This document shows, one piece after another, positions 1-64,000 of a stretch of 64,000 nt of DNA (positions are counted from its first letter, which is position 1; the number at the start of each line of letters is the position of its first letter). The stretch covers positions 273,682-337,681 of the forward strand of contig NZ_LMKP01000001.1 in NCBI RefSeq assembly GCF_001421715.1. Direction: 5' to 3'. The position numbers and the translations under genes are program-made. Under the pieces are notes generated by a model. It was not told where the DNA came from. It searched no databases and saw nothing but the letters and a program-made list of their open reading frames with translations. The DNA is from Sphingomonas sp. Leaf22. GTDB lineage: Bacteria > Pseudomonadota > Alphaproteobacteria > Sphingomonadales > Sphingomonadaceae.

Positions 1-291
1 AGGGAGGGGAGCAATCCGAACGACCGCTCTCATCCGTAACTATCGGCCCCGCATCCGGCAATTTCGTGCAAACTTTCACGACCGAAGTTTACACCGTTGC
101 CCCAGTAAGTAATTGGAGGAGAACGTTTTTCTCGAGCGACCACACCGCCCCAACAACTCGATCCGTGTCAACTTCGCAAACTTCGGGCGCGCCGCGGGCA
201 AAGCCCGCGTCGTCGGTCGGCGCTTCTCGCGCCGCCGGCCGGACGCGCCTCGTGGGGCGCGGTCGTGCTTCGCTCGACCTCTGCCGGCGCG
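1..291. other. Non-coding stretch at window edge, downstream of pyrF
   Basis: I see no convincing gene here. A perfect 7-bp hairpin, CGCGGGC-AAA-GCCCGCG, lies at 193-209, downstream of pyrF, which is read on the minus strand. It is not followed by a U tract on that strand, so it is at best a weak transcript end. A strong Shine-Dalgarno-like GGAGGAG near 116-122 has no usable start codon at the right distance. The gene beyond the window edge could explain the left part. Confidence 0.4.
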
Positions 292-969
292 TCAGAGCGT
301 CGCTTCGATCGCCCTCGCCGCCTGATCCGGGTTCTCGGCCTGGGTGATCGGTCGTCCGATCACCAGCACCGACGCCCCGCCGTCCAGCGCAGCACGCGGG
401 GTCACCACCCGCTTCTGGTCGCCGACCGGTCCGTTTGCCGGTCGCACCCCCGGCACGACGAAGAACCCCTGCGGCCACGCCTTTTTCGCCGCCGCCACCT
501 CGGCCCCCGAACAGACGACGCCGTCGATCCCGGCGCTCTTCGCCAGTTCGGTCAGCCGCACCACCTGCTCATGCGGATCGGGGGTGAGGCCGATCGACGA
601 CAGGTCGTGCGCGTCGAGGCTGGTCAGCATCGTCACCGCCACCACCTTGGTCCCCAGCGGCGCGGCGGCCTTCGCATCCTCCAGCATCGCCCGCCCGCCG
701 GCGGCATGGACGGTCAGGATCGCGGGGTCGAGCGGTCCCAGCGCCTGGATCGCCTTGGCGACCGTGTTCGGAATATCGTGGAATTTCAGGTCGAGAAAGA
801 TCGGCAGGCCCAGATCGGCCATCGTCCGAACACCCGCCCGGCCATTGGCCATGAAGAATTCCAGCCCCAGTTTCAGCCCGCCGACATGCCCGCGCACCGC
901 CTGCGCCAGCATCTTGGCCCGGTCCAGATCGGGCGTGTCGATCGCGACATAGATCGGCGAACGGCTCAT
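292..969 (-). CDS. pyrF: Orotidine 5'-phosphate decarboxylase
   Basis: PyrF catalyses the last step of de novo UMP synthesis, decarboxylation of orotidine monophosphate, in the cytoplasm. The protein is 225 residues, normal for the short bacterial class. The start MSRSPIYVAIDTPD fits the first strand of the barrel. The catalytic signature is clear: DLKFHDIPNTV with Asp60, Lys62 and Asp65, a substrate-site lysine in GLKLG near residue 33, and the phosphate-binding GVRP and VIGRPIT segments near the C-terminus. The frame stays open upstream, but this start is preferred because its ATG overlaps the stop of the upstream LapA-like gene as ATGA, implying translational coupling. Confidence 0.95.
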   Translation of the reverse strand: MSRSPIYVAIDTPDLDRAKMLAQAVRGHVGGLKLGLEFFMANGRAGVRTMADLGLPIFLDLKFHDIPNTVAKAIQALGPLDPAILTVHAAGGRAMLEDAKAAAPLGTKVVAVTMLTSLDAHDLSSIGLTPDPHEQVVRLTELAKSAGIDGVVCSGAEVAAAKKAWPQGFFVVPGVRPANGPVGDQKRVVTPRAALDGGASVLVIGRPITQAENPDQAARAIEATL

Positions 970-1280
970 ACGATCCCTCCCGGCGTAACGGTCGGCGCGG
1001 GATCGACGGCATGCGTCGGCGTCGCCTCGACCCGGTGCAGGTCGGCCAGCGTCCGGTCGGTCGCCACGATCCGCTGCCGCAGCCGCCAGCGCGTCAGGTG
1101 GAGCGCGACGAAGGTCGGCAGGAACCCGGCCAGAAACGTGACGAGCAGCAGCAGCGGCAGGTTCACATCGGCATACAGCGTGCCCCACAGCTTCAGCGGC
1201 ACCATCGTCATGTTGTTGAGCGCAAAGGCGACGATCACCCCCACCAGCAATGCCCAGAACAGGGTTTTCAGGAACTGCAT
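966..1280 (-). CDS. LapA-domain (DUF1049) inner-membrane protein
   Basis: This is a 104-residue protein with two predicted membrane segments, at about residues 5-24 and 39-60, and an Arg-rich cytoplasmic tail beginning LTRWRLRQR. The pattern, a short first helix ending in ALNN, then VPLKLWG, then a leucine-rich second helix, matches LapA-domain proteins (formerly DUF1049, LapA/YciS type). E. coli LapA acts with LapB in assembly and control of lipopolysaccharide synthesis, but alphaproteobacterial members are uncharacterised, so the role here is inferred from the family. Its stop overlaps the pyrF start (ATGA). Confidence 0.8.
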   Translation of the reverse strand: MQFLKTLFWALLVGVIVAFALNNMTMVPLKLWGTLYADVNLPLLLLVTFLAGFLPTFVALHLTRWRLRQRIVATDRTLADLHRVEATPTHAVDPAPTVTPGGIV

Positions 1281-1356
1281 CGCTCGGGCGGCCTTCGTCG
1301 TTGTCGTCGCCCCTTCCTTACGCCCGTCGTGGCGGCTTTTCCAATAGGCGACAGGG

Positions 1357-3648
1357 TCAGCCGATTTCGGCGCGCAATTCGTCGAACAGGGGCTGGATCG
1401 CCTGCAATCGCGGCTGTTCCTCGTCCAGAATGGCGAGGAACGCGGCGCGCTTGTGCCGCGTGATCCAGCCGGGCGGCAGGCGGACCTCGGCGGGCAGCGT
1501 CGACAGCGCGATGTCGATCATCCGTTCGGCCCCGTGCAGCCGCCCCCACAGATAGTCGTTCTCGCGGTAGGACCGGCTGAAGAACGCGCCGAAATTGTTG
1601 AAACGAATCCCTTTGAGCGTAGCCTCGGCCCCGCCCGCCCGGATCGACGGCGCGTCGTCGGGCGCGATCCGATCGACCCGCACCGGATCGAATTCGTCCA
1701 GCCCTTCGCCGCCGAGCAGCGGCAGGGTCGCGATGTCGAAGAACGGAAAGCCGAGATAGGCGAGCAGGATCGGCCGCCGGATGTCGCGCGGGGCGGCGGC
1801 CAGCGCCTCCGACAATCGCGCATCGGTCCGCGCGTCGAGCGTGGTCAGGTCCATCGCCTCGGCCATTGCCGCCAGCAATGCACCGGGATCGGCGCGTTTG
1901 TCCTCGACCAGCGTCCGCACCCCGGCGAAATGGTCGGCATTCTCGCACGCCAGATACGGCGTCAGGCTGGCAAAGATCGCCTCGCGCACCGGGGCCAGCG
2001 CCGCCGCATCCTGCTCGGGTTCCATCGCGGACAGGGTCCGCACCAGCAACCGCAACCGCCGGATGCGAAAGGCGAGGTCGTGCGATCGCAGAAAGGCAAT
2101 GGCCGCTTCCGACGCGCCGTCGCCGTCGAACCGGCCGGCATCGCTGTCGGCGACGACCTGCGCAAATCCCTCACGCAACCGCCGGACCCGGTCGGGCGAC
2201 GCATCCTCGGCCAGCGTCGCGACGCGATCGGCCAGCCGGTCGAGCACCTGATCGACCTTCAACAGGCCATAGGCGGCATGACCGTATCCGGCACGCTTCG
2301 CCGCCTGTACCTGCGCCCGCTGCCGCCAGCCGGCCAGCCGCGCCGGGGTCGGCCAGTCGAGGAACAGCGTATAGCCGAACAACTGCTCGACCTCCGCTTC
2401 GACCCCGGCACGCAGCTTGTCCACGATCGCCAGCATCCGTTCGATCCGTTCGGACCGCCGCTGGATCGCGTCCAGATTGTCGCGGATCGGTTGCTTGCGC
2501 GGCAGTTCGGACAGCGCGCCGAGAATCGTCTGGAAGAAGCCGGGTGGCCCGTCGGCGGCGGTGCCGATGCCGAATTTATGGTTGGGTGCCGGGTCGAGAT
2601 AGACGAACCGCCGGTCGATCTGCCGCCGCGCCGGCCGTTCGCGCAGCGCATCGATGGCGGGCGCGAACGGCGCGTTGGCCAGCACCGACCCGTCGATCAG
2701 CGTCGCCTGATCCGCCATGCCCACCGCCGACTGGCGCGGCAGCACCCGGCGCAAAAACGCGTCGCGTCCCGGCCAGTCGACGTCGCGATCGGCCAGCGCC
2801 GCATCCAGTTCCCCGACCCGGAACGGCGGAAACGCACCGGGAAAGCTCGACGTCGCCCGCGCCGCGAACACCAGTTCGGCGGCATCGGCCAGCCGGTCGC
2901 CGCCATGGTCGTGAAACCCGATGACCAGCCGATGTTCGGTCTCGACCACCTCCTTCGGCGAATTGAGCCGCAGCACTTCGGGATGACCGGCGAAGTCAGT
3001 AACCGTCACGAACAGGTCGAGCGGCTGGCCGGGCGGCAACAGTCGCGGCCCGGCGGGTGCCGCCGCCATCGCGGCAAAGGCATCGAGCAGCATGTCGACC
3101 ATCGCCCGCCCGCCAAAGGGCGGCTCGAACCAGCGCGCCCGGACGAAGCGATCGAGCTTGGCGCGCAGTTCGTCGCGCGCGGCGATATCGACGCTCGACG
3201 CGTCCTCGCCCTCACGGCCCAGCGCCATCCACGCGATCGGCCGCGCCCATGGCCGCGACAAGGCGCTGGCCGGACCCTGTGCCGGATCGATCAGCGCCTC
3301 GATATCGGCACCGTTCAGCCACAGGTCGGTCAGCGGATCGAGCGACTGGCCGGTCGACACCGCCTGCGCCAGAAACACGCCATTGATCCCGCCCGCGCTG
3401 GCCCCCGCGACGATATCGACCAGCACGCGCAGCCGGATGCCGGTCGACGCCGACAGATCCGCCAGCATCGCCTGATACACCCCCGCACTGCCCGTCAGCG
3501 GATCGCCATCTTCCTGCACCGCCCGACTGGCGCGGGCGATGTGCCAGATTTCCTTGACCAGCCCATGCATATAGACGGCAAGGCTGATCCCCCCATAGCA
3601 GACCAGCGCAAGGCGCAGTTCGCGTTCGTGCAGCGGCGCGTCGCTCAT
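1357..3648 (-). CDS. Patatin-like phospholipase domain protein (long, DUF3376-type)
   Basis: This is a 763-residue protein with a patatin-like acyl-hydrolase domain in its first half. The oxyanion-hole segment is ALVCYGGISLAVYMHG (residues 14-29), the nucleophile elbow is GASAGG with Ser84, and the catalytic Asp is in LIDGSVLANAPF (Asp319). No signal peptide is visible. The long C-terminal half, to about residue 763, is mostly helical and matches the architecture of bacterial patatin-related proteins that carry a DUF3376 extension. The substrate is unknown, and phospholipid or acylglycerol hydrolysis is a family-level inference. Its ATG overlaps the stop of the upstream EEP-family gene (ATGA), so the two are probably co-translated. 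Confidence 0.85.
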   Translation of the reverse strand: MSDAPLHERELRLALVCYGGISLAVYMHGLVKEIWHIARASRAVQEDGDPLTGSAGVYQAMLADLSASTGIRLRVLVDIVAGASAGGINGVFLAQAVSTGQSLDPLTDLWLNGADIEALIDPAQGPASALSRPWARPIAWMALGREGEDASSVDIAARDELRAKLDRFVRARWFEPPFGGRAMVDMLLDAFAAMAAAPAGPRLLPPGQPLDLFVTVTDFAGHPEVLRLNSPKEVVETEHRLVIGFHDHGGDRLADAAELVFAARATSSFPGAFPPFRVGELDAALADRDVDWPGRDAFLRRVLPRQSAVGMADQATLIDGSVLANAPFAPAIDALRERPARRQIDRRFVYLDPAPNHKFGIGTAADGPPGFFQTILGALSELPRKQPIRDNLDAIQRRSERIERMLAIVDKLRAGVEAEVEQLFGYTLFLDWPTPARLAGWRQRAQVQAAKRAGYGHAAYGLLKVDQVLDRLADRVATLAEDASPDRVRRLREGFAQVVADSDAGRFDGDGASEAAIAFLRSHDLAFRIRRLRLLVRTLSAMEPEQDAAALAPVREAIFASLTPYLACENADHFAGVRTLVEDKRADPGALLAAMAEAMDLTTLDARTDARLSEALAAAPRDIRRPILLAYLGFPFFDIATLPLLGGEGLDEFDPVRVDRIAPDDAPSIRAGGAEATLKGIRFNNFGAFFSRSYRENDYLWGRLHGAERMIDIALSTLPAEVRLPPGWITRHKRAAFLAILDEEQPRLQAIQPLFDELRAEIG

Positions 3649-4340
3649 GCCGGTGCGAGCGTCGCCCAGATCGGCAGATGGTCGGACGCCTTGCGCGCCG
3701 CCGCACTGTGATGGACGCCGGCATCGACGATCGTCAGTTCGCCCGACACCATGATCCGGTCGAGCCGCCCGACCGGATGGCGCGCGTGAAAGCTGGGGCC
3801 GGTCTCGGCAAAGCTATGCGTCCGTCCGAAATCGCGCAGGCAGCCCGACCGCGGCATCCATTCGTTCAGGTCGCCCATCAACACGCTCGGCAGTTTCGGC
3901 GTACAGCCATCGACCTCGCTCAGGATCGCATGCGCCTGCTTGCGCCGCCACAGCCCCGACAGGTCGAGATGCATGCCGACCACCCGCAGCGTCACGCCAT
4001 GGGTGGTCACGTCGGCGCGCACCGCCCCGCGCGGTTCGAGTGCGGGGATCTCGATCCGTCGCTGCCCGCTGACGCTCGCATCCTTGCGGACCAGCAGGGC
4101 GTTGCCATGCCATCCCATCGACTGCGCCCGGATCGCCAGCGGCACCGCGACCCATGGGCTGTGTTCGTCCAGCAGATGGGCCGTAATCACTCCGGCGCGT
4201 TCGCCCAGCCGGCGGTCGCATTCCTGCAAGGCAATGATATCGGCATCGATCTCGCGCAGCACCTCCAGCGTCCGTTCGGGCATCCGGCGACGATCGGTGC
4301 CGATCGCCTTGCGTATGTTGTAGCTGGCTACTTTTATCAT
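3645..4340 (-). CDS. Endonuclease/exonuclease/phosphatase (EEP) family protein
   Basis: This 231-residue protein has the EEP superfamily fold signature: N-terminal SYNIRKAIG (metal-site Asn8), IIALQECD (catalytic Glu near 39), a central GMHLDL, GDLNEW (Asp/Asn pair) and C-terminal ASDHLPIWA (Asp-His dyad). This DNase I-like superfamily includes phosphodiesterases acting on nucleic acids, phosphoinositides or sphingomyelin, so sequence alone does not give the substrate. There is no signal peptide. The close coupling to the downstream patatin-like gene (ATGA) suggests a shared role, perhaps lipid or phosphodiester turnover, but that is inference. The gene begins 46 bp after the sensor kinase gene and may belong to the same transcript. 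Confidence 0.85.
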   Translation of the reverse strand: MIKVASYNIRKAIGTDRRRMPERTLEVLREIDADIIALQECDRRLGERAGVITAHLLDEHSPWVAVPLAIRAQSMGWHGNALLVRKDASVSGQRRIEIPALEPRGAVRADVTTHGVTLRVVGMHLDLSGLWRRKQAHAILSEVDGCTPKLPSVLMGDLNEWMPRSGCLRDFGRTHSFAETGPSFHARHPVGRLDRIMVSGELTIVDAGVHHSAAARKASDHLPIWATLAPA

Positions 4341-4386
4341 CGTTCAGCGCACAACGTCGCGGTATCGTATTTCGTTTCGCAGCCGT

Positions 4387-5730
4387 TCAGCGCGGCAACC
4401 GGATCGTCGCGTTCAGCCCGCCGCCGTCGCGGTTGGCCAGCGCGATCTCGCCACCGGCATCGCGAACGATCGCCCGCGCCAGTGCCAGTCCCAGACCGAT
4501 CCCGCCGGTATCGCGGTTGCGCGACGTTTCCAGCCGGATGAACGGATCGAACACGGCGTCCAGCCGGTCGACCGGGATGCCCGGCCCCCGATCGGCAACG
4601 ACGATCGTCACCGCGTGCGCGCCCGTTTCGACCCGCACCTCCGCCGCCCCGGCATATTTGATGGCGTTCTCGATCAGGTTGCGCACCGCCCGCCGCATCA
4701 GATTGGGGCGCAGGTGCAGCGGTACGCGCGCCGCCTCGACGAAATCGACGTCGTGGCCGAGGTCGCGGAAATCGTCGACCACCGCATCGACCAGCGCGGC
4801 CACGTCGACATCGGTCGCGGCCTCGCTCGGTCGGCCGAGCCGCGCTAGCGACAGGATATCGTCGAGCGTCGCGTTCATCTCGTCGATCGTTTCCGCCATG
4901 CGCGCGCGGTCGGTATCGTCCTCGACCGACTCGATCCGGACGCGCAGCGCGGCCAGCGGCGTGCGCAGATCATGGCCGATCGCGCCCAGCATCCGGTCCT
5001 TCTCATCGACCATCGCATTCACCCGCTGCCCCAGATCGATGAACGCGGAGATCAGCAGCCGCACGTCCTGCGGCCCCGACGGCTCGATCGCGGGCAGGGG
5101 GCGGCCGGGATGAAACGCCCGTGCCGCCATCGCCAGCCGTCGCAGCGGCTTGGCGATGCGGCGTCCGATCCACAACACCGGCAGCAGGACGATGACGTAG
5201 AGAATAAAGGTCTGCGCCAGCAGCTGCCACAACAGCCCGCGCTCGGCCATTGGCCACGGTGTATGCGATACCAGCCAGCCGCGCCCGGGCAGTTCGACCG
5301 CCGCGTCGAGCAACGCGCCCATCCGCCGCAACCGCTCCGCCCGCCGTCCGCCGATGCCGCGATCGCGGATTTCGGCTTCGTCGATCGGGCGGATGCGGGC
5401 GGCGATCCGGCCGACGCGGATGCCGGCTTCCGCGAAATTGCTGCGGATCGTTCGTTCGACGTCGGTCTCGACCGCGCCGCGCAAAGGCGGCACCCGGTCG
5501 GTCACCAGCCGAACGCCGCGCATCCGGTCGTCGCCAGTCCGGCGCGGCGCACCGGTCCGTTCCGCCGCATCGATCAGGCGGGTGACGGCGGGCAGGGTGA
5601 TCTCGGCAAAGCGGAACGCGCGGCGTTCGCGCAGCAACAGCGTGAAATTGAGCGCCTGCGCCACGAACAGCGCGACCGCGACCAGCAGCGCGATCTGGCC
5701 GGGCAGGCTGGTCGGCCCCAAGCGCCTCAC
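4387..5730 (-). CDS. Membrane sensor histidine kinase (EnvZ/RstB-like)
   Basis: This is the sensor partner of the adjacent OmpR-type regulator, 447 residues. It has a first membrane segment at about 11-33, a periplasmic region of roughly 130 residues, a second membrane segment at about 168-188 (LLAQTFILYVIVLLPVLW), and a HAMP-like linker. The dimerisation domain has the H-box GHDLRTPLAAL (His253), followed by the N box RNLIENAIKYA, G1 VADRGPGIP and G2 GGIGLGLALAR. I chose the GTG at 5730 because it overlaps the regulator stop as GTGA. A start 14 codons further upstream would overlap the regulator by 46 bp. The signal sensed is unknown. Confidence 0.9.
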   Translation of the reverse strand: MRRLGPTSLPGQIALLVAVALFVAQALNFTLLLRERRAFRFAEITLPAVTRLIDAAERTGAPRRTGDDRMRGVRLVTDRVPPLRGAVETDVERTIRSNFAEAGIRVGRIAARIRPIDEAEIRDRGIGGRRAERLRRMGALLDAAVELPGRGWLVSHTPWPMAERGLLWQLLAQTFILYVIVLLPVLWIGRRIAKPLRRLAMAARAFHPGRPLPAIEPSGPQDVRLLISAFIDLGQRVNAMVDEKDRMLGAIGHDLRTPLAALRVRIESVEDDTDRARMAETIDEMNATLDDILSLARLGRPSEAATDVDVAALVDAVVDDFRDLGHDVDFVEAARVPLHLRPNLMRRAVRNLIENAIKYAGAAEVRVETGAHAVTIVVADRGPGIPVDRLDAVFDPFIRLETSRNRDTGGIGLGLALARAIVRDAGGEIALANRDGGGLNATIRLPR

Positions 5731-6455
5731 AGGCGGGTCACCTCGGCCGCCAGCGTATAGCCGCCGCCCCACACGGTCTTGATGATGTCGGGGTTGCGGA
5801 CGTCGGTCTCGATCTTCTTGCGCAGCCGACTGACCTGATTGTCGATCGCCCGGTCGAAGGCGGCGGCCTCGCGCCCCTGGGTCAGGTCGAGCAACTGGTC
5901 GCGGGTCAACACCTGCCGCGGCCGCGTCACCAGCGCATGGAGCAGATTATATTCGCCGGTCGACAGCGGCACCGACACGCCCTCGCGATCGACCAGTGCC
6001 CGCTCGCCGGTCTTCAGCACCCAACCGGCAAAGGCGAACGATCCCGCCTCCGGGGCGTGTTGCCGGACCGTACCGCCGGCGGTCCGCCGCAACACCACCT
6101 TGACCCGCGCCGCCAGTTCGCGCGGGGAAAAGGGCTTCACGACATAATCGTCGGCTCCCATCTCCAACCCGACGATCCGGTCGGTCTCCTCCGTCCGCGC
6201 GGTCAGCAGGATGACCGGCGTCTCGCTGGTCTCGCGGATGTGGCGGCACAGCGACAGCCCGTCCTCGCCCGGCATCATGATGTCGAGGATGGCGAGATCG
6301 ATGGCATAGGCGTTGAGCCGCGCCCGCGCCCCCTCGGCATCGCCCGCCTGGGTCACGCGAAACCCCTGTTTCGTCAGATATTGGGCAAGCGGTTCGCGGA
6401 TCGATCGTTCGTCGTCGACCAGCAGGAGGTGCGGGATATCGGCCATGTCGGACAT
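5727..6455 (-). CDS. OmpR/PhoB-family response regulator
   Basis: This 242-residue two-domain regulator has an N-terminal receiver with acidic pocket residues in LLVDDE, phosphoacceptor Asp58 in LAILDIMMPGEDG, the Thr in LLTAR, and the conserved Lys in DYVVKPFSPREL. A C-terminal winged-helix DNA-binding domain follows (about residues 140-240), with LSTGEYNLLHAL and the closing VWGGGYTLA that marks the OmpR family. It is translationally coupled to the kinase (GTGA). It starts 65 bp downstream of a secreted EF-hand gene that may be the first gene of the operon. Targets are not visible in the sequence. Confidence 0.93.
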   Translation of the reverse strand: MSDMADIPHLLLVDDERSIREPLAQYLTKQGFRVTQAGDAEGARARLNAYAIDLAILDIMMPGEDGLSLCRHIRETSETPVILLTARTEETDRIVGLEMGADDYVVKPFSPRELAARVKVVLRRTAGGTVRQHAPEAGSFAFAGWVLKTGERALVDREGVSVPLSTGEYNLLHALVTRPRQVLTRDQLLDLTQGREAAAFDRAIDNQVSRLRKKIETDVRNPDIIKTVWGGGYTLAAEVTRL

Positions 6456-6520
6456 GCTATGCGCGGAAGCTCCTGAAAGGAACGCCGGACGGCGGGCGAC
6501 ACCCGCCGTCCGGCGCGGGA

Positions 6521-7084
6521 TCAGCCGGCGACATGCGGCGCGCGCCGCTGCATCCGCTTTTCCCGCACCATGAAGCGTTCGGCCGGATCGATCTGCCCGT
6601 CCTTGTTCACGTCCATGCGCTCGAACCGGGCGAGCGCGCGCGCCTGAAACGCGGCGCGGGTGATGGTGCCGCCCTGCTGCCCCCGCCGGCTCATCCGCTG
6701 TTCGCGCCCCTGACGGCGTTCGGCCCCATCGACCTTGCCGTCGCGATTGACGTCCTGCCGGTCGAACCCGGCAGCGGCCATCGCGCGGAACTCGCCGCGG
6801 GTGACGACGCCGTCGCGGTTCGCATCGGCCCGTTCGAGCATCCGGCCACCGCGGCGGCGGCGCGACCCGTCCTCGCCCGCGGGACCTGCCGCGACGGCGC
6901 GTTCGGTCGCGCTGATCTTGCCATCGCGGTCGGTGTCGAGCGCATCGAAGCGCTGGTCGGCGCGCGCCATCGCCTCGGCGCGGGTGACGACACGGTCGGG
7001 GCCGGGCGGCGGGGTCTGTGCGGCGAACGCAATGCCGGGCAGGGTGATGGCGGCCAAAGAAGCGGCGACGATGAACGATTGCAT
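6521..7084 (-). CDS. Secreted four-EF-hand calcium-binding protein
   Basis: This is a 187-residue protein with an N-terminal signal peptide, MQSFIVAASLAAITLPGIAFA. Four EF-hand loops are legible: DTDRDGKISATE, DANRDGVVTRGE, DVNRDGKVDGAE and DVNKDGQIDPAE, each with the regular D-x-N/D-x-D-G spacing and a closing Glu. The spacers are rich in Arg and Gly. I chose the ATG at 7084 because it starts the signal peptide and has AAAGG upstream; the frame remains open another 16 codons. It most likely binds calcium in the periplasm. It lies just upstream of the OmpR-type regulator and kinase, which suggests but does not prove a link with calcium or envelope sensing. Confidence 0.88.
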   Translation of the reverse strand: MQSFIVAASLAAITLPGIAFAAQTPPPGPDRVVTRAEAMARADQRFDALDTDRDGKISATERAVAAGPAGEDGSRRRRGGRMLERADANRDGVVTRGEFRAMAAAGFDRQDVNRDGKVDGAERRQGREQRMSRRGQQGGTITRAAFQARALARFERMDVNKDGQIDPAERFMVREKRMQRRAPHVAG

Positions 7085-7201
7085 GACGAACCTTTCGAAA
7101 ACGGGGGCACCCCCGGTGAATGATGCCCCCATATCGCTGCGACTTGTCGTCAGCCTATGTCGCCGCCGCCCCTTTTTGTCGCAGTTTGTCGCAGGTCCCG
7201 T

Positions 7202-7894
7202 TCAGCGCGGGGCGGGCGTTCCGAACAGCACGCGACGCTGCTCGTCGGTCATCGGCTGCTCGCGATAGCCGACCGCCTTGCCCTTCTCATAGGCGGCGAT
7301 GGTCGCCGGACGCGCGGCGATCGTATCGAACCAGCGTTTCAGATGGGGGAAGTCGTCCAGCTTCTGCCCCTGCGCCTCGTGCGGGACGATCCACGGATAG
7401 GCGGCCATGTCGGCGATCGAATAGTCGCCCGCGACGAACGCCCGGTCGGCCAGCCGCTTGTCGAGCACCCCGTACAGCCGCGTCGTTTCGCGGATATAGC
7501 GGTCCTGTGCGTAGGGAATCTTCTCGGGCGCATAGACGTTGAAATGAAAATTCTGCCCGGCCATCGGCCCCAGCCCGCCCATCTGCCACATCAGCCACTG
7601 GATCGCGTCATACCGCCCCGGCAGATCGGCAGGCAGGAACCGGCCGGTCTTTTCCGCCAGATACAACAGGATCGCCCCCGATTCGAAGATCGCCAATGGA
7701 CCGCCGCCGCCCGCCGGTTCGTGATCGACGATCGCCGGCATCCGGTTATTGGGGGCAATGGCGAGGAATTCCGGACGGAACTGCTCGCCATTGGCGATAT
7801 CGACCGGGTGGATGGTATAGGGCAGCCCCGCTTCCTCAAGGAACAGCGTGATCTTGTGGCCATTGGGCGTCGGCCAGTAGTGCAGGTCGATCAT
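7202..7894 (-). CDS. Glutathione S-transferase (YfcG/YghU-like)
   Basis: This is a 230-residue cytosolic glutathione transferase. The thioredoxin-like N-terminal domain includes YWPTPNGHKITLFLEE, the cis-Pro segment NNRMPAIVD, and the glutathione-contacting ESGAILLYLAEK. The helical C-terminal domain carries the capping motif SIADMAAYPWI. The TPNGHK sequence at the active site resembles the TPNG/TPNS of the Nu-class enzymes YfcG and YghU, which reduce disulfides rather than conjugate electrophiles. The ATG at 7894 is preferred over the longer frame because it starts directly at the first beta strand. Confidence 0.9.
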   Translation of the reverse strand: MIDLHYWPTPNGHKITLFLEEAGLPYTIHPVDIANGEQFRPEFLAIAPNNRMPAIVDHEPAGGGGPLAIFESGAILLYLAEKTGRFLPADLPGRYDAIQWLMWQMGGLGPMAGQNFHFNVYAPEKIPYAQDRYIRETTRLYGVLDKRLADRAFVAGDYSIADMAAYPWIVPHEAQGQKLDDFPHLKRWFDTIAARPATIAAYEKGKAVGYREQPMTDEQRRVLFGTPAPR

Positions 7895-7953
7895 GAAGCA
7901 GGCTCCGATTGGTTCGCGCCGCACATGGGGGCCGCTCCCGCCTGCGCCAAGGG

Positions 7954-8634
7954 TCAGACACCCAGCCACGCCAACCCGCCGGGAAGCGGCTGCGCGGCGA
8001 AATCGACCTGCAACACTCGCCGCCGGGTCGGGCGTTTGGCGGCGTCGGAGGCATGCAGGATCGGCGTCGCATAAAGCCAGACATCGCCACGTTGCGCGAG
8101 GCAGGCATGGACGTGGCTGGCACCGACGACCGCCTCCACCACGCTCTCGGCGATCCGTCCTAGCCTGTGCGACCCGAGCGCGACCAGCAACGGAGCGTTA
8201 TCGAGCGGAACCGGGTCAAGATGAACCCGCAACGTCACCATGGTTTCGAGCAGTGCGAAGGGCGGGGCGACATGCTGCAACCCCTGTTTGACGGTCCACG
8301 GACCGAAACCCGGCACGTCGCGCCCTTCGCGCACCACGATCGTCCGGTCCTGATGCCAGCCAAGCGCCCAGTTGGTCGCCGCCGACTTGTCGAACAGCAG
8401 GGCACGGACCGGCCGGGTTTCAGGCCCGAGCACGTCACCCGCGATCGCACCGATCGCGCCGCCCGGTGCCAGCAGGTCGCGCAGTGCCGCAACGCCGTGC
8501 AGCCGCACCCCCGCCCGTTCGATTGGTACCGTGGCCAGCGCCGCCTCGATCGTCGGCAGGACGCTCGCCACCACGCCCGGTATCAGCATCGCGCCGTCGC
8601 GATCGAGCGTCGGCGTCGCTTCGCGAACCGTCAC
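7954..8634 (-). CDS. Phytanoyl-CoA dioxygenase (PhyH) family oxygenase
   Basis: This is a 226-residue Fe(II)/2-oxoglutarate-dependent oxygenase. The metal triad is visible: His94 and Asp96 in GWHQDRT and distal His194 in PILHAS. The 2-oxoglutarate-contacting Arg lies in the TRRRVLQVDFA strand about ten residues later. PhyH-family enzymes hydroxylate small molecules or fatty acyl chains; the substrate here is unknown. The gene begins with a GTG. The SGNH hydrolase gene upstream of it ends at that GTG as GTGA, so the two are probably translated together. Confidence 0.85.
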   Translation of the reverse strand: MTVREATPTLDRDGAMLIPGVVASVLPTIEAALATVPIERAGVRLHGVAALRDLLAPGGAIGAIAGDVLGPETRPVRALLFDKSAATNWALGWHQDRTIVVREGRDVPGFGPWTVKQGLQHVAPPFALLETMVTLRVHLDPVPLDNAPLLVALGSHRLGRIAESVVEAVVGASHVHACLAQRGDVWLYATPILHASDAAKRPTRRRVLQVDFAAQPLPGGLAWLGV

Positions 8635-9857
8635 TTCGCGAACAACGCCAGCGGGACGGCGTCGGCCATCGCCTGATACCCCGCCATCGACGGATGGAGA
8701 TGGTCGCCCGAGTCATAGGCCGGCAACAGCCGGTCGGGCTGGGTGGGATCGCGGACGATGCGGTCGAAATCGATCACCGCGTCGAAATTGCCGGGCGTAC
8801 GGATCCACGCATTGACCGTCTGCCGCGAACCCTCGGCCGCTGTATCGGGGTGGTAATAGGCGTTGCCCATGAACGGCATCACCGTGCCGCCGATGACCTT
8901 CAGCCCCTTGGCACGGGCGCGGGCGACGACCTGCGCATAGCCGGCGATCATCCGGTCGACATGCGCGCGTCGTTCCTCGGCACTGGCCGGCGTTTCGCGC
9001 GCCAGCCCGCCCAGGTCGTTGATCCCTTCGAGCAGGATCAGGTACCGCGCACCGGGCTGGCTCAGCACGTCGCTGTCGAACCGCGACAGCGCATTGGGGC
9101 CAAGGCATTCGACCAGCAGGCAATTGCCGCCGATCCCGTGGTTCAGCACCGCCACGCCACGCGTCGCCCGGTTCGCCGCCAGCCGTCGGGCAAGGCCATC
9201 GGTCCAGCGCTGGTTACGACCGTCCTTCACGCCGTACCCGTCGGTGATCGAATCGCCCAGCGCGACGATGGCGCGCGCGGTCGGTGCGGCGTCGACGTCG
9301 ACCGCCGCGATCTGGAACCATCGCTCGACCGGTGCCGCACCGGCGAAGGCGGTATCGGACAACCGTTCGCCTTGCGCGATCCAGCTGCGAGTCCGCGCGC
9401 CCGGATGGCCGGTCTGTTGCAGCGGCAGGTCGGCGAAGCGGGTGCTGATCGCCAGATCGGCGAGCGCGGTGACCGGCAACGCGACCGGATCGGACCAGAA
9501 ATCCGCTCCCGCCGGAATCTCGACCGCCGCCTTTCCACCGAACGTCAGAGCCCGGTGGCTATCCTCACGAATCGATGCGGCCGCCGGCCCGGTCGCCAGG
9601 GCAATGCCGGCACCGGCGATGCGCAACGGCGTCGCGCCGAACCGGTTCGAAAACCGCACCCGCACCGCCCGTCCGCCGATCGTCACCCGGACCACCTGCC
9701 GCACCGTCGCTCCGCGATATTGCGCGTCGCTCAGGGCCTGTTCGGCACTCGGCCTGACCGGCGACGTCGTCCAGCCAGCGACCCACGGTCCGGCATGCGC
9801 CGGCATCGCCATCGTCGCCAGCGCGGCAGCCGCGCCCAACCGGTTGAACATCCTCAT
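8631..9857 (-). CDS. Secreted SGNH/GDSL-type esterase
   Basis: This is a secreted hydrolase of about 408 residues. The N-terminus MRMFNRLGAAAALATMAMPA, followed by HA, is a typical signal peptide. A beta-rich N-terminal domain of about 190 residues (WVAGWTTSP onward) precedes the SGNH catalytic domain. The catalytic blocks are VALGDSITDGYG (block I Ser), NHGIGGN (block II Gly), LEGINDLGG (block III Asn) and DSGDHLHPS (block V Asp and His). It resembles bacterial lysophospholipase-like or carbohydrate-esterase SGNH proteins; the substrate is not deducible. Starts at 9857, 9851 or an upstream GTG at 9872 are possible. It is coupled to the PhyH gene that follows it. Confidence 0.88.
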   Translation of the reverse strand: MRMFNRLGAAAALATMAMPAHAGPWVAGWTTSPVRPSAEQALSDAQYRGATVRQVVRVTIGGRAVRVRFSNRFGATPLRIAGAGIALATGPAAASIREDSHRALTFGGKAAVEIPAGADFWSDPVALPVTALADLAISTRFADLPLQQTGHPGARTRSWIAQGERLSDTAFAGAAPVERWFQIAAVDVDAAPTARAIVALGDSITDGYGVKDGRNQRWTDGLARRLAANRATRGVAVLNHGIGGNCLLVECLGPNALSRFDSDVLSQPGARYLILLEGINDLGGLARETPASAEERRAHVDRMIAGYAQVVARARAKGLKVIGGTVMPFMGNAYYHPDTAAEGSRQTVNAWIRTPGNFDAVIDFDRIVRDPTQPDRLLPAYDSGDHLHPSMAGYQAMADAVPLALFAK

Positions 9858-10035
9858 CCCTAACACCCCCACCGAATCACCACCCCGATACCGCTATCAC
9901 AATCGGTCCGATCGGCGGTTGGCCAAGTATCGGGTAGATCGCGTTCCGACTGTTGGCGATCGAGTGCCAACCATGCCTCCGCCGGCGATGCGTCGGCCCC
10001 TTCCTGCTGGCACGCCATGTCCGATCGTCGTCCAG

Positions 10036-10225
10036 CTAGGACCGATCGACATTCAACGATAACCACGGGATTTCGTCATTCCCGCGCAGGCGGGAATCCA
10101 TAGACGCCGAGGGTTTGGCTCGATCCGCGACGCTGGCGTATATGGACTCCCGCCTGCGCGGGAGTGACGAGAGGGGATGGAACGCTATTCCTGCGCCCAG
10201 CGAACTGAATGTCGATCCGGCCTAG
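10036..10225. mobile_element. MITE-like element copy 1 with 20-bp CTAG terminal inverted repeats
   Basis: The left end (10036-10055) reads CTAGGACCGATCGACATTCA. The right end (10206-10225), reverse-complemented, reads CTAGGCCGGATCGACATTCA, differing at 2 of 20 positions. The same terminal repeat bounds the element at 29081-29321, but the internal sequences are unrelated. There is no coding capacity. The element sits in the divergent gap between the SGNH hydrolase and the DUF459 gene. The final CTAG or TA could itself be the target-site duplication; no longer duplication is visible. Its identity as a non-autonomous transposable element is inferred from structure and from the second copy. Confidence 0.72.
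10074..10169. repeat. REPIN-like pair of inverted hairpin repeats
   Basis: Two 29-bp arms (10074-10102 and 10141-10169) are inverted copies of each other with two mismatches. Each arm contains its own small palindrome, CCCGC-GCAG-GCGGG, and ends in TCCATA. The arms are separated by 38 bp, so the whole can fold into a long cruciform or RNA hairpin. The organisation, two REP-type units head to head, is that of a REPIN. Here it forms the core of the larger terminal-repeat element. Confidence 0.75.
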
Positions 10226-10366
10226 TCCCAGTCAAAGACGGATCGACCGGTCCGCCGGTTGGACCGCGCTCGGTCTGCTTGCCGGAATTTGCGGGACGGG
10301 GTACGCGCATCGCACTACCCGCGCGCTGCGATGCGCGCCTATTCCTGACCTGAACGAGTATCGAAC

Positions 10367-11347
10367 GTGACTGCTGTCTCTCGCGCGACGGATTCCAGGC
10401 TGTGGTGGCTGGGGGACCGGATGGCGGTCCTCGTCCTTGGTCTGATCGCGGGGTTCGTGGTCGGGCTGTCCTTTGCCGGGCATGGGCGGATCGAGTTGCC
10501 CGACACACCCGCGCCGACGACCGCACCGATGCCGCCGCAGGTGCCCGGCGCGTCATCGACCGGGCGCGATACCGTCGCCCCGGCAGCGCTTCTCCCTGCG
10601 ACCACGGCGCGTACCGTCGACGGCGCGCTCGACCCGCGCGTGATCGGCCGGATGCGGCGGGACGGCGTGCTGCGGGTGGGCGTCTTCGGCGACAGTTTCG
10701 GCAATGGCATCTGGGACGCACTGTACCGACAATTGCCGAAGAGCGACGGGTTCGAAATTCTGAAGTTCGCAAAGGAAGCCACTGGTTTCACGCGGTATCG
10801 CACCCTCGATCTCGAACAGCGCGCCCGTGAACAGTTGCGGCAGCAGCCCGTCGATGCGGTCGTCATCAGCTTCGGCGCGAACGACAATCAGGCGGTGTTT
10901 GCCGACGGGCATCTCCATCCGTTGATGAGCGATGGCTGGAAACAGGTGATCGGCGACCGCATCGACAGCTTCGTGGCGGCGGTCCGTTCGACCGGTGCGG
11001 TCGTTTACTGGGTCGGTTTGCCGGTGATGCGGGACGCGCAACTGGATGCCGATATGCAAGCGATGGACGCGTTCTACGAAGAGCGTATGCGTCGTCTGGG
11101 CGTGCCGTTCATTGATTCGCGGCCGCTGACACTGGATGCCGGGGGCAAGTACAATGCCTATCTGCCCGACCTGAAAACCGGCAAGCCGGTGCTGATGCGG
11201 ACCGGGGACGGGCTGCACATGATCGGCGTCGGGTATCAGCGGCTGACGAACGGCGTCGCCACCGACCTGCGGCGCTATGCAAATCGGGTGCGACAGGCCG
11301 TCGGCCGTCCGGCACCGACCGCGACGCCGACCGGGAGCGCCAACTGA
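10367..11347 (+). CDS. Membrane-anchored DUF459-type SGNH hydrolase-like protein
   Basis: This 326-residue protein has one N-terminal membrane anchor (about residues 13-36, WWLGDRMAVLVLGLIAGFVV), a Pro/Ala/Thr-rich linker to about residue 85, and an SGNH-fold domain. The active-site blocks are VGVFGDSFGNG (Ser110), VVISFGANDNQ (Asn172 region) and DGLHMIGVGYQ near the C-terminus. Proteins of this class (DUF459) sit beside MBOAT acyltransferases, as here. The start is a GTG with a weak ribosome site, and an ATG at codon 19 is an alternative. The stop overlaps the next ATG (TGATG). It is likely periplasmic and involved in adding or removing acyl groups from a surface glycan. Confidence 0.82.
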   Translation: MTAVSRATDSRLWWLGDRMAVLVLGLIAGFVVGLSFAGHGRIELPDTPAPTTAPMPPQVPGASSTGRDTVAPAALLPATTARTVDGALDPRVIGRMRRDGVLRVGVFGDSFGNGIWDALYRQLPKSDGFEILKFAKEATGFTRYRTLDLEQRAREQLRQQPVDAVVISFGANDNQAVFADGHLHPLMSDGWKQVIGDRIDSFVAAVRSTGAVVYWVGLPVMRDAQLDADMQAMDAFYEERMRRLGVPFIDSRPLTLDAGGKYNAYLPDLKTGKPVLMRTGDGLHMIGVGYQRLTNGVATDLRRYANRVRQAVGRPAPTATPTGSAN

Positions 11348-12594
11348 TGTCCGCGCTGCTCGCATGGGCGATGGCGCAGGCCGCCGCGACCGCGACCTGC
11401 CAAGGGGCACTGTGCGACGCCGACCGCATCCGCCCGTTCCTGCAAAAGCTGGCCACCGCGCGCAGCAGCCCGGCACCGGTCCGCATCCTTCAGATCGGCG
11501 ACAGCCACACCGCGGGCGATCAGATCACCGGCAGCTGGCGGACGCTGTTGCAAGATCGCTACGGTCGGGCCGGACGCGGAATGCTCGCTCCCGGAAGGCC
11601 TTACGCCGGATATCTGACACGCGACATCACCGCGACCCAGTCGGCCGGCTGGAGCGTCAACGGCATTTTCGGTTCGGCCTATCAATCGGCCAGTAGTGTG
11701 CGAATGGGCGTCAGCGCCTATAGCCTCACCAGCTACACGCCGGGTGCCTCGATCACCTTGGGTGCCGATGGCGGACGGACGTTCGACCGGCTGACCGTCT
11801 GCGCGCTGACCGGACCGGGGGCGGGAACGGTGCAACTCGCCATCGGTGCTGCCGTCGTCGACTGGCCGCTGGTCGCGATCGAACCCGGCAGCCGCTGTCG
11901 CACGCTCGATGCCGGGGCCGATGCCGCGACCGCGTCGGTCACCGTCGTGTCGGGACCGGTGACGCTGACATCATGGGGCACCGAACGCGCCTGGGGCGGC
12001 GGGGTGATCCTGTCGAACCTGGGCACCGTCGGTGCGCAATTCACCCATTTCGACCGTACCGACGACCGCGTCGTCGCGACCGAACTCGCCGCCTATCGCC
12101 CCGACCTGATCGTCGTCGCGTTCGGCACCAACGAGGCATTCCGCCCCGGCTTTTCCGCCGCGGCCTATGAAGCGACGTTGCGCGCCGACCTGACCCGGTT
12201 GCGACAGCTGGCCCCCGGCGTGCCGATGCTGTTGTTCGGCGCACCCGATTCCGCGACCCGCATCCCCAGTCTGCAGGTCGGCGAGAGCGGCGCGAGTCTG
12301 CCCTGCGCTTCTCCCGCGCTGTGGCGTCCGACGGCGGCACTGGCATCGGTTCAGGCGATCCAGCGGCGGCAGGCAAGGGCGTTCGGCATCGCCTATTGGG
12401 ACTGGGCACAGGCGATGGGCGGGCGCTGCGTCGCCGATGGCTGGACACAGGGGGCGACGCCGCTGATGCGCGGCGACCATGTGCATTTCACCAGCCGGGG
12501 CGGGGCCGAGATCGCGCGGCTGCTGCAAGCCGATCTCGACCTTGCCATGACCAGCCTGACGGCACCCACGGTTCCTGCGCTGACGGTTCGTTAA
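11347..12594 (+). CDS. Extracytoplasmic SGNH/GDSL hydrolase-like protein
   Basis: This is a 415-residue protein whose N-terminus is a short hydrophobic leader (MSALLAWAMAQAAATA). The SGNH signature is ILQIGDSHTAGDQI with Ser53, then VVAFGTNEAF (Asn) and RGDHVHFTSRGG (Asp and His) at the C-terminal end. A beta-rich insert at about residues 110-230 separates the first two blocks, an arrangement seen in AlgX/AlgJ-like and PatB-like acyl-transfer partners of MBOAT proteins. It overlaps the previous gene by 1 bp, and the MBOAT gene starts directly after its stop. I infer that it is the periplasmic component that receives acyl groups from the membrane acyltransferase. Confidence 0.83.
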   Translation: MSALLAWAMAQAAATATCQGALCDADRIRPFLQKLATARSSPAPVRILQIGDSHTAGDQITGSWRTLLQDRYGRAGRGMLAPGRPYAGYLTRDITATQSAGWSVNGIFGSAYQSASSVRMGVSAYSLTSYTPGASITLGADGGRTFDRLTVCALTGPGAGTVQLAIGAAVVDWPLVAIEPGSRCRTLDAGADAATASVTVVSGPVTLTSWGTERAWGGGVILSNLGTVGAQFTHFDRTDDRVVATELAAYRPDLIVVAFGTNEAFRPGFSAAAYEATLRADLTRLRQLAPGVPMLLFGAPDSATRIPSLQVGESGASLPCASPALWRPTAALASVQAIQRRQARAFGIAYWDWAQAMGGRCVADGWTQGATPLMRGDHVHFTSRGGAEIARLLQADLDLAMTSLTAPTVPALTVR

Positions 12595-13998
12595 ATGCTG
12601 TTTCCCACGCTCAGCTTCGGGCTGTTCTTCCTTATCGTCTACGCGATCACCTGGTCGTTGGGGCGGTCGAACGAGTGGCGCAAGATCGCGCTGCTGCTGG
12701 CAAGCTGGTTCTTCTACGGGGCATGGGATGCGCGGTTCGTCGCGCTGCTGTTCGTGTCGGCGTTCGTCAACTGGGCGCTGGCGGCGGCGATCGTGCGCAG
12801 CGAGGATCGGCGCGGCCGGGCGCTGGTGACCATCGGCGTCGCTGCCAATCTGGGCGTGCTCGGCTATTTCAAATATGCCGGCTTCTTCCTCGAACAGCTG
12901 GCCACGCTGTTGCAGCCCTTGGGGTTCGGCCGCGACCTGCCGCTGTTGCAGGTGGTGTTGCCGGTCGGCGTGTCCTTCTTCACCTTTCAGGCGATATCGT
13001 ATCTGGTCGACGTGCATCGCCGACGCGTGCCTGCGGCGAGCCTGCTCGACCTGACGCTGCTGATGTCGTTCTTCCCGCATCTGGTCGCCGGGCCGATCGT
13101 GCGCGGTGCCGACCTGTTGCCGCAGTTTCGCCGCGTGCCGACGATCGATCGCGGCACCGCCGCCGCCGCCCTGCTGCTGATCCTGTGGGGCCTGTTCAAG
13201 AAGGCGGTGATCGCATCGCAGCTGGCCGGGGCGCTGGTCGACCCGGCGTTCTTCGATCCCGTCAGCCGGTCGAGCCTCGACCTGCTGATGGGGGCCTATG
13301 GCTATGCGGTGCAGATCTATTGCGACTTCTCCGCCTATTCCGACATGGCGATCGGGCTGGCGGCGCTGCTCGGCTATACCTTTCCGCGCAATTTCGATCA
13401 GCCCTATCGTGCCGCCTCGTTGCAGGATTTCTGGCGGCGCTGGCATATCAGCCTGTCGAGCTGGCTGCGCGACTATCTCTACATCCCGCTGGGCGGCAGT
13501 CGGAAGGGGCAGGTGCGCACCTATCTGAACCTGTTACTGACCATGTTGCTCGGCGGGCTGTGGCATGGTGCCAGCTGGAGCTTCGTGATCTGGGGCGCGC
13601 TGCATGGCGGCTGGCTGGCGATCGAACGATTCTGGTCGCGGCATCGCCCGGCCGGACTGCCGGTGGCACCGCGCTGGGCCGGCATCCTGCTGACCTTCCA
13701 CATTGTCGTGCTTGGCTGGATATTCTTCCGTGCGCAGGGGGAGGGGGAGGCGTTCGCCTATCTCGGTCAGCTGTTCGCCGGCGATTGGCGCAACACGCTG
13801 GTGACGCCGCTGTCGCTGGGGTTGGTCGCGCTGGGGCTGGCGATCCATGCCGTGCCGGTCGGCATCCTGCCGGGCATCGCGGTGCGCGTCCGGGCCCATG
13901 CCGCGCCGGTCATAGGGTTGGCGCTGGGCGCCCTGATCCTGATCGTCGACGCGATGCGTCCCGAAGGGGTCGCGCCGTTCATCTATTACCAGTTCTGA
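12595..13998 (+). CDS. MBOAT-family O-acyltransferase (AlgI-like)
   Basis: This is a 467-residue polytopic membrane protein of the AlgI/DltB class. Characteristic segments are FFYGAWD, the YFKYAGFF loop, SFFTFQAISYLVDV, CDFSAYSDMAIG, DFWRRWHISLSSWLRDYLYIPLGG (His284) and GGLWHGASW, whose His324 is the invariant MBOAT histidine. Family members move acyl groups, usually acetyl, across the inner membrane for O-acylation of alginate, peptidoglycan, teichoic acid or exopolysaccharide. The start codon follows the previous stop with no gap, so it is co-translated with the two SGNH proteins. The acceptor glycan is unknown; the exopolysaccharide genes at 24-29 kb are one candidate. Confidence 0.93.
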   Translation: MLFPTLSFGLFFLIVYAITWSLGRSNEWRKIALLLASWFFYGAWDARFVALLFVSAFVNWALAAAIVRSEDRRGRALVTIGVAANLGVLGYFKYAGFFLEQLATLLQPLGFGRDLPLLQVVLPVGVSFFTFQAISYLVDVHRRRVPAASLLDLTLLMSFFPHLVAGPIVRGADLLPQFRRVPTIDRGTAAAALLLILWGLFKKAVIASQLAGALVDPAFFDPVSRSSLDLLMGAYGYAVQIYCDFSAYSDMAIGLAALLGYTFPRNFDQPYRAASLQDFWRRWHISLSSWLRDYLYIPLGGSRKGQVRTYLNLLLTMLLGGLWHGASWSFVIWGALHGGWLAIERFWSRHRPAGLPVAPRWAGILLTFHIVVLGWIFFRAQGEGEAFAYLGQLFAGDWRNTLVTPLSLGLVALGLAIHAVPVGILPGIAVRVRAHAAPVIGLALGALILIVDAMRPEGVAPFIYYQF

Positions 13999-14010
13999 CG
14001 GAGCACGAGG

Positions 14011-14358
14011 ATGACCACCGGTGCCGAACAGGGAGAGATCGCCGAAGTCGGATCGCCGGTGCTGGTGCCGGCGGACCCGATCGACACGGTGCGGCCGTGG
14101 CGCTGGATGACCGGCGTCATCGCGACGGCGACGCTGCTGCTGAGCGTCTTCAACGCACACGCGATCGGGGCGTGGTTCGACGAACTGCCGCCGTCGCCGC
14201 TGACCGAGCCGTTGCGCGCGCCGATCGCGTCATGGGTGGCGCTGACGGGGAAGCTCGGGTTCGACGCGCCACGCGCGGCGGTGTGCAGGCGCTGGGAAGC
14301 GGCGCAGGCGGCACGGTTCGGCGACGAGCAGCCGGGCGAGGATGGCAGCGCGCGCTGA
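14011..14358 (+). CDS. Small single-span membrane protein of the acyltransferase cassette
   Basis: This is a 115-residue protein with a hydrophilic N-terminus, one membrane segment (about residues 33-52, MTGVIATATLLLSVFNAHAI) and a soluble C-terminal part that includes a single Cys in AAVCRRWEAAQ. It has no recognised domain. It follows the MBOAT gene by 12 bp with a GCACGAGG ribosome site, so it belongs to the same transcript. It may be an accessory subunit of the O-acylation complex, by analogy with small partner proteins elsewhere; that is inference from position. Confidence 0.65.
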   Translation: MTTGAEQGEIAEVGSPVLVPADPIDTVRPWRWMTGVIATATLLLSVFNAHAIGAWFDELPPSPLTEPLRAPIASWVALTGKLGFDAPRAAVCRRWEAAQAARFGDEQPGEDGSAR

Positions 14359-14445
14359 GGACGGGCTTGGGGTGTCCGTTTCTCTTCCGAAGTCCCGTTC
14401 GGTCAGACGTGATCGCCCTCACCCTTCCGCGGCTGCGCCGCTCGC

Positions 14446-14468
14446 TCCCTCTCCCGCAGGGAGAGGGA
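14446..14468. repeat. Perfect hairpin, dispersed-repeat type, downstream of acyltransferase cassette
   Basis: TCCCTCTCCC-GCA-GGGAGAGGGA is a perfect 10-bp stem with a 3-base loop, preceded by the CCTCACCCTTCCGCGGCTGC segment at 14417-14436. It lies 88 bp after the last gene of the cassette. There is no U tract, so it may act as a transcript-end stabiliser or be a REP-like repeat rather than a classical terminator. Confidence 0.5.
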
Positions 14469-14528
14469 AAGACGCCGAACGGTGACGGCAATGAAAGGCG
14501 CTAGGGTCACCGCGCTACCCCGCAAACA

Positions 14529-14566
14529 GCAACGCCCGCTCGAGCGTGGCTCAGCGCGGGCGTTGC
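14529..14566 (-). terminator. Candidate terminator hairpin after the cell-wall hydrolase gene
   Basis: A perfect 11-bp stem, GCAACGCCCGC (14529-14539) with GCGGGCGTTGC (14556-14566), encloses a 16-nt loop and lies 34 bp after the minus-strand stop. On that strand it is followed by TGTTTGCGG, a weak T-rich tail, so termination strength is uncertain. Confidence 0.5.
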
Positions 14567-14600
14567 GGAAACGCGATCCTGCCGGGGCAGGTGGCGTCGA

Positions 14601-15173
14601 TCAGCGGTAGAAGGTGTGGTCGGCGATCTGGGTGACGCGCGTGCGCCTCGGCATCGACGCGCCGGCCGAATGGAAGAACAGTGCGCCGGGGGCAACGTCT
14701 TCACCCTTGCCGCTCAACGTGCGCTTGGCGATGTCGACGGCGTTGTCCCAGCGGCCATTGTTGCGCGGGGGGTCATAGGCGTCGACGTTGAAGAACTGAC
14801 CGCGCTGCTTGACGACGCCACAGGCGCTGTCTGCAAAGCGGCCGCTGTTGATGCGGGCGCGAATGACCTGCGCCACGGCGACCTGTCCACGATGCGGCTG
14901 GTTGCCGGCTTCGTGCACGACGACCTTGGCGATGCATTCGACTTCGCGCTTGTCGAGGCTGGAGGTTTCGGAGAGGGCCGGTTCGGCCTCGGGAAGGGCC
15001 TGTACCACCGGGACGGGTGCGGCAAAGGCGACGGGGGCAGGGACGTCGGCAACTGGTGTCGGTTGCAGGGCAACCGCTGGTTCGGAATCCGTGCTCATCG
15101 CGACATGGGCACTCGCGACGCCGCTTACTGCGGTCAGGCTCCACAAAACCAGTACGGACCAGCGCTTATTCAT
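14601..15173 (-). CDS. Secreted cell-wall hydrolase (SleB/CwlJ type)
   Basis: This 190-residue protein has a signal peptide (MNKRWSVLVLWSLTAVSGVA then SA), a Pro/Val/Ala-rich linker to about residue 70, and a C-terminal Hydrolase_2 domain. The domain begins EVECIAKVVVHEAGNQPHRG, whose Glu is at the expected catalytic position, and continues QVAVAQVIRARINSGRF, FFNVDAYDP and GALFFHSAG. SleB/CwlJ enzymes are lytic transglycosylases or amidases; in non-sporulating alphaproteobacteria they probably remodel peptidoglycan. The ATG at 15173 has GAGTGGGA immediately upstream. A candidate terminator hairpin lies after the stop. Confidence 0.88.
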   Translation of the reverse strand: MNKRWSVLVLWSLTAVSGVASAHVAMSTDSEPAVALQPTPVADVPAPVAFAAPVPVVQALPEAEPALSETSSLDKREVECIAKVVVHEAGNQPHRGQVAVAQVIRARINSGRFADSACGVVKQRGQFFNVDAYDPPRNNGRWDNAVDIAKRTLSGKGEDVAPGALFFHSAGASMPRRTRVTQIADHTFYR

Positions 15174-15553
15174 TCCCACTCACTGCTAGTGCGCAAGGGT
15201 GCCCGCCATCGGCCGCAGAAACGCGGACAAAATAGAGCGGCCGTCAGGAACCCCCACGTCTCGCCGTCCGTTACCTGCTTCTCGAAAGCGCAAATCGCCG
15301 GACCGGCTAAACTCGGACCGGCTCTTCGCCGTGATGCGACGACGTGTCAACGCAACCGCCGTTCATCGGCGACGAAGCGTTCGCGGTATCCGATCAATCC
15401 ATGGCCGAAACGATGAAATCGGCAGGTGTTAATCGATTTAAACCATGACTGGCGTCGCGCGATTGTCGCGAATCGTCTTTAGCCCTGCCGGATCAACCTT
15501 CCGTTCAGCTTCGGCGGTATCGGGATCGTTGGGCACGCGGTAGGGTGTCGATC
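15174..15553. other. Intergenic region between divergent genes
   Basis: This 380-bp non-coding region must hold promoters for the cell-wall hydrolase (leftward) and the DUF454 gene (rightward). An AT-richer stretch, GGTGTTAATCGATTTAAACC, at 15424-15443 is the likeliest promoter zone. I cannot assign -35/-10 boxes with confidence and see no riboswitch or repeat. Confidence 0.35.
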
Positions 15554-15958
15554 ATGGTGCCGCCCGTTTTTCCTGAACCGATGAAGCGCCGGATACGGCT
15601 GGTGCGGTTCGGCTGGATCGTGCTTGGCTGGTGCTTCGTCCTGTTGGGGGTGATCGGCGCGCTGCTGCCGGTGATGCCGACGACGATCTTCCTGATTCTG
15701 GCCGCCGCCTGTTTCGCGCGCGGGTCGCCGCGGCTGGAGCGGTGGCTGCTCGATCATCCGCGCTTCGGGCCGACGCTGACCGCATGGCGGCGGCACGGGG
15801 CGGTCGGCCGACGGGCGAAGGCTATGGCGTGTGGCGGCATCGCGATCGGCTATGCGATGTTCCTGTGGAGCGCGCGGCCGGGCCTGCTGCTCGGCGGCGG
15901 CGTGGCGGTGCTGATGGCGGGTTGCGCCGCCTACATCCTCTCACGCCCGACCCGGTAG
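15554..15958 (+). CDS. DUF454 (YbaN-like) inner-membrane protein
   Basis: This 134-residue protein has the DUF454 signature: a first hydrophobic segment (GWIVLGWCFVLLGVIGALLP), then VMPTTIFLILAAACFARGSP, then LERWLLDHPRFGPTLTAWR, and two C-terminal membrane helices (IAIGYAMFLW and LLLGGGVAVLMAGCAAYIL). The family is widespread in proteobacteria and has no established function. The start at 15554 has a weak AGGG upstream; an internal ATG at 15581 (MKRRIRLV) is a credible alternative. It is transcribed away from its neighbours. Confidence 0.85.
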   Translation: MVPPVFPEPMKRRIRLVRFGWIVLGWCFVLLGVIGALLPVMPTTIFLILAAACFARGSPRLERWLLDHPRFGPTLTAWRRHGAVGRRAKAMACGGIAIGYAMFLWSARPGLLLGGGVAVLMAGCAAYILSRPTR

Positions 15959-16023
15959 CCGTCGTCCGCCGCCGGTCATGGTCGCCTTTCGGCGGACCGT
16001 CGCCGCGCGGACCACCGACCAGA

Positions 16024-18624
16024 TCAGGCCAGTTCGATGATCCGGATCAGGTCCTCGCTGGCCGCGACCGTCGCGGAGAGCGCCGTCAGGCTCGCCTGCA
16101 ACTCGTCGTTGCGGAACGGTTTGGTAAGGCGCGGGATATCGGAATCGATGCCGTCTTCCTCGGCATAGCCCGATACGATCAGGACCGGCAGCAGCGGATG
16201 GGTGACCTTCAGCATCCGGGCGAGTTGCGCGCCGCTGATACCCGGCATCAGGTGATCGGTGACGACGATATCGGGGCACAGCCCGTCGCCCATCATCCGC
16301 AACGCATCTTCGGCACTCGCGGCTTCGACCACGCGGTATTCGAGGTCGGACAGCATGTGCGCCGTGCTCATACGGACCAGTTCCTCGTCGTCGATCAGCA
16401 GGGCGGTGCCGCGCCGCCCCGATAGCGGCTGGATGTCGACGATCGGTTCGTCGGCGCAGATCGCCGTCTCGCTGACCGGCAGCCACAGGCTGACCACCGT
16501 CCCGTGGCCGGGGGTGCTGTCGATCGTCAGCCCGCCGCCCAGCTGCGCGGTCAGGCCATGGACCATCGACAGTCCCAGCCCGGTCCCCTTGCCGACGCCC
16601 TTGGTCGAAAAGAACGGTTCGATCGCGCGGCGACGGGTTTCCTCGTCCATGCCGATGCCGCTGTCGCCGACGCTCAACCGGACATACCGGCCCGGCGCGA
16701 AATCGCCCCTGGTTGCCGAAACGACGGTTTCGTGTCGCGCGCTGATCGTCAGCGTGCCGCCGTCGGACATCGCGTCGCGCGCGTTCACCGCCAGGTTCAG
16801 CAACGCCATTTCGAGCTGGTTCAGGTCGGCGCGCGCCGGGGGCAGGTCGGCCAGATCGATGCGCATCGCGATCGTCGGGCCCAGCGTCGATCCGATCAGC
16901 CCGGCCATGCTGTCGATCACCCTTGCAACATCGACCGCGGTCGGTTGCAACGGTTGGCGGCGGGCAAAGGCCAGCAGGCGCTGGACCAGCGTCTTGGCAC
17001 GCTCGGCCGATTGCAGGGCACCGCCGATCAGCCGCCGCTCGCGATCGGTGCCGACGCCCTTGCGGACCAGCATGTCGAGCGAGCCGATGATCGGGGTCAG
17101 CAGATTGTTGAAATCATGCGCGACGCCGCCGGTCAGGCTGCCCATCGCCTCCATCTTCTGACTCTGCCGCAATGCCTCGCGCGCCACTTCCAGATCGGCT
17201 TCGCGGGCCTTGGCGGTGGTGAGGTCGCGGCCGACCGCCACGAAGTTCCTACCATCGGCTTCGGGCGCGACGGTCCATTCGATATGCTTCCAGTCGCCGT
17301 CGCGGGTCCGGAACCGGTTTTCGAACCGGGTCGGCTGGCGCGTCCTCGCCATGCCGGCGATCGCCGCCGCCGTGTGGGCGATATCGTCGGGATGCGTGAA
17401 GCTGGCATGACTGCGCGACAGCAGTTCGGCCTCGCTCCATCCCAGGATCTGCGTCCATGCCGGGCTGACCGCCGACATCATGCCCGCGAAATCGGCGCGG
17501 GCCAGCATGTCCTGCGACAGGTTCCACAGCCGGTCGCGCTCGGCGGACCGGATCGCGACCTGTTCCTCCAGCGTCTCGTTCAGCCGGCGCAGCCCTTCCT
17601 CGGCGCGGGCGCGTTCGACCGCACTCTTGACCCGCTCGCCAACCTCCTGGACCAGATGTTCCTCGGCCGCCGTCCACGCGCGGGGGTGGGCCGACTGGAC
17701 CGCCAGCACGCCGACGCGATCGGTCTTGTCGAACAGCATGACGTCGACGAACGCCCCGACCTGCCGTTCGGCCAGACCGGCACGGGCTTCGTCGTTCAGG
17801 GCCATGTTGCCCGCCACGTCGGCGACGACCAGCGGCACGCCGCTGCGATAGGCGTCGAGCAGACCGGGGCCGAACGCGTCGAGCGAATGGACGCCGGCGA
17901 GCGACGGCACGCCGCGACAATAATCGCGTTCGACGACCATCCGCCCATCGACGCCGATCTCGGCATAGAATACCCGCGATGCATCGAGCCATTCGGCGAT
18001 GCGTTCGGAGGCGACGGTCGTGATGTCCCGGCGCGTCGTTAGCGGCCGGAGCGCGTCGGACAGCGACAGCAGGAACTGGCTGTGGCGGACGCTGGCAAAC
18101 CGTTCGGTCGTATCGGCAAGGATGCAGAGGACGCCCGCCGGCACCCCCGCTTCGTCGAGTACCGGCGAATAATCGAGGTCCATCCAGACCCGTTCGGGCC
18201 GGCCGCTGCGGGCCAGCGTCATTTCCTGATCGCGGTAGCGCAGCGTCCCGCCGGCCAGCACGACGTCCATGACATGGTCGTTGAAGGCGGCGGCTTCCGG
18301 CCAGCCTTCCCGGAGGTTCGACCCCAGCAACCGTGGGTGCCGCGTGTCGGCAAAGACCGAATAGGCATCGTTGTACAACATCACCCCGTCCGCGCCCCAC
18401 AACAGCACGATCGGAACCGGTGAGCGGAGCGCGAGGGCGAGCGTCGTGCGCAGGGGCTGCGGCCACCCATCGATCGGTCCGAGCGGCGTCCGCGACCAGT
18501 CATGCGCCGCGATCAGCGCGGCACAGTCCCCGCTACCGGCTAGGAAGCCCGGCAGGGCCTGCGTATCCAGCGCCGACGCGGCGGGAATGTCCAACATGCG
18601 GGTAGGTGATCCTGATCTGGGCAT
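16024..18624 (-). CDS. PAS/GAF hybrid histidine kinase with C-terminal receiver
   Basis: This is a soluble kinase of 866 residues. It has an N-terminal PAS-like segment (about 40-175, DWSRTPLGPIDGWPQPLR then LLWGADGVMLYNDAY), a GAF domain (about 185-340), a second PAS domain (about 370-475), a dimerisation domain with [13 protein letters not shown] (His503), an ATPase domain ([29 protein letters not shown]) and a C-terminal receiver (LLIDDEELVR, Asp790 in [18 protein letters not shown]). No membrane segments are seen. The frame remains open upstream to 18720, and an ATG at 18597 is also possible. It is divergent from the LOV operon. Its kinase-receiver core is strikingly like that of the kinase at 53421-56429. 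Confidence 0.92.
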   Translation of the reverse strand: MPRSGSPTRMLDIPAASALDTQALPGFLAGSGDCAALIAAHDWSRTPLGPIDGWPQPLRTTLALALRSPVPIVLLWGADGVMLYNDAYSVFADTRHPRLLGSNLREGWPEAAAFNDHVMDVVLAGGTLRYRDQEMTLARSGRPERVWMDLDYSPVLDEAGVPAGVLCILADTTERFASVRHSQFLLSLSDALRPLTTRRDITTVASERIAEWLDASRVFYAEIGVDGRMVVERDYCRGVPSLAGVHSLDAFGPGLLDAYRSGVPLVVADVAGNMALNDEARAGLAERQVGAFVDVMLFDKTDRVGVLAVQSAHPRAWTAAEEHLVQEVGERVKSAVERARAEEGLRRLNETLEEQVAIRSAERDRLWNLSQDMLARADFAGMMSAVSPAWTQILGWSEAELLSRSHASFTHPDDIAHTAAAIAGMARTRQPTRFENRFRTRDGDWKHIEWTVAPEADGRNFVAVGRDLTTAKAREADLEVAREALRQSQKMEAMGSLTGGVAHDFNNLLTPIIGSLDMLVRKGVGTDRERRLIGGALQSAERAKTLVQRLLAFARRQPLQPTAVDVARVIDSMAGLIGSTLGPTIAMRIDLADLPPARADLNQLEMALLNLAVNARDAMSDGGTLTISARHETVVSATRGDFAPGRYVRLSVGDSGIGMDEETRRRAIEPFFSTKGVGKGTGLGLSMVHGLTAQLGGGLTIDSTPGHGTVVSLWLPVSETAICADEPIVDIQPLSGRRGTALLIDDEELVRMSTAHMLSDLEYRVVEAASAEDALRMMGDGLCPDIVVTDHLMPGISGAQLARMLKVTHPLLPVLIVSGYAEEDGIDSDIPRLTKPFRNDELQASLTALSATVAASEDLIRIIELA

Positions 18625-18817
18625 GGCCCGCCGGTTTCGCCAGTAAATGCTCGCTATATGTAATGTTCCTACCGCAAATATGATCCGGATTAAATTCTCA
18701 TTCGCCGGGTTTGCGGTCATGGCATGTCCATCGGCGACGCGGTTCCGTCCACATCCGCGACGCGGGTTGTTATCCCTCCGGCTTTGCGGGTAATCCGCGA
18801 CCGAAGAAGGAGTGCCC

Positions 18818-19375
18818 GTGCAACAGGAACTGCCCCGGTCGCTCGTCGACTATCTGTTACAGTCGCGCGTCGCTCTGGCCGTCGCTTCGGCGCATGACGA
18901 CCACCATCTGTTGATGGTGAACGATCCGTTCTCCGCGCTGACCGGCTATAGCGCCGACGATGTGGTCGGCCGCAATTGCCGGCTGCTCCAGCGCGAGGCG
19001 ACGAACGTCCAGCCGCGTGCGCGGCTGCGCGAGTTTCTGGCGCAGTCCGACCAGACCAACGTGCGGACGCCGATCGTCAACTTCCGCAAGGATGGGCGGC
19101 CATTCGTCAACCTGTTATATATGTCGCGGTTGCGCGGGATCGACGGGCGGTGCGATTTCGTCTTCGCGTCGCAATTCGACGTCAGCCGGTCGCAGCCCGA
19201 ATTGCTGGCCGAGTATGACGAGCAACTGCGCGCGACGCTGGGCAAGCTGGTCCCGATCGCGGGCGATGCCGGAATCGTGATCGAGGGTACGTTGCTGACC
19301 ATCGCCAACAGCGCCGCGATCGTGGCACAGGCGAAAATGATGCTCGCCGATCTGGAGTCCGCCCCCGGTGCATGA
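18818..19375 (+). CDS. Short LOV-domain blue-light photoreceptor
   Basis: This is a 185-residue protein built around one LOV (PAS) domain. NDPFSALTGYSADDVVGRNC (the Cys is residue 54) followed by RLLQ is the canonical flavin-adduct motif. FRKDGRPFVNLLYMSRLRG and FVFASQFDV supply the flavin-contacting Asn, the Gly-Arg turn and the terminal Gln. A helical C-terminal extension (about 125-185) has no output domain, as in short LOV proteins that act through partners. I chose the second GTG (18818), because AAGGAG sits 5 bp upstream of it and overlaps the alternative GTG at 18812. The stop overlaps the CheB/CheR kinase gene by 8 bp, suggesting direct light control of that kinase. Confidence 0.9.
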   Translation: MQQELPRSLVDYLLQSRVALAVASAHDDHHLLMVNDPFSALTGYSADDVVGRNCRLLQREATNVQPRARLREFLAQSDQTNVRTPIVNFRKDGRPFVNLLYMSRLRGIDGRCDFVFASQFDVSRSQPELLAEYDEQLRATLGKLVPIAGDAGIVIEGTLLTIANSAAIVAQAKMMLADLESAPGA

Positions 19376-22300
19376 TGTGACGACGTCGCGGCCCGATGCC
19401 GCGCCGCAGACGGCGGTGCCGATCGTCGGCATCGGTGCGTCGGCCGGCGGGCTGGAGGCCCTGCGCGAGATGCTGGCTCCGGCGACGCTGCCGACCGGGC
19501 TTGCCTTCGTCATCGTCCAGCACCTCGACCCCAATCACGAAAGCATGCTGGCGCAACTGCTCGACCGCACCACCGTGCTGCCGGTGCTGCAAAGTGCGGG
19601 CGGCGAACGGATCGAGGCCGATACCGTCTACATCATTCCGCCCGGCCGGGGCCTTGCCGTGCGTGACGGCGTGCTGGAGCTGACCGAATTCCAGCAGCCG
19701 CGCGGGCTTCGCCGGCCGATCGACGATTTCTTCCTGTCGCTGGCCAGCGACCAGCAATCGAACGCCGCCTGCGTGATCCTGTCGGGCACCGGTGCCGATG
19801 GCACCACCGGGCTGCGCGCGATCAAGGAAAATGGCGGCGTCTGCGTCGTGCAACAGCCCGAAAGCGCGCGGTACGACGGAATGCCGCTGTCGGCGGTGGG
19901 CACCGGCATGACCGATTTCGTCCGGCCGCCGGGCGAGATCCTCGAATGCCTGCAACGCTTTTTCCAGCGGCGGCGCAGCGATCCGGCCGAGCGCGAGGCC
20001 GGTGTCGTCGCCGATCATGTCGACGAACTGTGCCGGGTACTGCGATCGACGATCGGCCATGACTTTTCGGGGTATAAGCGATCGACTTTCGTCCGCCGGG
20101 TCGAACGGCGGATGCATGTGCTGGGCATCGATACCGGGCGTGCGTATCTGTCGCGGGTGCGCGGCGATGCCGGCGAATGCGAGGCGCTGTTCCGCGATCT
20201 GCTGATCAACGTCACCCGCTTCTTCCGCGATCCCGAAGCGTTCGAGCAATTGCGGGTGCGCGTCATCGAACCATTGATGGCGCAGCGTCCGGGCGACGAG
20301 GATCTGCGCGTCTGGGTCCCTGGCTGTTCGAGCGGTGAGGAAGCCTATACCATCGCGATGCTGTTCGCCGAGGCCGCCCGCGCGAGCGGCCAGCCGCTGG
20401 CGGTGCAGATCTTCGCGACCGATATCGACGAACAGATGCTGGGCATCGCCCGTACAGGCAATTATCCGATCTCGGCACTGGTCGACCTGCCGCCGGCGCT
20501 GCGCGAACGCTACACGGTGCCGCATACGGACCGGTTCTCGATCACACCGGAAATCCGCGACATGATCCGGTTTTCCAACCACAGCCTGGTCAAGGACCCG
20601 CCGTTTTCGCGGATCGACCTGGTGTCGTGTCGCAACCTGCTGATCTATTTCGACGATCGGCTGCAGCAATCGGTCGTGCCACTGTTCCACTTCGCGTTGC
20701 GCGAGAGCGGCTATCTGTTCCTCGGGCCATCGGAAAGCGTCGGCCGGTTCGAACATCTGTTCCAGGCGGTCGATCCATCGGCGCGGGTGTTCGTCCGCAC
20801 AGCGGGCGCGACCAGCTATCCCATCGACCTGCCGGCCAACACCTATCCACCCGTCGTCCGGCGCGAACGCGGCGACCGGACCGACAGCCGGTCGCTGGGC
20901 AGCGAGGCGACCGCGATCCGGCGCATGGTCGAACGCTATGCACCGCCCAGCCTGATCGTCGATCAGGACGGGGGCATTGTGTCGGCCTATGGCAAGCTTA
21001 GCCGCTATTTCGAATTTCCGGTGACGCGAACCGGGGGCAGCAGCGCCGTCAATCTGGCGCGGCCGGGATTGCGCACCGTCATCGGCCCGCTGTTGCGGCA
21101 GGCGCGAGACGAAAAGCGGCGCACGGTCGCGCGCGATGTCGACGTCGAGACCGATTACGGGACGCAGCCGATCGAGGTGATTTGCGACCCGCTGGGCGAC
21201 GGTACGCTGTTGTTCGTGTTCCGCGAAACCGGTTCGTTCCGCCCGGCCGATGGTGACGACCTGCGCGATCTGGAGGCGGGGCAGGACCATATGGAGGCGC
21301 TGGAGGACGATCTGCGCCTCACCCGCCACCGCCTGCGCTCGGCGATCGAGGAACTGGAGACGGCGAACGAGGAGCTGAAAAGCTCGAACGAAGAAATGAT
21401 GTCGATGAACGAGGAACTTCAGTCGACAAACGAGGAACTGTCGACCGTCAACGACGAATTGAAGAGCAAGGTCGACCAGCTTACCGTCGCCAATTCCGAC
21501 CTGCGCAACTTCTTCGAATCGACCGAACTCGCGGTAGTGGTGCTCGACGCCGAGATGAAGGTCCGCAGCTACACCGACGCGGCGACGACGATCTTCCCGT
21601 TGAAACCCACCGATCGCGGCCGGCCGTTGACCGACGTCGCCAGCCGGTTGCAGGGGTCCGATCATTTCGACGATGCCCGCGCGGTCGTTGGCGGTGCCGC
21701 GCCTCGTCAGCGGCGGGTCCACACCGTCGATGGCCAGCACGTCTTCTCGATGCGCGTCCTGCCCTATCGCAAACAGAGCGGTGCCGTCGATGGTGCCACG
21801 CTGGTGCTGACCGACATCACCGATGCGCTGACGCTGGAACGGCAACTGGCCGCCGAGCGCGAGCGGCTCGACATCGCGATCAAGGCGGCGGGCATCGGCG
21901 TGTGGGAATATGCGCCCGAAACCGGCGAACTGGTGCTCGATCCGGTCGAGCGCGCCCTGTTCTCGCTGAACGACGACGATGCCGACGATATCGCGACGCT
22001 GCTCGACCGGATCGACGCGGACGACCGGAGCAACGTCGAGGCGGCGCTGCGCCGCGCGATCGAACGCAGCGGCGATTACGAGGCGACCTTTCGCGTCCGT
22101 GGGCCCGATGGGGAGACGCGCTGGGTAAAGGGGTTCGGGCGGATCGTCGCTGGCAGCGCGCCGAAACGGCTGGTCGGGGTGTCGATCGACGTGACGCCCG
22201 AATATGTCGTCGCCGAAACGCGCGAACTGATGCTGCGCGAGATGAACCACCGGGTGAAGAACCTGTTCGCGGTCATCGCGGGCATGATCACGATCGCGTC

Positions 22301-22808
22301 GCGCAGTTATGACGACGTGCCGGGCTTTGCGGACGATATCCGTCGCCGGATCGCGGCGCTGGGGTCGGCGCATTCGCTGGCGTCGCCGGCGGGTCAGCCG
22401 CAGGCGGTGGGGCTGGACGACATCGTCGAAACGACCCTTGCGCCGTATCGCGATCATGCACGGATCGAAATCGATGGTCCGGTCGTTGCACTCAATCGTA
22501 ATTGCCTTTCGCCGCTGGCGCTCGTTCTACACGAATGGGCAACCAATTCGGTGAAATATGGGGCGTTGGGCAGCGACGGCCTACGGGGCCTTCGGGTCCG
22601 GTGGCGGGTTGGGGACGGGGGAATAGAACTGACATGGACCGAGGAAGCGGACGGCATCGAAAAGCCGGCAGTGGGCAAGCGCGGTTTCGGGTCCGTGCTG
22701 GTCGAAACGAGCGTGCGGCAGCTTCGCGGCACGATGCACAACATGGTCGAGGATGGGGTGTTCCGGCTGGAAATCCGCCTGCCGACCGCAGTGTTGCTGC
22801 ATGACTGA
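19368..22808 (+). CDS. CheB-CheR-PAS-HWE histidine kinase fusion
   Basis: This is a 1146-residue single-chain signalling protein. Residues 15-195 form a CheB methylesterase domain with the Ser25 (GIGASAGG), His52 (QHLDPNH) and Asp144 (GTGADG) triad. Residues 215-480 form a CheR methyltransferase with the SAM site VWVPGCSSGEEAYTIA and CRNLLIYF. Residues 643-710 form a repetitive coiled coil rich in NEEL repeats. Two PAS domains lie at about 710-825 and 835-950. The C-terminal HWE kinase has REMNHRVKNLFAVIAGM (His961), an N-box HEWATNSVKYGAL and the WTE signature in ELTWTEEADG. There is no N-terminal receiver on the CheB part. It starts at GTG inside the LOV gene and ends inside the response-regulator gene. 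Confidence 0.93.
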   Translation: MHDVTTSRPDAAPQTAVPIVGIGASAGGLEALREMLAPATLPTGLAFVIVQHLDPNHESMLAQLLDRTTVLPVLQSAGGERIEADTVYIIPPGRGLAVRDGVLELTEFQQPRGLRRPIDDFFLSLASDQQSNAACVILSGTGADGTTGLRAIKENGGVCVVQQPESARYDGMPLSAVGTGMTDFVRPPGEILECLQRFFQRRRSDPAEREAGVVADHVDELCRVLRSTIGHDFSGYKRSTFVRRVERRMHVLGIDTGRAYLSRVRGDAGECEALFRDLLINVTRFFRDPEAFEQLRVRVIEPLMAQRPGDEDLRVWVPGCSSGEEAYTIAMLFAEAARASGQPLAVQIFATDIDEQMLGIARTGNYPISALVDLPPALRERYTVPHTDRFSITPEIRDMIRFSNHSLVKDPPFSRIDLVSCRNLLIYFDDRLQQSVVPLFHFALRESGYLFLGPSESVGRFEHLFQAVDPSARVFVRTAGATSYPIDLPANTYPPVVRRERGDRTDSRSLGSEATAIRRMVERYAPPSLIVDQDGGIVSAYGKLSRYFEFPVTRTGGSSAVNLARPGLRTVIGPLLRQARDEKRRTVARDVDVETDYGTQPIEVICDPLGDGTLLFVFRETGSFRPADGDDLRDLEAGQDHMEALEDDLRLTRHRLRSAIEELETANEELKSSNEEMMSMNEELQSTNEELSTVNDELKSKVDQLTVANSDLRNFFESTELAVVVLDAEMKVRSYTDAATTIFPLKPTDRGRPLTDVASRLQGSDHFDDARAVVGGAAPRQRRVHTVDGQHVFSMRVLPYRKQSGAVDGATLVLTDITDALTLERQLAAERERLDIAIKAAGIGVWEYAPETGELVLDPVERALFSLNDDDADDIATLLDRIDADDRSNVEAALRRAIERSGDYEATFRVRGPDGETRWVKGFGRIVAGSAPKRLVGVSIDVTPEYVVAETRELMLREMNHRVKNLFAVIAGMITIASRSYDDVPGFADDIRRRIAALGSAHSLASPAGQPQAVGLDDIVETTLAPYRDHARIEIDGPVVALNRNCLSPLALVLHEWATNSVKYGALGSDGLRGLRVRWRVGDGGIELTWTEEADGIEKPAVGKRGFGSVLVETSVRQLRGTMHNMVEDGVFRLEIRLPTAVLLHD

Positions 22809-23193
22809 TCCGGTCCTGCTCGTCGAAGACGAGCTGTTCATCGCGCTGGACGTACAGGCGACGATCGAAGCGGCGGGTTTCGCGGTCGAAGGGCCGTGCA
22901 TGACGCTGGTCGAGGCGCAGGAGGCGGTCGATCGCTTCAACGCCGCATTCGCCGCTGCGGTGCTCGATGTCCGTCTGGCCGATGGTACGGTGTTCGAGGC
23001 GGCCGACCGGCTCCACGCCGCCGGGGTACCGCTGATCTTCCATTCGGGTCATGCCGACGATGCCGATCTGCGGCAACGCTATCCGCAGGCGATGGTGTGT
23101 CCGAAGCCCAGCGCACCCGATACGCTGGCAGCGGCAATCCGCCGCGCGGCGATGCGCGATGCCGACCCGTCGCGCCGCATCGCTAACGGTTGA
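22801..23193 (+). CDS. Single-domain response regulator of the LOV/HWE operon
   Basis: This is a 130-residue stand-alone receiver: LLVEDELFIALD (acidic pocket), phosphoacceptor Asp56 in AAVLDVRLADGTVF, IFHSGHAD (Ser/Thr position) and VCPKPSAPD (conserved Lys). It lacks any output domain, typical of receivers that pair with HWE kinases and pass the signal by protein contact or act as a phosphate sink. The ATG at 22801 overlaps the kinase stop by 8 bp, so it is almost certainly the dedicated partner of the upstream fusion kinase. Confidence 0.9.
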   Translation: MTDPVLLVEDELFIALDVQATIEAAGFAVEGPCMTLVEAQEAVDRFNAAFAAAVLDVRLADGTVFEAADRLHAAGVPLIFHSGHADDADLRQRYPQAMVCPKPSAPDTLAAAIRRAAMRDADPSRRIANG

Positions 23194-23253
23194 TCAATCG
23201 GGAGCGGCCGTGAATACGCTGACGATGCTGTGTCCCGCCTGGCGGACAGCGCG

Positions 23254-24255
23254 CTATTTCGCCCAGAGCGAGCGGATCAGCCAGCCATTTTCGGTGTCCC
23301 AGCTTTTCGCACGGTCGCCGATGCTCTCGCCCCGGAACAGATAGGTTTTCGACCAGCGCGGACCCCAGCCCCATGCCGCGCCTCCGACCACTTCCGGCGT
23401 GGCGCGGAAGAAGGTGACGATGTCGTCGACCATCGCCTGACACGTCTTCGGCACCGTCTTGGCCCGGCCGAACGCGAATTCGCCGACATACAGCCGCATG
23501 CCGAGCTTACGCGCCGCCTTCACGGAATTGCCGAGTGGCCCGGTCGCCGGATAGGGGCGGCATTCCGGCGTCGCGCCGGAGCCGCCACGATTGAAGTAGC
23601 GGTGCGGCGACAGCCAGGTACGCTTCAGCGGGTCGAGATCGGCCAGCGTGAAGATACCGCCGCGGTTCAGGCTGCACAGAGCGCTTTCGCAGGCCCGTTT
23701 CGGCGGCTCGCCGCGATCGGCCCGGCCGAACCCCGACCATCCGCGCCATTCGAGGATCAGCTGGTTGTCGACCCCCGCCTTGCGCAGTGCATGGATCAGG
23801 TCGCGGGCGTCGGGGCCCCAGCTAACCCATGTCCCGCCCTTCGGTTCGTTTTGCAGGTCGAACGCGACCAGCGGCTGGCCGCGATACCGGCGTCCCATCC
23901 GCAGCCAGAAGTCGCGGATCTCCGGGTCGCCGATATTGCCATAGCTGTGTTCGTCGATGACCATCAACATGCCGCGTGCCGTCCCGCGCCTGATCAGCGC
24001 ATCGAGCGCCGCTAGCGTTTCCGGTGTGTCGAGCCGGGCGCGCTTGACGGGCAGGCGGATGCTTTTCGCACCGGCATCGGCGTAGAAATCGATGTCCTGC
24101 GGCCTGACCGGCAGCGATTCCTTGAACTCCAGACCGCTGACGTTCACGCCCCACCACCGGCCCTGCTCCAGAAACGCATGGCTGTCGCGGCGTGGTGCCG
24201 CGGCGGCCGGTATGGCCGATATCGACAGCGCGAGGAGGAGCGGGGCGATCTTCAT
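23254..24255 (-). CDS. Secreted glycoside hydrolase family 5 (endoglucanase-like)
   Basis: This is a 333-residue secreted enzyme with signal peptide MKIAPLLLALSISAIPAAAA and a single TIM-barrel GH5 domain. Catalytic residues are visible: acid/base Glu137 in VAFDLQNEPKG and nucleophile Glu259 in MRLYVGEFAFG. SIRLPVKRARL and VIDEHSYG are further GH5 landmarks. Substrate class (cellulose, mannan or an endogenous exopolysaccharide) cannot be read directly. Its position directly before a polysaccharide flippase and glycosyltransferases suggests a polymer-trimming role in exopolysaccharide production, as GH5/GH8 enzymes play in other export clusters. Confidence 0.88.
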   Translation of the reverse strand: MKIAPLLLALSISAIPAAAAPRRDSHAFLEQGRWWGVNVSGLEFKESLPVRPQDIDFYADAGAKSIRLPVKRARLDTPETLAALDALIRRGTARGMLMVIDEHSYGNIGDPEIRDFWLRMGRRYRGQPLVAFDLQNEPKGGTWVSWGPDARDLIHALRKAGVDNQLILEWRGWSGFGRADRGEPPKRACESALCSLNRGGIFTLADLDPLKRTWLSPHRYFNRGGSGATPECRPYPATGPLGNSVKAARKLGMRLYVGEFAFGRAKTVPKTCQAMVDDIVTFFRATPEVVGGAAWGWGPRWSKTYLFRGESIGDRAKSWDTENGWLIRSLWAK

Positions 24256-24285
24256 GGTCCGGTTCTCCTTGGGCCGCGGGGGCTG

Positions 24286-25782
24286 TTACTTCACCGCGAA
24301 CCGCCGCAGACCGGTCAGCGTCACGATCTTGCCCAGCCCGATCGCATCGAACAGATCGATCAGCGCGACACGCGTCGGCCGGACGATCAGGCCAAACGTC
24401 AGCGTGCAGACGCCGCCGACCGCAAAGCCGACGATCGACGTGACCGCATCGGACCACAGGAACTGATAGGACAGTAGCAGGCCAAGCGCCGCCCCGGTCG
24501 CGGCGACGATGCCGAGCAACAGGCCCGGCAGGCCGGAGCGAAGCTGGTCCCGGCCGCCGACCGGCCCGGTCCGGCCCGATGCGAAGACGCGGACGAACGC
24601 CATGAAGATCGACGCCACGCTGAACCCGACCGCCGCGCCGGCGATGCCGAACTGCACGCCGATCAGGATGGCGACGATGCGCACCATCATGTCGACCACG
24701 CCCAGCGTCCGAAGCTCGCTCGACCGGTTCTGCGACACGAACAGGTCGCCGGCGGCATAGCCGAACCCGACCGCCGCCAGCGACGGGGCGAGCAGCGCCA
24801 GCACCAGCCCGGCATCATGCCAGCGGTCGCCGAGCAGCGTGCGGACCAGCGGCACCGCGACGATGCACAGCGCCGCCGATGCCGGGATCAGGAAGGTACA
24901 CAGCCGCCGGACGAGCCCCAGATAGGCGGTGCGATATTCGTCGGGATGCGGGCGCATCCGGGCGAGGAAGGGCAGGGTGGCCTGTGCGATCGGCTGCACG
25001 ATGTTGAGCGTCGGGATCTGGAACAGCGCCTGGGCCCGGTTGAACTGGCCGAGCGGTGCTGCCCCCAGAAACCGGCCGATGATGATCGGGGCGGCGTTGC
25101 CGGCAGCGAACAGCGCCAGCGAATAGATCGAGGTATTGGCACCGAATGCCAGCAACTCGCGCAGATTGTCGGGCCTGGCCGGACGATCGGGCTTCCACCG
25201 GTTGCTGCCGACATACATGATCGCGCCGCTGACCAGCTGCGCGACGTTGCCCAGCACGATCGCCCAGACGTTGCGGTAGAGATAGGCGAGCACCAGCGTC
25301 GACAGGAAGCCGATGAACAGCGATGCGGAATCGATCAGCGCGAGGCGTTTGAATTGCAGGTTGCGCGACAGCATCGCCTTGTACTGCGACGCGATCCCGC
25401 TGAACAGGAACCCGACCAGCGACGCCAGGATGGTCCAGACGATGATCGGCTGGCCGTAGAATTCGGCGATCCACGGCGATGCGATCCCGATCGCGACGGT
25501 CAGCAGCACGGTGGTCGTCGAATTGAACCAGAAGACGAAGCTCATTTCCGCCTGGCTGATGCTGCCCTTGCGCATCAACGCGTTGGTCATGCCGAAATCG
25601 CGCAGCGTGACCGCGAAGGCGAGCATGATGAGCGACATGTTCGCCAGACCATAGTCGGTCGGCGACACCAGCCGGGCGATAGTGAACGTCGATACCAGCG
25701 AGATCGTCAGCGTGAAGGCGCGCCGCGCCAGCAAGGCTTTCGGCCCGACCTGAGCCCGCCGTTTGGCTTCAGCGATATCCAC
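24286..25782 (-). CDS. Polysaccharide flippase (Wzx/WzxC-like, MOP superfamily)
   Basis: This is a 498-residue integral membrane protein with about 12-14 predicted helices. The N-terminus (GPKALLARRAFTLTISLVST, FTIARLVSPTDYGLANM) and the segments DFGMTNALMRKG and SQYKAMLSRNLQFKRLALID match lipopolysaccharide-biosynthesis flippases of the Polysacc_synt_3/WzxC group. These proteins move lipid-linked oligosaccharide repeat units across the inner membrane. It is transcribed leftward after the GT2 gene (66 bp gap) and before GH5 (30 bp gap), so these three probably form one operon for a surface or extracellular polysaccharide. No polymerase (Wzy) is present nearby. Confidence 0.9.
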   Translation of the reverse strand: MDIAEAKRRAQVGPKALLARRAFTLTISLVSTFTIARLVSPTDYGLANMSLIMLAFAVTLRDFGMTNALMRKGSISQAEMSFVFWFNSTTTVLLTVAIGIASPWIAEFYGQPIIVWTILASLVGFLFSGIASQYKAMLSRNLQFKRLALIDSASLFIGFLSTLVLAYLYRNVWAIVLGNVAQLVSGAIMYVGSNRWKPDRPARPDNLRELLAFGANTSIYSLALFAAGNAAPIIIGRFLGAAPLGQFNRAQALFQIPTLNIVQPIAQATLPFLARMRPHPDEYRTAYLGLVRRLCTFLIPASAALCIVAVPLVRTLLGDRWHDAGLVLALLAPSLAAVGFGYAAGDLFVSQNRSSELRTLGVVDMMVRIVAILIGVQFGIAGAAVGFSVASIFMAFVRVFASGRTGPVGGRDQLRSGLPGLLLGIVAATGAALGLLLSYQFLWSDAVTSIVGFAVGGVCTLTFGLIVRPTRVALIDLFDAIGLGKIVTLTGLRRFAVK

Positions 25783-25848
25783 CAGTCTGTCTCACTTTCA
25801 TCGTAATCCGGGCCGGCGACCCGATCGTCGGTCGTCCGGCACTATGCG

Positions 25849-26688
25849 TCAGCGGTGCAGGATGCGCTTCAGATAGCGTACCGGCCCGTGCGCGCGCACC
25901 AGCTGCGCGCTCAGTATCAGTTTTTCGAACCGGCTCTTCGTATGGATACGACGGATGCCGAGCATCGTCGTTTCCAGATCGCGCCACACCTGTTTCGACA
26001 TGCGCTTGCCATGCCGGTCGAGGAAGAAGCCGATGCCTGCCGCCCGGCGCAGCGACGGCGTGGCGATGCGATCGCCGGGATGGAAACGCCATTCGGCCAG
26101 CGGTTCGGGATCTACGGCATAGGTGACGCCCGCGTCGAGCAGGCGGACGAAGAAGTCCCAGTCGTTGAACACCGTCACCGCCGGATCGAACCCGCCGACC
26201 CGGGCATAGGCGGCCCGATCGATCACGAAGTTGCTGCCCGTCATCGACCCGTTCTGCAGCAGCGCGGTATCCGCGGTCAGGCCGGTCAGCTGCGCGCGCG
26301 GCTTGACGCTATGTTCGTCCTCATGGTGCAACAGGCCGCTGATCACGAGGCCGACCCGCTTCTGTTCGCCCAGCCCGACCAGCCGTTCGAGAAAGGGCGG
26401 ATGCCAGAGATCATCGTCGTCGAGAAAGCCGACCCACTGGCCGGTGGCCGCCTGCGCGCCCTTGTTACGCGAATGGCAGACGCCGCCCGCATCGTTCGCG
26501 ATATACCGCACTGCAAAAGGAAACCGGGCATCGGCCTCGGCAACCACCGCCTGCGTCGCCGGATCGTTCGCATCATCCACGACGAGCAGCTCTGTCGGCT
26601 GCATCGTCTGGGCCGCAACGCTGGCGATCGATTCGCGCAACAGGTGGGAACGCAAGTGCGTAGGTGTCACGACGGAAACGGCTTGCAT
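25849..26688 (-). CDS. Family 2 glycosyltransferase
   Basis: This is a 279-residue GT-A fold transferase. It starts with VSVVTPTHLRSHLLRESIAS, has the nucleotide-binding LLVVDDAND, HSRNKGAQAATGQWVGFLDD and the metal-binding DDDDLWHPPFL, plus the acceptor-side NDWDFFVRLLDAG (the ED-like catalytic region) and C-terminal helices. There are no membrane segments. It is likely to add a sugar to the polysaccharide repeat unit exported by the adjacent flippase. Donor and acceptor sugars cannot be read from sequence. Confidence 0.88.
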   Translation of the reverse strand: MQAVSVVTPTHLRSHLLRESIASVAAQTMQPTELLVVDDANDPATQAVVAEADARFPFAVRYIANDAGGVCHSRNKGAQAATGQWVGFLDDDDLWHPPFLERLVGLGEQKRVGLVISGLLHHEDEHSVKPRAQLTGLTADTALLQNGSMTGSNFVIDRAAYARVGGFDPAVTVFNDWDFFVRLLDAGVTYAVDPEPLAEWRFHPGDRIATPSLRRAAGIGFFLDRHGKRMSKQVWRDLETTMLGIRRIHTKSRFEKLILSAQLVRAHGPVRYLKRILHR

Positions 26689-26952
26689 GCTTCGTCGCCT
26701 AGCCTACCACGCACCGCAGCGAAAGGGCTTTGCGCCGCGCCCCCCGATAGTTTCCCGATCCGCCGGCACCTTGGGCTGCATTTCGCTATATTCCTGTGCG
26801 CGTCTTGGCTGTACCAGCGGGTGGCTGGATTTGGCTTGGCATCGGTTCGCGCTTGCTCCATTGGTTCGCACTTGCAGCATGAATTGTCGGTTCGCTCCGT
26901 ACCGTGCCGGGGGGCTGGTCGGGATCGGAACTAAAAAGGGAGGTGTTCGACC

Positions 26953-27864
26953 ATGAGTGTGGCTGGATCGAACGAGCGGCTTGCCATTTTGATGATCGCG
27001 ATCGGCGCACGGCCATGGTCGCGCGTCACCTCCGAACTGTTCCGCGACTATGCGAAGCGGTGCGGGGCAACCTTCATCCTGCAGACCGAAGAACCGTCGG
27101 ACGAGGACTTTCCGCTGCCGGCGCTGCCCGACAGCCCCGGCCGCGCCCATAAGCGGGTATATGCGCTGAAGGCGTTCCTGCCGTGGCGCCTGCTGGCGAT
27201 CGAGGGATATGACCGCGTGCTGGTCGTCGACGATTCCTGCTGCGTGAAGCACGATGCGCCCAACGTGTTCGACTTCATCGAACCAGGCGCGGTCGGCCTG
27301 ACCGAGACCAGCCATGCCCATGCCGAGCTGAGCTTCAAGGAAATCCGCAAATATCTGAAGGCACGCGGCGAGCCGGAAATTCCCTATACTCCCGAGCATT
27401 ACATGAACTCGGGAGTCATGCTCTATACGCGGGGGATGGCCGATGCCATTTCGCCCGAACGCATCCTGGCGGCACGGGAGATGCTGTTCGCGGCCTATCC
27501 GCACCAGACCCTGACTTATTATCTGCTCAACAGTGCCAAGGTGCCGCTGACGATCCTGCCCAAGGCGTTCAACCGGCTGCCGGCGTCGACGCTGCCCGCC
27601 GGCGAATGGGCCGACATGACCGATGCGACGCCGTATCTGAGCGATGACGACGATACCTATATCTATCACGTCACCGGCGCGTTCAAACGGCGCGACGTCC
27701 TGATCCCGTCGCTGGCGCTGCATCTGCTGGCGAAGACCGATCCGGAGCGCGCACAGGCACTGGCCGCGACCATGCCACCGCCGACCAGCGCCGCGCCGGC
27801 ACCGGTCGAACGGCCGGGCATCGCGCGGCGGATCGCGCGCAAGCTGCGGTCGCTGGTCGGCTGA
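26953..27864 (+). CDS. Glycosyltransferase-like protein (GT8-like)
   Basis: This is a 303-residue protein whose N-terminal half resembles a GT-A transferase: LAILMIAIGARPWSRVTSEL, then KRVYALKAFLPWRLLAIEGY, then a DxD-region VLVVDDSCCVKHDAPNVFDF, and NSGVMLYTRGMADAI, a motif common in family 8-type enzymes. The metal-binding position reads DDS rather than a clean DxD, so the assignment is tentative. The last 40 residues are Pro/Ala-rich and then Arg-rich. The ribosome site AAAGGGAGG is strong. It is separated by 2 bp from the GT4 gene, so both belong to one operon. Confidence 0.65.
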   Translation: MSVAGSNERLAILMIAIGARPWSRVTSELFRDYAKRCGATFILQTEEPSDEDFPLPALPDSPGRAHKRVYALKAFLPWRLLAIEGYDRVLVVDDSCCVKHDAPNVFDFIEPGAVGLTETSHAHAELSFKEIRKYLKARGEPEIPYTPEHYMNSGVMLYTRGMADAISPERILAAREMLFAAYPHQTLTYYLLNSAKVPLTILPKAFNRLPASTLPAGEWADMTDATPYLSDDDDTYIYHVTGAFKRRDVLIPSLALHLLAKTDPERAQALAATMPPPTSAAPAPVERPGIARRIARKLRSLVG

Positions 27865-27866
27865 CC

Positions 27867-29084
27867 ATGGCCCAGCCGATGCGTATCGCCTTCTTCCTCG
27901 CCGCCTATCCGGTGCTGTCCGAAACCTTCGTGATCCGCCAGATCCGGGGCATGATCGATCTCGGCCACGAAGTGACCGTCGTGACCGGAAAATATCATCC
28001 CGACGTGGCCGATCCGCTGGCGGGAAAGGTGCAGTTGCGCGCGATCCGCACCGCGCGCGATCCGCATCGCTCGATTGCGCAACGGATCGGGCGGGGGGCA
28101 ACGGCGATCCTCGGCAGTCGTTTCCGCACCACGCTGATCTGCGCGATCAAGGCGGCGAAGGGCGGCTACAACGCGCCGCTCGCCGATCTGGCGGGGACGA
28201 TCGGGCGGCATCTGGGTAGCTATGACGCGATCATCGCGCATTTCGGCCCGCCGGGCGTACGCGCCGAGTTCCTGCGGTCGGCAGGCGTCATCGACGGGCC
28301 GATCGCCACGATCTTCCACGGGCTGGACATCACCGAGATCGCGCTCATTCAGCAGATGAAGCCGTTCTACCAGCAATTGTTCGCGCGGACCGAACGGCTG
28401 CTGCCGATCAGCAATTTGTGGCGGGAACGGCTGATGGGCTGGGGTGCCGACGATGCCCGGATCACCGTTTTGCGGATGGGGGTCGATATCGACGAGGCGG
28501 CGATGCCGTCGTTCGACGCGCCGATCCAGTCGCCGCTGCGGGTGCTGAGCGTCGCGCGGCTGGTCGAAAAGAAGGGCATCGCCTATGCGATCGACGGCGT
28601 CGCCAAGGCGAAGGCCGATATCCGCTATCAGGTGATCGGCACCGGGCCGCTGGAACAGGAATTGCAGGCGACAGCACTGCCGTCGGGCGATGCGATCGCG
28701 TTTCTCGGGCCGCAGCCGCACGGACGGGTGTTTGCCGAACTGGAACAGTCGGACGTGTTCCTGCTGCCATCTGTCACCGCCGCCAATGGCGATATGGAGG
28801 GCATTCCGGTGTCGCTGATGGAGGCGATGGCCAACGGCGTCCTCGTCCTCGCCACGCGGCACAGCGGCATTCCCGAACTGATCGAGGATGGCGTCTGCGG
28901 GCTGCTGGTCGACGAGCGCGACGGCGACGGCATCGCCGCGACGCTCGACCGGATCGCGCGCGGGGAGGTCGATGTGGTGGCGCTGCGTCGTGCCGCGTTC
29001 GCCAAGGTCGTGGCGGAATATAACAACCGCAAACTCGACCGGCAGCTCGAAGCCGTCGTCGCCGAGATGCAGGCGGGGCGCTAG
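27867..29084 (+). CDS. Family 4 glycosyltransferase (WcaL/colanic-acid type)
   Basis: This is a 405-residue GT-B transferase. The N-terminal domain has AFFLAAYPVLSETFVIRQI, common in colanic-acid type GT4 enzymes, and IFHGLDITEIAL. The C-terminal domain has VLSVARLVEKKGIAYAIDGV, VIGTGPLEQELQ and the donor-binding EGIPVSLMEAMANGVLVLAT, with the two glutamates of the E-x7-E motif. It retains the configuration of its nucleotide-sugar donor by family rule. It is 2 bp downstream of the GT8-like gene. Its stop codon TAG (29082-29084) lies inside the terminal repeat of the adjacent mobile element, so the natural C-terminus may have been set by that insertion. Confidence 0.9.
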   Translation: MAQPMRIAFFLAAYPVLSETFVIRQIRGMIDLGHEVTVVTGKYHPDVADPLAGKVQLRAIRTARDPHRSIAQRIGRGATAILGSRFRTTLICAIKAAKGGYNAPLADLAGTIGRHLGSYDAIIAHFGPPGVRAEFLRSAGVIDGPIATIFHGLDITEIALIQQMKPFYQQLFARTERLLPISNLWRERLMGWGADDARITVLRMGVDIDEAAMPSFDAPIQSPLRVLSVARLVEKKGIAYAIDGVAKAKADIRYQVIGTGPLEQELQATALPSGDAIAFLGPQPHGRVFAELEQSDVFLLPSVTAANGDMEGIPVSLMEAMANGVLVLATRHSGIPELIEDGVCGLLVDERDGDGIAATLDRIARGEVDVVALRRAAFAKVVAEYNNRKLDRQLEAVVAEMQAGR

Positions 29085-29321
29085 GACAGATCGACATTCA
29101 TCCGTCAGTCGGTGAACTGCTCCCCTCCCTGACAAGGGAGGGGCTGGGGGTGGGTCGGTCTGTGGCTGGCGAGTCGATCCCTCGCTGGCCAACCCACCCC
29201 CGACCAGCGTCGGGTAAACTGTGCGCCGCACTGTTTAGGTCATGCCGGGGGCATGACCGGCCCGACGCTCTTGTCAGGGAGGGGAGAAGTCGAAACCTTA
29301 TTGAATGTCGATCGGCCCTAG
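29081..29321. mobile_element. MITE-like element copy 2, nested palindromes between convergent genes
   Basis: The left terminal repeat (29081-29100) is CTAGGACAGATCGACATTCA. The right one (29302-29321), reverse-complemented, is CTAGGGCCGATCGACATTCA. Inside lie a perfect 17-bp inverted repeat (29120-29136 with 29270-29286), a perfect 9-bp hairpin CCCCTCCCT-GACA-AGGGAGGGG (29122-29143), a GGGGGTGGGT/ACCCACCCCC pair, and the palindrome GGTCATGCC-GGG-GGCATGACC (29238-29258). It has no coding capacity. It is flanked by the stops of a plus-strand and a minus-strand gene and may work as a bidirectional terminator. Confidence 0.72.
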
Positions 29322-29322
29322 G

Positions 29323-30780
29323 TCAGGCTTGGGCGAAGTTCAGGCTGCACCCTTCGAGAAACGCGCTGACCGTTCGCGCGGCGTAGAAGTCCATGTCGTC
29401 GCGTCGCGCCTCGCTGACCGCTGGGAACGCGCCATAGCCGGCGAGCAGGCAATGCCATGACAAGTTGCCGAAATGGCTGCGCTGTCCCTGACGTGCCAGT
29501 TCCTCGGCGATGTCGCCGCGCCGGAACCAGCGGTCGAGGATGTGGAGCAGCGGATCGGGTAGCGCCTCGTTCGCGGCGTTGGCGCGCCAATAGTCGGTGT
29601 CGGTGCGGGTGTTCAGCTTGTAATGCGCCACGATATAGTCGCGCACGCCGTCCATCCGCTCGGCCGCTACCGTGTTGAACGCGGCGCGGTGCCGGTCGGT
29701 GCAGCCGCCGTCGCGATAATGGCGGATGAACTGTTCGACGGTGCCGAGCACCAGATGCAGCGCGGTCGCCTCCAACGGTTCGACGAACCCCTGCGACAGG
29801 CCGACCGCGACGCAGTTGCGCTCCCAATGGCGCGCGACCTGTCCGACACGGAAGGTGAGGTGACGCGCCGCTACTTCGTCACCGACCCCCAGCGTCCGGC
29901 GCAATTCGGTCTCGGCGGCGTCGGACGACTGGCAATCGCGGGCATAGACATAACCGTTGCCGACGCGATGCCGGAGCGGGATCGACCAGCACCAGCCGTT
30001 CGACAGCGCGGTGGCGACGGTTTCGACCGGTGGCCGGCCGGTCATCTCGGTCGGCAGGACGACGGCCGCGTCGTTGAACAGATGGTCCTTGAAGCTGTGG
30101 AACGGGACGCCGAGCGTGCGTTCGATCAGCAGACCGTTGAAGCCGCTGCAATCGACGAAGATGTCGCCGGCGATCGTCTCTTCGCGGTCGGTCACCAGTG
30201 CGGCGATGTCGCCATTTTCGGCGCGTCGGACCTCGGTCACCTTGGCGGGGCGATGGACGACACCGCGCGCGACCGCCAGCTCGCGCAGATACTGGCCGAG
30301 CAGGCCGGCATCGAAGTGATAGCCATATTCGATGCGGAACGGGAAGTTCGGCGGCGCGACCGGCGCGAGGCCCTTGGCCGACAGCACGCCGTTCAGCAGG
30401 AAGTCGTCGGGCCTGACCGGTACGTCATGGCCGAGGCGCCGGTTGCGGCAATTGAGGACGAACGCGTCCTCGGTATGGACGTCGATCTGCGTCGTGAACG
30501 GGTGGCGATAGTCGCGCCACGGGGCGGCGGGGCTCCAGTCGACGAAGCGGATACCGGCCTTGTAGGTCGCGCCACAGCGCGGCATCCAGTCGGCCTCCGC
30601 CGCGCCGATGATCTCGAAGAAACGCTTGAGCGAGGGCGTCGACCCCTCGCCGACGCCGATCGTGCCGATCTCGGGCGATTCGACGACGGTGATCGCCGCA
30701 TCGGGCCATGCGCGCTCAAACAGGTGCGCGGCGATCCACCCCGCCGTGCCGCCGCCCAGGATGACGATGCTCGGGCTCAC
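29323..30780 (-). CDS. Flavin-dependent halogenase-family protein (tryptophan halogenase fold), copy A
   Basis: This is a 485-residue protein of the tryptophan halogenase family. It has the FAD motif VILGGGTAGW (residues 7-15), GVGEGSTPSLKRF, the conserved Lys74 in TYKAGIRFVDW at the position that forms the halogenating intermediate in PrnA/RebH, the family hallmark WCWSIP (263-268), and FVEPLEATALHL with the partner Glu. It starts at GTG overlapping the stop of copy B (GTGA). Members adjacent to TonB receptors in sphingomonads, xanthomonads and Caulobacter belong to carbohydrate-uptake regions, and their substrates are unproven. Halogenation of free tryptophan should not be assumed. Confidence 0.88.
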   Translation of the reverse strand: MSPSIVILGGGTAGWIAAHLFERAWPDAAITVVESPEIGTIGVGEGSTPSLKRFFEIIGAAEADWMPRCGATYKAGIRFVDWSPAAPWRDYRHPFTTQIDVHTEDAFVLNCRNRRLGHDVPVRPDDFLLNGVLSAKGLAPVAPPNFPFRIEYGYHFDAGLLGQYLRELAVARGVVHRPAKVTEVRRAENGDIAALVTDREETIAGDIFVDCSGFNGLLIERTLGVPFHSFKDHLFNDAAVVLPTEMTGRPPVETVATALSNGWCWSIPLRHRVGNGYVYARDCQSSDAAETELRRTLGVGDEVAARHLTFRVGQVARHWERNCVAVGLSQGFVEPLEATALHLVLGTVEQFIRHYRDGGCTDRHRAAFNTVAAERMDGVRDYIVAHYKLNTRTDTDYWRANAANEALPDPLLHILDRWFRRGDIAEELARQGQRSHFGNLSWHCLLAGYGAFPAVSEARRDDMDFYAARTVSAFLEGCSLNFAQA

Positions 30781-32273
30781 CCGGCCGCCCCGCCGAACCC
30801 GCTCAGCCAGCGATCATGGGCGGGCATATTGGGCACCGGTTCGCGCTTCATCGCGGCCAGCTGCCGCAGTTGCTCGGCCAGTTCGGCATCGGTCGGTCCG
30901 TCGGCCAGCGGGTGATAGTCGGCCGGCTCGATGCCTTGCCCCATCAGCACCTGTACCCAGGACGGTTCCATGAAGATGTCGAGCGGGTCCTGCGTCAACG
31001 TGCCGGTCGCGCGGAACAACGCGATCTTGTCCGCCAGCCGGTCGGGCAGGGCCATGGTCCGGACATGCCGCCAGAAGTCGGAATCGTCGCGCCGGGTCGC
31101 GTGGTAATGAAGGATGATGAAGTCGCGCACCGTTTCGAACTCGATCCGCGACTGGCGATTATATTCGGCGATCTGGCGGTCGTCGAAGCCGGCATGGGGG
31201 AACAGGTGGAGCAGCCGGACGATCGCCGACTGGATCAGATAGATGCTGGTCGATTCCAGCGGTTCGAGGAACCCGCTCGACAGCCCGATCGCGACGACAT
31301 TATGGTCCCATTGCCGGCGGGCGCGGCCGGTTCGGAACGGGATGATGCGCGGTTCGGCCAACACCTCGCCATCGAGATTGCCAAGCAGCAGGTCGGCGGC
31401 CTGATCGTCGGTCAGGTGGCGGCTGCTATAGACCAGCCCGTTGCCGACCCGGTGTTGCAACGGAATACGCCATTGCCAACCGGCACTGCGGGCGGTCGAG
31501 CGGGTATAGGGCGGCGTGTCGTCGTGACGCGCGGTCGGTACCGCCATGGCGCGGTCGCAGGGCAGCCAATGGCCCCAATCCTCATAGCCGACATTCAACT
31601 GCCGCTGGATCAGCAGCCCGCGCCCGCCCGAACAGTCGATGAAGAGATCGCCGGTAATCTCACGGCCGTCGCGCATGATCAGGGCGGTGACGTTGCCGCT
31701 TTCCCCATCGCGCGCGACCTGTTCGACCAGCCCCTCGATCCGCTCGACGCCGCGCGCTTCGCTGTAGCGGCGCAGATATTGGCCGTAGAGGCCGGAATCG
31801 AAATGATAGGCATAGGGCAGGTGCCAGAGCGGGTCGTCGACCTGGATCCTGGCGAACTTGCCCTCGCGCGCGCACAGATAGTTGAGGTCATAGTCCCAGT
31901 AATCGCCGGCGATACCGGCGCGCTTCGCCCGGTTCCAATAATGGTGGAACGAGCAGAAAGCGGTGTTGCGCCCCGCCGCGCCGAACGTATGGTAATAGGA
32001 TTCCCCGATCGCGCCCCAATCGTCGAAGCGGATGGCAAGTTTGATCGTCGCGCGGGTCTCGCGCAGGAATTCGGCTTCGTCGATGCCCAGCACCGCGTTG
32101 ACGTGCTGGATCGGCGGAATCGTCGCCTCGCCCACGCCGATGATGCCGATCTCGTCGGATTCGATCAGTGTGATGCGGACCTGCGGGCCGATGACCTTGG
32201 CGAGCAGCGCCGCCGTCATCCAGCCCGCTGTCCCGCCGCCGACGATGACGACCCCGTTGATCGCAGCGGCCAT
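30777..32273 (-). CDS. Flavin-dependent halogenase-family protein (tryptophan halogenase fold), copy B
   Basis: This 498-residue homologue of copy A has VVIVGGGTAGWMTAALLAK (FAD site), GVGEATIPPIQHVN, the conserved Lys78 in ATIKLAIRFDDW, WQWRIP (266-271) and FLEPLESTSIYL. It differs from copy A by an insert near residues 95-150 (FHHYWNRAKRAG then WDYDLNYL), typical of longer family members. It lies between the TonB receptor (73 bp upstream) and copy A, on the same strand, so receptor, B and A probably form one operon. The two proteins may form a heteromeric pair. Function is inferred only from family and context. Confidence 0.88.
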   Translation of the reverse strand: MAAAINGVVIVGGGTAGWMTAALLAKVIGPQVRITLIESDEIGIIGVGEATIPPIQHVNAVLGIDEAEFLRETRATIKLAIRFDDWGAIGESYYHTFGAAGRNTAFCSFHHYWNRAKRAGIAGDYWDYDLNYLCAREGKFARIQVDDPLWHLPYAYHFDSGLYGQYLRRYSEARGVERIEGLVEQVARDGESGNVTALIMRDGREITGDLFIDCSGGRGLLIQRQLNVGYEDWGHWLPCDRAMAVPTARHDDTPPYTRSTARSAGWQWRIPLQHRVGNGLVYSSRHLTDDQAADLLLGNLDGEVLAEPRIIPFRTGRARRQWDHNVVAIGLSSGFLEPLESTSIYLIQSAIVRLLHLFPHAGFDDRQIAEYNRQSRIEFETVRDFIILHYHATRRDDSDFWRHVRTMALPDRLADKIALFRATGTLTQDPLDIFMEPSWVQVLMGQGIEPADYHPLADGPTDAELAEQLRQLAAMKREPVPNMPAHDRWLSGFGGAAG

Positions 32274-32346
32274 GCGTCTCTCCTTCGTGCCGGCACGACC
32301 TATCCCCGCCGGACGCCGCCGGCGAGAATATTGTCGCGAACCGTGC

Positions 32347-35241
32347 TTAAAAGATGGCGTAGGTCAGGTTCGCCATGAAGTTGCGCCCGAACTGTTCGTT
32401 GCGCAGGAACAGACCGGTCCCCGAGTCGCGATAGGTGTCGCGTTCGTTGGTCAGGTTCATCGCCTGCAGCGAAATCCGCAGCCCTTCGAGATAGCGGACG
32501 CCCGATCCGGCAAAGTCGTAGCCGATCTGCGCATCGACCAGCGTCTGCCCGGCGCGGTTGAGTGGCCCCAGCGTATTGCTGCCGCCGCGATCCTCCGACA
32601 GCCAGCTCGACCGGTTGTTCGCCGATACCCGCGCCGAGAAGCCGTATTTCTCGAAATAGGCCGTGCCCTGGAACACCCGCGCCGACAGGCCCGGAATGTC
32701 GCTGCCATTGTCCAGCTGACCATCGGTAAATGCCGCCGACCCGGTAAGGCCGAACCCGTCCAGCGCCCCGGTCAGCAACCGCAGCGGCACCGATCCCTGC
32801 ACCTCCACACCCTTCACATCGCCCTTCAGCCCGCCGGTATAGGTCGTATCCACGCCGAGGAAGGTGGCGGGGGTGAAGACCGTCTGACCGTCGCTGCTGA
32901 CCGCGCGGTGATAGCCGGGAATGTAGAATTCGGTGTAGTCGCGGATCGTGCTGTTCTGGACGTTCCAGTTGGTCAACTTCTTGTAGAAGGTCGAGACCGA
33001 CACGAAGCCGTCGCTGGCGAAATAATATTCATAGGACAGATCGGCTTGATTGGCCTCGTACGGGCGCAGCCGGGCATTGCCGCCGGTCGACAGCCATGGC
33101 CCGCGTTCGGGATCGGTGCTGGTCACTTCGGCGACATTGTTGCGGAATTTGACCGACGAGCCGGGGTTCAGGAAGTCGATGCGCGGCCGGCTGACGACCT
33201 TCGATGCCGCGAAGCGCAGGGTGTGGCCGCTGCCCAGATCGAAGTTCACGTTCATGCTCGGCAGGATGCGGGTATATTTCGCCCCGTCGGAAATCGGCGT
33301 CGCCTGCACCCGCAGGTTCGACGCGATCAGCGAGGTGAAGCCGGTCCCGCGCTGATCGGTAATCAGGCCCTGCACGCCGACGTTACCAAACACGCGGGCG
33401 AAGTCGGTCTGCAGCTCGAAATCGGCCTTGATCGAAGGCTGCCACACTTTCTCGCGGATCGAATAGGTATCGCCCAGACGATCGGGTTCCAGCGCGCCGG
33501 CATCCCAGCGGCGATAGAAGCTGCTGTTGATCAGCCCCAGCGCGTCATAGGCGACGACGTTGCCCAGACCGGCCCAACCCAGATCGGCGACGCCGCGACG
33601 GGCGTCTTCCGGAATCGGGCCATCGGACGGATAGGTTTCGGCGGTGAGGAAGAAGCCCTGATTGGTCTTGGACTTCTCATGATCCGAATAGCGCAGCGCG
33701 ATATTGATCGATTTCAGGAAGCTGTCGTCGAAGCGATAGGTCGCATCGATCCGCGCCGAGTTCAGATATTCGTCGAACAGCGCCGAGTTGACGAAGCCGT
33801 CCTGCGCCTGTGCGAAGCCGATGCCGGCGGCACGGGCGGCGGCGGTGTCGAGTTCGGTGATCGGCGCGAGGCTGCCGCCCCATGACTGCGGTCCGGCCAG
33901 CTTGACCGCGGCATAATTGTCGAACGACTGGCTGTTGTTCGCGAACATCAGCCCGCGATCGGTATAGGTCCATTCGCGGATCGTGTTCGGCCCCTGCGAG
34001 CGCAAACCGGCACGGCCGAGGCCCGAATAGCTTTCGCCACGGGTGTCGTTCTTGCTGCTGGTCGAGTGCGACACGTCGAACTTCAGGTCGAGATTGTCGG
34101 TCGCGGCATAGTCGAAATTACCGCCGACGACGAACAGATTGCCCTGCTTGTCGAGCGGATCGCTGCGCAACACCGAATTATAGCCGCTGGTCCGGGCCGA
34201 GGTGACCAGATCGCCATCGGCGCTCAGCACGCCGCTGCCGTCGGCGGCGACCGGCAGCTGTTCGATGAAGCCACGCGAAATGCCGGTGTCGGCGAAATCG
34301 ATATAAAGCGCGTCGACGGTGGCGGTGAACTTTTCGTCCGGGCGCCACTGGACGACGCCGGCCACAGTATTGCGCTTCAGGACGCGCGAGCGCGCCGCCG
34401 CTTCGTACCCCGACACGACCTGCTTGCCGGCATTCGGACCGGACGTGATCGCGCCGTCGTCATAGCCCCAGACGCTGGAAAATTCATTCTGCACCGGCGA
34501 AGACGTGGTGGCAGCGGTCAGCGCGACGCCGATCGTGTCGTCGGCGAACTTGTCGCTGTACGACAGGGCGAAGCGATAGCCGCGGTTGCTGAAATCGGGG
34601 TTGCGCGACGGCTGGCCATTCTGTTCGAAGCTGCCATTGGCGATCAGCGCGCGCTTGCGCTCCAGCGGGCGGACGGTGCGGATGTCGACGGTGCCGCCGA
34701 CGCCCATCGCGGTCAGTGCGGCGTCGGGCGTCTTGTAGACGACGGCGGCGCTGACGATTTCGGCGGGGTACAGGTCGTATTCGACGCCGCGATTGTCGCC
34801 GATGCCGATCAGCTCGCGGCCGTTCAGCGTGGTGCCGACAAAGTCTTCACGGAAGCCGCGGACCGAGATGCCGCTGATGCGGCCCGACCGGCGCTCCCCC
34901 GCCAGACCGGCAAGGCGGCCGAGCGAGTCGGCAACGCTCGATTGCGGCAGCTTGCCGATATCCTCGGCCGAGATTGCTTCGACGACCGAGCTGTTGTTGC
35001 GCTTGAGCGACTGGGCGCGTTCGAGGCTGGCGCGCAGGCCGGTGACGACGATGTCCTCCGACGGTGCTTCCTCCGTCACGGCAGCGGGGTCGGTTTGCGC
35101 GCCGATCGGGGGCTGCGTCACCGGTGCGGCGGGATCGACCGGCGGGACGACCGTGGTGCCGGCGGTCTGCGCCAGCGAGGGCGTCGCCACCAGCAGCGCG
35201 AGCGCGGCGGTCGAGCAAGCAAGCGTATGCCGTGAAGTCAT
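32347..35241 (-). CDS. TonB-dependent outer-membrane receptor
   Basis: This is a receptor of 964 residues with signal peptide MTSRHTLACSTAALALLVAT (then PSLAQ), a Pro-rich periplasmic stretch, a TonB-box-like EDIVVTGLRASLERAQ, a plug domain (SVVEAISAEDIGKLPQSSVAD through VGGTVDIRTVRPLE), and a 22-strand type barrel ending in NFMANLTYAIF with the terminal Phe. The NNSSVVEAI plug sequence is typical of oligosaccharide receptors in this bacterial group. The ATG at 35241 has AGGAGAGGA upstream. It diverges from a secreted GH13 alpha-glucosidase across a region with two LacI-type palindromes, so an alpha-glucan or maltooligosaccharide ligand is the best inference. Confidence 0.93.
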   Translation of the reverse strand: MTSRHTLACSTAALALLVATPSLAQTAGTTVVPPVDPAAPVTQPPIGAQTDPAAVTEEAPSEDIVVTGLRASLERAQSLKRNNSSVVEAISAEDIGKLPQSSVADSLGRLAGLAGERRSGRISGISVRGFREDFVGTTLNGRELIGIGDNRGVEYDLYPAEIVSAAVVYKTPDAALTAMGVGGTVDIRTVRPLERKRALIANGSFEQNGQPSRNPDFSNRGYRFALSYSDKFADDTIGVALTAATTSSPVQNEFSSVWGYDDGAITSGPNAGKQVVSGYEAAARSRVLKRNTVAGVVQWRPDEKFTATVDALYIDFADTGISRGFIEQLPVAADGSGVLSADGDLVTSARTSGYNSVLRSDPLDKQGNLFVVGGNFDYAATDNLDLKFDVSHSTSSKNDTRGESYSGLGRAGLRSQGPNTIREWTYTDRGLMFANNSQSFDNYAAVKLAGPQSWGGSLAPITELDTAAARAAGIGFAQAQDGFVNSALFDEYLNSARIDATYRFDDSFLKSINIALRYSDHEKSKTNQGFFLTAETYPSDGPIPEDARRGVADLGWAGLGNVVAYDALGLINSSFYRRWDAGALEPDRLGDTYSIREKVWQPSIKADFELQTDFARVFGNVGVQGLITDQRGTGFTSLIASNLRVQATPISDGAKYTRILPSMNVNFDLGSGHTLRFAASKVVSRPRIDFLNPGSSVKFRNNVAEVTSTDPERGPWLSTGGNARLRPYEANQADLSYEYYFASDGFVSVSTFYKKLTNWNVQNSTIRDYTEFYIPGYHRAVSSDGQTVFTPATFLGVDTTYTGGLKGDVKGVEVQGSVPLRLLTGALDGFGLTGSAAFTDGQLDNGSDIPGLSARVFQGTAYFEKYGFSARVSANNRSSWLSEDRGGSNTLGPLNRAGQTLVDAQIGYDFAGSGVRYLEGLRISLQAMNLTNERDTYRDSGTGLFLRNEQFGRNFMANLTYAIF

Positions 35242-35322
35242 CTGTAATCCTCTCCTGACGTCTTTTTTATGCGGTCTTTTGCCAAGGCGACTTCCCGCGT
35301 TCCGGATCGGATATGCAATACC

Positions 35323-35334
35323 GCAATCGTTTGC
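35323..35334. promoter_or_regulatory. LacI-type operator half-perfect palindrome, receptor side
   Basis: GCAATCGTTTGC is a 12-bp near-palindrome with a central CG, one mismatch pair from the perfect site at 35412. It lies 82 bp upstream of the TonB receptor start, in the divergent region shared with the GH13 gene. Confidence 0.5.
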
Positions 35335-35411
35335 AATCACGGATTTACGCATACGTATTCGTAACCTTGTGTAGCTGTTGCAAATACGTCACGCGTATAA
35401 CACCGGTTGCA

Positions 35412-35423
35412 GCAATCGATTGC
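35412..35423. promoter_or_regulatory. LacI-type operator, perfect palindrome, glucosidase side
   Basis: GCAATCGATTGC is a perfect 12-bp palindrome with the central CG step typical of LacI-family operators. It sits 38 bp upstream of the GH13 start and 89 bp from the related site at 35323-35334, a spacing compatible with cooperative or looping repression of both divergent genes. The LacI-family gene at 38383-39414 is a candidate regulator, though a different, distant one is possible. Confidence 0.6.
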
Positions 35424-35460
35424 ACACTGTATCCGTCGGGTAACGAGGAGAGGAAATAAT

Positions 35461-37161
35461 ATGCGCAACAGCATAAGCGTCGCGGCGTTGCTTGCGGCGA
35501 CGGTTCTGCCGTCGACCGGCGTGTCGGCACAGGAACCGCCGGCGGTATCCGCTACGGCCACGACCGCACCGACGGCCGAGCCATGGTGGCAGCACGCGAC
35601 GATCTACGAAATCTACCCGCGCAGTTTTCAGGACAGCAACGGCGACGGCATCGGCGATCTGCGCGGCATCACGTCGCGGCTCGATTACCTCCAGTCGCTG
35701 GGACTCGACGCGATCTGGATCACGCCGTTCTTCAAATCGCCGAACGCCGATTTCGGCTATGACGTGTCCGATTACACCGCGATCGATCCGCAATATGGCA
35801 CCATGGCGGACTGGGACATGCTGGTCGCCGAAGCCCGCAAGCGCGGCATCCGGGTGCTGGTCGATCTGGTCGTCAACCACAGTTCGGCAGAACATGCGTG
35901 GTTCAAGGAATCACGCAGCTCGCGCACGAATGCCAAGGCCGACTGGTATGTCTGGCGCGACGGTACGCCGGACAAGCCGCCGACCAACTGGAAATCGATC
36001 TTCGGCGGCCCCAGCTGGACATGGGACCCGACCCCCAAGCAATGGTATTACCATATCTTCCTGTCGCAGCAGCCCGATCTGAACTGGTCGAATCCGCAGC
36101 TGAAGCAGGCGATGTTCGACGTCGTGCGCTTCTGGCTGGACCATGGCGCGTCGGGCTTCCGTCTCGATGCGACGCCCTATCTGTTCGAGGACAGCAACTG
36201 GCCGCAGGACCCGAACCCCGCCGCCGATCCGGTCTGGCTGAAACCGTACAACTCGCAATTGCCCGGCACCAATCAGGTGCTGCGCGAGATGCGCAAGGTC
36301 GTCGATTCCTATCCCGGCAATCCGATCCTGCTGGGCGAATCCTCGACCCGGTCGATCGAACAGCTGCGCGCCGTGTATGGGAAGGACAAGGACGAGATCC
36401 ACCTGCCGATGAACTTCCTCGTCGGCAACATCACCAAACTGGACGCCGGCGAACTGAAGCGCCGCTATGACGAGGCCGCGACCAAGCTCGACGGGCTGAC
36501 GCCGGTCGAATTCTTCAGCAACCACGACCAGTCGCGCCAGTGGAGCGAGTTCGGCGACGGGGTGAACAACGACCGGATCGCCAAGCTGTCGGCGGCGCTG
36601 ACCCTGCTCAATCCGGGTGTCGCGCTGCTCTATTACGGCGAGGAGATCGGCATGGGCGACGCTGACAAGGCGACGCTGGCGCAGGCACCGATCGGGCCGA
36701 AACGCCCGCGCACCGACGAACGCGACCGGGCGCGGACGCCGATGCAGTGGAGTGCCGCGCCGGCCGCCGGTTTCACCACCGGCACGCCATGGCTGCCGGC
36801 CGCGCAAGGCTATCGGACGCGCAACGTCGCGGCCGAGGAGCGCGATCCGCAGTCGCTGCTCCACTGGTATCGCCGCCTGACCGGACTGCGCCGTACCGAT
36901 CCGACCTTCCGCACCGGCCGCTATGTTCCGCTCGAAAGCGGCGATCCGGCCGTCTTCGCCTTTGCCCGCGTCAATCCCGACGGCAGCGGCGCGCTGGTGA
37001 TGGCCAACATCAGCGCGACGGCGCGGACGGCGGCTCCGGGCGGCTGGGCGGGGCCCGCGCCGACCTATGGCGAACGCATCTGTGCCGCCGGCACCGGGCA
37101 GGGCGCGATGGTGCTGGCCCCGTGGGACAGCTGTATCGTTCGCTTCCGCTCGGCCCCGTAA
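35461..37161 (+). CDS. Secreted GH13 alpha-glucosidase
   Basis: This is a 566-residue enzyme with signal peptide MRNSISVAALLAATVLPSTG (then VSA). The GH13 conserved regions are in order: LVDLVVNHSS (region I), GFRLDATPYL with nucleophile Asp236 (region II), ILLGESST with acid/base Glu293 (region III) and FFSNHDQSR with Asp356 (region IV). EIYPRSFQDSNGDGIGDLRG is the alpha-glucosidase/oligo-1,6-glucosidase start signature. A C-terminal beta domain follows. It is predicted to release glucose from alpha-linked oligosaccharides in the periplasm, feeding uptake with the divergent TonB receptor. The ATG at 35461 has a strong GAGGAGAGG site. Confidence 0.93.
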   Translation: MRNSISVAALLAATVLPSTGVSAQEPPAVSATATTAPTAEPWWQHATIYEIYPRSFQDSNGDGIGDLRGITSRLDYLQSLGLDAIWITPFFKSPNADFGYDVSDYTAIDPQYGTMADWDMLVAEARKRGIRVLVDLVVNHSSAEHAWFKESRSSRTNAKADWYVWRDGTPDKPPTNWKSIFGGPSWTWDPTPKQWYYHIFLSQQPDLNWSNPQLKQAMFDVVRFWLDHGASGFRLDATPYLFEDSNWPQDPNPAADPVWLKPYNSQLPGTNQVLREMRKVVDSYPGNPILLGESSTRSIEQLRAVYGKDKDEIHLPMNFLVGNITKLDAGELKRRYDEAATKLDGLTPVEFFSNHDQSRQWSEFGDGVNNDRIAKLSAALTLLNPGVALLYYGEEIGMGDADKATLAQAPIGPKRPRTDERDRARTPMQWSAAPAAGFTTGTPWLPAAQGYRTRNVAAEERDPQSLLHWYRRLTGLRRTDPTFRTGRYVPLESGDPAVFAFARVNPDGSGALVMANISATARTAAPGGWAGPAPTYGERICAAGTGQGAMVLAPWDSCIVRFRSAP

Positions 37162-37219
37162 CGGCGCACGGCAAGGGGATCGCGCCGGACCGTCTGCCGG
37201 TGTGGATCGTTTGGGGGCG

Positions 37220-38308
37220 ATGGCTGTCGTCCCCCTCCCGCCGTTACAGGCACCAATGGCATGGCGACCGCGCCGGTTGCTCGTCACCCGATCGTCGATG
37301 GCGTTCGCCCATGGCCGCGCCATCGCCGACCGCGCGGCGGCGCAGGGGGTGGAGGTCGTGCTGCTGCCCGGCGACCGGCTCGCGCTCGACCTGCCCGACG
37401 ATCCACGTCGCGCCTATGCCGCGGCGAAGGCGACGCTGGCGGTAGTGGTCGCGCCGCCGTCCAAGCGCCGGCTGCAACCGATTGCGCCCAGTGCCGACTG
37501 GCGGGTCGATCTGGCGGAGGGGTGTCCGGCACATTGCGGCTATTGCTATCTTGCCGGCTCGCTGAAGGGGCCGCCGATCACGCGGGTCTATGCCAATCTC
37601 GATGAGATACTGGGCGGACTGCCCGATTATCTGGGGCAGGGCAGCGTGACGTCGCGTCAGCGCGATCGCGCCGGGGAGGGCACGACGTTTGAGGCGTCCT
37701 GTTATACCGACCCGCTCGCGCTGGAACCGATCACCGGTGCCTTGTCGGCGACGATCGCGTGGTTCGGCCGGTGGGATGCGCCGGTGCAACTGCGCTTCAC
37801 GACCAAGTTCGCCGGCGTCGATCCGTTGATCGACCTGAACCATCGCGGTCGAACGCGGATGCGCGCCTCGATCAACCCGCGGGCCTTTGCCCGGTTCGAA
37901 GGGGGCACCGATCCGGTCGCCGCGCGGCTGGCGGGGTTGGCGCGGATGGCGATGGCCGGATATCCGGTTGGCCTCACGATCGCACCGATCATCGCGGCCG
38001 AAGGGTGGCGCGAGGCCTATGGGGCGTTGCTGGCCGACGCGGCGGCCGCGCTGGGGGCGGTGCCCGATCTCGACCTGACGATCGAACTCATCACCCATCG
38101 CTTCACCGCCGGTTCGAAAGCGGTGCTGGACCGCTGGTATCCCGGATCGTCGCTCGACATGGGGTTGGCGAACCGGACCACGAAGCGGACGAAGTTCGGC
38201 GGCGAGAAGCAGGTGTACGACGCGGAAACGATGCGGGCGCTGCGGGACTTTTTTGCCGAAGCGATCGCCACGACGCTGCCGGCGGCGCGGGTCTTGTACT
38301 GGACGTGA
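37220..38308 (+). CDS. SPL-family radical SAM protein (spore photoproduct lyase-like)
   Basis: This 362-residue protein resembles spore photoproduct lyase. The iron-sulfur cluster motif is EGCPAHCGYCYLAGS, a C-x3-C-x2-C radical SAM signature. YANLDEIL, TFEASCYTDPLALEPITG, LRFTTKF, IDLNHRGRTRMRASINP and SLDMGLANRTTKRTKFGGEKQVYD match the SPL-like family found in non-spore-formers. SPL repairs a thymine dimer by radical chemistry, but function in non-spore-formers is not settled. A start at 37220 is preferred (GGGGG just upstream), and 37256 is possible. It follows the GH13 gene by 58 bp, but a metabolic link to it is doubtful. Confidence 0.8.
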   Translation: MAVVPLPPLQAPMAWRPRRLLVTRSSMAFAHGRAIADRAAAQGVEVVLLPGDRLALDLPDDPRRAYAAAKATLAVVVAPPSKRRLQPIAPSADWRVDLAEGCPAHCGYCYLAGSLKGPPITRVYANLDEILGGLPDYLGQGSVTSRQRDRAGEGTTFEASCYTDPLALEPITGALSATIAWFGRWDAPVQLRFTTKFAGVDPLIDLNHRGRTRMRASINPRAFARFEGGTDPVAARLAGLARMAMAGYPVGLTIAPIIAAEGWREAYGALLADAAAALGAVPDLDLTIELITHRFTAGSKAVLDRWYPGSSLDMGLANRTTKRTKFGGEKQVYDAETMRALRDFFAEAIATTLPAARVLYWT

Positions 38309-38382
38309 CGGTAGTCTTCGCCGGCGACACGCCGGTTCGGTCGTTGCTGGCAGCGTGGCATGGCGGTTGACGCCGCCCGACC

Positions 38383-39414
38383 TCAGCCGGGTGGCGGGGC
38401 TGTCGACTGGCGTTCGACCAGGACGTGCTCGAGCACGCGCAACCGTTCCCCGGCGGGCAGCGGCATACCGGTGCGCATCTCGCGGATCAGCAGTTGCAGC
38501 GCCTCGGCGGCAAGCTGTTGTACCGGTTGCCGGATCGTGGTGAGCGGCGGCCACAGCGTGACCGCTGCCGTGCTGTCGTCGAAACCGGTGACGGTCAGAT
38601 CGGCAGGGATGTCGAGGTGGCGGCGGTGCGCGACCGAAACCACCGCCGCCGCCATGTCGTCGTTGCTGGCGAAGATGGCCGTCGGGCGATCGTCCGACCC
38701 TAGCAGTTGCTCGCCCGCGATCAGGCCCGATGCATAGCTGAAATCGCCATGCACGATCGTCGCCGTGACGTCGCCCGCATCGGCGATGGCGGCGCGGAAC
38801 CCGTCGAGCCGGGCAATGCTCGCCTGCTGCCCGCGATTGCCGACAACGAAGCCGATCCGGCGGTGGCCCAGCGCGATCAGGTGACGCGTCATGTCGCGCG
38901 CTGCGCCATGATCGTCGATCCCGACCGAGATCGCGTCGCTGGCGACCGCGCCGACCACCGCCACCGGCAATGCGGCATCATGCAGCATCCTGCGCAAGCC
39001 TACTGCCTCGCCAAGCGGTGGGGCCAGGATCACGCCGCCGATCCCGGAGCCGAGCAACCGCCCGACCGCGTCGGCGGTCGGCGCGCCGCCGGCCTGCCCC
39101 TTCAGCAGGATCAACTGCGCCGCGCGGTTCGATGCCTCCTCGAAAACGCCGGCGAGGAAATCGCTCATGAACGCGGCGCTGGGGTTGGAATAGATCACGC
39201 CGATGCGGATCTCCTGCAACGTCACCAGACTGCGCGCCATCAGATTGGGGGTGTAGTTCAGCGCGCGGATCGCATCGTCGACGATCGCGCGCGTCTCCTT
39301 GCGCACGCCGCTGTCGCCGTTGATGACCCGCGACACCGACATCGGCGACACCCCGGCGTGTTTCGCGACATCGATGATCGTGACGCTGCGACGTCGGCGA
39401 GGGGGGTGGGTCAA
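38383..39414 (-). CDS. LacI-family transcriptional regulator
   Basis: This is a 343-residue regulator. The N-terminal helix-turn-helix and hinge (about 11-67) read VTIIDVAKHAGVSPMSVSRV, INGDSGVRKETR and LNYTPNLMARSL, clear LacI-family features. A periplasmic-binding-protein-like effector domain follows (IGVIYSNPS, VVGAVASDAISVGIDDHGAA, GHRRIGFVVGNRG, ASNDDMAAAVV). It diverges from the MFS transporter and GH43 beta-xylosidase genes, so it probably controls them through the palindrome at 39568-39579, responding to a pentose or disaccharide. It may also act on the TonB receptor/GH13 region. These targets are inference. Confidence 0.92.
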   Translation of the reverse strand: MTHPPRRRRSVTIIDVAKHAGVSPMSVSRVINGDSGVRKETRAIVDDAIRALNYTPNLMARSLVTLQEIRIGVIYSNPSAAFMSDFLAGVFEEASNRAAQLILLKGQAGGAPTADAVGRLLGSGIGGVILAPPLGEAVGLRRMLHDAALPVAVVGAVASDAISVGIDDHGAARDMTRHLIALGHRRIGFVVGNRGQQASIARLDGFRAAIADAGDVTATIVHGDFSYASGLIAGEQLLGSDDRPTAIFASNDDMAAAVVSVAHRRHLDIPADLTVTGFDDSTAAVTLWPPLTTIRQPVQQLAAEALQLLIREMRTGMPLPAGERLRVLEHVLVERQSTAPPPG

Positions 39415-39567
39415 GCGTTTCTCTACGATGGATTGCGGATGGCGATGGCCGATCGACGCGGCGCGATACGCGGTCGTCTATCGACGCACCGTATCGGTGC
39501 CGGACCACGCCCGGCAAGGGCCGATATCGGGCTTGCGCAACCCGACCGGAAGCGCCTACGAAAAGAT

Positions 39568-39579
39568 GGTAACGTTACC
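39568..39579. promoter_or_regulatory. LacI-type operator upstream of the MFS/GH43 operon
   Basis: GGTAACGTTACC is a perfect 12-bp palindrome with a central CG. It ends just before the GGAGGGG ribosome site of the MFS gene, between it and the divergent LacI-family gene, the usual place for an autoregulated LacI operator. Its sequence differs from the GCAATCGATTGC type at 35412, which suggests a different regulator at each site. Confidence 0.65.
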
Positions 39580-39591
39580 GGGAGGGGTAAG

Positions 39592-40833
39592 TTGGCGCGA
39601 TTCAAATCGGTGCGCTGGACCATCATCGCGCTGTTCGTCGGCGCGATGGTCATCAATTACCTGACCCGCAGCATCCTCGGCGTCGCCGCACCCGCGATCA
39701 TGACCGAACAGGGGATATCGTCCGCGCAATATTCGTGGATCACCGGTGCGTTCCAGTTCGGGATCATGTTCCAGCCGGTGGCGGGCTATCTGCTCGACCT
39801 GATCGGGTTGAAGATCGGCTTCACCCTGTTCGTCGCGGTCTGGTCGCTCATCACCATGGGCCATGGGCTGGCGGCGGGATGGTTCGGCTTCGCCGCGCTG
39901 CGCGGTGCGCTGGGCCTGGTCGAGGGATCGGCGCAGCCGGCGGGGATGAAGGTCGTCGCCGAATGGTTTCCCGCACGCGAACGCGGCTTGGCGGGCGGCA
40001 TCTATCAGATCGGCGCGTCGTTCGGCGCGGTGCTGGCACCGGTCCTCGTCGCATGGGCGGTGTTCAACCATAGCTGGCGGGCGGCGTTCTTCGTCGCCGG
40101 TGGGCTAGGGCTGGTCTGGGTCTGCGCATGGCTGGCATGGTATGCCCCGCCGCGCCAGCATCGCGCGGTATCGGCGGAGGAACGCGATCTGATCCTCGGC
40201 GGACAGGAGCCGGCACTGGCGCAACAGCGCCGCCGCCCGCCGCTGCGCGACCTGCTGCGCCGGCGCAACCTGTGGACGATCGCTGCCGCGCGCTTTCTCG
40301 CGGACCCGGTATGGGGAATGCTGTCGCTGTGGATGCCGCTGTATCTGGTGCAGGTACGGCAGTTCGACCTGACGCAGATCGCGATGTTCGCATGGCTGCC
40401 GTTCCTCGCCGCCGATCTCGGCTGCCTGTTCGGTCCGGCGGTCGTCGCATGGTTGCAGCGGCGCGGGGTCGACCTGATCGATGCCCGCCGCTGGGCGTTC
40501 ACGCTGGGCGCGGTGTTGATGACCGGCATGATGTTCGTCGGCACGGTCGGCAGCCCGTTGGCGGCGGTCGCGCTGCTCTGTCTCGGCGGGTTCGCGCACC
40601 AGACGTTGTCGGTGACCGTCATCACCATGACATCGGACCTGTTCCCGCAGGATCAGGTGGCGACCGCCACCGGCGTATCGGGCACCGCCGCCAATCTCGG
40701 CGTGCTGATCTTCACGCTGGTGCTGGGTTCGATGGTCGACAGCGTCGGCTATCAACCCTTCTTCGTCCTGCTCGGGCTGCTCGACCTGGTCGGTGCCGCG
40801 CTGCTGTGGACCCTGATACGAAAGTCCGTATGA
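39592..40833 (+). CDS. MFS sugar or hexuronate transporter (ACS-type)
   Basis: This is a 413-residue major facilitator protein with twelve predicted helices. WTIIALFVGAMVINYLTRSI then LGVAAPAIM, FQFGIMFQPVAGYLLDLIGLK (motif A region), GLVEGSAQPAGMKVVAEWFP and RGLAGGIYQIGASFGAVLAP place it in the anion:cation symporter branch (hexuronate, galactonate and similar). The reading frame is open far upstream, but no ATG has a ribosome site. TTG at 39592 follows GGAGGGG by 4 bp and starts LARFKSVRW just before helix 1, so I take it as the start. Its stop overlaps the GH43 ATG (ATGA). It likely imports the monomer or oligomer cut by GH43. Confidence 0.88.
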   Translation: MARFKSVRWTIIALFVGAMVINYLTRSILGVAAPAIMTEQGISSAQYSWITGAFQFGIMFQPVAGYLLDLIGLKIGFTLFVAVWSLITMGHGLAAGWFGFAALRGALGLVEGSAQPAGMKVVAEWFPARERGLAGGIYQIGASFGAVLAPVLVAWAVFNHSWRAAFFVAGGLGLVWVCAWLAWYAPPRQHRAVSAEERDLILGGQEPALAQQRRRPPLRDLLRRRNLWTIAAARFLADPVWGMLSLWMPLYLVQVRQFDLTQIAMFAWLPFLAADLGCLFGPAVVAWLQRRGVDLIDARRWAFTLGAVLMTGMMFVGTVGSPLAAVALLCLGGFAHQTLSVTVITMTSDLFPQDQVATATGVSGTAANLGVLIFTLVLGSMVDSVGYQPFFVLLGLLDLVGAALLWTLIRKSV

Positions 40834-42437
40834 CCATCCGCAATCCCATCCTGCGCGGGTTCAATCCCGACCCGTCGATCGTCCGCGCCGGCGAGGATTA
40901 TTATATCGCCACCTCGACCTTCGAATGGTTTCCGGGCGTGCAGATCCATCATTCGCGCGACCTCGCCAACTGGCGGCTCGTCGCCCGGCCGCTGCGCCGC
41001 CCCGGCCAGCTCGACATGCGCGGCAACCCCGATTCCTGCGGCGTCTGGGCACCCGACCTCAGCTATGCCGACGGCCGCTTCCACCTGATCTTCACCGACG
41101 TGAAGCGATACGGCCGCACCACCGTCGACGGCGCGAAGGGCGCGTCGCTGCGCGATTTCCACAATTACTGGGCGTGGAGCGACCGGATCGACGGCGACTG
41201 GTCCGATCCGGTGCATCTGAACAGCAGCGGCTTCGACCCCGCCCTGTTCCATGACGACGACGGGCGCAGCTGGCTGCTCAACATGCTGTGGGATCACCGC
41301 CCCGACCGCAAACGCTTCGCCGGCATCGTGGTGCAGCAGATGGACCTCGCCACCGGGCGGTTGACCGGCGAACGCCGCACCATCTTCGCAGGGACATCGC
41401 TCGGCTTTACCGAAGGGCCGCACCTCTACCAACGGGACGGCTGGTATCACCTGCTGGTCGCCGAAGGCGGTACCGAACGGAACCATGCGGTGGTCATGGC
41501 CCGTTCGCGCGACCTGTTCGGCCCCTATGACGTCCATCCCGACGGCCCGGTCCTGACCGCGCGCGGCCGGCCCGACCTGCCGCTGCAACGCACCGGTCAT
41601 GGCGATCTGGTCGAGACACCGGCGGGCGAGACATGGCTCGCCTATCTATGCGGCCGTCCGCTGCCCGATAGCGACCGCTGCGTGCTGGGCCGCGAAACGG
41701 CGATCCAGCCGATGACATGGGGCGCGGACGGCTGGCTGCGTCCCGCGCTGCCAGAGGCGGCGGTGCCGGGCGTCGCAACCGAAGCGCCCGCCATCGACCG
41801 GTGCGATAGGTTCGACGGCCCGGACCTGCCCGAACCGTTCCAGTGGCTGCGCACCCCCTATCCCGACCGCCTGTTCAGCCTGACCGAACGGCCCGGCCAC
41901 CTCCGCCTCCACGGCCGCGAAACGATCGGCAGCCATTTCGAACAGGCGCTGGTCGCCCGCCGGCAACAGGCATTCTGCTACACCGCCGAGACCGAGGTCG
42001 ACTTCACCCCGACCGATTTTCAGCAGGCGGCCGGGCTGGTCTGCTACTACAACTCGACCAAATTCCATTTCCTGCACCTGACCGCCGACGATGCCGGACA
42101 GCGCCGGTTGCAGGTCCTGTCAGTCGAACCGATCGGCGAGGGCCGCAGCCGCACCTCCGTGCCGATCGCCATACCCGCCGGCCCGATCGAACTGCGTGCC
42201 GAGGTCGACCACGAAACGCTGCGCTTCGCCTTCCGCGCGACGGGACTGGCCGACTGGCAATGGCTGGACGACGTGTTCGACGCCAGCCTCCTGTCCGACG
42301 AAGCAACGATCACCGGCCTGCCGAACTTCACCGGCACGTTCGTCGGCATGGCGTGTCAGGATATGTCGGGGCAGGGCACGCCCGCCGATTTCCGCTACTT
42401 CGCCTATCGCGAGAACGCGCTAAACCGGCATCTGTAA
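40830..42437 (+). CDS. GH43 beta-xylosidase / alpha-L-arabinofuranosidase
   Basis: This is a 535-residue cytoplasmic enzyme with no signal peptide. The five-bladed propeller carries general base Asp14 (GFNPDPSIVRA), pKa-modulating Asp136 (GFDPALFHDDDG) and general acid Glu195 (LGFTEGPHLY). TSTFEWFPGVQIHHSRDL is characteristic of GH43 beta-xylosidases of the XynB type. The C-terminal 210 residues form the beta-sandwich domain (about 325-535) that covers the active site in this subgroup. It is translationally coupled to the MFS transporter (ATGA), so imported xylo-oligosaccharides are probably hydrolysed inside the cell. Confidence 0.92.
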   Translation: MTIRNPILRGFNPDPSIVRAGEDYYIATSTFEWFPGVQIHHSRDLANWRLVARPLRRPGQLDMRGNPDSCGVWAPDLSYADGRFHLIFTDVKRYGRTTVDGAKGASLRDFHNYWAWSDRIDGDWSDPVHLNSSGFDPALFHDDDGRSWLLNMLWDHRPDRKRFAGIVVQQMDLATGRLTGERRTIFAGTSLGFTEGPHLYQRDGWYHLLVAEGGTERNHAVVMARSRDLFGPYDVHPDGPVLTARGRPDLPLQRTGHGDLVETPAGETWLAYLCGRPLPDSDRCVLGRETAIQPMTWGADGWLRPALPEAAVPGVATEAPAIDRCDRFDGPDLPEPFQWLRTPYPDRLFSLTERPGHLRLHGRETIGSHFEQALVARRQQAFCYTAETEVDFTPTDFQQAAGLVCYYNSTKFHFLHLTADDAGQRRLQVLSVEPIGEGRSRTSVPIAIPAGPIELRAEVDHETLRFAFRATGLADWQWLDDVFDASLLSDEATITGLPNFTGTFVGMACQDMSGQGTPADFRYFAYRENALNRHL

Positions 42438-42512
42438 CACCCGCGTCACGCCGACGTCGCTGGAGCTTCATCAACCGTCGCCAAGGGTCTGCCGACTTCA
42501 ACAGGGGCATCC

Positions 42513-42785
42513 ATGGTTTCGGTTTCGCTTGGCTCACTCGACGCGCGCCTGCCGGTCTTCGGCTCGCTGACCGGCGCAGGCACTGCCTTCGCCGGCGCAG
42601 CCACGCCGGCCAAAGCCGTGCCAGGCGAACGGACCGGCATCGACCCCGCTCTCGCTGCCCCGAGATCGAACTTCGACGCCGCCGATCTGCCCGACGCCGG
42701 CAATACCGGCGGCGGCTTCGGTATTCCAACCTTCATCCCCGGTGAACCGCGCCTCTACGGCGCGCAACTCACCGCGCGCTTCTGA
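42513..42785 (+). pseudogene. Possible C-terminal remnant of a TonB-dependent receptor
   Basis: This open frame of 90 codons has no recognisable domain in its first 65 residues, which are Ala/Gly/Pro-rich and of low complexity. Its final segment, GFGIPTFIPGEPRLYGAQLT followed by ARF, has the form of the last barrel strand and terminal Phe of a TonB-dependent receptor. No ribosome site fits a start at 42513. It lies between GH43 and PhoD, where a receptor gene for the same sugar would be expected. I read it as a deletion scar, but a small unknown protein cannot be excluded. Confidence 0.3.
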
Positions 42786-42811
42786 TCCCCTTTACGAACA
42801 GGAACCTTCAC

Positions 42812-44464
42812 ATGACGACGATCGGACGGCGCGGGGCGCTGGCACTGCTGGGCAGCGGCGCGGGACTGGCCCTGCCGGGGTTCGCCACGGCGGCGACCGC
42901 GCGCACGGCGCGGTTCGACCATGGCATCGCCAGTGGCGATCCGGCGGCGGACGGCGCGGTATTGTGGACCCGCGCCACGGTCGCGGACGGGGCAGGCGAC
43001 GCGGCGCTGGAATGGCATGTCGCCGACGGCCCCGATGCAAAACCCCTCCGGTCGGGCAAGGTCACTGCGCGGGCGGCGGCCGACCATACGGCGAAGGTCG
43101 AGGTGTCTGGGCTGGCACCGGGGCGCGATTATTGGTTCTGGTTCGCCGCTCCGGACGGGGTGCGTTCGCCGGTCGGGCGGTTCCGGACGCTGCCCAAAGG
43201 GCGCGTCGAGCGGCTGACGATCGCGGTGGCGTCGTGTCAGCTATATCCGGGCGGGCTGTTCAACGCCTATGCCGACATGGCGGCGCTGCCGCGGCTCGAC
43301 GCGGTCGTCCATCTCGGCGACTATATCTATGAATATGGCGCGGACGGCTATGGCGCGGACATCGGGCGCAAGCTCGACCGGTTGCCCGATCCGTCGCATG
43401 AGATCCTGACGCTCGACGATTATCGTCGCCGCCATGCGCAAGTGAAGCATGATCCCGATATGCAGGCGGCCCATGCCCGTGCCGCCTTCATCTGCGTGTG
43501 GGACGATCACGAAGTAGCCAATGACGGCTGGGTCGGTGGTGCCGAAAACCACGATCCCGCGACCGAAGGCGACTGGGGCGCGCGCAAGGCGGCGGCGATG
43601 CAGGCCTATTTCGAATGGATGCCGATCCGCGAATCGCGCCGCGGACTGGGGCGCGAGGCGATCTATCGCAGCTTCGAATTCGGCGACCTCGCCACGCTGG
43701 CAATGGTCGAAACGCGGTTGCTCGCCCGGTCGCAGCAGGTGGCGTTCAAGGGCGACACGCGCGAACCCGACGAGGTCGCGACGGTGCTGGCCGCGCGCGC
43801 CCGTCCCGACCGCGAATTGCTGGGTGCGACCCAGCAACGCTGGCTGGAGGAGACGCTCGCCCGGTCGGTCCGGGCCGGCAAGCCGTGGCAGTTGCTCGGC
43901 AATCAGGTGGTGATGGCGCGGGTCGCCGGACCGGACCTGCCGAAGCTGATGGGGGCCGGACGGTTCGCGGCGACGATGGCGAAGCTGTCCGAACCTTGGC
44001 GGGCGCGGATGACGGCAGCGATCGCGAGCTATCGTGCGGGCGCGCCGTTCAACCTTGATTCGTGGGATGGCTATCCGCCGGCGCGCGAGCGGCTGTACCA
44101 GTCGTTCCGGCGGGCGGGCAGCCGGCCGATCGTGCTGGCGGGCGACAGCCATGCCGCATGGTCGAACGATCTGTACGACGATGGCGGTCGGCTGGCCGCG
44201 GCGGAATTCGGCTGCACCGCGATCACCAGCCCATCGTTCGGCGCGGTGCTGCCGGGCCTCGGCGACTATATCGCCGAGGCGAACCGGGAGGTCGTGTTCT
44301 GCGATCAGGATCGCAAGGGCTATACGCTGCTGACGCTCACCCCCGATGCCGCCGTCGCGGAGCATGTCGCGGTGTCGACGGTCATGGCCAAACCGTTCGA
44401 TCGGCAGGTCGTCGCCCGCCACCGCGTCACCCTCGACCGGGCGCGGGGGATCGAGACGGCCTGA
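42812..44464 (+). CDS. phoD: Secreted alkaline phosphatase D (PhoD family)
   Basis: This 550-residue phosphatase/phosphodiesterase has an N-terminal twin-arginine-like signal (TIGRRGALALLGSGAGLALP), suggesting Tat export of the folded metalloenzyme. An N-terminal PhoD domain (about 35-130, FDHGIASGDP, WTRATV, LAPGRDYWFWF) precedes the catalytic domain with metal ligands in VASCQ, HLGDYIYEYG, WDDHEVANDGW and LAGDSHAAWSNDLYD. PhoD enzymes hydrolyse phosphomono- and diesters to scavenge phosphate. The ATG has ACAGGAA 5 bp upstream. No Pho box is evident to me. Confidence 0.92.
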   Translation: MTTIGRRGALALLGSGAGLALPGFATAATARTARFDHGIASGDPAADGAVLWTRATVADGAGDAALEWHVADGPDAKPLRSGKVTARAAADHTAKVEVSGLAPGRDYWFWFAAPDGVRSPVGRFRTLPKGRVERLTIAVASCQLYPGGLFNAYADMAALPRLDAVVHLGDYIYEYGADGYGADIGRKLDRLPDPSHEILTLDDYRRRHAQVKHDPDMQAAHARAAFICVWDDHEVANDGWVGGAENHDPATEGDWGARKAAAMQAYFEWMPIRESRRGLGREAIYRSFEFGDLATLAMVETRLLARSQQVAFKGDTREPDEVATVLAARARPDRELLGATQQRWLEETLARSVRAGKPWQLLGNQVVMARVAGPDLPKLMGAGRFAATMAKLSEPWRARMTAAIASYRAGAPFNLDSWDGYPPARERLYQSFRRAGSRPIVLAGDSHAAWSNDLYDDGGRLAAAEFGCTAITSPSFGAVLPGLGDYIAEANREVVFCDQDRKGYTLLTLTPDAAVAEHVAVSTVMAKPFDRQVVARHRVTLDRARGIETA

Positions 44465-44628
44465 CGATCGGCGGCGCCCCGTCCGGGGCGCCGCTGACGG
44501 TCCATGGCGGATCGCCGATCGCCGGTGGTTTGTCCGCACACGTCGATCGGGATTCCAGGGGTCCGCAAGCCGATATGGCCGCCCCCATCCGGCATCCTGC
44601 CCTTGCGCAACGGCGCGAATAGAATATG

Positions 44629-44640
44629 TACCGTCCGTTA
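44629..44640. promoter_or_regulatory. TetR operator candidate overlapping the tetR start
   Basis: TACCGTCCGTTA resembles the two downstream sites at 45260 and 45306 (pattern TACCG-NN-C-R-GTA) and overlaps the ATG of the TetR-family gene. A TAGAAT at 44620-44625 upstream could be its -10 box, giving a very short or absent leader; no ribosome site is visible. Binding here would block the gene's own expression. Confidence 0.5.
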
Positions 44641-45251
44641 TGGAAAAGACGTTGACGATTGCCGCCAAGGGCCGGCCCCGCGAATTCTGCGTCGACAAGG
44701 CGCTGGCGGCCGCGCTCGGCGTCTTCTGGTCGAAGGGGTATGAAGGCGCTTCGATGAGCGACCTGACCGAGGCGATGGGGATCACCAAACCCAGCCTGTA
44801 CGCGGCATTCGGCAACAAGGAAGCGTTGTTCCACAAGGCGCTCGAACTCTACGAATCCGAAAAGCTGGAATATATGCGCGAGGCGCTGCGACAGCCGACC
44901 GCGCGTGCCGTCGCCGAACGGCTGATGCGCGGCGCGATCGATGCGCAGATGAGCAGTTGCGATCCGAAAGGGTGCCTCGGCGTCATCAGCGCGACCGCGT
45001 GCGGTGCCGAAGCGGCGTCGATCAAGGCCGACGTGATGCAGCGCCGCGCATCGTCACAGGCTGCGTTGGTCGAGCGATTCGAACAGGCCAAGCGCGACGG
45101 CGACCTGCCCGGTCACGTCGATATCGATGGGCTGACCAACTATCTCTACGCGATCGTGCAGGGGATGGCGGTACAGGCGGGATCGGGCGCGACCCGCGCC
45201 GACCTCGAACGGATCGTCGACACCAGCCTGTTGATGTGGCCGGGCCGGTAG
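44640..45251 (+). CDS. TetR/AcrR-family transcriptional repressor
   Basis: This is a 203-residue regulator. The N-terminal helix-turn-helix region reads GRPREFCVDKALAAALGVFW, SKGYEGASMSDLTEAMGITK and PSLYAAFGNKEALFHKAL, unmistakably TetR family. The C-terminal ligand domain has a Cys-rich CDPKGCLGVISATACGAEA stretch (about residues 102-120) that may sense thiol-reactive compounds or simply be structural, a feature common in one TetR subgroup. The likely operators are its own start region and two sites just downstream, but no intact target gene follows. No ribosome site is visible, so translation may be leaderless. Confidence 0.92.
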   Translation: MEKTLTIAAKGRPREFCVDKALAAALGVFWSKGYEGASMSDLTEAMGITKPSLYAAFGNKEALFHKALELYESEKLEYMREALRQPTARAVAERLMRGAIDAQMSSCDPKGCLGVISATACGAEAASIKADVMQRRASSQAALVERFEQAKRDGDLPGHVDIDGLTNYLYAIVQGMAVQAGSGATRADLERIVDTSLLMWPGR

Positions 45252-45259
45252 AATTATTC

Positions 45260-45271
45260 TACCGACCGGTA
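45260..45271. promoter_or_regulatory. TetR operator candidate, perfect inverted repeat
   Basis: TACCG-AC-CGGTA is a perfect 5-bp inverted repeat with a 2-bp spacer, beginning 9 bp after the tetR stop and upstream of a -35-like TTGACG. It is the best of three related sites around this gene. Confidence 0.6.
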
Positions 45272-45280
45272 CAAAAGGCG

Positions 45281-45317
45281 TTGACGGACCGATCGGCGCT
45301 TAATATACCGATCAGTA
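45281..45317 (+). promoter_or_regulatory. Promoter with overlapping TetR operator, no intact target gene
   Basis: TTGACG (45281-45286) and TATACC (45304-45309) are spaced by 17 bp, a sound sigma70-type promoter. The operator-like TACCGATCAGTA (45306-45317) overlaps the -10 box. Downstream, GAAGAGGG precedes an ATG at 45338 whose frame stops after 13 codons. A repressible promoter that reads into no gene suggests that the original target was deleted. Confidence 0.55.
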
Positions 45318-45586
45318 TAGAAGAGGGCATCGCACCGATGTCCCGGCGCTCGCAAGGATGCCGCTATGCCCGAACCTGACGTCGCGTCGTGACCGCCCCA
45401 TAATTCGGCGGTACGTGTAACCTTCATCAACTTTACCACCCGCAGACTGCTTCCGCTCGACCTCCGCGTCGCAGGCGTCGGCGATCTGCGTCCCCGCACC
45501 AGCGTCTCGGCTCCGAAAGGGGGGCTTTGGCGGTCGCCCCCGTGCGCCCGCTGCTGGATGCCTTTGAACCCAAGGGAGGATTTCTC

Positions 45587-45991
45587 ATGGCCTATGTCGA
45601 TTTCTCCGGCGACACGCTGTTCGCCACCCCCGCCGCCGCACCTGCCATTGCCCCACCCGTCGCCGTCGAACCGGCTCCCACCGGCCTGACCGCGCTGGAA
45701 TGGTCGGTCGTTGCCCTGGCGCAACGCGACCGGATGGCGTCGCTGCGCGAACCGTCGCCGCTGTCGATCGCGCTTGGCCGCGTCTTCGGTACCCGCCGCC
45801 GCGATCCCAATCTGGCGGACCCGAAGCTGGAGGCGCTGCGCCGCATGGCGGTGCTCAGCTGGCACCGCGGCTATGCCGTGCCGGTCCACGAACTCGCGGC
45901 ATTCTTCGCCGCCGGCTTCAACACCGATCAATATGAAACGATGCTCGCCAGCATCAGCACGGCGCAGGCGTCGCGAACCACCCGCGGCTGA
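45587..45991 (+). CDS. Hypothetical protein, conserved-looking helical C-terminus
   Basis: This is a 134-residue protein I do not recognise. The first 50 residues are Ala/Pro-rich and probably disordered. From about residue 50 a compact helical domain is suggested (TALEWSVVALAQRDRMASLR, DPKLEALRRMAVLSWHRGY, VPVHELAAFFAAGFNTDQYE). There is no signal peptide or membrane segment. The start at 45587 is chosen for its strong AGGGAGGA ribosome site; an upstream in-frame start at 45527 lacks one. The C-terminal part looks like a small DNA- or protein-binding bundle, but that is a guess. It is monocistronic. Confidence 0.7.
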   Translation: MAYVDFSGDTLFATPAAAPAIAPPVAVEPAPTGLTALEWSVVALAQRDRMASLREPSPLSIALGRVFGTRRRDPNLADPKLEALRRMAVLSWHRGYAVPVHELAAFFAAGFNTDQYETMLASISTAQASRTTRG

Positions 45992-46023
45992 ACGGATCTC
46001 GGCTGTTGCGGGAACGTCCGGCG

Positions 46024-47292
46024 TCAGCCCGCCCGTGGCGAGGTCAGCCGGAGCAGACGTCCGTCGTTTCCATCCTCCAGCAGCCATAGCGCGCCGTCCG
46101 GCCCCGCCATGACCGCCCGGATGCGCGCGCCCATGTCCCAGCGTTCCGCCTCGCGCGCGGTCTTGCCGTCGAACGCGATCCGGACCAGCGCGGTCGCGGC
46201 CAGCCCGCCGACAAAGGCGGAGCCGCGCCACTGCGGAAACATGGCACCGTCGTAGAATGCGAGCCCGGCCGGCGCGATCACCGGCGTCCAGTAGAGCGCG
46301 GGCTGGTGGAACTTGCCGTTGCCGGCGGGCGAGGCGATCGGCGTATCGTCGTAATTCTTGCCATAGGACACCACCGGCCAGCCGTAATTGCCGCCGGCGT
46401 CGATCAGGTTCAGCTCGTCGCCGCCCTGCGGTCCCATCTCCGTCTCCCACAACCGCCCCTGCGCGTCGAAGGCGAGACCATAGGGATTGCGATGGCCGGT
46501 CGACCATGTTTCGGCGGGCGTCAGATTGGGGGCCGGCATCTGCGCCTTGCGCACCGCCGCCTTTGCCGCCGCCCCGGTGTTTTCGGGCGGATCGATGATG
46601 CCGATCGTCGTCGCGCCAGCCTTGCCCACCAGCGGGTTGCCCGGGGCCGGCTTGCCGTCCAGCGTCAGGCGCAGGATTTTGCCCAGCGCCTGATCGGGGT
46701 CCTGCGCCGGGGTGAAACGCTGCCGCTCGCCCGAGGTCAGGAACAGATACTGCCCGTCCGGCGAGAAGGCGATATAGCCGCCGAACTGCCCGCCGGCCCC
46801 GCGCGGCAATTGTCGCCACAGCACCTGCACGTCGCGCAACGCCGGCTGCGCGCCGGTCACGTCCAGCGTCGCCCGCGCCAGCGCCAATCCGTCGCCGCCT
46901 TCGCCCGGTTCGGAATAGGTCAGATAGACCTGCCGGTTCTGTGCGAAGGTCGGCGAGGTCGCGACGAACAACAGTCCGCCCTGTCCCTCGAAATGGACCT
47001 TCGGCACGCCGGCGACCGGAGCCTTGGCACCCGCCGCGGTTACCAGCCAGAGCCGACCGGGTTTTTCGGTGACCAGCATCCGCTGATCGGGCAGGAACGC
47101 CAGCGCCCATGGATTGTCGAACGTCGCGACGGTGCTGGTCTTGAACGGCTTCGTCGTGGCCGGCGTCGACCCGCCATAATTGACCGGCGCGGCCGCGGGG
47201 GGCGTCGAGGCGGTCGCATTCTGGACGGAGTCCGTAGCGCCGCAACCGGTCAACAGCGCGGTGCCGAGGCATAGCAGGGAAAATCGCAGCAC
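46024..47292 (-). CDS. PQQ-type soluble aldose sugar dehydrogenase, lipoprotein
   Basis: This is a 422-residue protein. The N-terminus VLRFSLLCLGTALLTGCGAT contains the lipobox LTGC, so it is probably anchored in the envelope. The rest is a six-bladed beta-propeller like soluble glucose/aldose dehydrogenases: NPWALAFLPDQRMLVTEKPG, TWSTGHRNPYGLAFD (the GHRN PQQ-site motif), ETEMGPQGGDELNLI, GGNYGWPVVSYG and APAGLAFYDGAMFP. Such enzymes oxidise aldoses to lactones with PQQ in the periplasm. The start is GTG at 47292, with AAAGGCG 4 bp upstream; upstream codons lack a signal sequence. It may act on xylose or glucose freed by neighbouring glycosidases. Confidence 0.88.
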   Translation of the reverse strand: MLRFSLLCLGTALLTGCGATDSVQNATASTPPAAAPVNYGGSTPATTKPFKTSTVATFDNPWALAFLPDQRMLVTEKPGRLWLVTAAGAKAPVAGVPKVHFEGQGGLLFVATSPTFAQNRQVYLTYSEPGEGGDGLALARATLDVTGAQPALRDVQVLWRQLPRGAGGQFGGYIAFSPDGQYLFLTSGERQRFTPAQDPDQALGKILRLTLDGKPAPGNPLVGKAGATTIGIIDPPENTGAAAKAAVRKAQMPAPNLTPAETWSTGHRNPYGLAFDAQGRLWETEMGPQGGDELNLIDAGGNYGWPVVSYGKNYDDTPIASPAGNGKFHQPALYWTPVIAPAGLAFYDGAMFPQWRGSAFVGGLAATALVRIAFDGKTAREAERWDMGARIRAVMAGPDGALWLLEDGNDGRLLRLTSPRAG

Positions 47293-47343
47293 AAATCGCC
47301 TTTCGAACAAGGGAGCGGGCACGACCGCGCCGGAACGAAGAGG

Positions 47344-47380
47344 GCGACGTAGCCCGTTCAAAGTCAACGACCTACGTCGC
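47344..47380. promoter_or_regulatory. Inverted repeat upstream of GH39 / sugar dehydrogenase
   Basis: GCGACGTAG (47344-47352) and CTACGTCGC (47372-47380) form a perfect 9-bp inverted repeat with a 19-bp spacer, in the divergent region between the dehydrogenase and GH39 genes. It could be a wide-spaced operator or a leader hairpin. No regulator gene is adjacent, so its meaning is open. Confidence 0.4.
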
Positions 47381-47503
47381 GATCCCGATCAATGCGTTTC
47401 GCACTTTGGACTTGCGGTCATGCAGATCCTTGTAGGAGTAAAGGTAACTTGAAGCAAAGCCCGCAAGAGACGGGTCGCGCGAAATCGTACAGGGGAGAGG
47501 GCC

Positions 47504-49204
47504 ATGATCCGTTTCGTCGCACCGACGGCTTTGGCCGCAGCAGGGCTGTCCGCCACGGTCGCCATGGCGCAGCCGCTACCGGCGGACGCCACTGCGCCCG
47601 TGCCGGTCCGCGACGTTTCGGTCACCGTCGACGCCCGCAAGTCCCTGGGGCCGCTGCCGCCGGCGTGGCGTTTCTTCGGCGCGGACGAGCCCAATTACGC
47701 AACGATGAAGGACGGGCGCAAATTGCTGGTCGAACTGGGCGACCTGAAGCGCGGCGAGGTGTTCTTCCGGGCGCACAACCTGCTCAGCACCGGCGACGGC
47801 ACGGCAGCGTTCAAATGGGGCAGCACCAACGCCTATACCGAAGGGCCGGACGGCAAGCCGGTCTATGACTGGACGATCGTGGACAACATCATCGACACCT
47901 ATCTGGCGCGCGGCGTCCGCCCCTATCTCCAGATCGGGTTCATGCCCGAGGCATTGTCGACCGCGCCGAAGGGCACGCCCTACCAGCATAGCTGGCGACC
48001 GGGGTTCGATTATCGGCTGATCGCGACCGGATGGACCTATCCGCCGGACGGTTACGACAAATGGGCCGAACTGGTCTATCAATGGACCCGGCATAACGTC
48101 GAACGGTATGGCGCGGATGAGGTGAACCGCTGGTATTTCGAAGTCTGGAACGAACCGGATTCGAAATTCTACTGGCAGGCGTCGCCGGAGGAATTCAACA
48201 AGCTCCACGACTTCGCGATCGACGCCGTCCGGCGCGCACTGCCGACTGCGAAAGTCGGCGGCCCCGATGTCGCGGTGGCGGGCGAGTTCATGGACGGCTT
48301 CTTGCGCCACGTCGCCTCCGGCCGGAATTACGTCACCGGCCGGACCGGGACTCCGACCGATTTCCTGTCCTTCCATGCCAAGGGCGCGCCGAGCTTCGTC
48401 GACGGCCATGTCCGCATGGGGCTGTCGACCCATTTGCGCAACGTCGATCGGGGCTTTGCCAAGGTCGCCGGTTTCCCGACACTGGCCGCCAAACCGATCG
48501 TGATCGGCGAAAGCGATCCGGAGGGATGCGCCGCCTGTCCGGGACCGCAAAACGCCTATCGCAACGGCACGATGTATTCGAGCTACACCGCCGCCAGCTT
48601 CGCGCGCATCTGGGACCTTGCCGCCAGGCGGAAGGTGAATATCGACGGCATCCTGTCCTGGTCGTTCGAATTCGAGGATCAACCGTGGTTCGCCGGGTAT
48701 CGACAATTGTCGACCAACGGGGTCGACCTGCCGGTGCTCAACATTTTCCGCATGTTCGCAAAGATGGGTCCGGAACGCATCGCCGCGACCAGCAGCGCGC
48801 AGGTGCCGCTGGATGCGGTCGTCAAGGACGGGGTACGCGGGCAGGCCGATATCGGCACGCTGGCGACGCGGACGCCCGACGGGCGGATCGCGGTGCTGCT
48901 ATGGCATTATCACGACGACGACGTCGCAGGTCCGGTCGCGCAGGTGAAGCTCGACATCGCCGGTGCGAAGGCGGGACCGGTACGGTTGTGGCGGGTCGAT
49001 GGCAGCCACGCCAACGCCTTCACCGCGTGGCAGCGAATGGGTTCGCCGCAGTCGCCCGATGAAAAGCAATATGCCCGGTTGGAATCCGCCTCGAAGATGC
49101 AGGAAGAGGCGGTGTCGTCGAGCGCCAACGGCCGGGGCGGGCGGTCGATCACCGTCCAGCTACCCCGGCAGGGCGTCGCGTTGCTGACGCTGGACGGACG
49201 CTGA
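47504..49204 (+). CDS. Secreted GH39 beta-xylosidase
   Basis: This is a 566-residue enzyme with signal peptide MIRFVAPTALAAAGLSATVA (then MA). The GH39 TIM barrel shows acid/base Glu217 (WYFEVWNEPD) and nucleophile Glu336 (PIVIGESDPEG). FFRAHNLLSTG near the N-terminus and GRPY-like RGVRPYLQIGFMPEAL are family landmarks. A C-terminal beta-sandwich (about 440-566, IAVLLWHYHDDD) closes the protein. It probably removes xylose from xylan oligosaccharides in the periplasm or outside, complementing the cytoplasmic GH43. The ribosome site AGGGGAGAGGG is strong. Confidence 0.9.
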   Translation: MIRFVAPTALAAAGLSATVAMAQPLPADATAPVPVRDVSVTVDARKSLGPLPPAWRFFGADEPNYATMKDGRKLLVELGDLKRGEVFFRAHNLLSTGDGTAAFKWGSTNAYTEGPDGKPVYDWTIVDNIIDTYLARGVRPYLQIGFMPEALSTAPKGTPYQHSWRPGFDYRLIATGWTYPPDGYDKWAELVYQWTRHNVERYGADEVNRWYFEVWNEPDSKFYWQASPEEFNKLHDFAIDAVRRALPTAKVGGPDVAVAGEFMDGFLRHVASGRNYVTGRTGTPTDFLSFHAKGAPSFVDGHVRMGLSTHLRNVDRGFAKVAGFPTLAAKPIVIGESDPEGCAACPGPQNAYRNGTMYSSYTAASFARIWDLAARRKVNIDGILSWSFEFEDQPWFAGYRQLSTNGVDLPVLNIFRMFAKMGPERIAATSSAQVPLDAVVKDGVRGQADIGTLATRTPDGRIAVLLWHYHDDDVAGPVAQVKLDIAGAKAGPVRLWRVDGSHANAFTAWQRMGSPQSPDEKQYARLESASKMQEEAVSSSANGRGGRSITVQLPRQGVALLTLDGR

Positions 49205-49306
49205 GCGCAACGACGCCGCTCCTGTTCGACCGGGATAGCCCGTGCGACGTTATGCCGCATCGCACGTTGCATGGGTATGGATCGAGCGGGCGGGAGAACG
49301 GACGGG

Positions 49307-50779
49307 ATGACGGCAACGGCGATGGACGGTCGGGGCAGGGCACGCCGCTGGTGGTCGATGTGGGTGGTCGGCGGCGTGGATCACGACGCGGTGCTGCGCC
49401 AGATCGCCGAGGATTCCGGCTGGACGGGGCGATACGCGTTCCTGATCGTGATATCGGCGGCGATCTCGCTGCTGGGCCTGTTGATGCCGTCGGTCGCGGT
49501 GTTGATCGGCGCGATGCTGTTGTCACCGCTCATGATGCCGATCATCGGCCTGGGGTTCGGGATCGCCACGCTCGACACCCGCGAAATCCGGCGGGCGGCG
49601 ATCGCGCTGGCCGCGGGTGCGGCGATCGCGGTGGCGCTGTCGGTGGTGCTGGTCAGCCTGTCCCCGATCCAGACGATCACCAGCGAGATCGCCGGGCGGA
49701 CCCGTCCGACCCTGTTCGACCTGCTCGTCGCACTGTTGTCGGCCGTCGCGGGCGCCTATGCACTCATCCGTGGCCGGGGCGGCACGGTGGTCGGTGTCGC
49801 GATCGCCATTGCGCTGATGCCGCCGCTGGCGGTCGTCGGTTTCGGCATCGCGACATGGAACTGGACGGTGTTCTCCGGGGCGCTGTTGCTGTTCCTGACC
49901 AACGCCATCACCATCGCCCTGACCGCTGCGCTGGTCGCGCGCGTCTATGGGTTCGGCAGCCATTTGTCGCCGCAGCATACCGGTTGGCAGTTGCTGTTGT
50001 TCGTCGTCGCGCTGGGCGTCCTGTCGGTTCCGCTGGGTACCGGCCTGCGCCAGATCGCGTTCGAAGCCGTCGCACAGCGGCAGGTCCGCGATACGATCCG
50101 TGACCGGTTTCCCGACGCGTCACGACTGGGACAGCTCGACATCGACTATGCCGCGACCCCGATCCGGGTCCGCGCGGTCGTGCTGACCCCGAAGGTCGAC
50201 CCGCAGGCCGATCGCGTCCTCGCCGCCGATCTGCAACAACGTCTGGGGCGACGGATCGACCTGCACGTCGACCAGTTGCGGGTCGACCCCGACGCGGGCG
50301 GCGTCGAGGCAGCGCAGATCGCCCGTGCCGGAACGTCGACGCCCGATCCCGACCGCGACCGGCAGCGTGCGCTCGCCGACCTTGCGCTGATCGCGGGCAG
50401 TGACGCCGCGTCGGCGCTGGTCAATCCGGCGAGCCGCGCGATCGAGGCCGTTGCCGCAACGCTGCCGGGCCTCGGCATGGCCGGGTACCGGGCGCTGGAG
50501 GCCCGCGCCGGGCGGACGCTCGCGGCATGGCAGGTACGGCTCGCCCCGCCGCCGGATACCCCGTTACCGACCGTGGCGATCGATGCGGGCGTGATCGACA
50601 GCGTCGCGCTCGATGTGGCGGCATGGGGCTCGGCCCGGTTGGCGCGGGAGATATCGGTCGAGGGCGGTAGCGCCAGCCAGCGTCGCGCGGTTGCACGGGG
50701 GATCGTCGACCGTGGGGGTATTGCGGTGGCCGGCAGTCCCGGCGGTGCGCTTCGCCTTGGCTGGGCGGCGACGACCTGA
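49307..50779 (+). CDS. DUF389 integral membrane protein
   Basis: This is a 490-residue protein. Its first half contains six to seven hydrophobic helices with the DUF389 hallmarks SVAVLIGAMLLSPLMMPIIG, AAIALAAGAAIAVALSVVLV, AGRTRPTLFDLLVALLSAVA, GVAIAIALMPPLAVVGFGIA and LFLTNAITIALTAALVARVYG. The second half (about 235-490) is soluble and acidic. The family is common in bacteria and archaea and is uncharacterised. I chose ATG at 49307, preceded by GGACGGG; ATGs at 49271 and 49277 in frame are less well placed. The next gene is convergent. Confidence 0.82.
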   Translation: MTATAMDGRGRARRWWSMWVVGGVDHDAVLRQIAEDSGWTGRYAFLIVISAAISLLGLLMPSVAVLIGAMLLSPLMMPIIGLGFGIATLDTREIRRAAIALAAGAAIAVALSVVLVSLSPIQTITSEIAGRTRPTLFDLLVALLSAVAGAYALIRGRGGTVVGVAIAIALMPPLAVVGFGIATWNWTVFSGALLLFLTNAITIALTAALVARVYGFGSHLSPQHTGWQLLLFVVALGVLSVPLGTGLRQIAFEAVAQRQVRDTIRDRFPDASRLGQLDIDYAATPIRVRAVVLTPKVDPQADRVLAADLQQRLGRRIDLHVDQLRVDPDAGGVEAAQIARAGTSTPDPDRDRQRALADLALIAGSDAASALVNPASRAIEAVAATLPGLGMAGYRALEARAGRTLAAWQVRLAPPPDTPLPTVAIDAGVIDSVALDVAAWGSARLAREISVEGGSASQRRAVARGIVDRGGIAVAGSPGGALRLGWAATT

Positions 50780-50908
50780 CTGGTCGTCGGCTGCTGCCGA
50801 TCGAGCAACGGAAAGGGCAACGTTCCCGAACGGCGTCCGTAACGATGTAACCGGAGGATGGCGTCGTCCCGGTGCCACAGCCGGGGCGGGGATCACGTTC
50901 CGGAAAAG

Positions 50909-51286
50909 CTAACCGCGATCCCCTTCTATCTGCTCCAGCAGCCGGTTCGGATCGAACGGTTTCCGCAGGAACGTAGCCTGAAGTGGCAGCTGGTCTTCGG
51001 GGATGCGGACGTGCCCGGAGACGACGAACAGCATCGTTGGGGGGAAGCGATTGCGGACATGATGTGCAAGCTTCAGCCCGTCCATCGATCCGGGCATCTG
51101 CACGTCGGTCAGCACCACGCCGATTTCCTGATGGCGGTCGAGGATGTCGATCGCGGCATCCGCGTGCTCAGCGTCGAAGACCCGCCAGCCCGCATCTTCA
51201 AAGAAGTCCACGAGGTCGAAGCGGATCAATGCCTCGTCCTCGACGATGAGTATGGTTTTCGTGCCGATCGGCAGATGCTGGCCCAC
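50909..51286 (-). CDS. Single-domain response regulator paired with HWE kinase
   Basis: This is a 125-residue stand-alone receiver with ILIVEDEALIRFDLV, phosphoacceptor Asp61 in VVLTDVQMPGSMDG, FVVSGHV and LRKPFDPNRL (conserved Lys). It has no output domain. It starts at GTG only 2 bp after the stop of the HWE kinase gene, so it is the evident partner of that kinase. It mirrors the arrangement at 22801-23193 but is a distinct lineage (GSMDGLKLA motif typical of receivers next to HWE kinases). Confidence 0.9.
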   Translation of the reverse strand: MGQHLPIGTKTILIVEDEALIRFDLVDFFEDAGWRVFDAEHADAAIDILDRHQEIGVVLTDVQMPGSMDGLKLAHHVRNRFPPTMLFVVSGHVRIPEDQLPLQATFLRKPFDPNRLLEQIEGDRG

Positions 51287-51288
51287 GC

Positions 51289-53208
51289 TTAGTTCCCGGT
51301 CACGAGCGCGGCATCACCAAGCCGGGCATGTAATTGAAATACCAATCCTTCCGGGCGGTATTCGGTTGCGGCCTGCCCCCGAAAATAGGAGCGGAGCGAT
51401 CGTTCGATCAGCGTGCTGCCGAACCCCTTGCGCTGCGGCAACGAAACTTCGGGGCCACCGCGTTCCTCCCAGCGCATCGAAAAGTTCGCGTCCTCGTCGC
51501 TGCCATCGATATCCCACGACAGCGACACCGAACCGTCATCATTGGAGAGCGAGCCGTATTTCACGGCGTTGGTGGCCAGTTCGTGCAGGGCGAGGACGAA
51601 CGCGACCGACACTTCCGGTTTCAGCGTCACGCGCGGACCATCGACCCGGATCCGGTCGCCCAATGCGGCGTGCGGGGCCAGGGTCCGCTCGATCAACTGC
51701 TTCAGATCGGCCGAGCGCCACGATTTGCTGACCAGCACGTCGGTCGCCGCACCGAGTGCCGCGAGGCGGGATGTGAGATCCCGGCTCGCGGTTTCGGTAT
51801 CGCGGGCATTGCGCAGCGTCTGGCTGGCGATCGACTGCACGATCGCGAGGACATTCTTGAGGCGATGCGCCAGTTCGCCGTTCATCATCGCCAGATCGTC
51901 CTCGGCGCGCTTGCGGTCGCGGAAGTCGCGGGTGACCGTACCATAGCCGACCATCGCACCATTCGCGTCGGTGATCGCGAACACCGAATAAAGCGCCGGA
52001 ATGGCCTCCCCGGTCCGGAAGTCGCGCAATGCGATCTCGCCGCTCCAGTGCCCGTCCCGCGCGACCGCCGGTAAGGCCACGTCGATCACTCTCGCGGCTT
52101 CATCGGGCGCGAAGAAGTCGGCGATCGTGAAATCGGTGGCGTCCGCATCGCCGACGCCGACCATCCGCCGCGCCGCATCGTTCAGGTAGAAGACTCTGCC
52201 ATCGGCCCATGCCATGCCGACGAAGTCGTTGCTGTTTTCCACCAGCCGGACGAAGCGGTCGCGCTCCTCCTCGCTCGCGCGAAGATCGCTGATGTCGCGC
52301 GATACCGACAGGATGCGCTCGGGCTGTCCGTCCGCCCCTGGGATCGGGCTGACGGCGACATGCCACCATTTGGGCGTGCCGGCCATCGTGTCGGCCTGCC
52401 CCATGAAACTGCGCGCTTCCCCCCGACGGGCCGCCTCCAGCGCGGCGACCGCCGCATCGTTGCCGGCACCGCGCCAGAAGTCGGGCCAAGGACAGCCGAC
52501 GATCGCGTTGAAGTCCGACACCTCCATCACCCGCTGGCCGCCTTCGGTCATGAAGGTCAGGCGGCCATCGAGATCGAGGATCTTGATGCAGTCGGTCGAG
52601 CTGGCGAACACGCTGCGAATGAACGCCTCGCTCGTGGTCAGGTCTTTCAACGCAGCGTCCCGCTCGCGCTGCGCGATGACTCGCGAGGTGCTGTCCGAGG
52701 TCACGTTGAGCAGCCCGACGACCTCGCCGTCTTCGCCGTGAATCGGCGAATAGGCGAAATCCCACCATGTCTGTTCGGCGAAACCGTTGCGCGTCATCGT
52801 CAGCGGCTGATCGCGAAAGACGCAGGATTCGCCGGCAAAGGTGGCATCCACCAAAGGCTTCAGTTCATTCCAGATTTCCGGCCACACGTCGGCAGTGGGC
52901 CGGCCGAGCGCGTCGGGATGTCGCGCACCCAGCAGCGGGGCATAGGCATCGTTGTACAGGAGCACCCGCTCCGGTCCCCCCAGGATGCACATCGCATGGC
53001 CGGACGAGGCCATCATGCCGACCGCGGTTCGCAGACTGTGCGGCCATGTCGCGTAAGCACCGAGCGAGCTATTTTCCCAGGGATGCGTCCGTATCCGCTC
53101 CCCCATCATCCCGCCGCCGGCGAAACATCCCGAACCAGACTTCATGTCGCCGTTTCCGTCCTGCTCGATGGTGAACGCGATGCCGCACCGGTCTGGCGCG
53201 GTTGGCAT
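51289..53208 (-). CDS. Triple-PAS HWE-family histidine kinase
   Basis: This is a soluble kinase of 639 residues. Three PAS domains lie at about 45-180 (beginning ENSSLGAYATWPHSLRTAV), 190-310 and 315-435. They are followed by an HWE kinase domain with GELAHRLKNVLAIVQSIASQ (His448), ALHELATNAVKYGSLS (the N-box with the HWE His) and FSMRWEERGG (the W-x-E of G1). HWE kinases commonly read light, redox or general stress through PAS cofactors; no LOV cysteine motif is present here. The ATG at 53208 has GAGG 5 bp upstream, while 53145 is a possible later start. It forms an operon with the receiver that follows it. Confidence 0.9.
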   Translation of the reverse strand: MPTAPDRCGIAFTIEQDGNGDMKSGSGCFAGGGMMGERIRTHPWENSSLGAYATWPHSLRTAVGMMASSGHAMCILGGPERVLLYNDAYAPLLGARHPDALGRPTADVWPEIWNELKPLVDATFAGESCVFRDQPLTMTRNGFAEQTWWDFAYSPIHGEDGEVVGLLNVTSDSTSRVIAQRERDAALKDLTTSEAFIRSVFASSTDCIKILDLDGRLTFMTEGGQRVMEVSDFNAIVGCPWPDFWRGAGNDAAVAALEAARRGEARSFMGQADTMAGTPKWWHVAVSPIPGADGQPERILSVSRDISDLRASEEERDRFVRLVENSNDFVGMAWADGRVFYLNDAARRMVGVGDADATDFTIADFFAPDEAARVIDVALPAVARDGHWSGEIALRDFRTGEAIPALYSVFAITDANGAMVGYGTVTRDFRDRKRAEDDLAMMNGELAHRLKNVLAIVQSIASQTLRNARDTETASRDLTSRLAALGAATDVLVSKSWRSADLKQLIERTLAPHAALGDRIRVDGPRVTLKPEVSVAFVLALHELATNAVKYGSLSNDDGSVSLSWDIDGSDEDANFSMRWEERGGPEVSLPQRKGFGSTLIERSLRSYFRGQAATEYRPEGLVFQLHARLGDAALVTGN

Positions 53209-53420
53209 TCCACCTCGTACCCGAATAGCGAACCAGAAATATTTGTCGTCAGGTTTGTCGTCGTCGCCCTGATCTGAAGAGGCGACGGCTACCGGATGAT
53301 GGCATCGACGTCCTGCTTGGCCGGAAGCGATGCAGAACGGCCGGCATCATGGCGATCGTACCGCGTCTATTCGCGAAATATCAGATAGGGTTGCGCCGGC
53401 ACAGCGGCTAAGGAAGGCGT

Positions 53421-56400
53421 GTGTACGATAACCCTGCTTCGAACGGCCCGGACCCTGCATCGCTGCTGATCGCCGCCAGTGCGGCCTTGGCTGGCGCGCA
53501 TTCGGTCGATGAAGTCGTGGATGTGCTGCGCCGAACCGCGCGGGCAGTAGTCGATGCGGACGGGATCGCCGTCATCATTCGCGACCGCGACCAGTGCCAT
53601 TACATTGCCGAGGACGCGATCGGGCCGCTGTGGCGCGGTCGCCGGTTCCAGTCGGCGGATTGCATTTCCGGCACGGCGATGCGGTCGAGCGAGACGATCG
53701 CCATCGCCGATATCCGAGCCGACGCGCGGGTGCCGCAGGACCTCTACAGCAGCACGTTCGTGCGCAGCCTCGCCATCGCTCCGATCGGCCAGCCCGAGCC
53801 GATCGCGGCGCTCGGCGCGTACTGGTCGGAAGTGAATGCTGCGGATGCCGGGACGATCGGGCGGCTCGAGGGCCTTGCGAAGCTGGCGACGGTCGCGATC
53901 CAGAATGTCCGCCTGATCGAGGCGCGGGACCGTGCCGCCGCGCTGGCAGCCGCACAGAGCGACATCCTCGAACGGATCGTCCGCAACGAACCGCTTGGCG
54001 ACACGCTGGATGCGATCATCGCGCAGGTCGAGCGGCTATCGACTTCGGGCGTGCTGGGGTCGGTGCTGCTGCTCAGCGAGGATGGCGAAACCCTGCGTCA
54101 TGGTGCCGGGCCAAGCCTCCCGGCCGCCTATAACGAAGCGGTCGACGGCATCGCGGTCGGCCCGGCGGTCGGGTCGTGCGGCAGCGCCATCGATCGTGGC
54201 GAACCCGTCTTCGTCACTGATATCGCCACCGACCCGCTCTGGGTGGATTTTCGCGATCTCGCGCTGGCCCATGACCTGCGCGCGTGCTGGTCGACGCCGA
54301 TCCGATCGGCGGCGGGGGCGATCCTCGGCACCTTCGCCATGTATCACCGCGAGCCACGCGACCCGGCACCGGCGGACCTCGAAATCGTCGACTTCGTCGT
54401 CCATACCGCGGGTCTCGTCATCGAACGCGCGCTGGCCCAGGCGGCCGCCCGGTCGGTCGAGGCGTCGTCGCGCACGCGCGAGCGCGAACTTCATTTCGCG
54501 CTCAAGGCGGGGCGGTTCGGGGCCTGGCATCTCGACCTCGTCAGCGGCGAACTGACGGCATCGGAGACGTGCCGCACGAATTTCGGCCGCGATCCGGGTG
54601 CCGAATTCCCCTATTCCGAATTGGTCACAGCGGTGCATCCCGACGACAGCGAAGCGATGCAGGCCGCCGTGGCCGCGTCGATCGCGACGGGCGGCGATTA
54701 CGACATCGAATACCGGATCATCACGCCGTCTGGGGAACTGCGCTGGGTGCAGATACGCGCGCAGCCGGCCTATGCCGAAAACGGCGATCCCATCGCGATG
54801 ACCGGGGTGTCGCTCGACATCACCCAACGTCGCGCGGCGGACGACCGCTTACGCGAATGGAACGATACGCTCGAAAGCCAGGTCGCCGAGCGGACGGCGG
54901 AGTTGCGGTTCCACCGTGACATCATCGAAGCGACCGTCTCGCCCATCTGCGCCTTCGATCACGATTACCGGCTGATCGCCTTCAACAAGGCGCATAGCGA
55001 CGAATTCTTCCGTATCTTCGCTCATCGCGTTCAGATCGGCGAGGTGTTCCCCGACCTCTTCCCGCCCGATCAGGCCATGGTCATGCGCGGCTTCATGGCC
55101 CGTGCGCTGGCCGGCGAGAGCTATATGACGGTCGAGGAGTTCGGTGATCCCGACCTCGCCAAGCCGCATTGGGAAGTCATCTACACGCCGCTTCTCGATG
55201 AAGCCGGCGGGGTGATGGGCGCCTTCCACGTCGCGAATGACGTTTCGCACCGGCTGCGATCGGAATCCGAGTTGCGGGCGACGCAGGACGCGCTTCGGCA
55301 GGCGCAGAAGATGGAGGCGATGGGCCAGCTGACCGGCGGCGTCGCGCACGACTTCAACAATCTGCTGACGCCGATCGTCGGCAGCCTCGACATGCTTCAG
55401 CGCAAAGGGATCGGCAACGAGCGCGAGCAGCGCCTGATCGCAGGCGCGATGCAGTCGGCCGAACGGGCGCGGACGCTGGTGCAGCGATTGCTTGCGTTCG
55501 CACGACGCCAGCCGCTGCAGGCAGTGCCGGTTGATGTTGCCACACTGGTTGCGGGCATGGGCGATCTCGTCTCCAGTACCACCGGTCCGCAAATCAGGGT
55601 CTTCGTGGCGACCGAACCCGATCTACCGCCTGCGCTGGCCGATCCCAATCAGCTGGAAATGGCGTTGCTCAATCTCAGCGTGAATGCCCGCGACGCAATG
55701 CCCGAAGGCGGCACGTTGCGGATCACGGCGAGCGCAAGGCGCGTGGATCGGCCAAACGAGGCAGCGGTGGCACCCGGCAACTATGTCTGCCTGTCCGTTG
55801 CCGATACCGGTATCGGCATGGACGAAGCGACGCTGGCCCGTGCCGTCGAGCCTTTCTTCTCCACCAAGGGGGTCGGTCAGGGAACCGGCCTTGGCCTTTC
55901 GATGGTCCACGGTCTCGCCTCACAGCTCGGTGGTGCGCTCGTCATCCGCAGCCGGCTCGGCATGGGCACGAACATGGAGCTTTGGCTGCCGCAGAGCGCC
56001 GAGGCGGCCACGCAGGTCGATGCCGCCGACCATCATGGTCCGACGTCGTTCAGCGGTCGCGTGCTGCTGGTCGATGACGAGGAACTGGTCCGATTGAGTA
56101 CCGCCGATATGCTGGCGGACCTCGGGTACGACGTGGTCGAGGCCGCCTCCGGAGAACAGGCCCTCCGCGTTCTGAACGAAACGCCGATCGATCTTCTCGT
56201 CACGGACCATCTGATGCCCGGCATGACCGGCGTCGATCTGGCGCAAGAAGTCCGCCGTCGATCGCCGCAAATGCCGGTTCTGCTCGTCTCGGGCTTTGCC
56301 GAGGTCTGCGGGCTGGACGCAGCCCTGCCTCGTTTGGTCAAACCGTTCCGCAAGGACGAACTCGCCGCCATCATCGAACGGGTGTCGTGCCCCGACCGTT

Positions 56401-56429
56401 CGCTCGACGCATCGTCGAAGAATGGCTGA
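53421..56429 (+). CDS. GAF-GAF-PAS-PAS hybrid histidine kinase with receiver
   Basis: This is a 1002-residue soluble hybrid kinase with two GAF domains (about 15-165 and 180-340), two PAS domains (about 355-470 and 500-612, the first with the PAC segment [19 protein letters not shown]), a HisKA domain with [13 protein letters not shown] (His643), an ATPase ([31 protein letters not shown]) and a C-terminal receiver ([10 protein letters not shown], Asp929 in [20 protein letters not shown]). The start is GTG with AAGGAAGG upstream. The core from about residue 615 to the end is closely similar to the kinase at 16024-18624, while the sensory halves differ. It is divergent from the HWE kinase. Confidence 0.92.
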
Positions 56430-56591
56430 AACTCTGTCGGGATGGCCCGGCGGAAATGGAAAATGCCGGTGCAAGATTTTGTTTGATCGCAGGTCCGTGC
56501 GGATCGCGTTGCGCGCACCCTTTACACCCCTGGATGGGTGGGGCTTCGATGGAAACCGCCAACCGCGCAACTCCGCCATTCTGGCAGGCGC

Positions 56592-56666
56592 TGGTGACCC
56601 CTACGGGAATCGAACCCGTGTTTCAGCCGTGAAAGGGCCGCGTCCTAACCGCTAGACGAAGGGGCC
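56592..56666 (-). tRNA. tRNA-Glu (anticodon TTC)
   Basis: The minus strand folds as a tRNA: acceptor stem GGCCCCT pairing with AGGGGTC, D-arm CGTCTAGCGGTTAGGACG, anticodon arm GGCCCTTTCACGGCT with TTC anticodon, T-arm CGGGTTCGATTCCCG, and an encoded CCA end (56592-56594). The total is 75 nt. The sequence is typical of proteobacterial glutamate tRNA reading GAA/GAG. Confidence 0.97.
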
Positions 56667-56732
56667 GTGAAGGCGTGGACGGGCTGTTAGGGGAGGGTTT
56701 GCGATCGGTCAACACACTTTCGTATTTTTCCG

Positions 56733-58496
56733 TCAATCCGCCCATGCCATGTCGTCGATGTGCAGTTCGGCGGCGGGGCGGCTGCCCCAGTCGTCGAGCT
56801 TGGCGCGGCCGGCCAGCCATAGCTTGCGGTGCGGCGGTGCCCCGAGCAGCGCCGCGCCGAGATCGGTTTCGGCCTGACGGAACGCCACCCCCTTGAACCG
56901 GCGGCCGTCGTCGCCGGTCAGGATCGCGCGGACATGGCCGTTGCCGACGATGTCCGCCTTCACGATCCGTACCGGCCCGGCGGCGACGCGCGGCGACGGC
57001 CAGCCCATGCCGTACGGGCCGCCGGCCTCCAGCGCCTCGATCAGCGACGGACTGACCCCGCCGGGGGCCAGCACCGCGTCGACCAGCAGCGCACGGTCCT
57101 CGCGGGCGCGCTCGACCGGCTCGGCCATGCGGTCGTGCAGGAAATCGGCCAGCGCGGGGATCTTCGCCTCCGCCACCGTCACCCCCGCCGCTGCCGCATG
57201 GCCGCCGCCCGCGCCGACCAGCCCCAGTTCCTTCGCGGCAAGGATCGTCGCGCCCATGTCGACGCCGGGGATCGAGCGGCCCGATCCCTTGCCGACGCCT
57301 TGTTCGTCGATCGCGATGACCAGTACCGGCCGTCCGAGCTTTTCCTTCAACCGTCCGGCGACAATGCCGATGACGCCCGGATGCCAGCCGCGGCCTGACA
57401 CGACCACGCAGCCGCGCGAGTCCTGCGCCCGCGCCGCGAGGTCCGCCTCCGTCTGGACATCGCCCTCGATCAGCCGGCGTTCCTCGTTCAGCCGGTCGAG
57501 TTCGACGGCCAGCGCCCGCGCTTCCTCCGGATCCTGCGTGGTGAGCAGGCGGACGCCGAGATCCGATTTGCCGACCCGCCCGCCGGCATTGATCCGCGGC
57601 CCCAGCGCAAAGCCGAGATCGGTACAGGTCGGCGCGCGAGTCAGGCGAGATGCCTCGATCAGCGCGGCGAGGCCGATATTGCGCCGCCCGGCCATGACCT
57701 TCAGCCCCTGCGCGACGAAGGCCCGGTTGAGGCCCCGCAACTGCGCGACATCGGCGACGGTGCCGAGCGCGACGAGGTCGAGCAGGTCGAGCAGGCGCGG
57801 CTCGGCCCGGCCGGCAAAAAAGCCCCGCGCCCGCAACGTCCGCAGCAACGCCGCGCCCAGCAGGAACGCAACGCCCACCGCCGCCAGGTGGCCGTGCGCC
57901 GCGCCTTCGCCTTCGTCGAGGCGGTTGGGGTTCACCACCGCCAGCGCGGGCGGCAATTGCGTCGTGCACTGATGGTGATCGACCACCAGCACATCGACCC
58001 CGGCATCGCGCGCGGCGGCGAGCGCATCGAACGCCTGCGCCCCGCAATCGACGGTGACGATCAGCGTGGCACCTTCGCCCGCCAGTCGCAGCATCGCCGG
58101 GGCATTGGGGCCATAGCCTTCGAGCTGCCGGTCGGGGATATAGGAGCGGGCGGCGAGGCCCAGATCACGCAACAGCCGGACCAGCAACGCCGCCGACGTC
58201 GCCCCGTCGACGTCGTAATCGCCGAAGATCGCGACCGGCTCGCCCGCGATCACCGCATCGGCGAGGCGGTCGGCGGCGCGGTCCATGTCGCGGAAGATCG
58301 ACGGGTCGGGCATGAACTGGCGAATGCTCGGCGTCTTGTGCGCGTCCAGCCCGTCGCGCGGACAACCGCGTGCCAGCAGGATACGGGTGACGAGGTCGTC
58401 GGCGACGAAACCTTCGTCGCAGACATCGCCCTCCAGCCCCCGCCAGCGCCAGGGTTGACCGAGGATCGAGCGATGGATGTTGAGAACGGAACGCAT
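56733..58496 (-). CDS. recJ: Single-stranded-DNA-specific exonuclease RecJ
   Basis: This is the 587-residue 5'-3' single-strand DNA exonuclease of recombination and mismatch repair. The DHH phosphoesterase motifs are GDYDVDGATSAAL (residues 92-104), VTVDCGA (148-152), VVDHHQ (DHH at 173-175) and GTVADVAQL. The DHHA1 domain has GAGGGHAAAAGVTV, and a C-terminal OB-like domain follows. A start at 58496 gives MRSVLNIHRSILGQPWRWRG, the usual alphaproteobacterial N-terminus; the frame is open 13 codons further. It is divergent from metZ over a 97-bp gap and upstream of the tRNA-Glu gene on the same strand. Confidence 0.95.
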   Translation of the reverse strand: MRSVLNIHRSILGQPWRWRGLEGDVCDEGFVADDLVTRILLARGCPRDGLDAHKTPSIRQFMPDPSIFRDMDRAADRLADAVIAGEPVAIFGDYDVDGATSAALLVRLLRDLGLAARSYIPDRQLEGYGPNAPAMLRLAGEGATLIVTVDCGAQAFDALAAARDAGVDVLVVDHHQCTTQLPPALAVVNPNRLDEGEGAAHGHLAAVGVAFLLGAALLRTLRARGFFAGRAEPRLLDLLDLVALGTVADVAQLRGLNRAFVAQGLKVMAGRRNIGLAALIEASRLTRAPTCTDLGFALGPRINAGGRVGKSDLGVRLLTTQDPEEARALAVELDRLNEERRLIEGDVQTEADLAARAQDSRGCVVVSGRGWHPGVIGIVAGRLKEKLGRPVLVIAIDEQGVGKGSGRSIPGVDMGATILAAKELGLVGAGGGHAAAAGVTVAEAKIPALADFLHDRMAEPVERAREDRALLVDAVLAPGGVSPSLIEALEAGGPYGMGWPSPRVAAGPVRIVKADIVGNGHVRAILTGDDGRRFKGVAFRQAETDLGAALLGAPPHRKLWLAGRAKLDDWGSRPAAELHIDDMAWAD

Positions 58497-58593
58497 CGAC
58501 GCCTGATACGGTCGCGAGCCCACTGGGTCCAGCATCGCCCGCGACCCGCATCTTCACTGGAAATTTGGGCGACGAGCGCGCAAAGACCGACGC

Positions 58594-59802
58594 ATGAAGC
58601 GCAAGACCGGACAAGACCGCAGCATCACCGCCAACTGGCGCCCCGCAACGCAGGCCGTGCGCGGCGGCACCGCGCGCAGCGAATATGGCGAAACGTCGGA
58701 GGCGCTGTTCCTGACCTCCGGCTATGCCTATGATTGCGCGGGCGATGCCGCCGCGCGCTTTGCCGGTGAGCAGGTCGGCATGACCTATTCGCGGTTGCAG
58801 AATCCGACCGTCGAGATGCTCGAAGAGCGCATCGCCCTGCTGGAGGGTGCCGAGGCGTGCCGGACGATGGCGACCGGTATGGCGGCGATGACCGCGTCGT
58901 TGCTGTGCCAGTTGTCGGCGGGCGATCATCTGGTCGGCGGGCGCGCGGCGTTCGGATCGTGTCGCTGGCTGACCGATACGCTGCTGCCGAAGTTCGGGAT
59001 CGAGACCGATGTCGTCGACGCACGCGACACGCAGGCGTTCATCGACGCCAGCCGCCCCAATACCAGGGTCTGGTTCTTCGAAACGCCGGCCAACCCAACG
59101 ATGGATGTCGCCGACCTGACCGCGATCTGCGCCGCGGCGCGCGAGCGCGGCATCGTCACCGTCGTCGACAACGCCTTTGCGAGTCCCGCGCTGCAACGGC
59201 CGATGGAGTTCGGTGCCGACGTCGTCGCCTATAGCGCAACCAAGCTGATGGAAGGGCAGGGGCGCGTGCTCGCCGGGGCGGTGTGCGGGACGAAGGCGTT
59301 CATCGACGACGTGCTGCTGCCGTTCACGCGCAATACCGGGCCGACGCTCAGCGCGTTCAACGCGTGGGTGGTGCTGAAGGGGCTGGAAACGCTCGACCTG
59401 CGCGTAATGCGCCAGTCGGAGAACGCGCTGAAGGTAGCCAGCTTCCTCGAAGCGCGCGTGCCCAAGATCAACGCGCCGGGCCTGCCCAGCCATCCGCAGC
59501 ACGAACTGTGCATGCGCCAGATGAAGATGGCCGGGCCGATCTTCTCGTTCGAACTCGATGGCGGTCGCGCGCAGGCGCACGGGCTGCTCGATGCGCTGCA
59601 CCTGATCGACATCTCGAACAATATCGGTGATTCGCGATCCTTGATGACGCATCCGTCGTCGACCACCCATTCGGGCGTGGCGGAGGAAAAGCGGATCGAG
59701 ATGGGCATTTCCGAAGGGATGATCCGCATCAATGTCGGCCTCGAAGACCCCGAGGATGTGATCGCCGATCTGGATCAGGCATTGCGGGCGGTCGCCCTAT
59801 GA
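58594..59802 (+). CDS. metZ: O-succinylhomoserine sulfhydrylase
   Basis: This is a 402-residue PLP enzyme of the Cys/Met metabolism family that makes homocysteine directly from O-succinylhomoserine and sulfide, the methionine route used by many alphaproteobacteria. It has the PLP lysine Lys217 in AYSATKLMEGQGR, Asp192 in VVDNAFASPALQ, YSRLQNPTVEMLEERIALLEGAE (split here: YSRLQNPTVEM, LEERIALLEG) and the C-terminal SLMTHPSSTTHSG and GLEDPEDVIADL. The phrase GRVLAGAVCG after the lysine is typical of MetZ rather than MetB. It is translationally coupled to apaG (ATGA). Confidence 0.93.
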   Translation: MKRKTGQDRSITANWRPATQAVRGGTARSEYGETSEALFLTSGYAYDCAGDAAARFAGEQVGMTYSRLQNPTVEMLEERIALLEGAEACRTMATGMAAMTASLLCQLSAGDHLVGGRAAFGSCRWLTDTLLPKFGIETDVVDARDTQAFIDASRPNTRVWFFETPANPTMDVADLTAICAAARERGIVTVVDNAFASPALQRPMEFGADVVAYSATKLMEGQGRVLAGAVCGTKAFIDDVLLPFTRNTGPTLSAFNAWVVLKGLETLDLRVMRQSENALKVASFLEARVPKINAPGLPSHPQHELCMRQMKMAGPIFSFELDGGRAQAHGLLDALHLIDISNNIGDSRSLMTHPSSTTHSGVAEEKRIEMGISEGMIRINVGLEDPEDVIADLDQALRAVAL

Positions 59803-60197
59803 AGGCGCTGTTCCCGCACGAGGCGACGACCGCCGGCATCGCGGTGCGGGTATCGGCGACCTATCTGCCCGAACAGTCGCAGCCCGCGCTGGGCCGTTGG
59901 TTCTGGGCCTATCACATCCGCATCGAAAACGGGTCGGATCGCACCGTCCAGTTGCTGACCCGCCACTGGATCATCACCGACGGCCGCGGCGAACGGCATA
60001 GCGTGGAGGGTGAAGGCGTGATCGGCGAGCTCCCCGTGATCGAACCGGGCAACAGCTTCGACTATGTGTCGGGCTGTCCGCTCTCGACGTCGAGCGGCAT
60101 GATGCAGGGCAGCTATCAGATGCTCGCCGATGACGGGGATACGTTCGACGTGACCATCCCGCGCTTTGCCCTGCTGGCACCGGCGGTCGGAGCATGA
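59799..60197 (+). CDS. apaG: ApaG family protein
   Basis: This is a 132-residue protein, the normal length for ApaG, a fibronectin-III-like fold. Landmarks are VRVSATYLPEQSQP, WFWAYHIRIEN, VQLLTRHWIITDGRG, GEGVIGELPVIEPG, FDYVSGCPLST and GSYQMLADDG. ApaG proteins are linked to cobalt resistance and magnesium efflux in some enterics, but their biochemical role remains unclear. It overlaps metZ upstream and the LysR gene downstream, both as ATGA, so all three are read from one transcript. Confidence 0.95.
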   Translation: MKALFPHEATTAGIAVRVSATYLPEQSQPALGRWFWAYHIRIENGSDRTVQLLTRHWIITDGRGERHSVEGEGVIGELPVIEPGNSFDYVSGCPLSTSSGMMQGSYQMLADDGDTFDVTIPRFALLAPAVGA

Positions 60198-60985
60198 AGC
60201 GGACGCACCTCCCGCTGAACGGTCTGCGCGTGCTGGATGCCGCCGCACGGCACCTGTCGTTCACCCGCGCCGCCGACGAATTGGCGGTGACGCCGGCGGC
60301 GGTCGGGCAGCAGGTCCGCGCGCTGGAGGATACGCTGGGCGTCGTCCTGTTCCGGCGCACGACCCGTGGTCTGGAGCTGACGCCCGAGGGGGAGGCCGGA
60401 CTGGTCGCACTGCGCGGCGGCTTCCTGCAATTCGAGGAAGCGGTCCGCGCGATGCAGGCGGGCCAGTCGTCCAAGTCGCTGACCATCGCCGCCCCGCGGG
60501 ACCTGACCCAGAAGTGGCTGCTCCCGCGCCTGTCGCGGATCGCGACGACCGATCCCGAACTGCGCTTCGCCCTGGTCGCGTCCGACGATGCGATCGACTT
60601 TACCGAAGCCAATCTCGACCTCGCCATCCGCTGGGGCGACGGGCCGGGCGCGCATGAGGGCGAGGCGCTCGAATCGGACGGCATGGTCACGATCGAACGC
60701 GCCGGCGGCGGTGCGGACACGCGGATCGGCTGGGCCGGGTGCGAACCGGAGGATGCGTCGGCGCTGGTCCGGGTCGCGGACGCCGGCCTCGCGATCGACG
60801 CGGCGGTGGCGGGACTGGGCCGGGCGACGGTGCCCGAACTGCTCGCGCGCGGCGATATCGCCGCCGGACGGGCGGCGGTGGTCGGCGAACCGAAGGGCGG
60901 CCGGCAGGGATATTGGCTGGTCGCGCCGCTCCCGCAATGGCGACAGGCGAAGGTGAAGGCGTTGGTCGACGCATTGGCGGGGTAG
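60194..60985 (+). CDS. LysR-family transcriptional regulator (GcvA-like, short)
   Basis: This is a 263-residue regulator with an N-terminal winged helix (LNGLRVLDAAARHLSFTRAA, then ELAVTPAAVGQQVRALEDTL) that resembles GcvA-type LysR proteins. The co-inducer domain (about 90-263) is about 30 residues shorter than usual LysR members, lacking part of the second lobe, but it remains open and ordered. It overlaps apaG (ATGA), so it is co-transcribed with metZ-apaG rather than divergent from its target, which is uncommon for this family. Confidence 0.85.
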   Translation: MKRTHLPLNGLRVLDAAARHLSFTRAADELAVTPAAVGQQVRALEDTLGVVLFRRTTRGLELTPEGEAGLVALRGGFLQFEEAVRAMQAGQSSKSLTIAAPRDLTQKWLLPRLSRIATTDPELRFALVASDDAIDFTEANLDLAIRWGDGPGAHEGEALESDGMVTIERAGGGADTRIGWAGCEPEDASALVRVADAGLAIDAAVAGLGRATVPELLARGDIAAGRAAVVGEPKGGRQGYWLVAPLPQWRQAKVKALVDALAG

Positions 60986-61070
60986 GCGCAAAGCCCCCGT
61001 TGCCCGCGACCAATCCATTCTACCGCGCCGCCGGCTTGCCCCGGTGCGCGGTCCGGGCCATCTGCACTCC

Positions 61071-62063
61071 ATGCACACCGCCCATGACACCCTCGCTCTG
61101 ATCGGCAACACGCCCCTCGTCCGCCTGAAAGGGCCGAGCGAGGCCGCCGGGGCGGAGATTTTCGCCAAGTGCGAATTTGCCAATCCCGGTGCCAGCGTGA
61201 AGGATCGCGCCGCGCTGTCGATCGTCGAGGATGCCGAGGCGCGTGGAGCCATCCAGCCCGGCGGGACGATCGTCGAGGGCACGGCGGGCAATACCGGTAT
61301 CGGGCTGGCGCTGGTCGCCAATGCCAAGGGCTATCGCACGATCATCGTGATGCCCGAGACGCAGAGCCGCGAAAAGATGGACACGCTGCGCGCGCTGGGG
61401 GCCGAGCTGGTGCTGGTCCCGGCCGCGCCCTATTCGAACCCCGGCCATTTCGTGCACACCAGCAGGCGGATCGCCGAGGAAACGCCGAATGCGATCTGGG
61501 CCAACCAGTTCGACAATATCGCCAATCGCCGCGCGCACATCACCGGCACCGCGGCCGAGATCTGGGAGCAGATGGACGGGCGGATCGACGGGTTCACCTG
61601 CGCGGCCGGGACCGGCGGGACGCTGGCCGGGGTTGGGCTGGGCCTGAAGGAAAAGGACGAATCGGTCACCATCGCGCTGACCGATCCGCACGGCGCGGCG
61701 CTGTACGATTACTATGCCCATGGCGAATTGCGGTCGGAAGGATCGTCGGTCGCCGAAGGGATCGGGCAGGGGCGGATCACCGCCAATCTCGACGGTGCGC
61801 CGATCGACACCCAGTTCCGCGTGTCGGACGCCGAGGGCATGGTCTGGGTCCGCCGCCTGCTGGCCGAGGAAGGACTGTGTCTGGGCCTGTCGTCCGGCAT
61901 CAACGTCGCGGGCGCGGTGCTGCTCGCCCGGCAATTGGGGCCGGGCAGCCGCGTCGTGACGATCCTGTGCGACACCGGCTTCCGGTACCTGTCGACGCTC
62001 TACAATCCCGAATGGTTAATGGCGAAGGGGTTGGTGGTCGACAGCGCGGAGACTTCGGCCTAA
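61071..62063 (+). CDS. cysK: Cysteine synthase (O-acetylserine sulfhydrylase) family
   Basis: This is a 330-residue PLP enzyme. It has LALIGNTPLVRLKG at the start, Lys44 in ANPGASVKDRAAL as the PLP Schiff-base lysine, the phosphate-binding EGTAGNTGIGLALVA, the PETQSREKMDTLRALGAELV segment, GTGGTLAGVG and GLSSGINVAGAV. Together these match cysteine synthase, which makes cysteine from O-acetylserine and sulfide. Cystathionine beta-synthase-like enzymes are close relatives, so the precise donor is inferred. The metZ cluster upstream points to sulfur metabolism. The start is ATG at 61071; upstream codons show no homology pattern. Confidence 0.9.
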   Translation: MHTAHDTLALIGNTPLVRLKGPSEAAGAEIFAKCEFANPGASVKDRAALSIVEDAEARGAIQPGGTIVEGTAGNTGIGLALVANAKGYRTIIVMPETQSREKMDTLRALGAELVLVPAAPYSNPGHFVHTSRRIAEETPNAIWANQFDNIANRRAHITGTAAEIWEQMDGRIDGFTCAAGTGGTLAGVGLGLKEKDESVTIALTDPHGAALYDYYAHGELRSEGSSVAEGIGQGRITANLDGAPIDTQFRVSDAEGMVWVRRLLAEEGLCLGLSSGINVAGAVLLARQLGPGSRVVTILCDTGFRYLSTLYNPEWLMAKGLVVDSAETSA

Positions 62064-62074
62064 CACGCTTCCGA

Positions 62075-62353
62075 ATGTTGCCACGGTCCGATCAATCGCA
62101 ACTGCTGCAACGCCTGCGCGTCGGCGCGACCGGTCTCGTGCTGGTCGTGTTTCTGATTGTGCTCGCCAGTGCATTGTTCCGCTCCGCGATCGACGAACCG
62201 CCGATCGGCGAGGATGTCGCGACTTTGGAGGGTTCGGCGAATGCCGCGCTCGCCAATCTGACCGCGAGCAATCCCGACGAACCGCTTGCCGAACTGGGCA
62301 TATCGCCGGGCACCGCGCCGGGCGATAACGCGGCAACCCCCGAAACGCGCTGA
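62075..62353 (+). CDS. Small single-span membrane protein
   Basis: This is a 92-residue protein with one clear membrane helix (about residues 17-38, GATGLVLVVFLIVLASALF) and an acidic C-terminal tail ending DNAATPETR. It has no recognised domain. It lies 11 bp after cysK and may be co-transcribed. An ATG at 62075 fits the frame but has no strong ribosome site. Function unknown. Confidence 0.65.
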   Translation: MLPRSDQSQLLQRLRVGATGLVLVVFLIVLASALFRSAIDEPPIGEDVATLEGSANAALANLTASNPDEPLAELGISPGTAPGDNAATPETR

Positions 62354-62794
62354 ACCCTCCGCTCACGTCGGCACCGTCTGCCGCGTGATCCCCTCTGCGA
62401 TTGACGGTCGTTCGCCGCTGCCGATGCGGCGGTGCAACCGGTTCCCTGTCCGGAGTCGAGGAACTCAGCGCGTGCCAGTCTCGCCCGACTGCGACGGTCC
62501 GGCCGCCCATCCGCACCTGTCGCGCACCGCCTTCTACCCCGAATGGGGTACCCTCCCATCCCCGTGCCCGGCAAAGAGGAAAAGTGCTTGAGAACAAACA
62601 ACGTACATCTCATAAATTGACGTCGCGGTGGGGTAAAATCCCATCCTCACCCAACTTCGCCCATTGTGACCCAGATCTAGTTTTGATACTTCCTTAACCG
62701 TCACAGGGGGCAGGTCCTGGGATCGTCGAATCTTCTCGCGCGGCGCGTATTTGCCGGGCGCGACGCTTCTCCTGCGTGACCGAACAGGGGCGAT
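62354..62794. promoter_or_regulatory. Promoter/leader region of the mraZ-rsmH division cluster
   Basis: This is 441 bp without a credible gene. The first 200 bp are GC-rich and featureless. From about 62600 the sequence becomes AT-richer and contains the MraZ-box array at 62640-62673, then TTTTGATACTTCCTTAACCG (62682-62701), which may contain the promoter core; TTAACC is also a CtrA-like half-site. I cannot fix a -35/-10 pair. A ribosome site AGGGG (62786-62790) precedes the mraZ GTG. Confidence 0.5.
62640..62673 (-). promoter_or_regulatory. Four MraZ boxes at 10-bp spacing
   Basis: On the minus strand TGGG occurs four times at exactly 10-bp steps (CCCA at 62640-62643, 62650-62653, 62660-62663, 62670-62673 on the plus strand), giving TGGGN-N5 direct repeats. 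This is the known MraZ binding pattern (TGGGN repeats spaced by 5 bp), here with four rather than the usual three units and in reverse orientation to mraZ. It lies 122-155 bp upstream of the mraZ start and supports autoregulation. Confidence 0.75.
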
Positions 62795-63265
62795 GTGTCG
62801 GACAGGGAACTCTACCTGAGCTATGGGCTACAGGCGGTCGACGCGAAGGGTCGCGTCGCAGTGCCTGCCAAGCTGCGCTCGGTGCTGGAGAAGAACGCCG
62901 ACGCCCGCGAACTGCTCATCAAGCGGCACGGCAAGCATGTCTGCCTCAGCGCGTTCGACACTGCCTGGCCCAAAATCCTCTATTCGCGCCGGCCGCAGGG
63001 CAGCGACGAGGATGTCGACACCGATTACAATGTGGCGGGCAAGGCGTTCGGCAACCTCGAATCGGCACCGTTCGACAGCGCCGGGCGCTTCGTGCTGCCG
63101 ACCTTCTATCGTCGCCGGGCGAAGATCGACAAATGGGCGTTCTTCCATGGGCGCGGCGACACCTTCAACATCTGGGACCCGTTCACCCTGATCGCCGATG
63201 CCGAGATCGACGCCGATACGCGCGAGCTGTGCGAATTCCTGATGGAAGAGAAGGGGCTGCAATGA
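62795..63265 (+). CDS. mraZ: Transcriptional regulator MraZ
   Basis: This is a 156-residue DNA-binding protein of the division and cell-wall cluster. It contains two AbrB-like repeats: [15 protein letters not shown] near residue 14 and [15 protein letters not shown] near residue 93, the pair that defines MraZ. MraZ represses its own operon by binding TGGGN repeats, which are present upstream. The start is GTG at 62795 with AGGGG 4 bp upstream. The stop overlaps the rsmH ATG (ATGA). Confidence 0.95.
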
Positions 63266-64000
63266 CCGCCGCTTCCCACATTCCGGTGCTGCTGGTCGAG
63301 GCCGTCGCGGCGCTCGCGATCCAGCCGGGCGAGACCCATGTCGACGCGACGTTCGGCGCGGGCGGCTACACGCGTGCCATGCTCGCGGCCGGCGCGCGGG
63401 TGATCGCGTTCGACCGCGATCCGACCGCGCACGTCGCCGCCAGGCCGCTGCTCGACGAAGCCGGCGACCGGCTGCTGCTGATCGAGGCACCTTTTTCGGC
63501 GATGGCGGGTGAATTGGCGGCGCGCGGCATTGACGCGGTCGACGGGGTCGTCATGGATATCGGCGTATCCTCGATGCAGCTCGATCAGGCCGATCGAGGC
63601 TTTTCCTTTCAATCGGATGGCCCCCTCGACATGCGGATGAGCCGGGAAGGCATGACGGCGGCCGAATGGCTGAACACTGCCGATGAGGCCGAGATTTCCG
63701 ACGTGCTCGACCGCTATGGCGAGGAGCCGCGCCACCGCCGCGTCGCGAACTTCATCGTCGGCGCGCGGCCGCTGTCGCGCACCGGCGAACTGGCGGCGGT
63801 CGTGCGCCGGGCGCTCGGCCACCGTCCGCATGAAAAGAAGGACCCGGCGACCCGCGCGTTCCAGGCGGTCCGTATCCACCTGAACGACGAACTGGGCGAA
63901 CTGACCGCCGGGCTCGACGCGGCGGAGCGGGTACTGCGTCCCGGCGGGCGGTTGTCGGTGGTCAGCTTCCACAGCCTCGAGGACCGTATCGTGAAGCGTT
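63262..64000 (+). CDS. rsmH: 16S rRNA m4C1402 methyltransferase, cut by window end
   Basis: The first 246 codons of RsmH (MraW) are present; the rest lies beyond the window. Recognisable blocks are [13 protein letters not shown], the SAM-binding [15 protein letters not shown] and [70 protein letters not shown] and [20 protein letters not shown]. It methylates N4 of C1402 in 16S rRNA. The start ATG at 63262 is coupled to the mraZ stop. It is the second gene of the mra/fts cluster, whose later genes should follow. Confidence 0.95.

Follow-up and report, generated by a model that had tools for sequence, protein, structure and literature searches.

Does a short LOV protein that lacks an effector domain act as the light-sensing subunit of the kinase encoded next to it, and what would the methylation enzymes built into that kinase modify? 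Both questions are raised by a trio of genes at 18818-23193 of the window (the whole 64,000-nucleotide stretch of Sphingomonas sp. Leaf22 DNA analysed here), where open reading frame calls on the forward strand give a short LOV gene, a CheB-CheR kinase gene and a lone receiver gene.

Architecture of the trio

The reading frames lie where the first-pass annotation had placed three overlapping genes, and neighbours share 8 bases at each junction (Table 1). An AAGGAG stands at 18807-18812, upstream of the LOV GTG; a sigma-70 promoter scan of 18560-23320 returned no match, with shuffled sequences averaging 0.7.

Table 1. Coordinates of the trio and its domains, sites and segments
Feature	Window positions	Residues	Strand	Basis
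Short LOV protein	18818..19375	185 aa	+	GTG start
LOV core		about 19-124	+	Pfam, alignment, model
Predicted photoactive Cys54 in NCRLLQ	18977-18979 (codon)	54	+	NCR motif
Conserved, mostly helical LOV tail	19193-19360	126-181	+	alignment, model
CheB-CheR-(PAS-like)-coil-PAS_10-PAS-HWE histidine kinase	19368..22808	1146 aa	+	GTG start
CheB_methylest domain	19425..19946	20-193	+	Pfam 174.9 bits; 3sft Z 29.6
CheR methyltransferase	20022..20774	CheR_N 219-267, CheR/SAM domain 281-469	+	Pfam 44.5 and 176.4 bits
Glutamate-rich coil	21330..21482	655-705	+	conservation, predicted helix
PAS_10 domain	21501..21821	712-818	+	Pfam
PAS_3 domain		876-938	+	Pfam
HWE kinase core	22239..22787	HWE_HK 958-1038 (His961), ATPase to about 1140	+	Pfam; 5epv Z 17.8
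Stand-alone receiver	22801..23193	130 aa	+	ATG start
Receiver phospho-Asp56	22966-22968 (codon)	56	+	alignment

In the LOV protein, PAS_9 is the sole Pfam family above its cut-off (49.8 bits). The NCR motif is present in all 40 aligned Sphingomonas LOVs, and N53, C54, R55 and Q58 of the GxNCRxLQ motif are unchanged across 64 LOVs, as are N88, N98 and Q119, which we take to be the flavin-contact Asn/Asn/Gln. The protein is thereby predicted to be a flavin-binding blue-light sensor that acts via a Cys54 adduct. The photoactive cysteine of the first-pass annotation stands, but the protein is more than a bare LOV core, since residues 126-181 form a conserved tail. The structure model (pLDDT 88.4) consists of a core, an N-cap helix and C-terminal helices without an effector domain, as in RsLOV-type short LOVs, and its best structural match, covering nearly the whole length, is RsLOV of Rhodobacter sphaeroides (4hj4; model residues 3-177, 162 of them aligned, Z 19.5, rmsd 2.5). 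Since AlphaFold may have met RsLOV among the structures it was trained on, the tail fold does not count as independent evidence. RsLOV (also 4hia, 4hj3, 4hj6, 4hnb, 7ob0, 7obz) is likewise a short LOV whose core has an N-cap helix in front and helices at its C terminus, but is only 24-29% identical to the window LOV, differs in its tail residues and is encoded divergently from a kinase, whereas the window LOV gene lies upstream of its kinase on the same strand.

The Pfam domains of the kinase agree with the CheB, CheR, coil, PAS, PAS and HWE parts proposed for its 1146 residues. Its CheB part begins at residue 20, and the canonical N-terminal receiver is absent, a Pfam search finding no receiver domain. 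Ser25, His52 and Asp144, presumably the places of the CheB catalytic triad, are invariant in 37 LOV-linked kinases, and the CheR part, with GCSSGEE at residues 319-325 and both CheR_N and a SAM-binding domain, matches 5ftw (with SAH) at Z 28.7; retention of these catalytic positions makes (de)methylation by the CheB-CheR part plausible. HWE kinases are marked by a His-Glu-Trp in the N-box and by W-x-E; the window's kinase bears HEWATN and WTEE, matches HWE_HK at 59 bits (cut-off 22.8) and has His961, Asn1060, Trp1090 and Glu1092 invariant across the LOV-linked set.

Among solved systems, LOV-HK of Brucella abortus (NF052306 BluLightHisKinLov; 6ph4) likewise combines LOV, PAS and an HWE-type kinase core, and the kinase model aligns over residues 702-1144 with 6ph4 18-477 and over 710-944 with 6pps 21-271. 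In Brucella, however, the LOV domain is fused to the kinase, whereas in the window it is separate, with PAS_10 in its place and CheB-CheR and the coil added; NF052306 scores 92.1 bits on the LOV and 110.7 bits on the kinase, which are separate chains, against an equivalog cut-off of 450. LOV-less CheB-CheR fusion kinases (L160-L164, L203-L222) share the CheB-CheR-coil-PAS scaffold, but most have a NEELQSTNEEL-like coil core, with the EEMMSMNEEL of the LOV-linked set in L160 only, and in 13 of 25 the profile match ends before the HWE part.

A stand-alone receiver was also correctly recognized: it matches Response_reg at 23.4 bits (below the curated cut-off of 30.2), D56, D10/E11, S82 and K102 are invariant in 12 receivers, and no output domain was found in it. 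Its best solved relatives are 2lpm, 2msw, 5ieb (SdrG) and 4g97 (PhyR), which belong to the single-domain/PhyR-type receivers of HWE/HisKA2 systems; it bears FHSGHAD rather than a FATG-type motif, presumably that of SdrG/FAT GUY single-domain receivers. The receiver is tied to the module less tightly than LOV and kinase are to each other: its gene shares the kinase strand in most loci and is convergent in some, and in four loci of Methylobacteriaceae none was found next to the kinase.

Conservation and spread of the LOV-kinase pair

The new observation is deep conservation of the LOV-kinase pair, which spans several alphaproteobacterial orders. The kinase lies downstream of the tail-LOV gene in 40/40 Sphingomonas loci, in 16/16 loci of named genomes and in 17/17 loci of other Sphingomonadaceae genera (with an extra intervening gene in four), these three sets overlapping. 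LOV and kinase are also adjacent in all five loci of a Rhodobacterales family sample that excludes five longer LOV frames (G984, G1027 twice, G943 and the second G873 match), one of them with an extra gene, and in all four plasmid records opened of 13 that matched; among the other nine, NZ_CP104991 was covered as locus L089. The gene-order conservation looked for by the first-pass annotation thus holds for LOV and kinase in every fetched tail-bearing short-LOV locus and, being retained down to about 34% LOV identity, is not due to chance. No published description of the pair was found in the open-licence literature; in the accessible text of PMC2890560, R. centenum has a CheB-CheR hybrid (RC1_3878), and the LOV gene that the paper names codes for a LOV histidine kinase.

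RsLOV-type LOVs are part of the same picture: in 10 of 13 genomes, including one with a 100% RsLOV match, they stand head-to-head with a CheB-CheR-PAS-PAS-HWE kinase, the RsLOV locus also having a receiver gene, and in three (L188, L191, L201) an adjacent kinase is lacking. Kinases of both arrangements and one LOV-less cousin form one set (support 95) in a tree that omits the short L164, and an AU test does not reject a single clade for both arrangements (p-AU 0.346). Kinases from Methylobacteriaceae and Aureimonas branch within those of Sphingomonas (supports 86-99); together with the LOV identities, this suggests that LOV and kinase probably moved together between orders. The pair survives such transfer, an inserted gene (of Crp/Fnr type, between LOV and kinase, in one clade) and flipped receivers, and no further widely recurring gene was seen around it among 27 of 71 loci listed. 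In L061, L086 and L089 the kinase frame is broken, by assembly error or decay.

As a control, no CheB-CheR fusion occurs in the fetched flanks of 84 other LOV genes (L239 and L250 end just behind the LOV), made up of 64 other LOV loci and 20 short frames without the tail (L237-L256), the latter being 20 of those listed by family and genus searches; conversely, no LOV gene flanks any of 25 CheB-CheR fusions from a class search, which represent the 27 foreign places less G586:C28 and G637. A search of 385 genomes from the class with the tail alone yielded just two matches, the genome that holds the window and a marginal stretch at E 0.007; it revealed no other family of sensors bearing the tail, and it shows the module to be patchy outside the family.

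Separate, unfused CheR and CheB genes lie near two of the 64 other LOV genes (L131, L141). A LOV fused to CheB-CheR, the Rosetta-stone case, was rejected upon inspecting ten long LOV frames (L223-L232) and L233, another LOV gene from the genome of the window. Among the ten frames, nine lack a CheB-CheR match, eight matching the kinase profile in its PAS/kinase part only and L231 nowhere; in the remaining one, L224, the LOV is short and its frame continues through the antisense strand of a kinase gene placed head-to-head with it. At 16024-18624 the window also holds the divergent hybrid kinase that was previously suggested to belong to the same circuit; it is a local neighbour only, accompanying the trio in 7 of 40 loci, those of the window and of its close relatives L039-L044 (upstream DNA is below 2 kb in L046, L052 and L056).

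A probable detached light subunit and its alternatives

We consider it probable (roughly 0.7) that the operon specifies a blue-light receptor of two proteins, plus its output; LOV would be a light subunit detached from the CheB-CheR-PAS-PAS-HWE kinase and acting on it in trans. Blue light would form a flavin-Cys54 adduct, as the residues suggest, and the N-cap and C-terminal helices may then rearrange as in RsLOV, which, according to the accessible text of PMC9614035, is dimeric in the dark and monomeric in the light. The rearrangement would alter LOV-kinase contact, probably where the LOV tail meets the coil/PAS region, and would change how the HWE part autophosphorylates and passes phosphate to the receiver encoded with it; CheR and CheB could methylate and demethylate target glutamates, which need not be those of an MCP, and in this way set the gain or adapt it. 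A precedent for action in trans is PmSB-LOV of Pseudomonas mendocina, a short LOV that, according to the accessible text of PMC9758184, binds the adjacently encoded PmlR2 light-dependently; that effector, however, is a LitR/CarH transcription regulator, whereas the partner candidate here is a kinase with CheB-CheR.

LOV might instead act on the CheB-CheR half, so that light sets target methylation while the HWE kinase senses another signal via its own PAS domains. Conservation is indeed higher in CheB, CheR and coil than in PAS_3, HWE and ATPase, and RsLOV is reported, in the accessible text of PMC4335406, to affect chemotaxis genes; but the four HWE residues named above are invariant in the LOV-linked set too, and PAS_10 occupies the LOV position of Brucella LOV-HK, which leaves this reading unlikely. 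Somewhat less likely still is that LOV and kinase are merely co-regulated members of one light/stress regulon, with LOV serving a different partner. Signalling genes commonly cluster, the Crp/Fnr-type gene intervenes in one clade and three RsLOV-type LOVs lack the neighbouring kinase; yet LOV and kinase stay together in either orientation, across several orders and on plasmids, without another widely recurring gene, the tail is specific, and none of the 20 tail-less short LOV frames has a CheB-CheR neighbour. Adjacency, though conserved, indicates functional linkage and not contact, and the correlation of LOV and kinase distances (Mantel r 0.91 over 40 loci) was rejected as proof of contact, shared ancestry also raising r.

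Methylation target and implications

That CheB-CheR serve ordinary MCPs in trans, the module coupling light to chemotaxis, is improbable: MCP matches do occur in 59 of 65 pair-bearing genomes (the window's has 14, and 10 CheW) and two MCP genes precede the trio on an R. rhizoryzae plasmid, but the remaining six genomes, five of them 99-100% complete and the sixth without a figure, have neither MCP nor CheW, and in three of these the LOV-linked CheR, with its catalytic residues kept, is the only CheR match. The methylation target is therefore not, or not only, an MCP.

A candidate target is the kinase's own glutamate-rich coil. Its residues 667-686 are 20 consecutive positions invariant, at all heptad positions, in 37 LOV-linked kinases (down to 33% overall identity), and the most conserved 36-residue windows across 65 CheB-CheR proteins fall within it. 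Glu pairs are spaced seven residues apart, with E-E-x-x-S-S/T at 668 and 682, and the half-motif E[EQ]xx[AST][AST] occurs in the kinase at 661, 668 and 682 only; the full MCP methylation consensus matches nowhere in the kinase, which counts against a plain MCP-like site. The model places a helix at 640-694 with low pLDDT and, at an overall pTM of 0.40, is too loose to position the coil relative to CheR. That this segment (NEEL repeats, 661-705, joining CheB-CheR to the PAS-HWE half) is methylated and demethylated by its own CheR and CheB, forming a self-adapting light receptor, is an unlikely proposal. The invariance of 667-686 exceeds what packing requires and the enzyme parts are retained where MCPs are absent; against it, the full consensus is unmatched and the coil could equally be the LOV docking face. 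If true, one polypeptide and a detached LOV subunit would do the job of receptor, CheA, CheR and CheB in chemotaxis.

Genomes that carry the pair and just one CheR but lack MCPs and CheW offer a clean background for finding the methylation target of CheB-CheR fusion kinases. Should LOV control the kinase in trans, the pair would be a two-part optogenetic switch; RsLOV, already in use as an optogenetic tool according to the accessible literature, is itself encoded next to a candidate partner. More generally, the pair suggests a signalling partner for lone short LOV proteins, such as DsLOV, whose interaction partner is described as unknown in the accessible text of the DsLOV paper.

Organization of the trio

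At 18818-23193 the window carries three overlapping genes with the domains that the first-pass annotation had described, each junction (LOV/kinase and kinase/receiver) being an 8-base overlap. The LOV protein consists of a single PAS/LOV core followed by a C-terminal tail (residues 126-181) that is conserved, the receiver is without an output domain, and the kinase comprises by Pfam, in order, CheB, CheR_N, CheR, a weak PAS-like segment, an extended coil, PAS_10, PAS_3 and the HWE kinase core. The surrounding genome is Sphingomonas-like; among the matches listed, the nearest named LOV loci are those of S. lacusdianchii and Sphingomonas sp. Leaf9.

The divergent hybrid kinase, earlier suggested as a possible part of the same circuit, adjoins the trio in only seven closely related loci of the 40 from Sphingomonas, and nothing was found that ties it to the circuit. 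The kinases at 51289-56429 form a second sensory cluster, 28 kb from the trio.

Sensory genes of the window
Feature	Coordinates	Strand	Domains
Short LOV gene	18818-19375		
CheB-CheR-HWE kinase gene	19368-22808		
Receiver gene	22801-23193		
Divergent hybrid kinase	16024-18624		GAF, PAS, HisKA, HATPase, receiver (Pfam)
Multi-PAS HWE kinase	51289-53208	-	HWE_HK (88.4 bits)
GAF/PAS hybrid kinase, adjoining the previous gene	53421-56429	+	GAF, PAS, receiver

Conservation and spread of the gene order

Among the matches listed from a sample of 201 Sphingomonas genomes, 39 genomes including the window's own hold full-length short LOVs at 52-100% identity; below 52% there is a gap down to 36%, with one further full-length short LOV (genome G158), the remaining weaker matches being LOV cores, mostly inside longer frames. 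Gene-order conservation, suggested at first pass as a check, was assessed over 38 foreign loci, G158 and the window: in 40/40 loci the LOV gene is followed by the kinase gene in the same orientation, and the receiver comes next on that strand in 38, being convergent in G158, while the G129 contig ends before its position. Across the aligned LOV and kinase proteins the LOV Cys and flavin-contact residues are retained, as are the Ser/His/Asp of CheB and the SAM motif of CheR.

Outside Sphingomonas, full-length LOV matches occur in 17 genomes of a 298-genome family sample; the kinase gene lies downstream in every one, that of L173 being truncated where its contig stops. In one genus (L168-L170) LOV and kinase are separated by a gene of about 256 aa, L171 shows a gap of similar size, and Pfam places the counterpart in Rhodobacterales locus L185 in the Crp/Fnr type; no receiver was found beside the kinase in these loci, and output in this clade may be transcriptional.

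A genome-collection scan yielded at least 80 LOV loci, 16 of which (from Sphingomonas, Methylobacterium, Methylorubrum, Aureimonas, Aliirhizobium, Novosphingobium, Limimaricola and Sagittula) have a short LOV frame matching the tail. The kinase adjoins all 16, in pieces in L086 and L089; the receiver is on the same strand in 10 and convergent in 2, and none was found in 4 Methylobacteriaceae loci. A CheB-CheR fusion is absent from the flanks of the other 64 LOV loci listed, two of which have separate CheR and CheB genes, and from the neighbourhood of 20 tail-less short LOV frames from the family and genus searches (two of these loci end just behind LOV). No additional gene was found to recur widely around the LOV-kinase pair (27/71 loci listed).

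The LOV gene is also present in 13 plasmid records, of which the four opened all show LOV, CheB-CheR kinase and receiver, and Methylobacteriaceae and Aureimonas kinases nest among those of Sphingomonas in a quick tree (supports 86-99). On an R. rhizoryzae plasmid (L183, 3500-7735), two annotated chemoreceptor genes lie upstream of the trio. In L061, L086 and L089 the LOV is intact and the kinase frame is split into two or three pieces, by either assembly error or decay.

Kinship with RsLOV and ancestry of the kinase

The best PDB sequence matches to the window LOV alignment are entries of RsLOV, the short LOV protein of Rhodobacter sphaeroides, described in PMC9614035 as a dark dimer and light monomer. 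RsLOV chains also fill the first 12 Foldseek rows for the AlphaFold model (pLDDT 88.4, 64 sequences), whose predicted fold superposes on RsLOV over 162 residues (model 3-177; VIA-align Z 19.5, rmsd 2.5; Z 16.8 for the next kind). In a 248-genome Rhodobacterales family sample, five tail-bearing LOVs have the kinase downstream (L091, L184-L187), and seven of nine other short LOVs face a CheB-CheR-HWE kinase gene head-to-head (L189, L190, L192-L195, L224; not L188 or L191). RsLOV occurs at 72-100% in 5/5 genomes of the genus of L192, four with head-to-head kinase and receiver; in the exception (L201:5920-7890), an RsLOV-type LOV and a receiver match have the kinase neither between nor beside them. 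Overall, such a kinase lies head-to-head with an RsLOV-type LOV in 10/13 genomes, double counts removed. In the genome with a 100% RsLOV match over 150 residues, taken to be R. sphaeroides, it comprises CheB, CheR_N, CheR, PAS_10, PAS_4 and HWE_HK (Pfam).

A quick tree built on the CheB-CheR part, with 64 rows, puts the 34 kinases that have an upstream LOV and the six RsLOV-type kinases into separate clades (support 100 each), which together with L160 make a set of support 95; a single clade of all 40 LOV-linked kinases is not rejected (p-AU 0.346). Among 25 of the 27 foreign CheB-CheR places from a class search, none has a LOV gene within flanks of about 3.5-4 kb. In the nearest LOV-less cousin kinase (L160:615-5003, minus strand), CheB is preceded by about 325 aa of open frame with no Pfam match, possibly another input in cis provided that the frame is really translated.

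Proposed light input and a candidate methylation target

The modeled window kinase aligns at 702-1144 with Brucella LOV-PAS-HK (Z 16.7, 422 residues; the rmsd of 14 stems from domain pose), its PAS_10 being predicted to occupy the place held there by LOV, so that light sensing can be read as shifted from the kinase chain to a separate LOV subunit. PmSB-LOV (PMC9758184) is a short LOV already published as acting in trans. The available parts of PMC7083833, PMC5812497, PMC8508746, PMC4335406, PMC4416707, PMC4844311, PMC9614035, PMC13322254, PMC2890560 and PMC8396549 name no CheB-CheR kinase as a short-LOV partner. The analysis itself establishes gene linkage, domains, residues and, by prediction, folds. 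The window LOV would bind flavin and contact the kinase; light control, phosphotransfer and methylation are likewise presumed.

MCP domains occur in 59 of 65 genomes with the pair; in the other six (G318, G454, G376, G418, G291, G873) neither an MCP nor a CheW match was found, and the CheB and CheR parts are therefore kept there without any chemoreceptor found. In G418, G291 and G873 the sole CheR match is the LOV-linked kinase's own, and the remaining three have a second. Across 65 CheB-CheR proteins, the best conserved part of the kinase is the Glu-rich coil (655-705), with a mean commonest-residue frequency of 0.78 (CheB 0.65, CheR 0.62, HWE 0.44) and the starts of the ten best-conserved 36-residue windows (656-667). 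Because of this conservation, the coil is a candidate methylation target or docking face for LOV.
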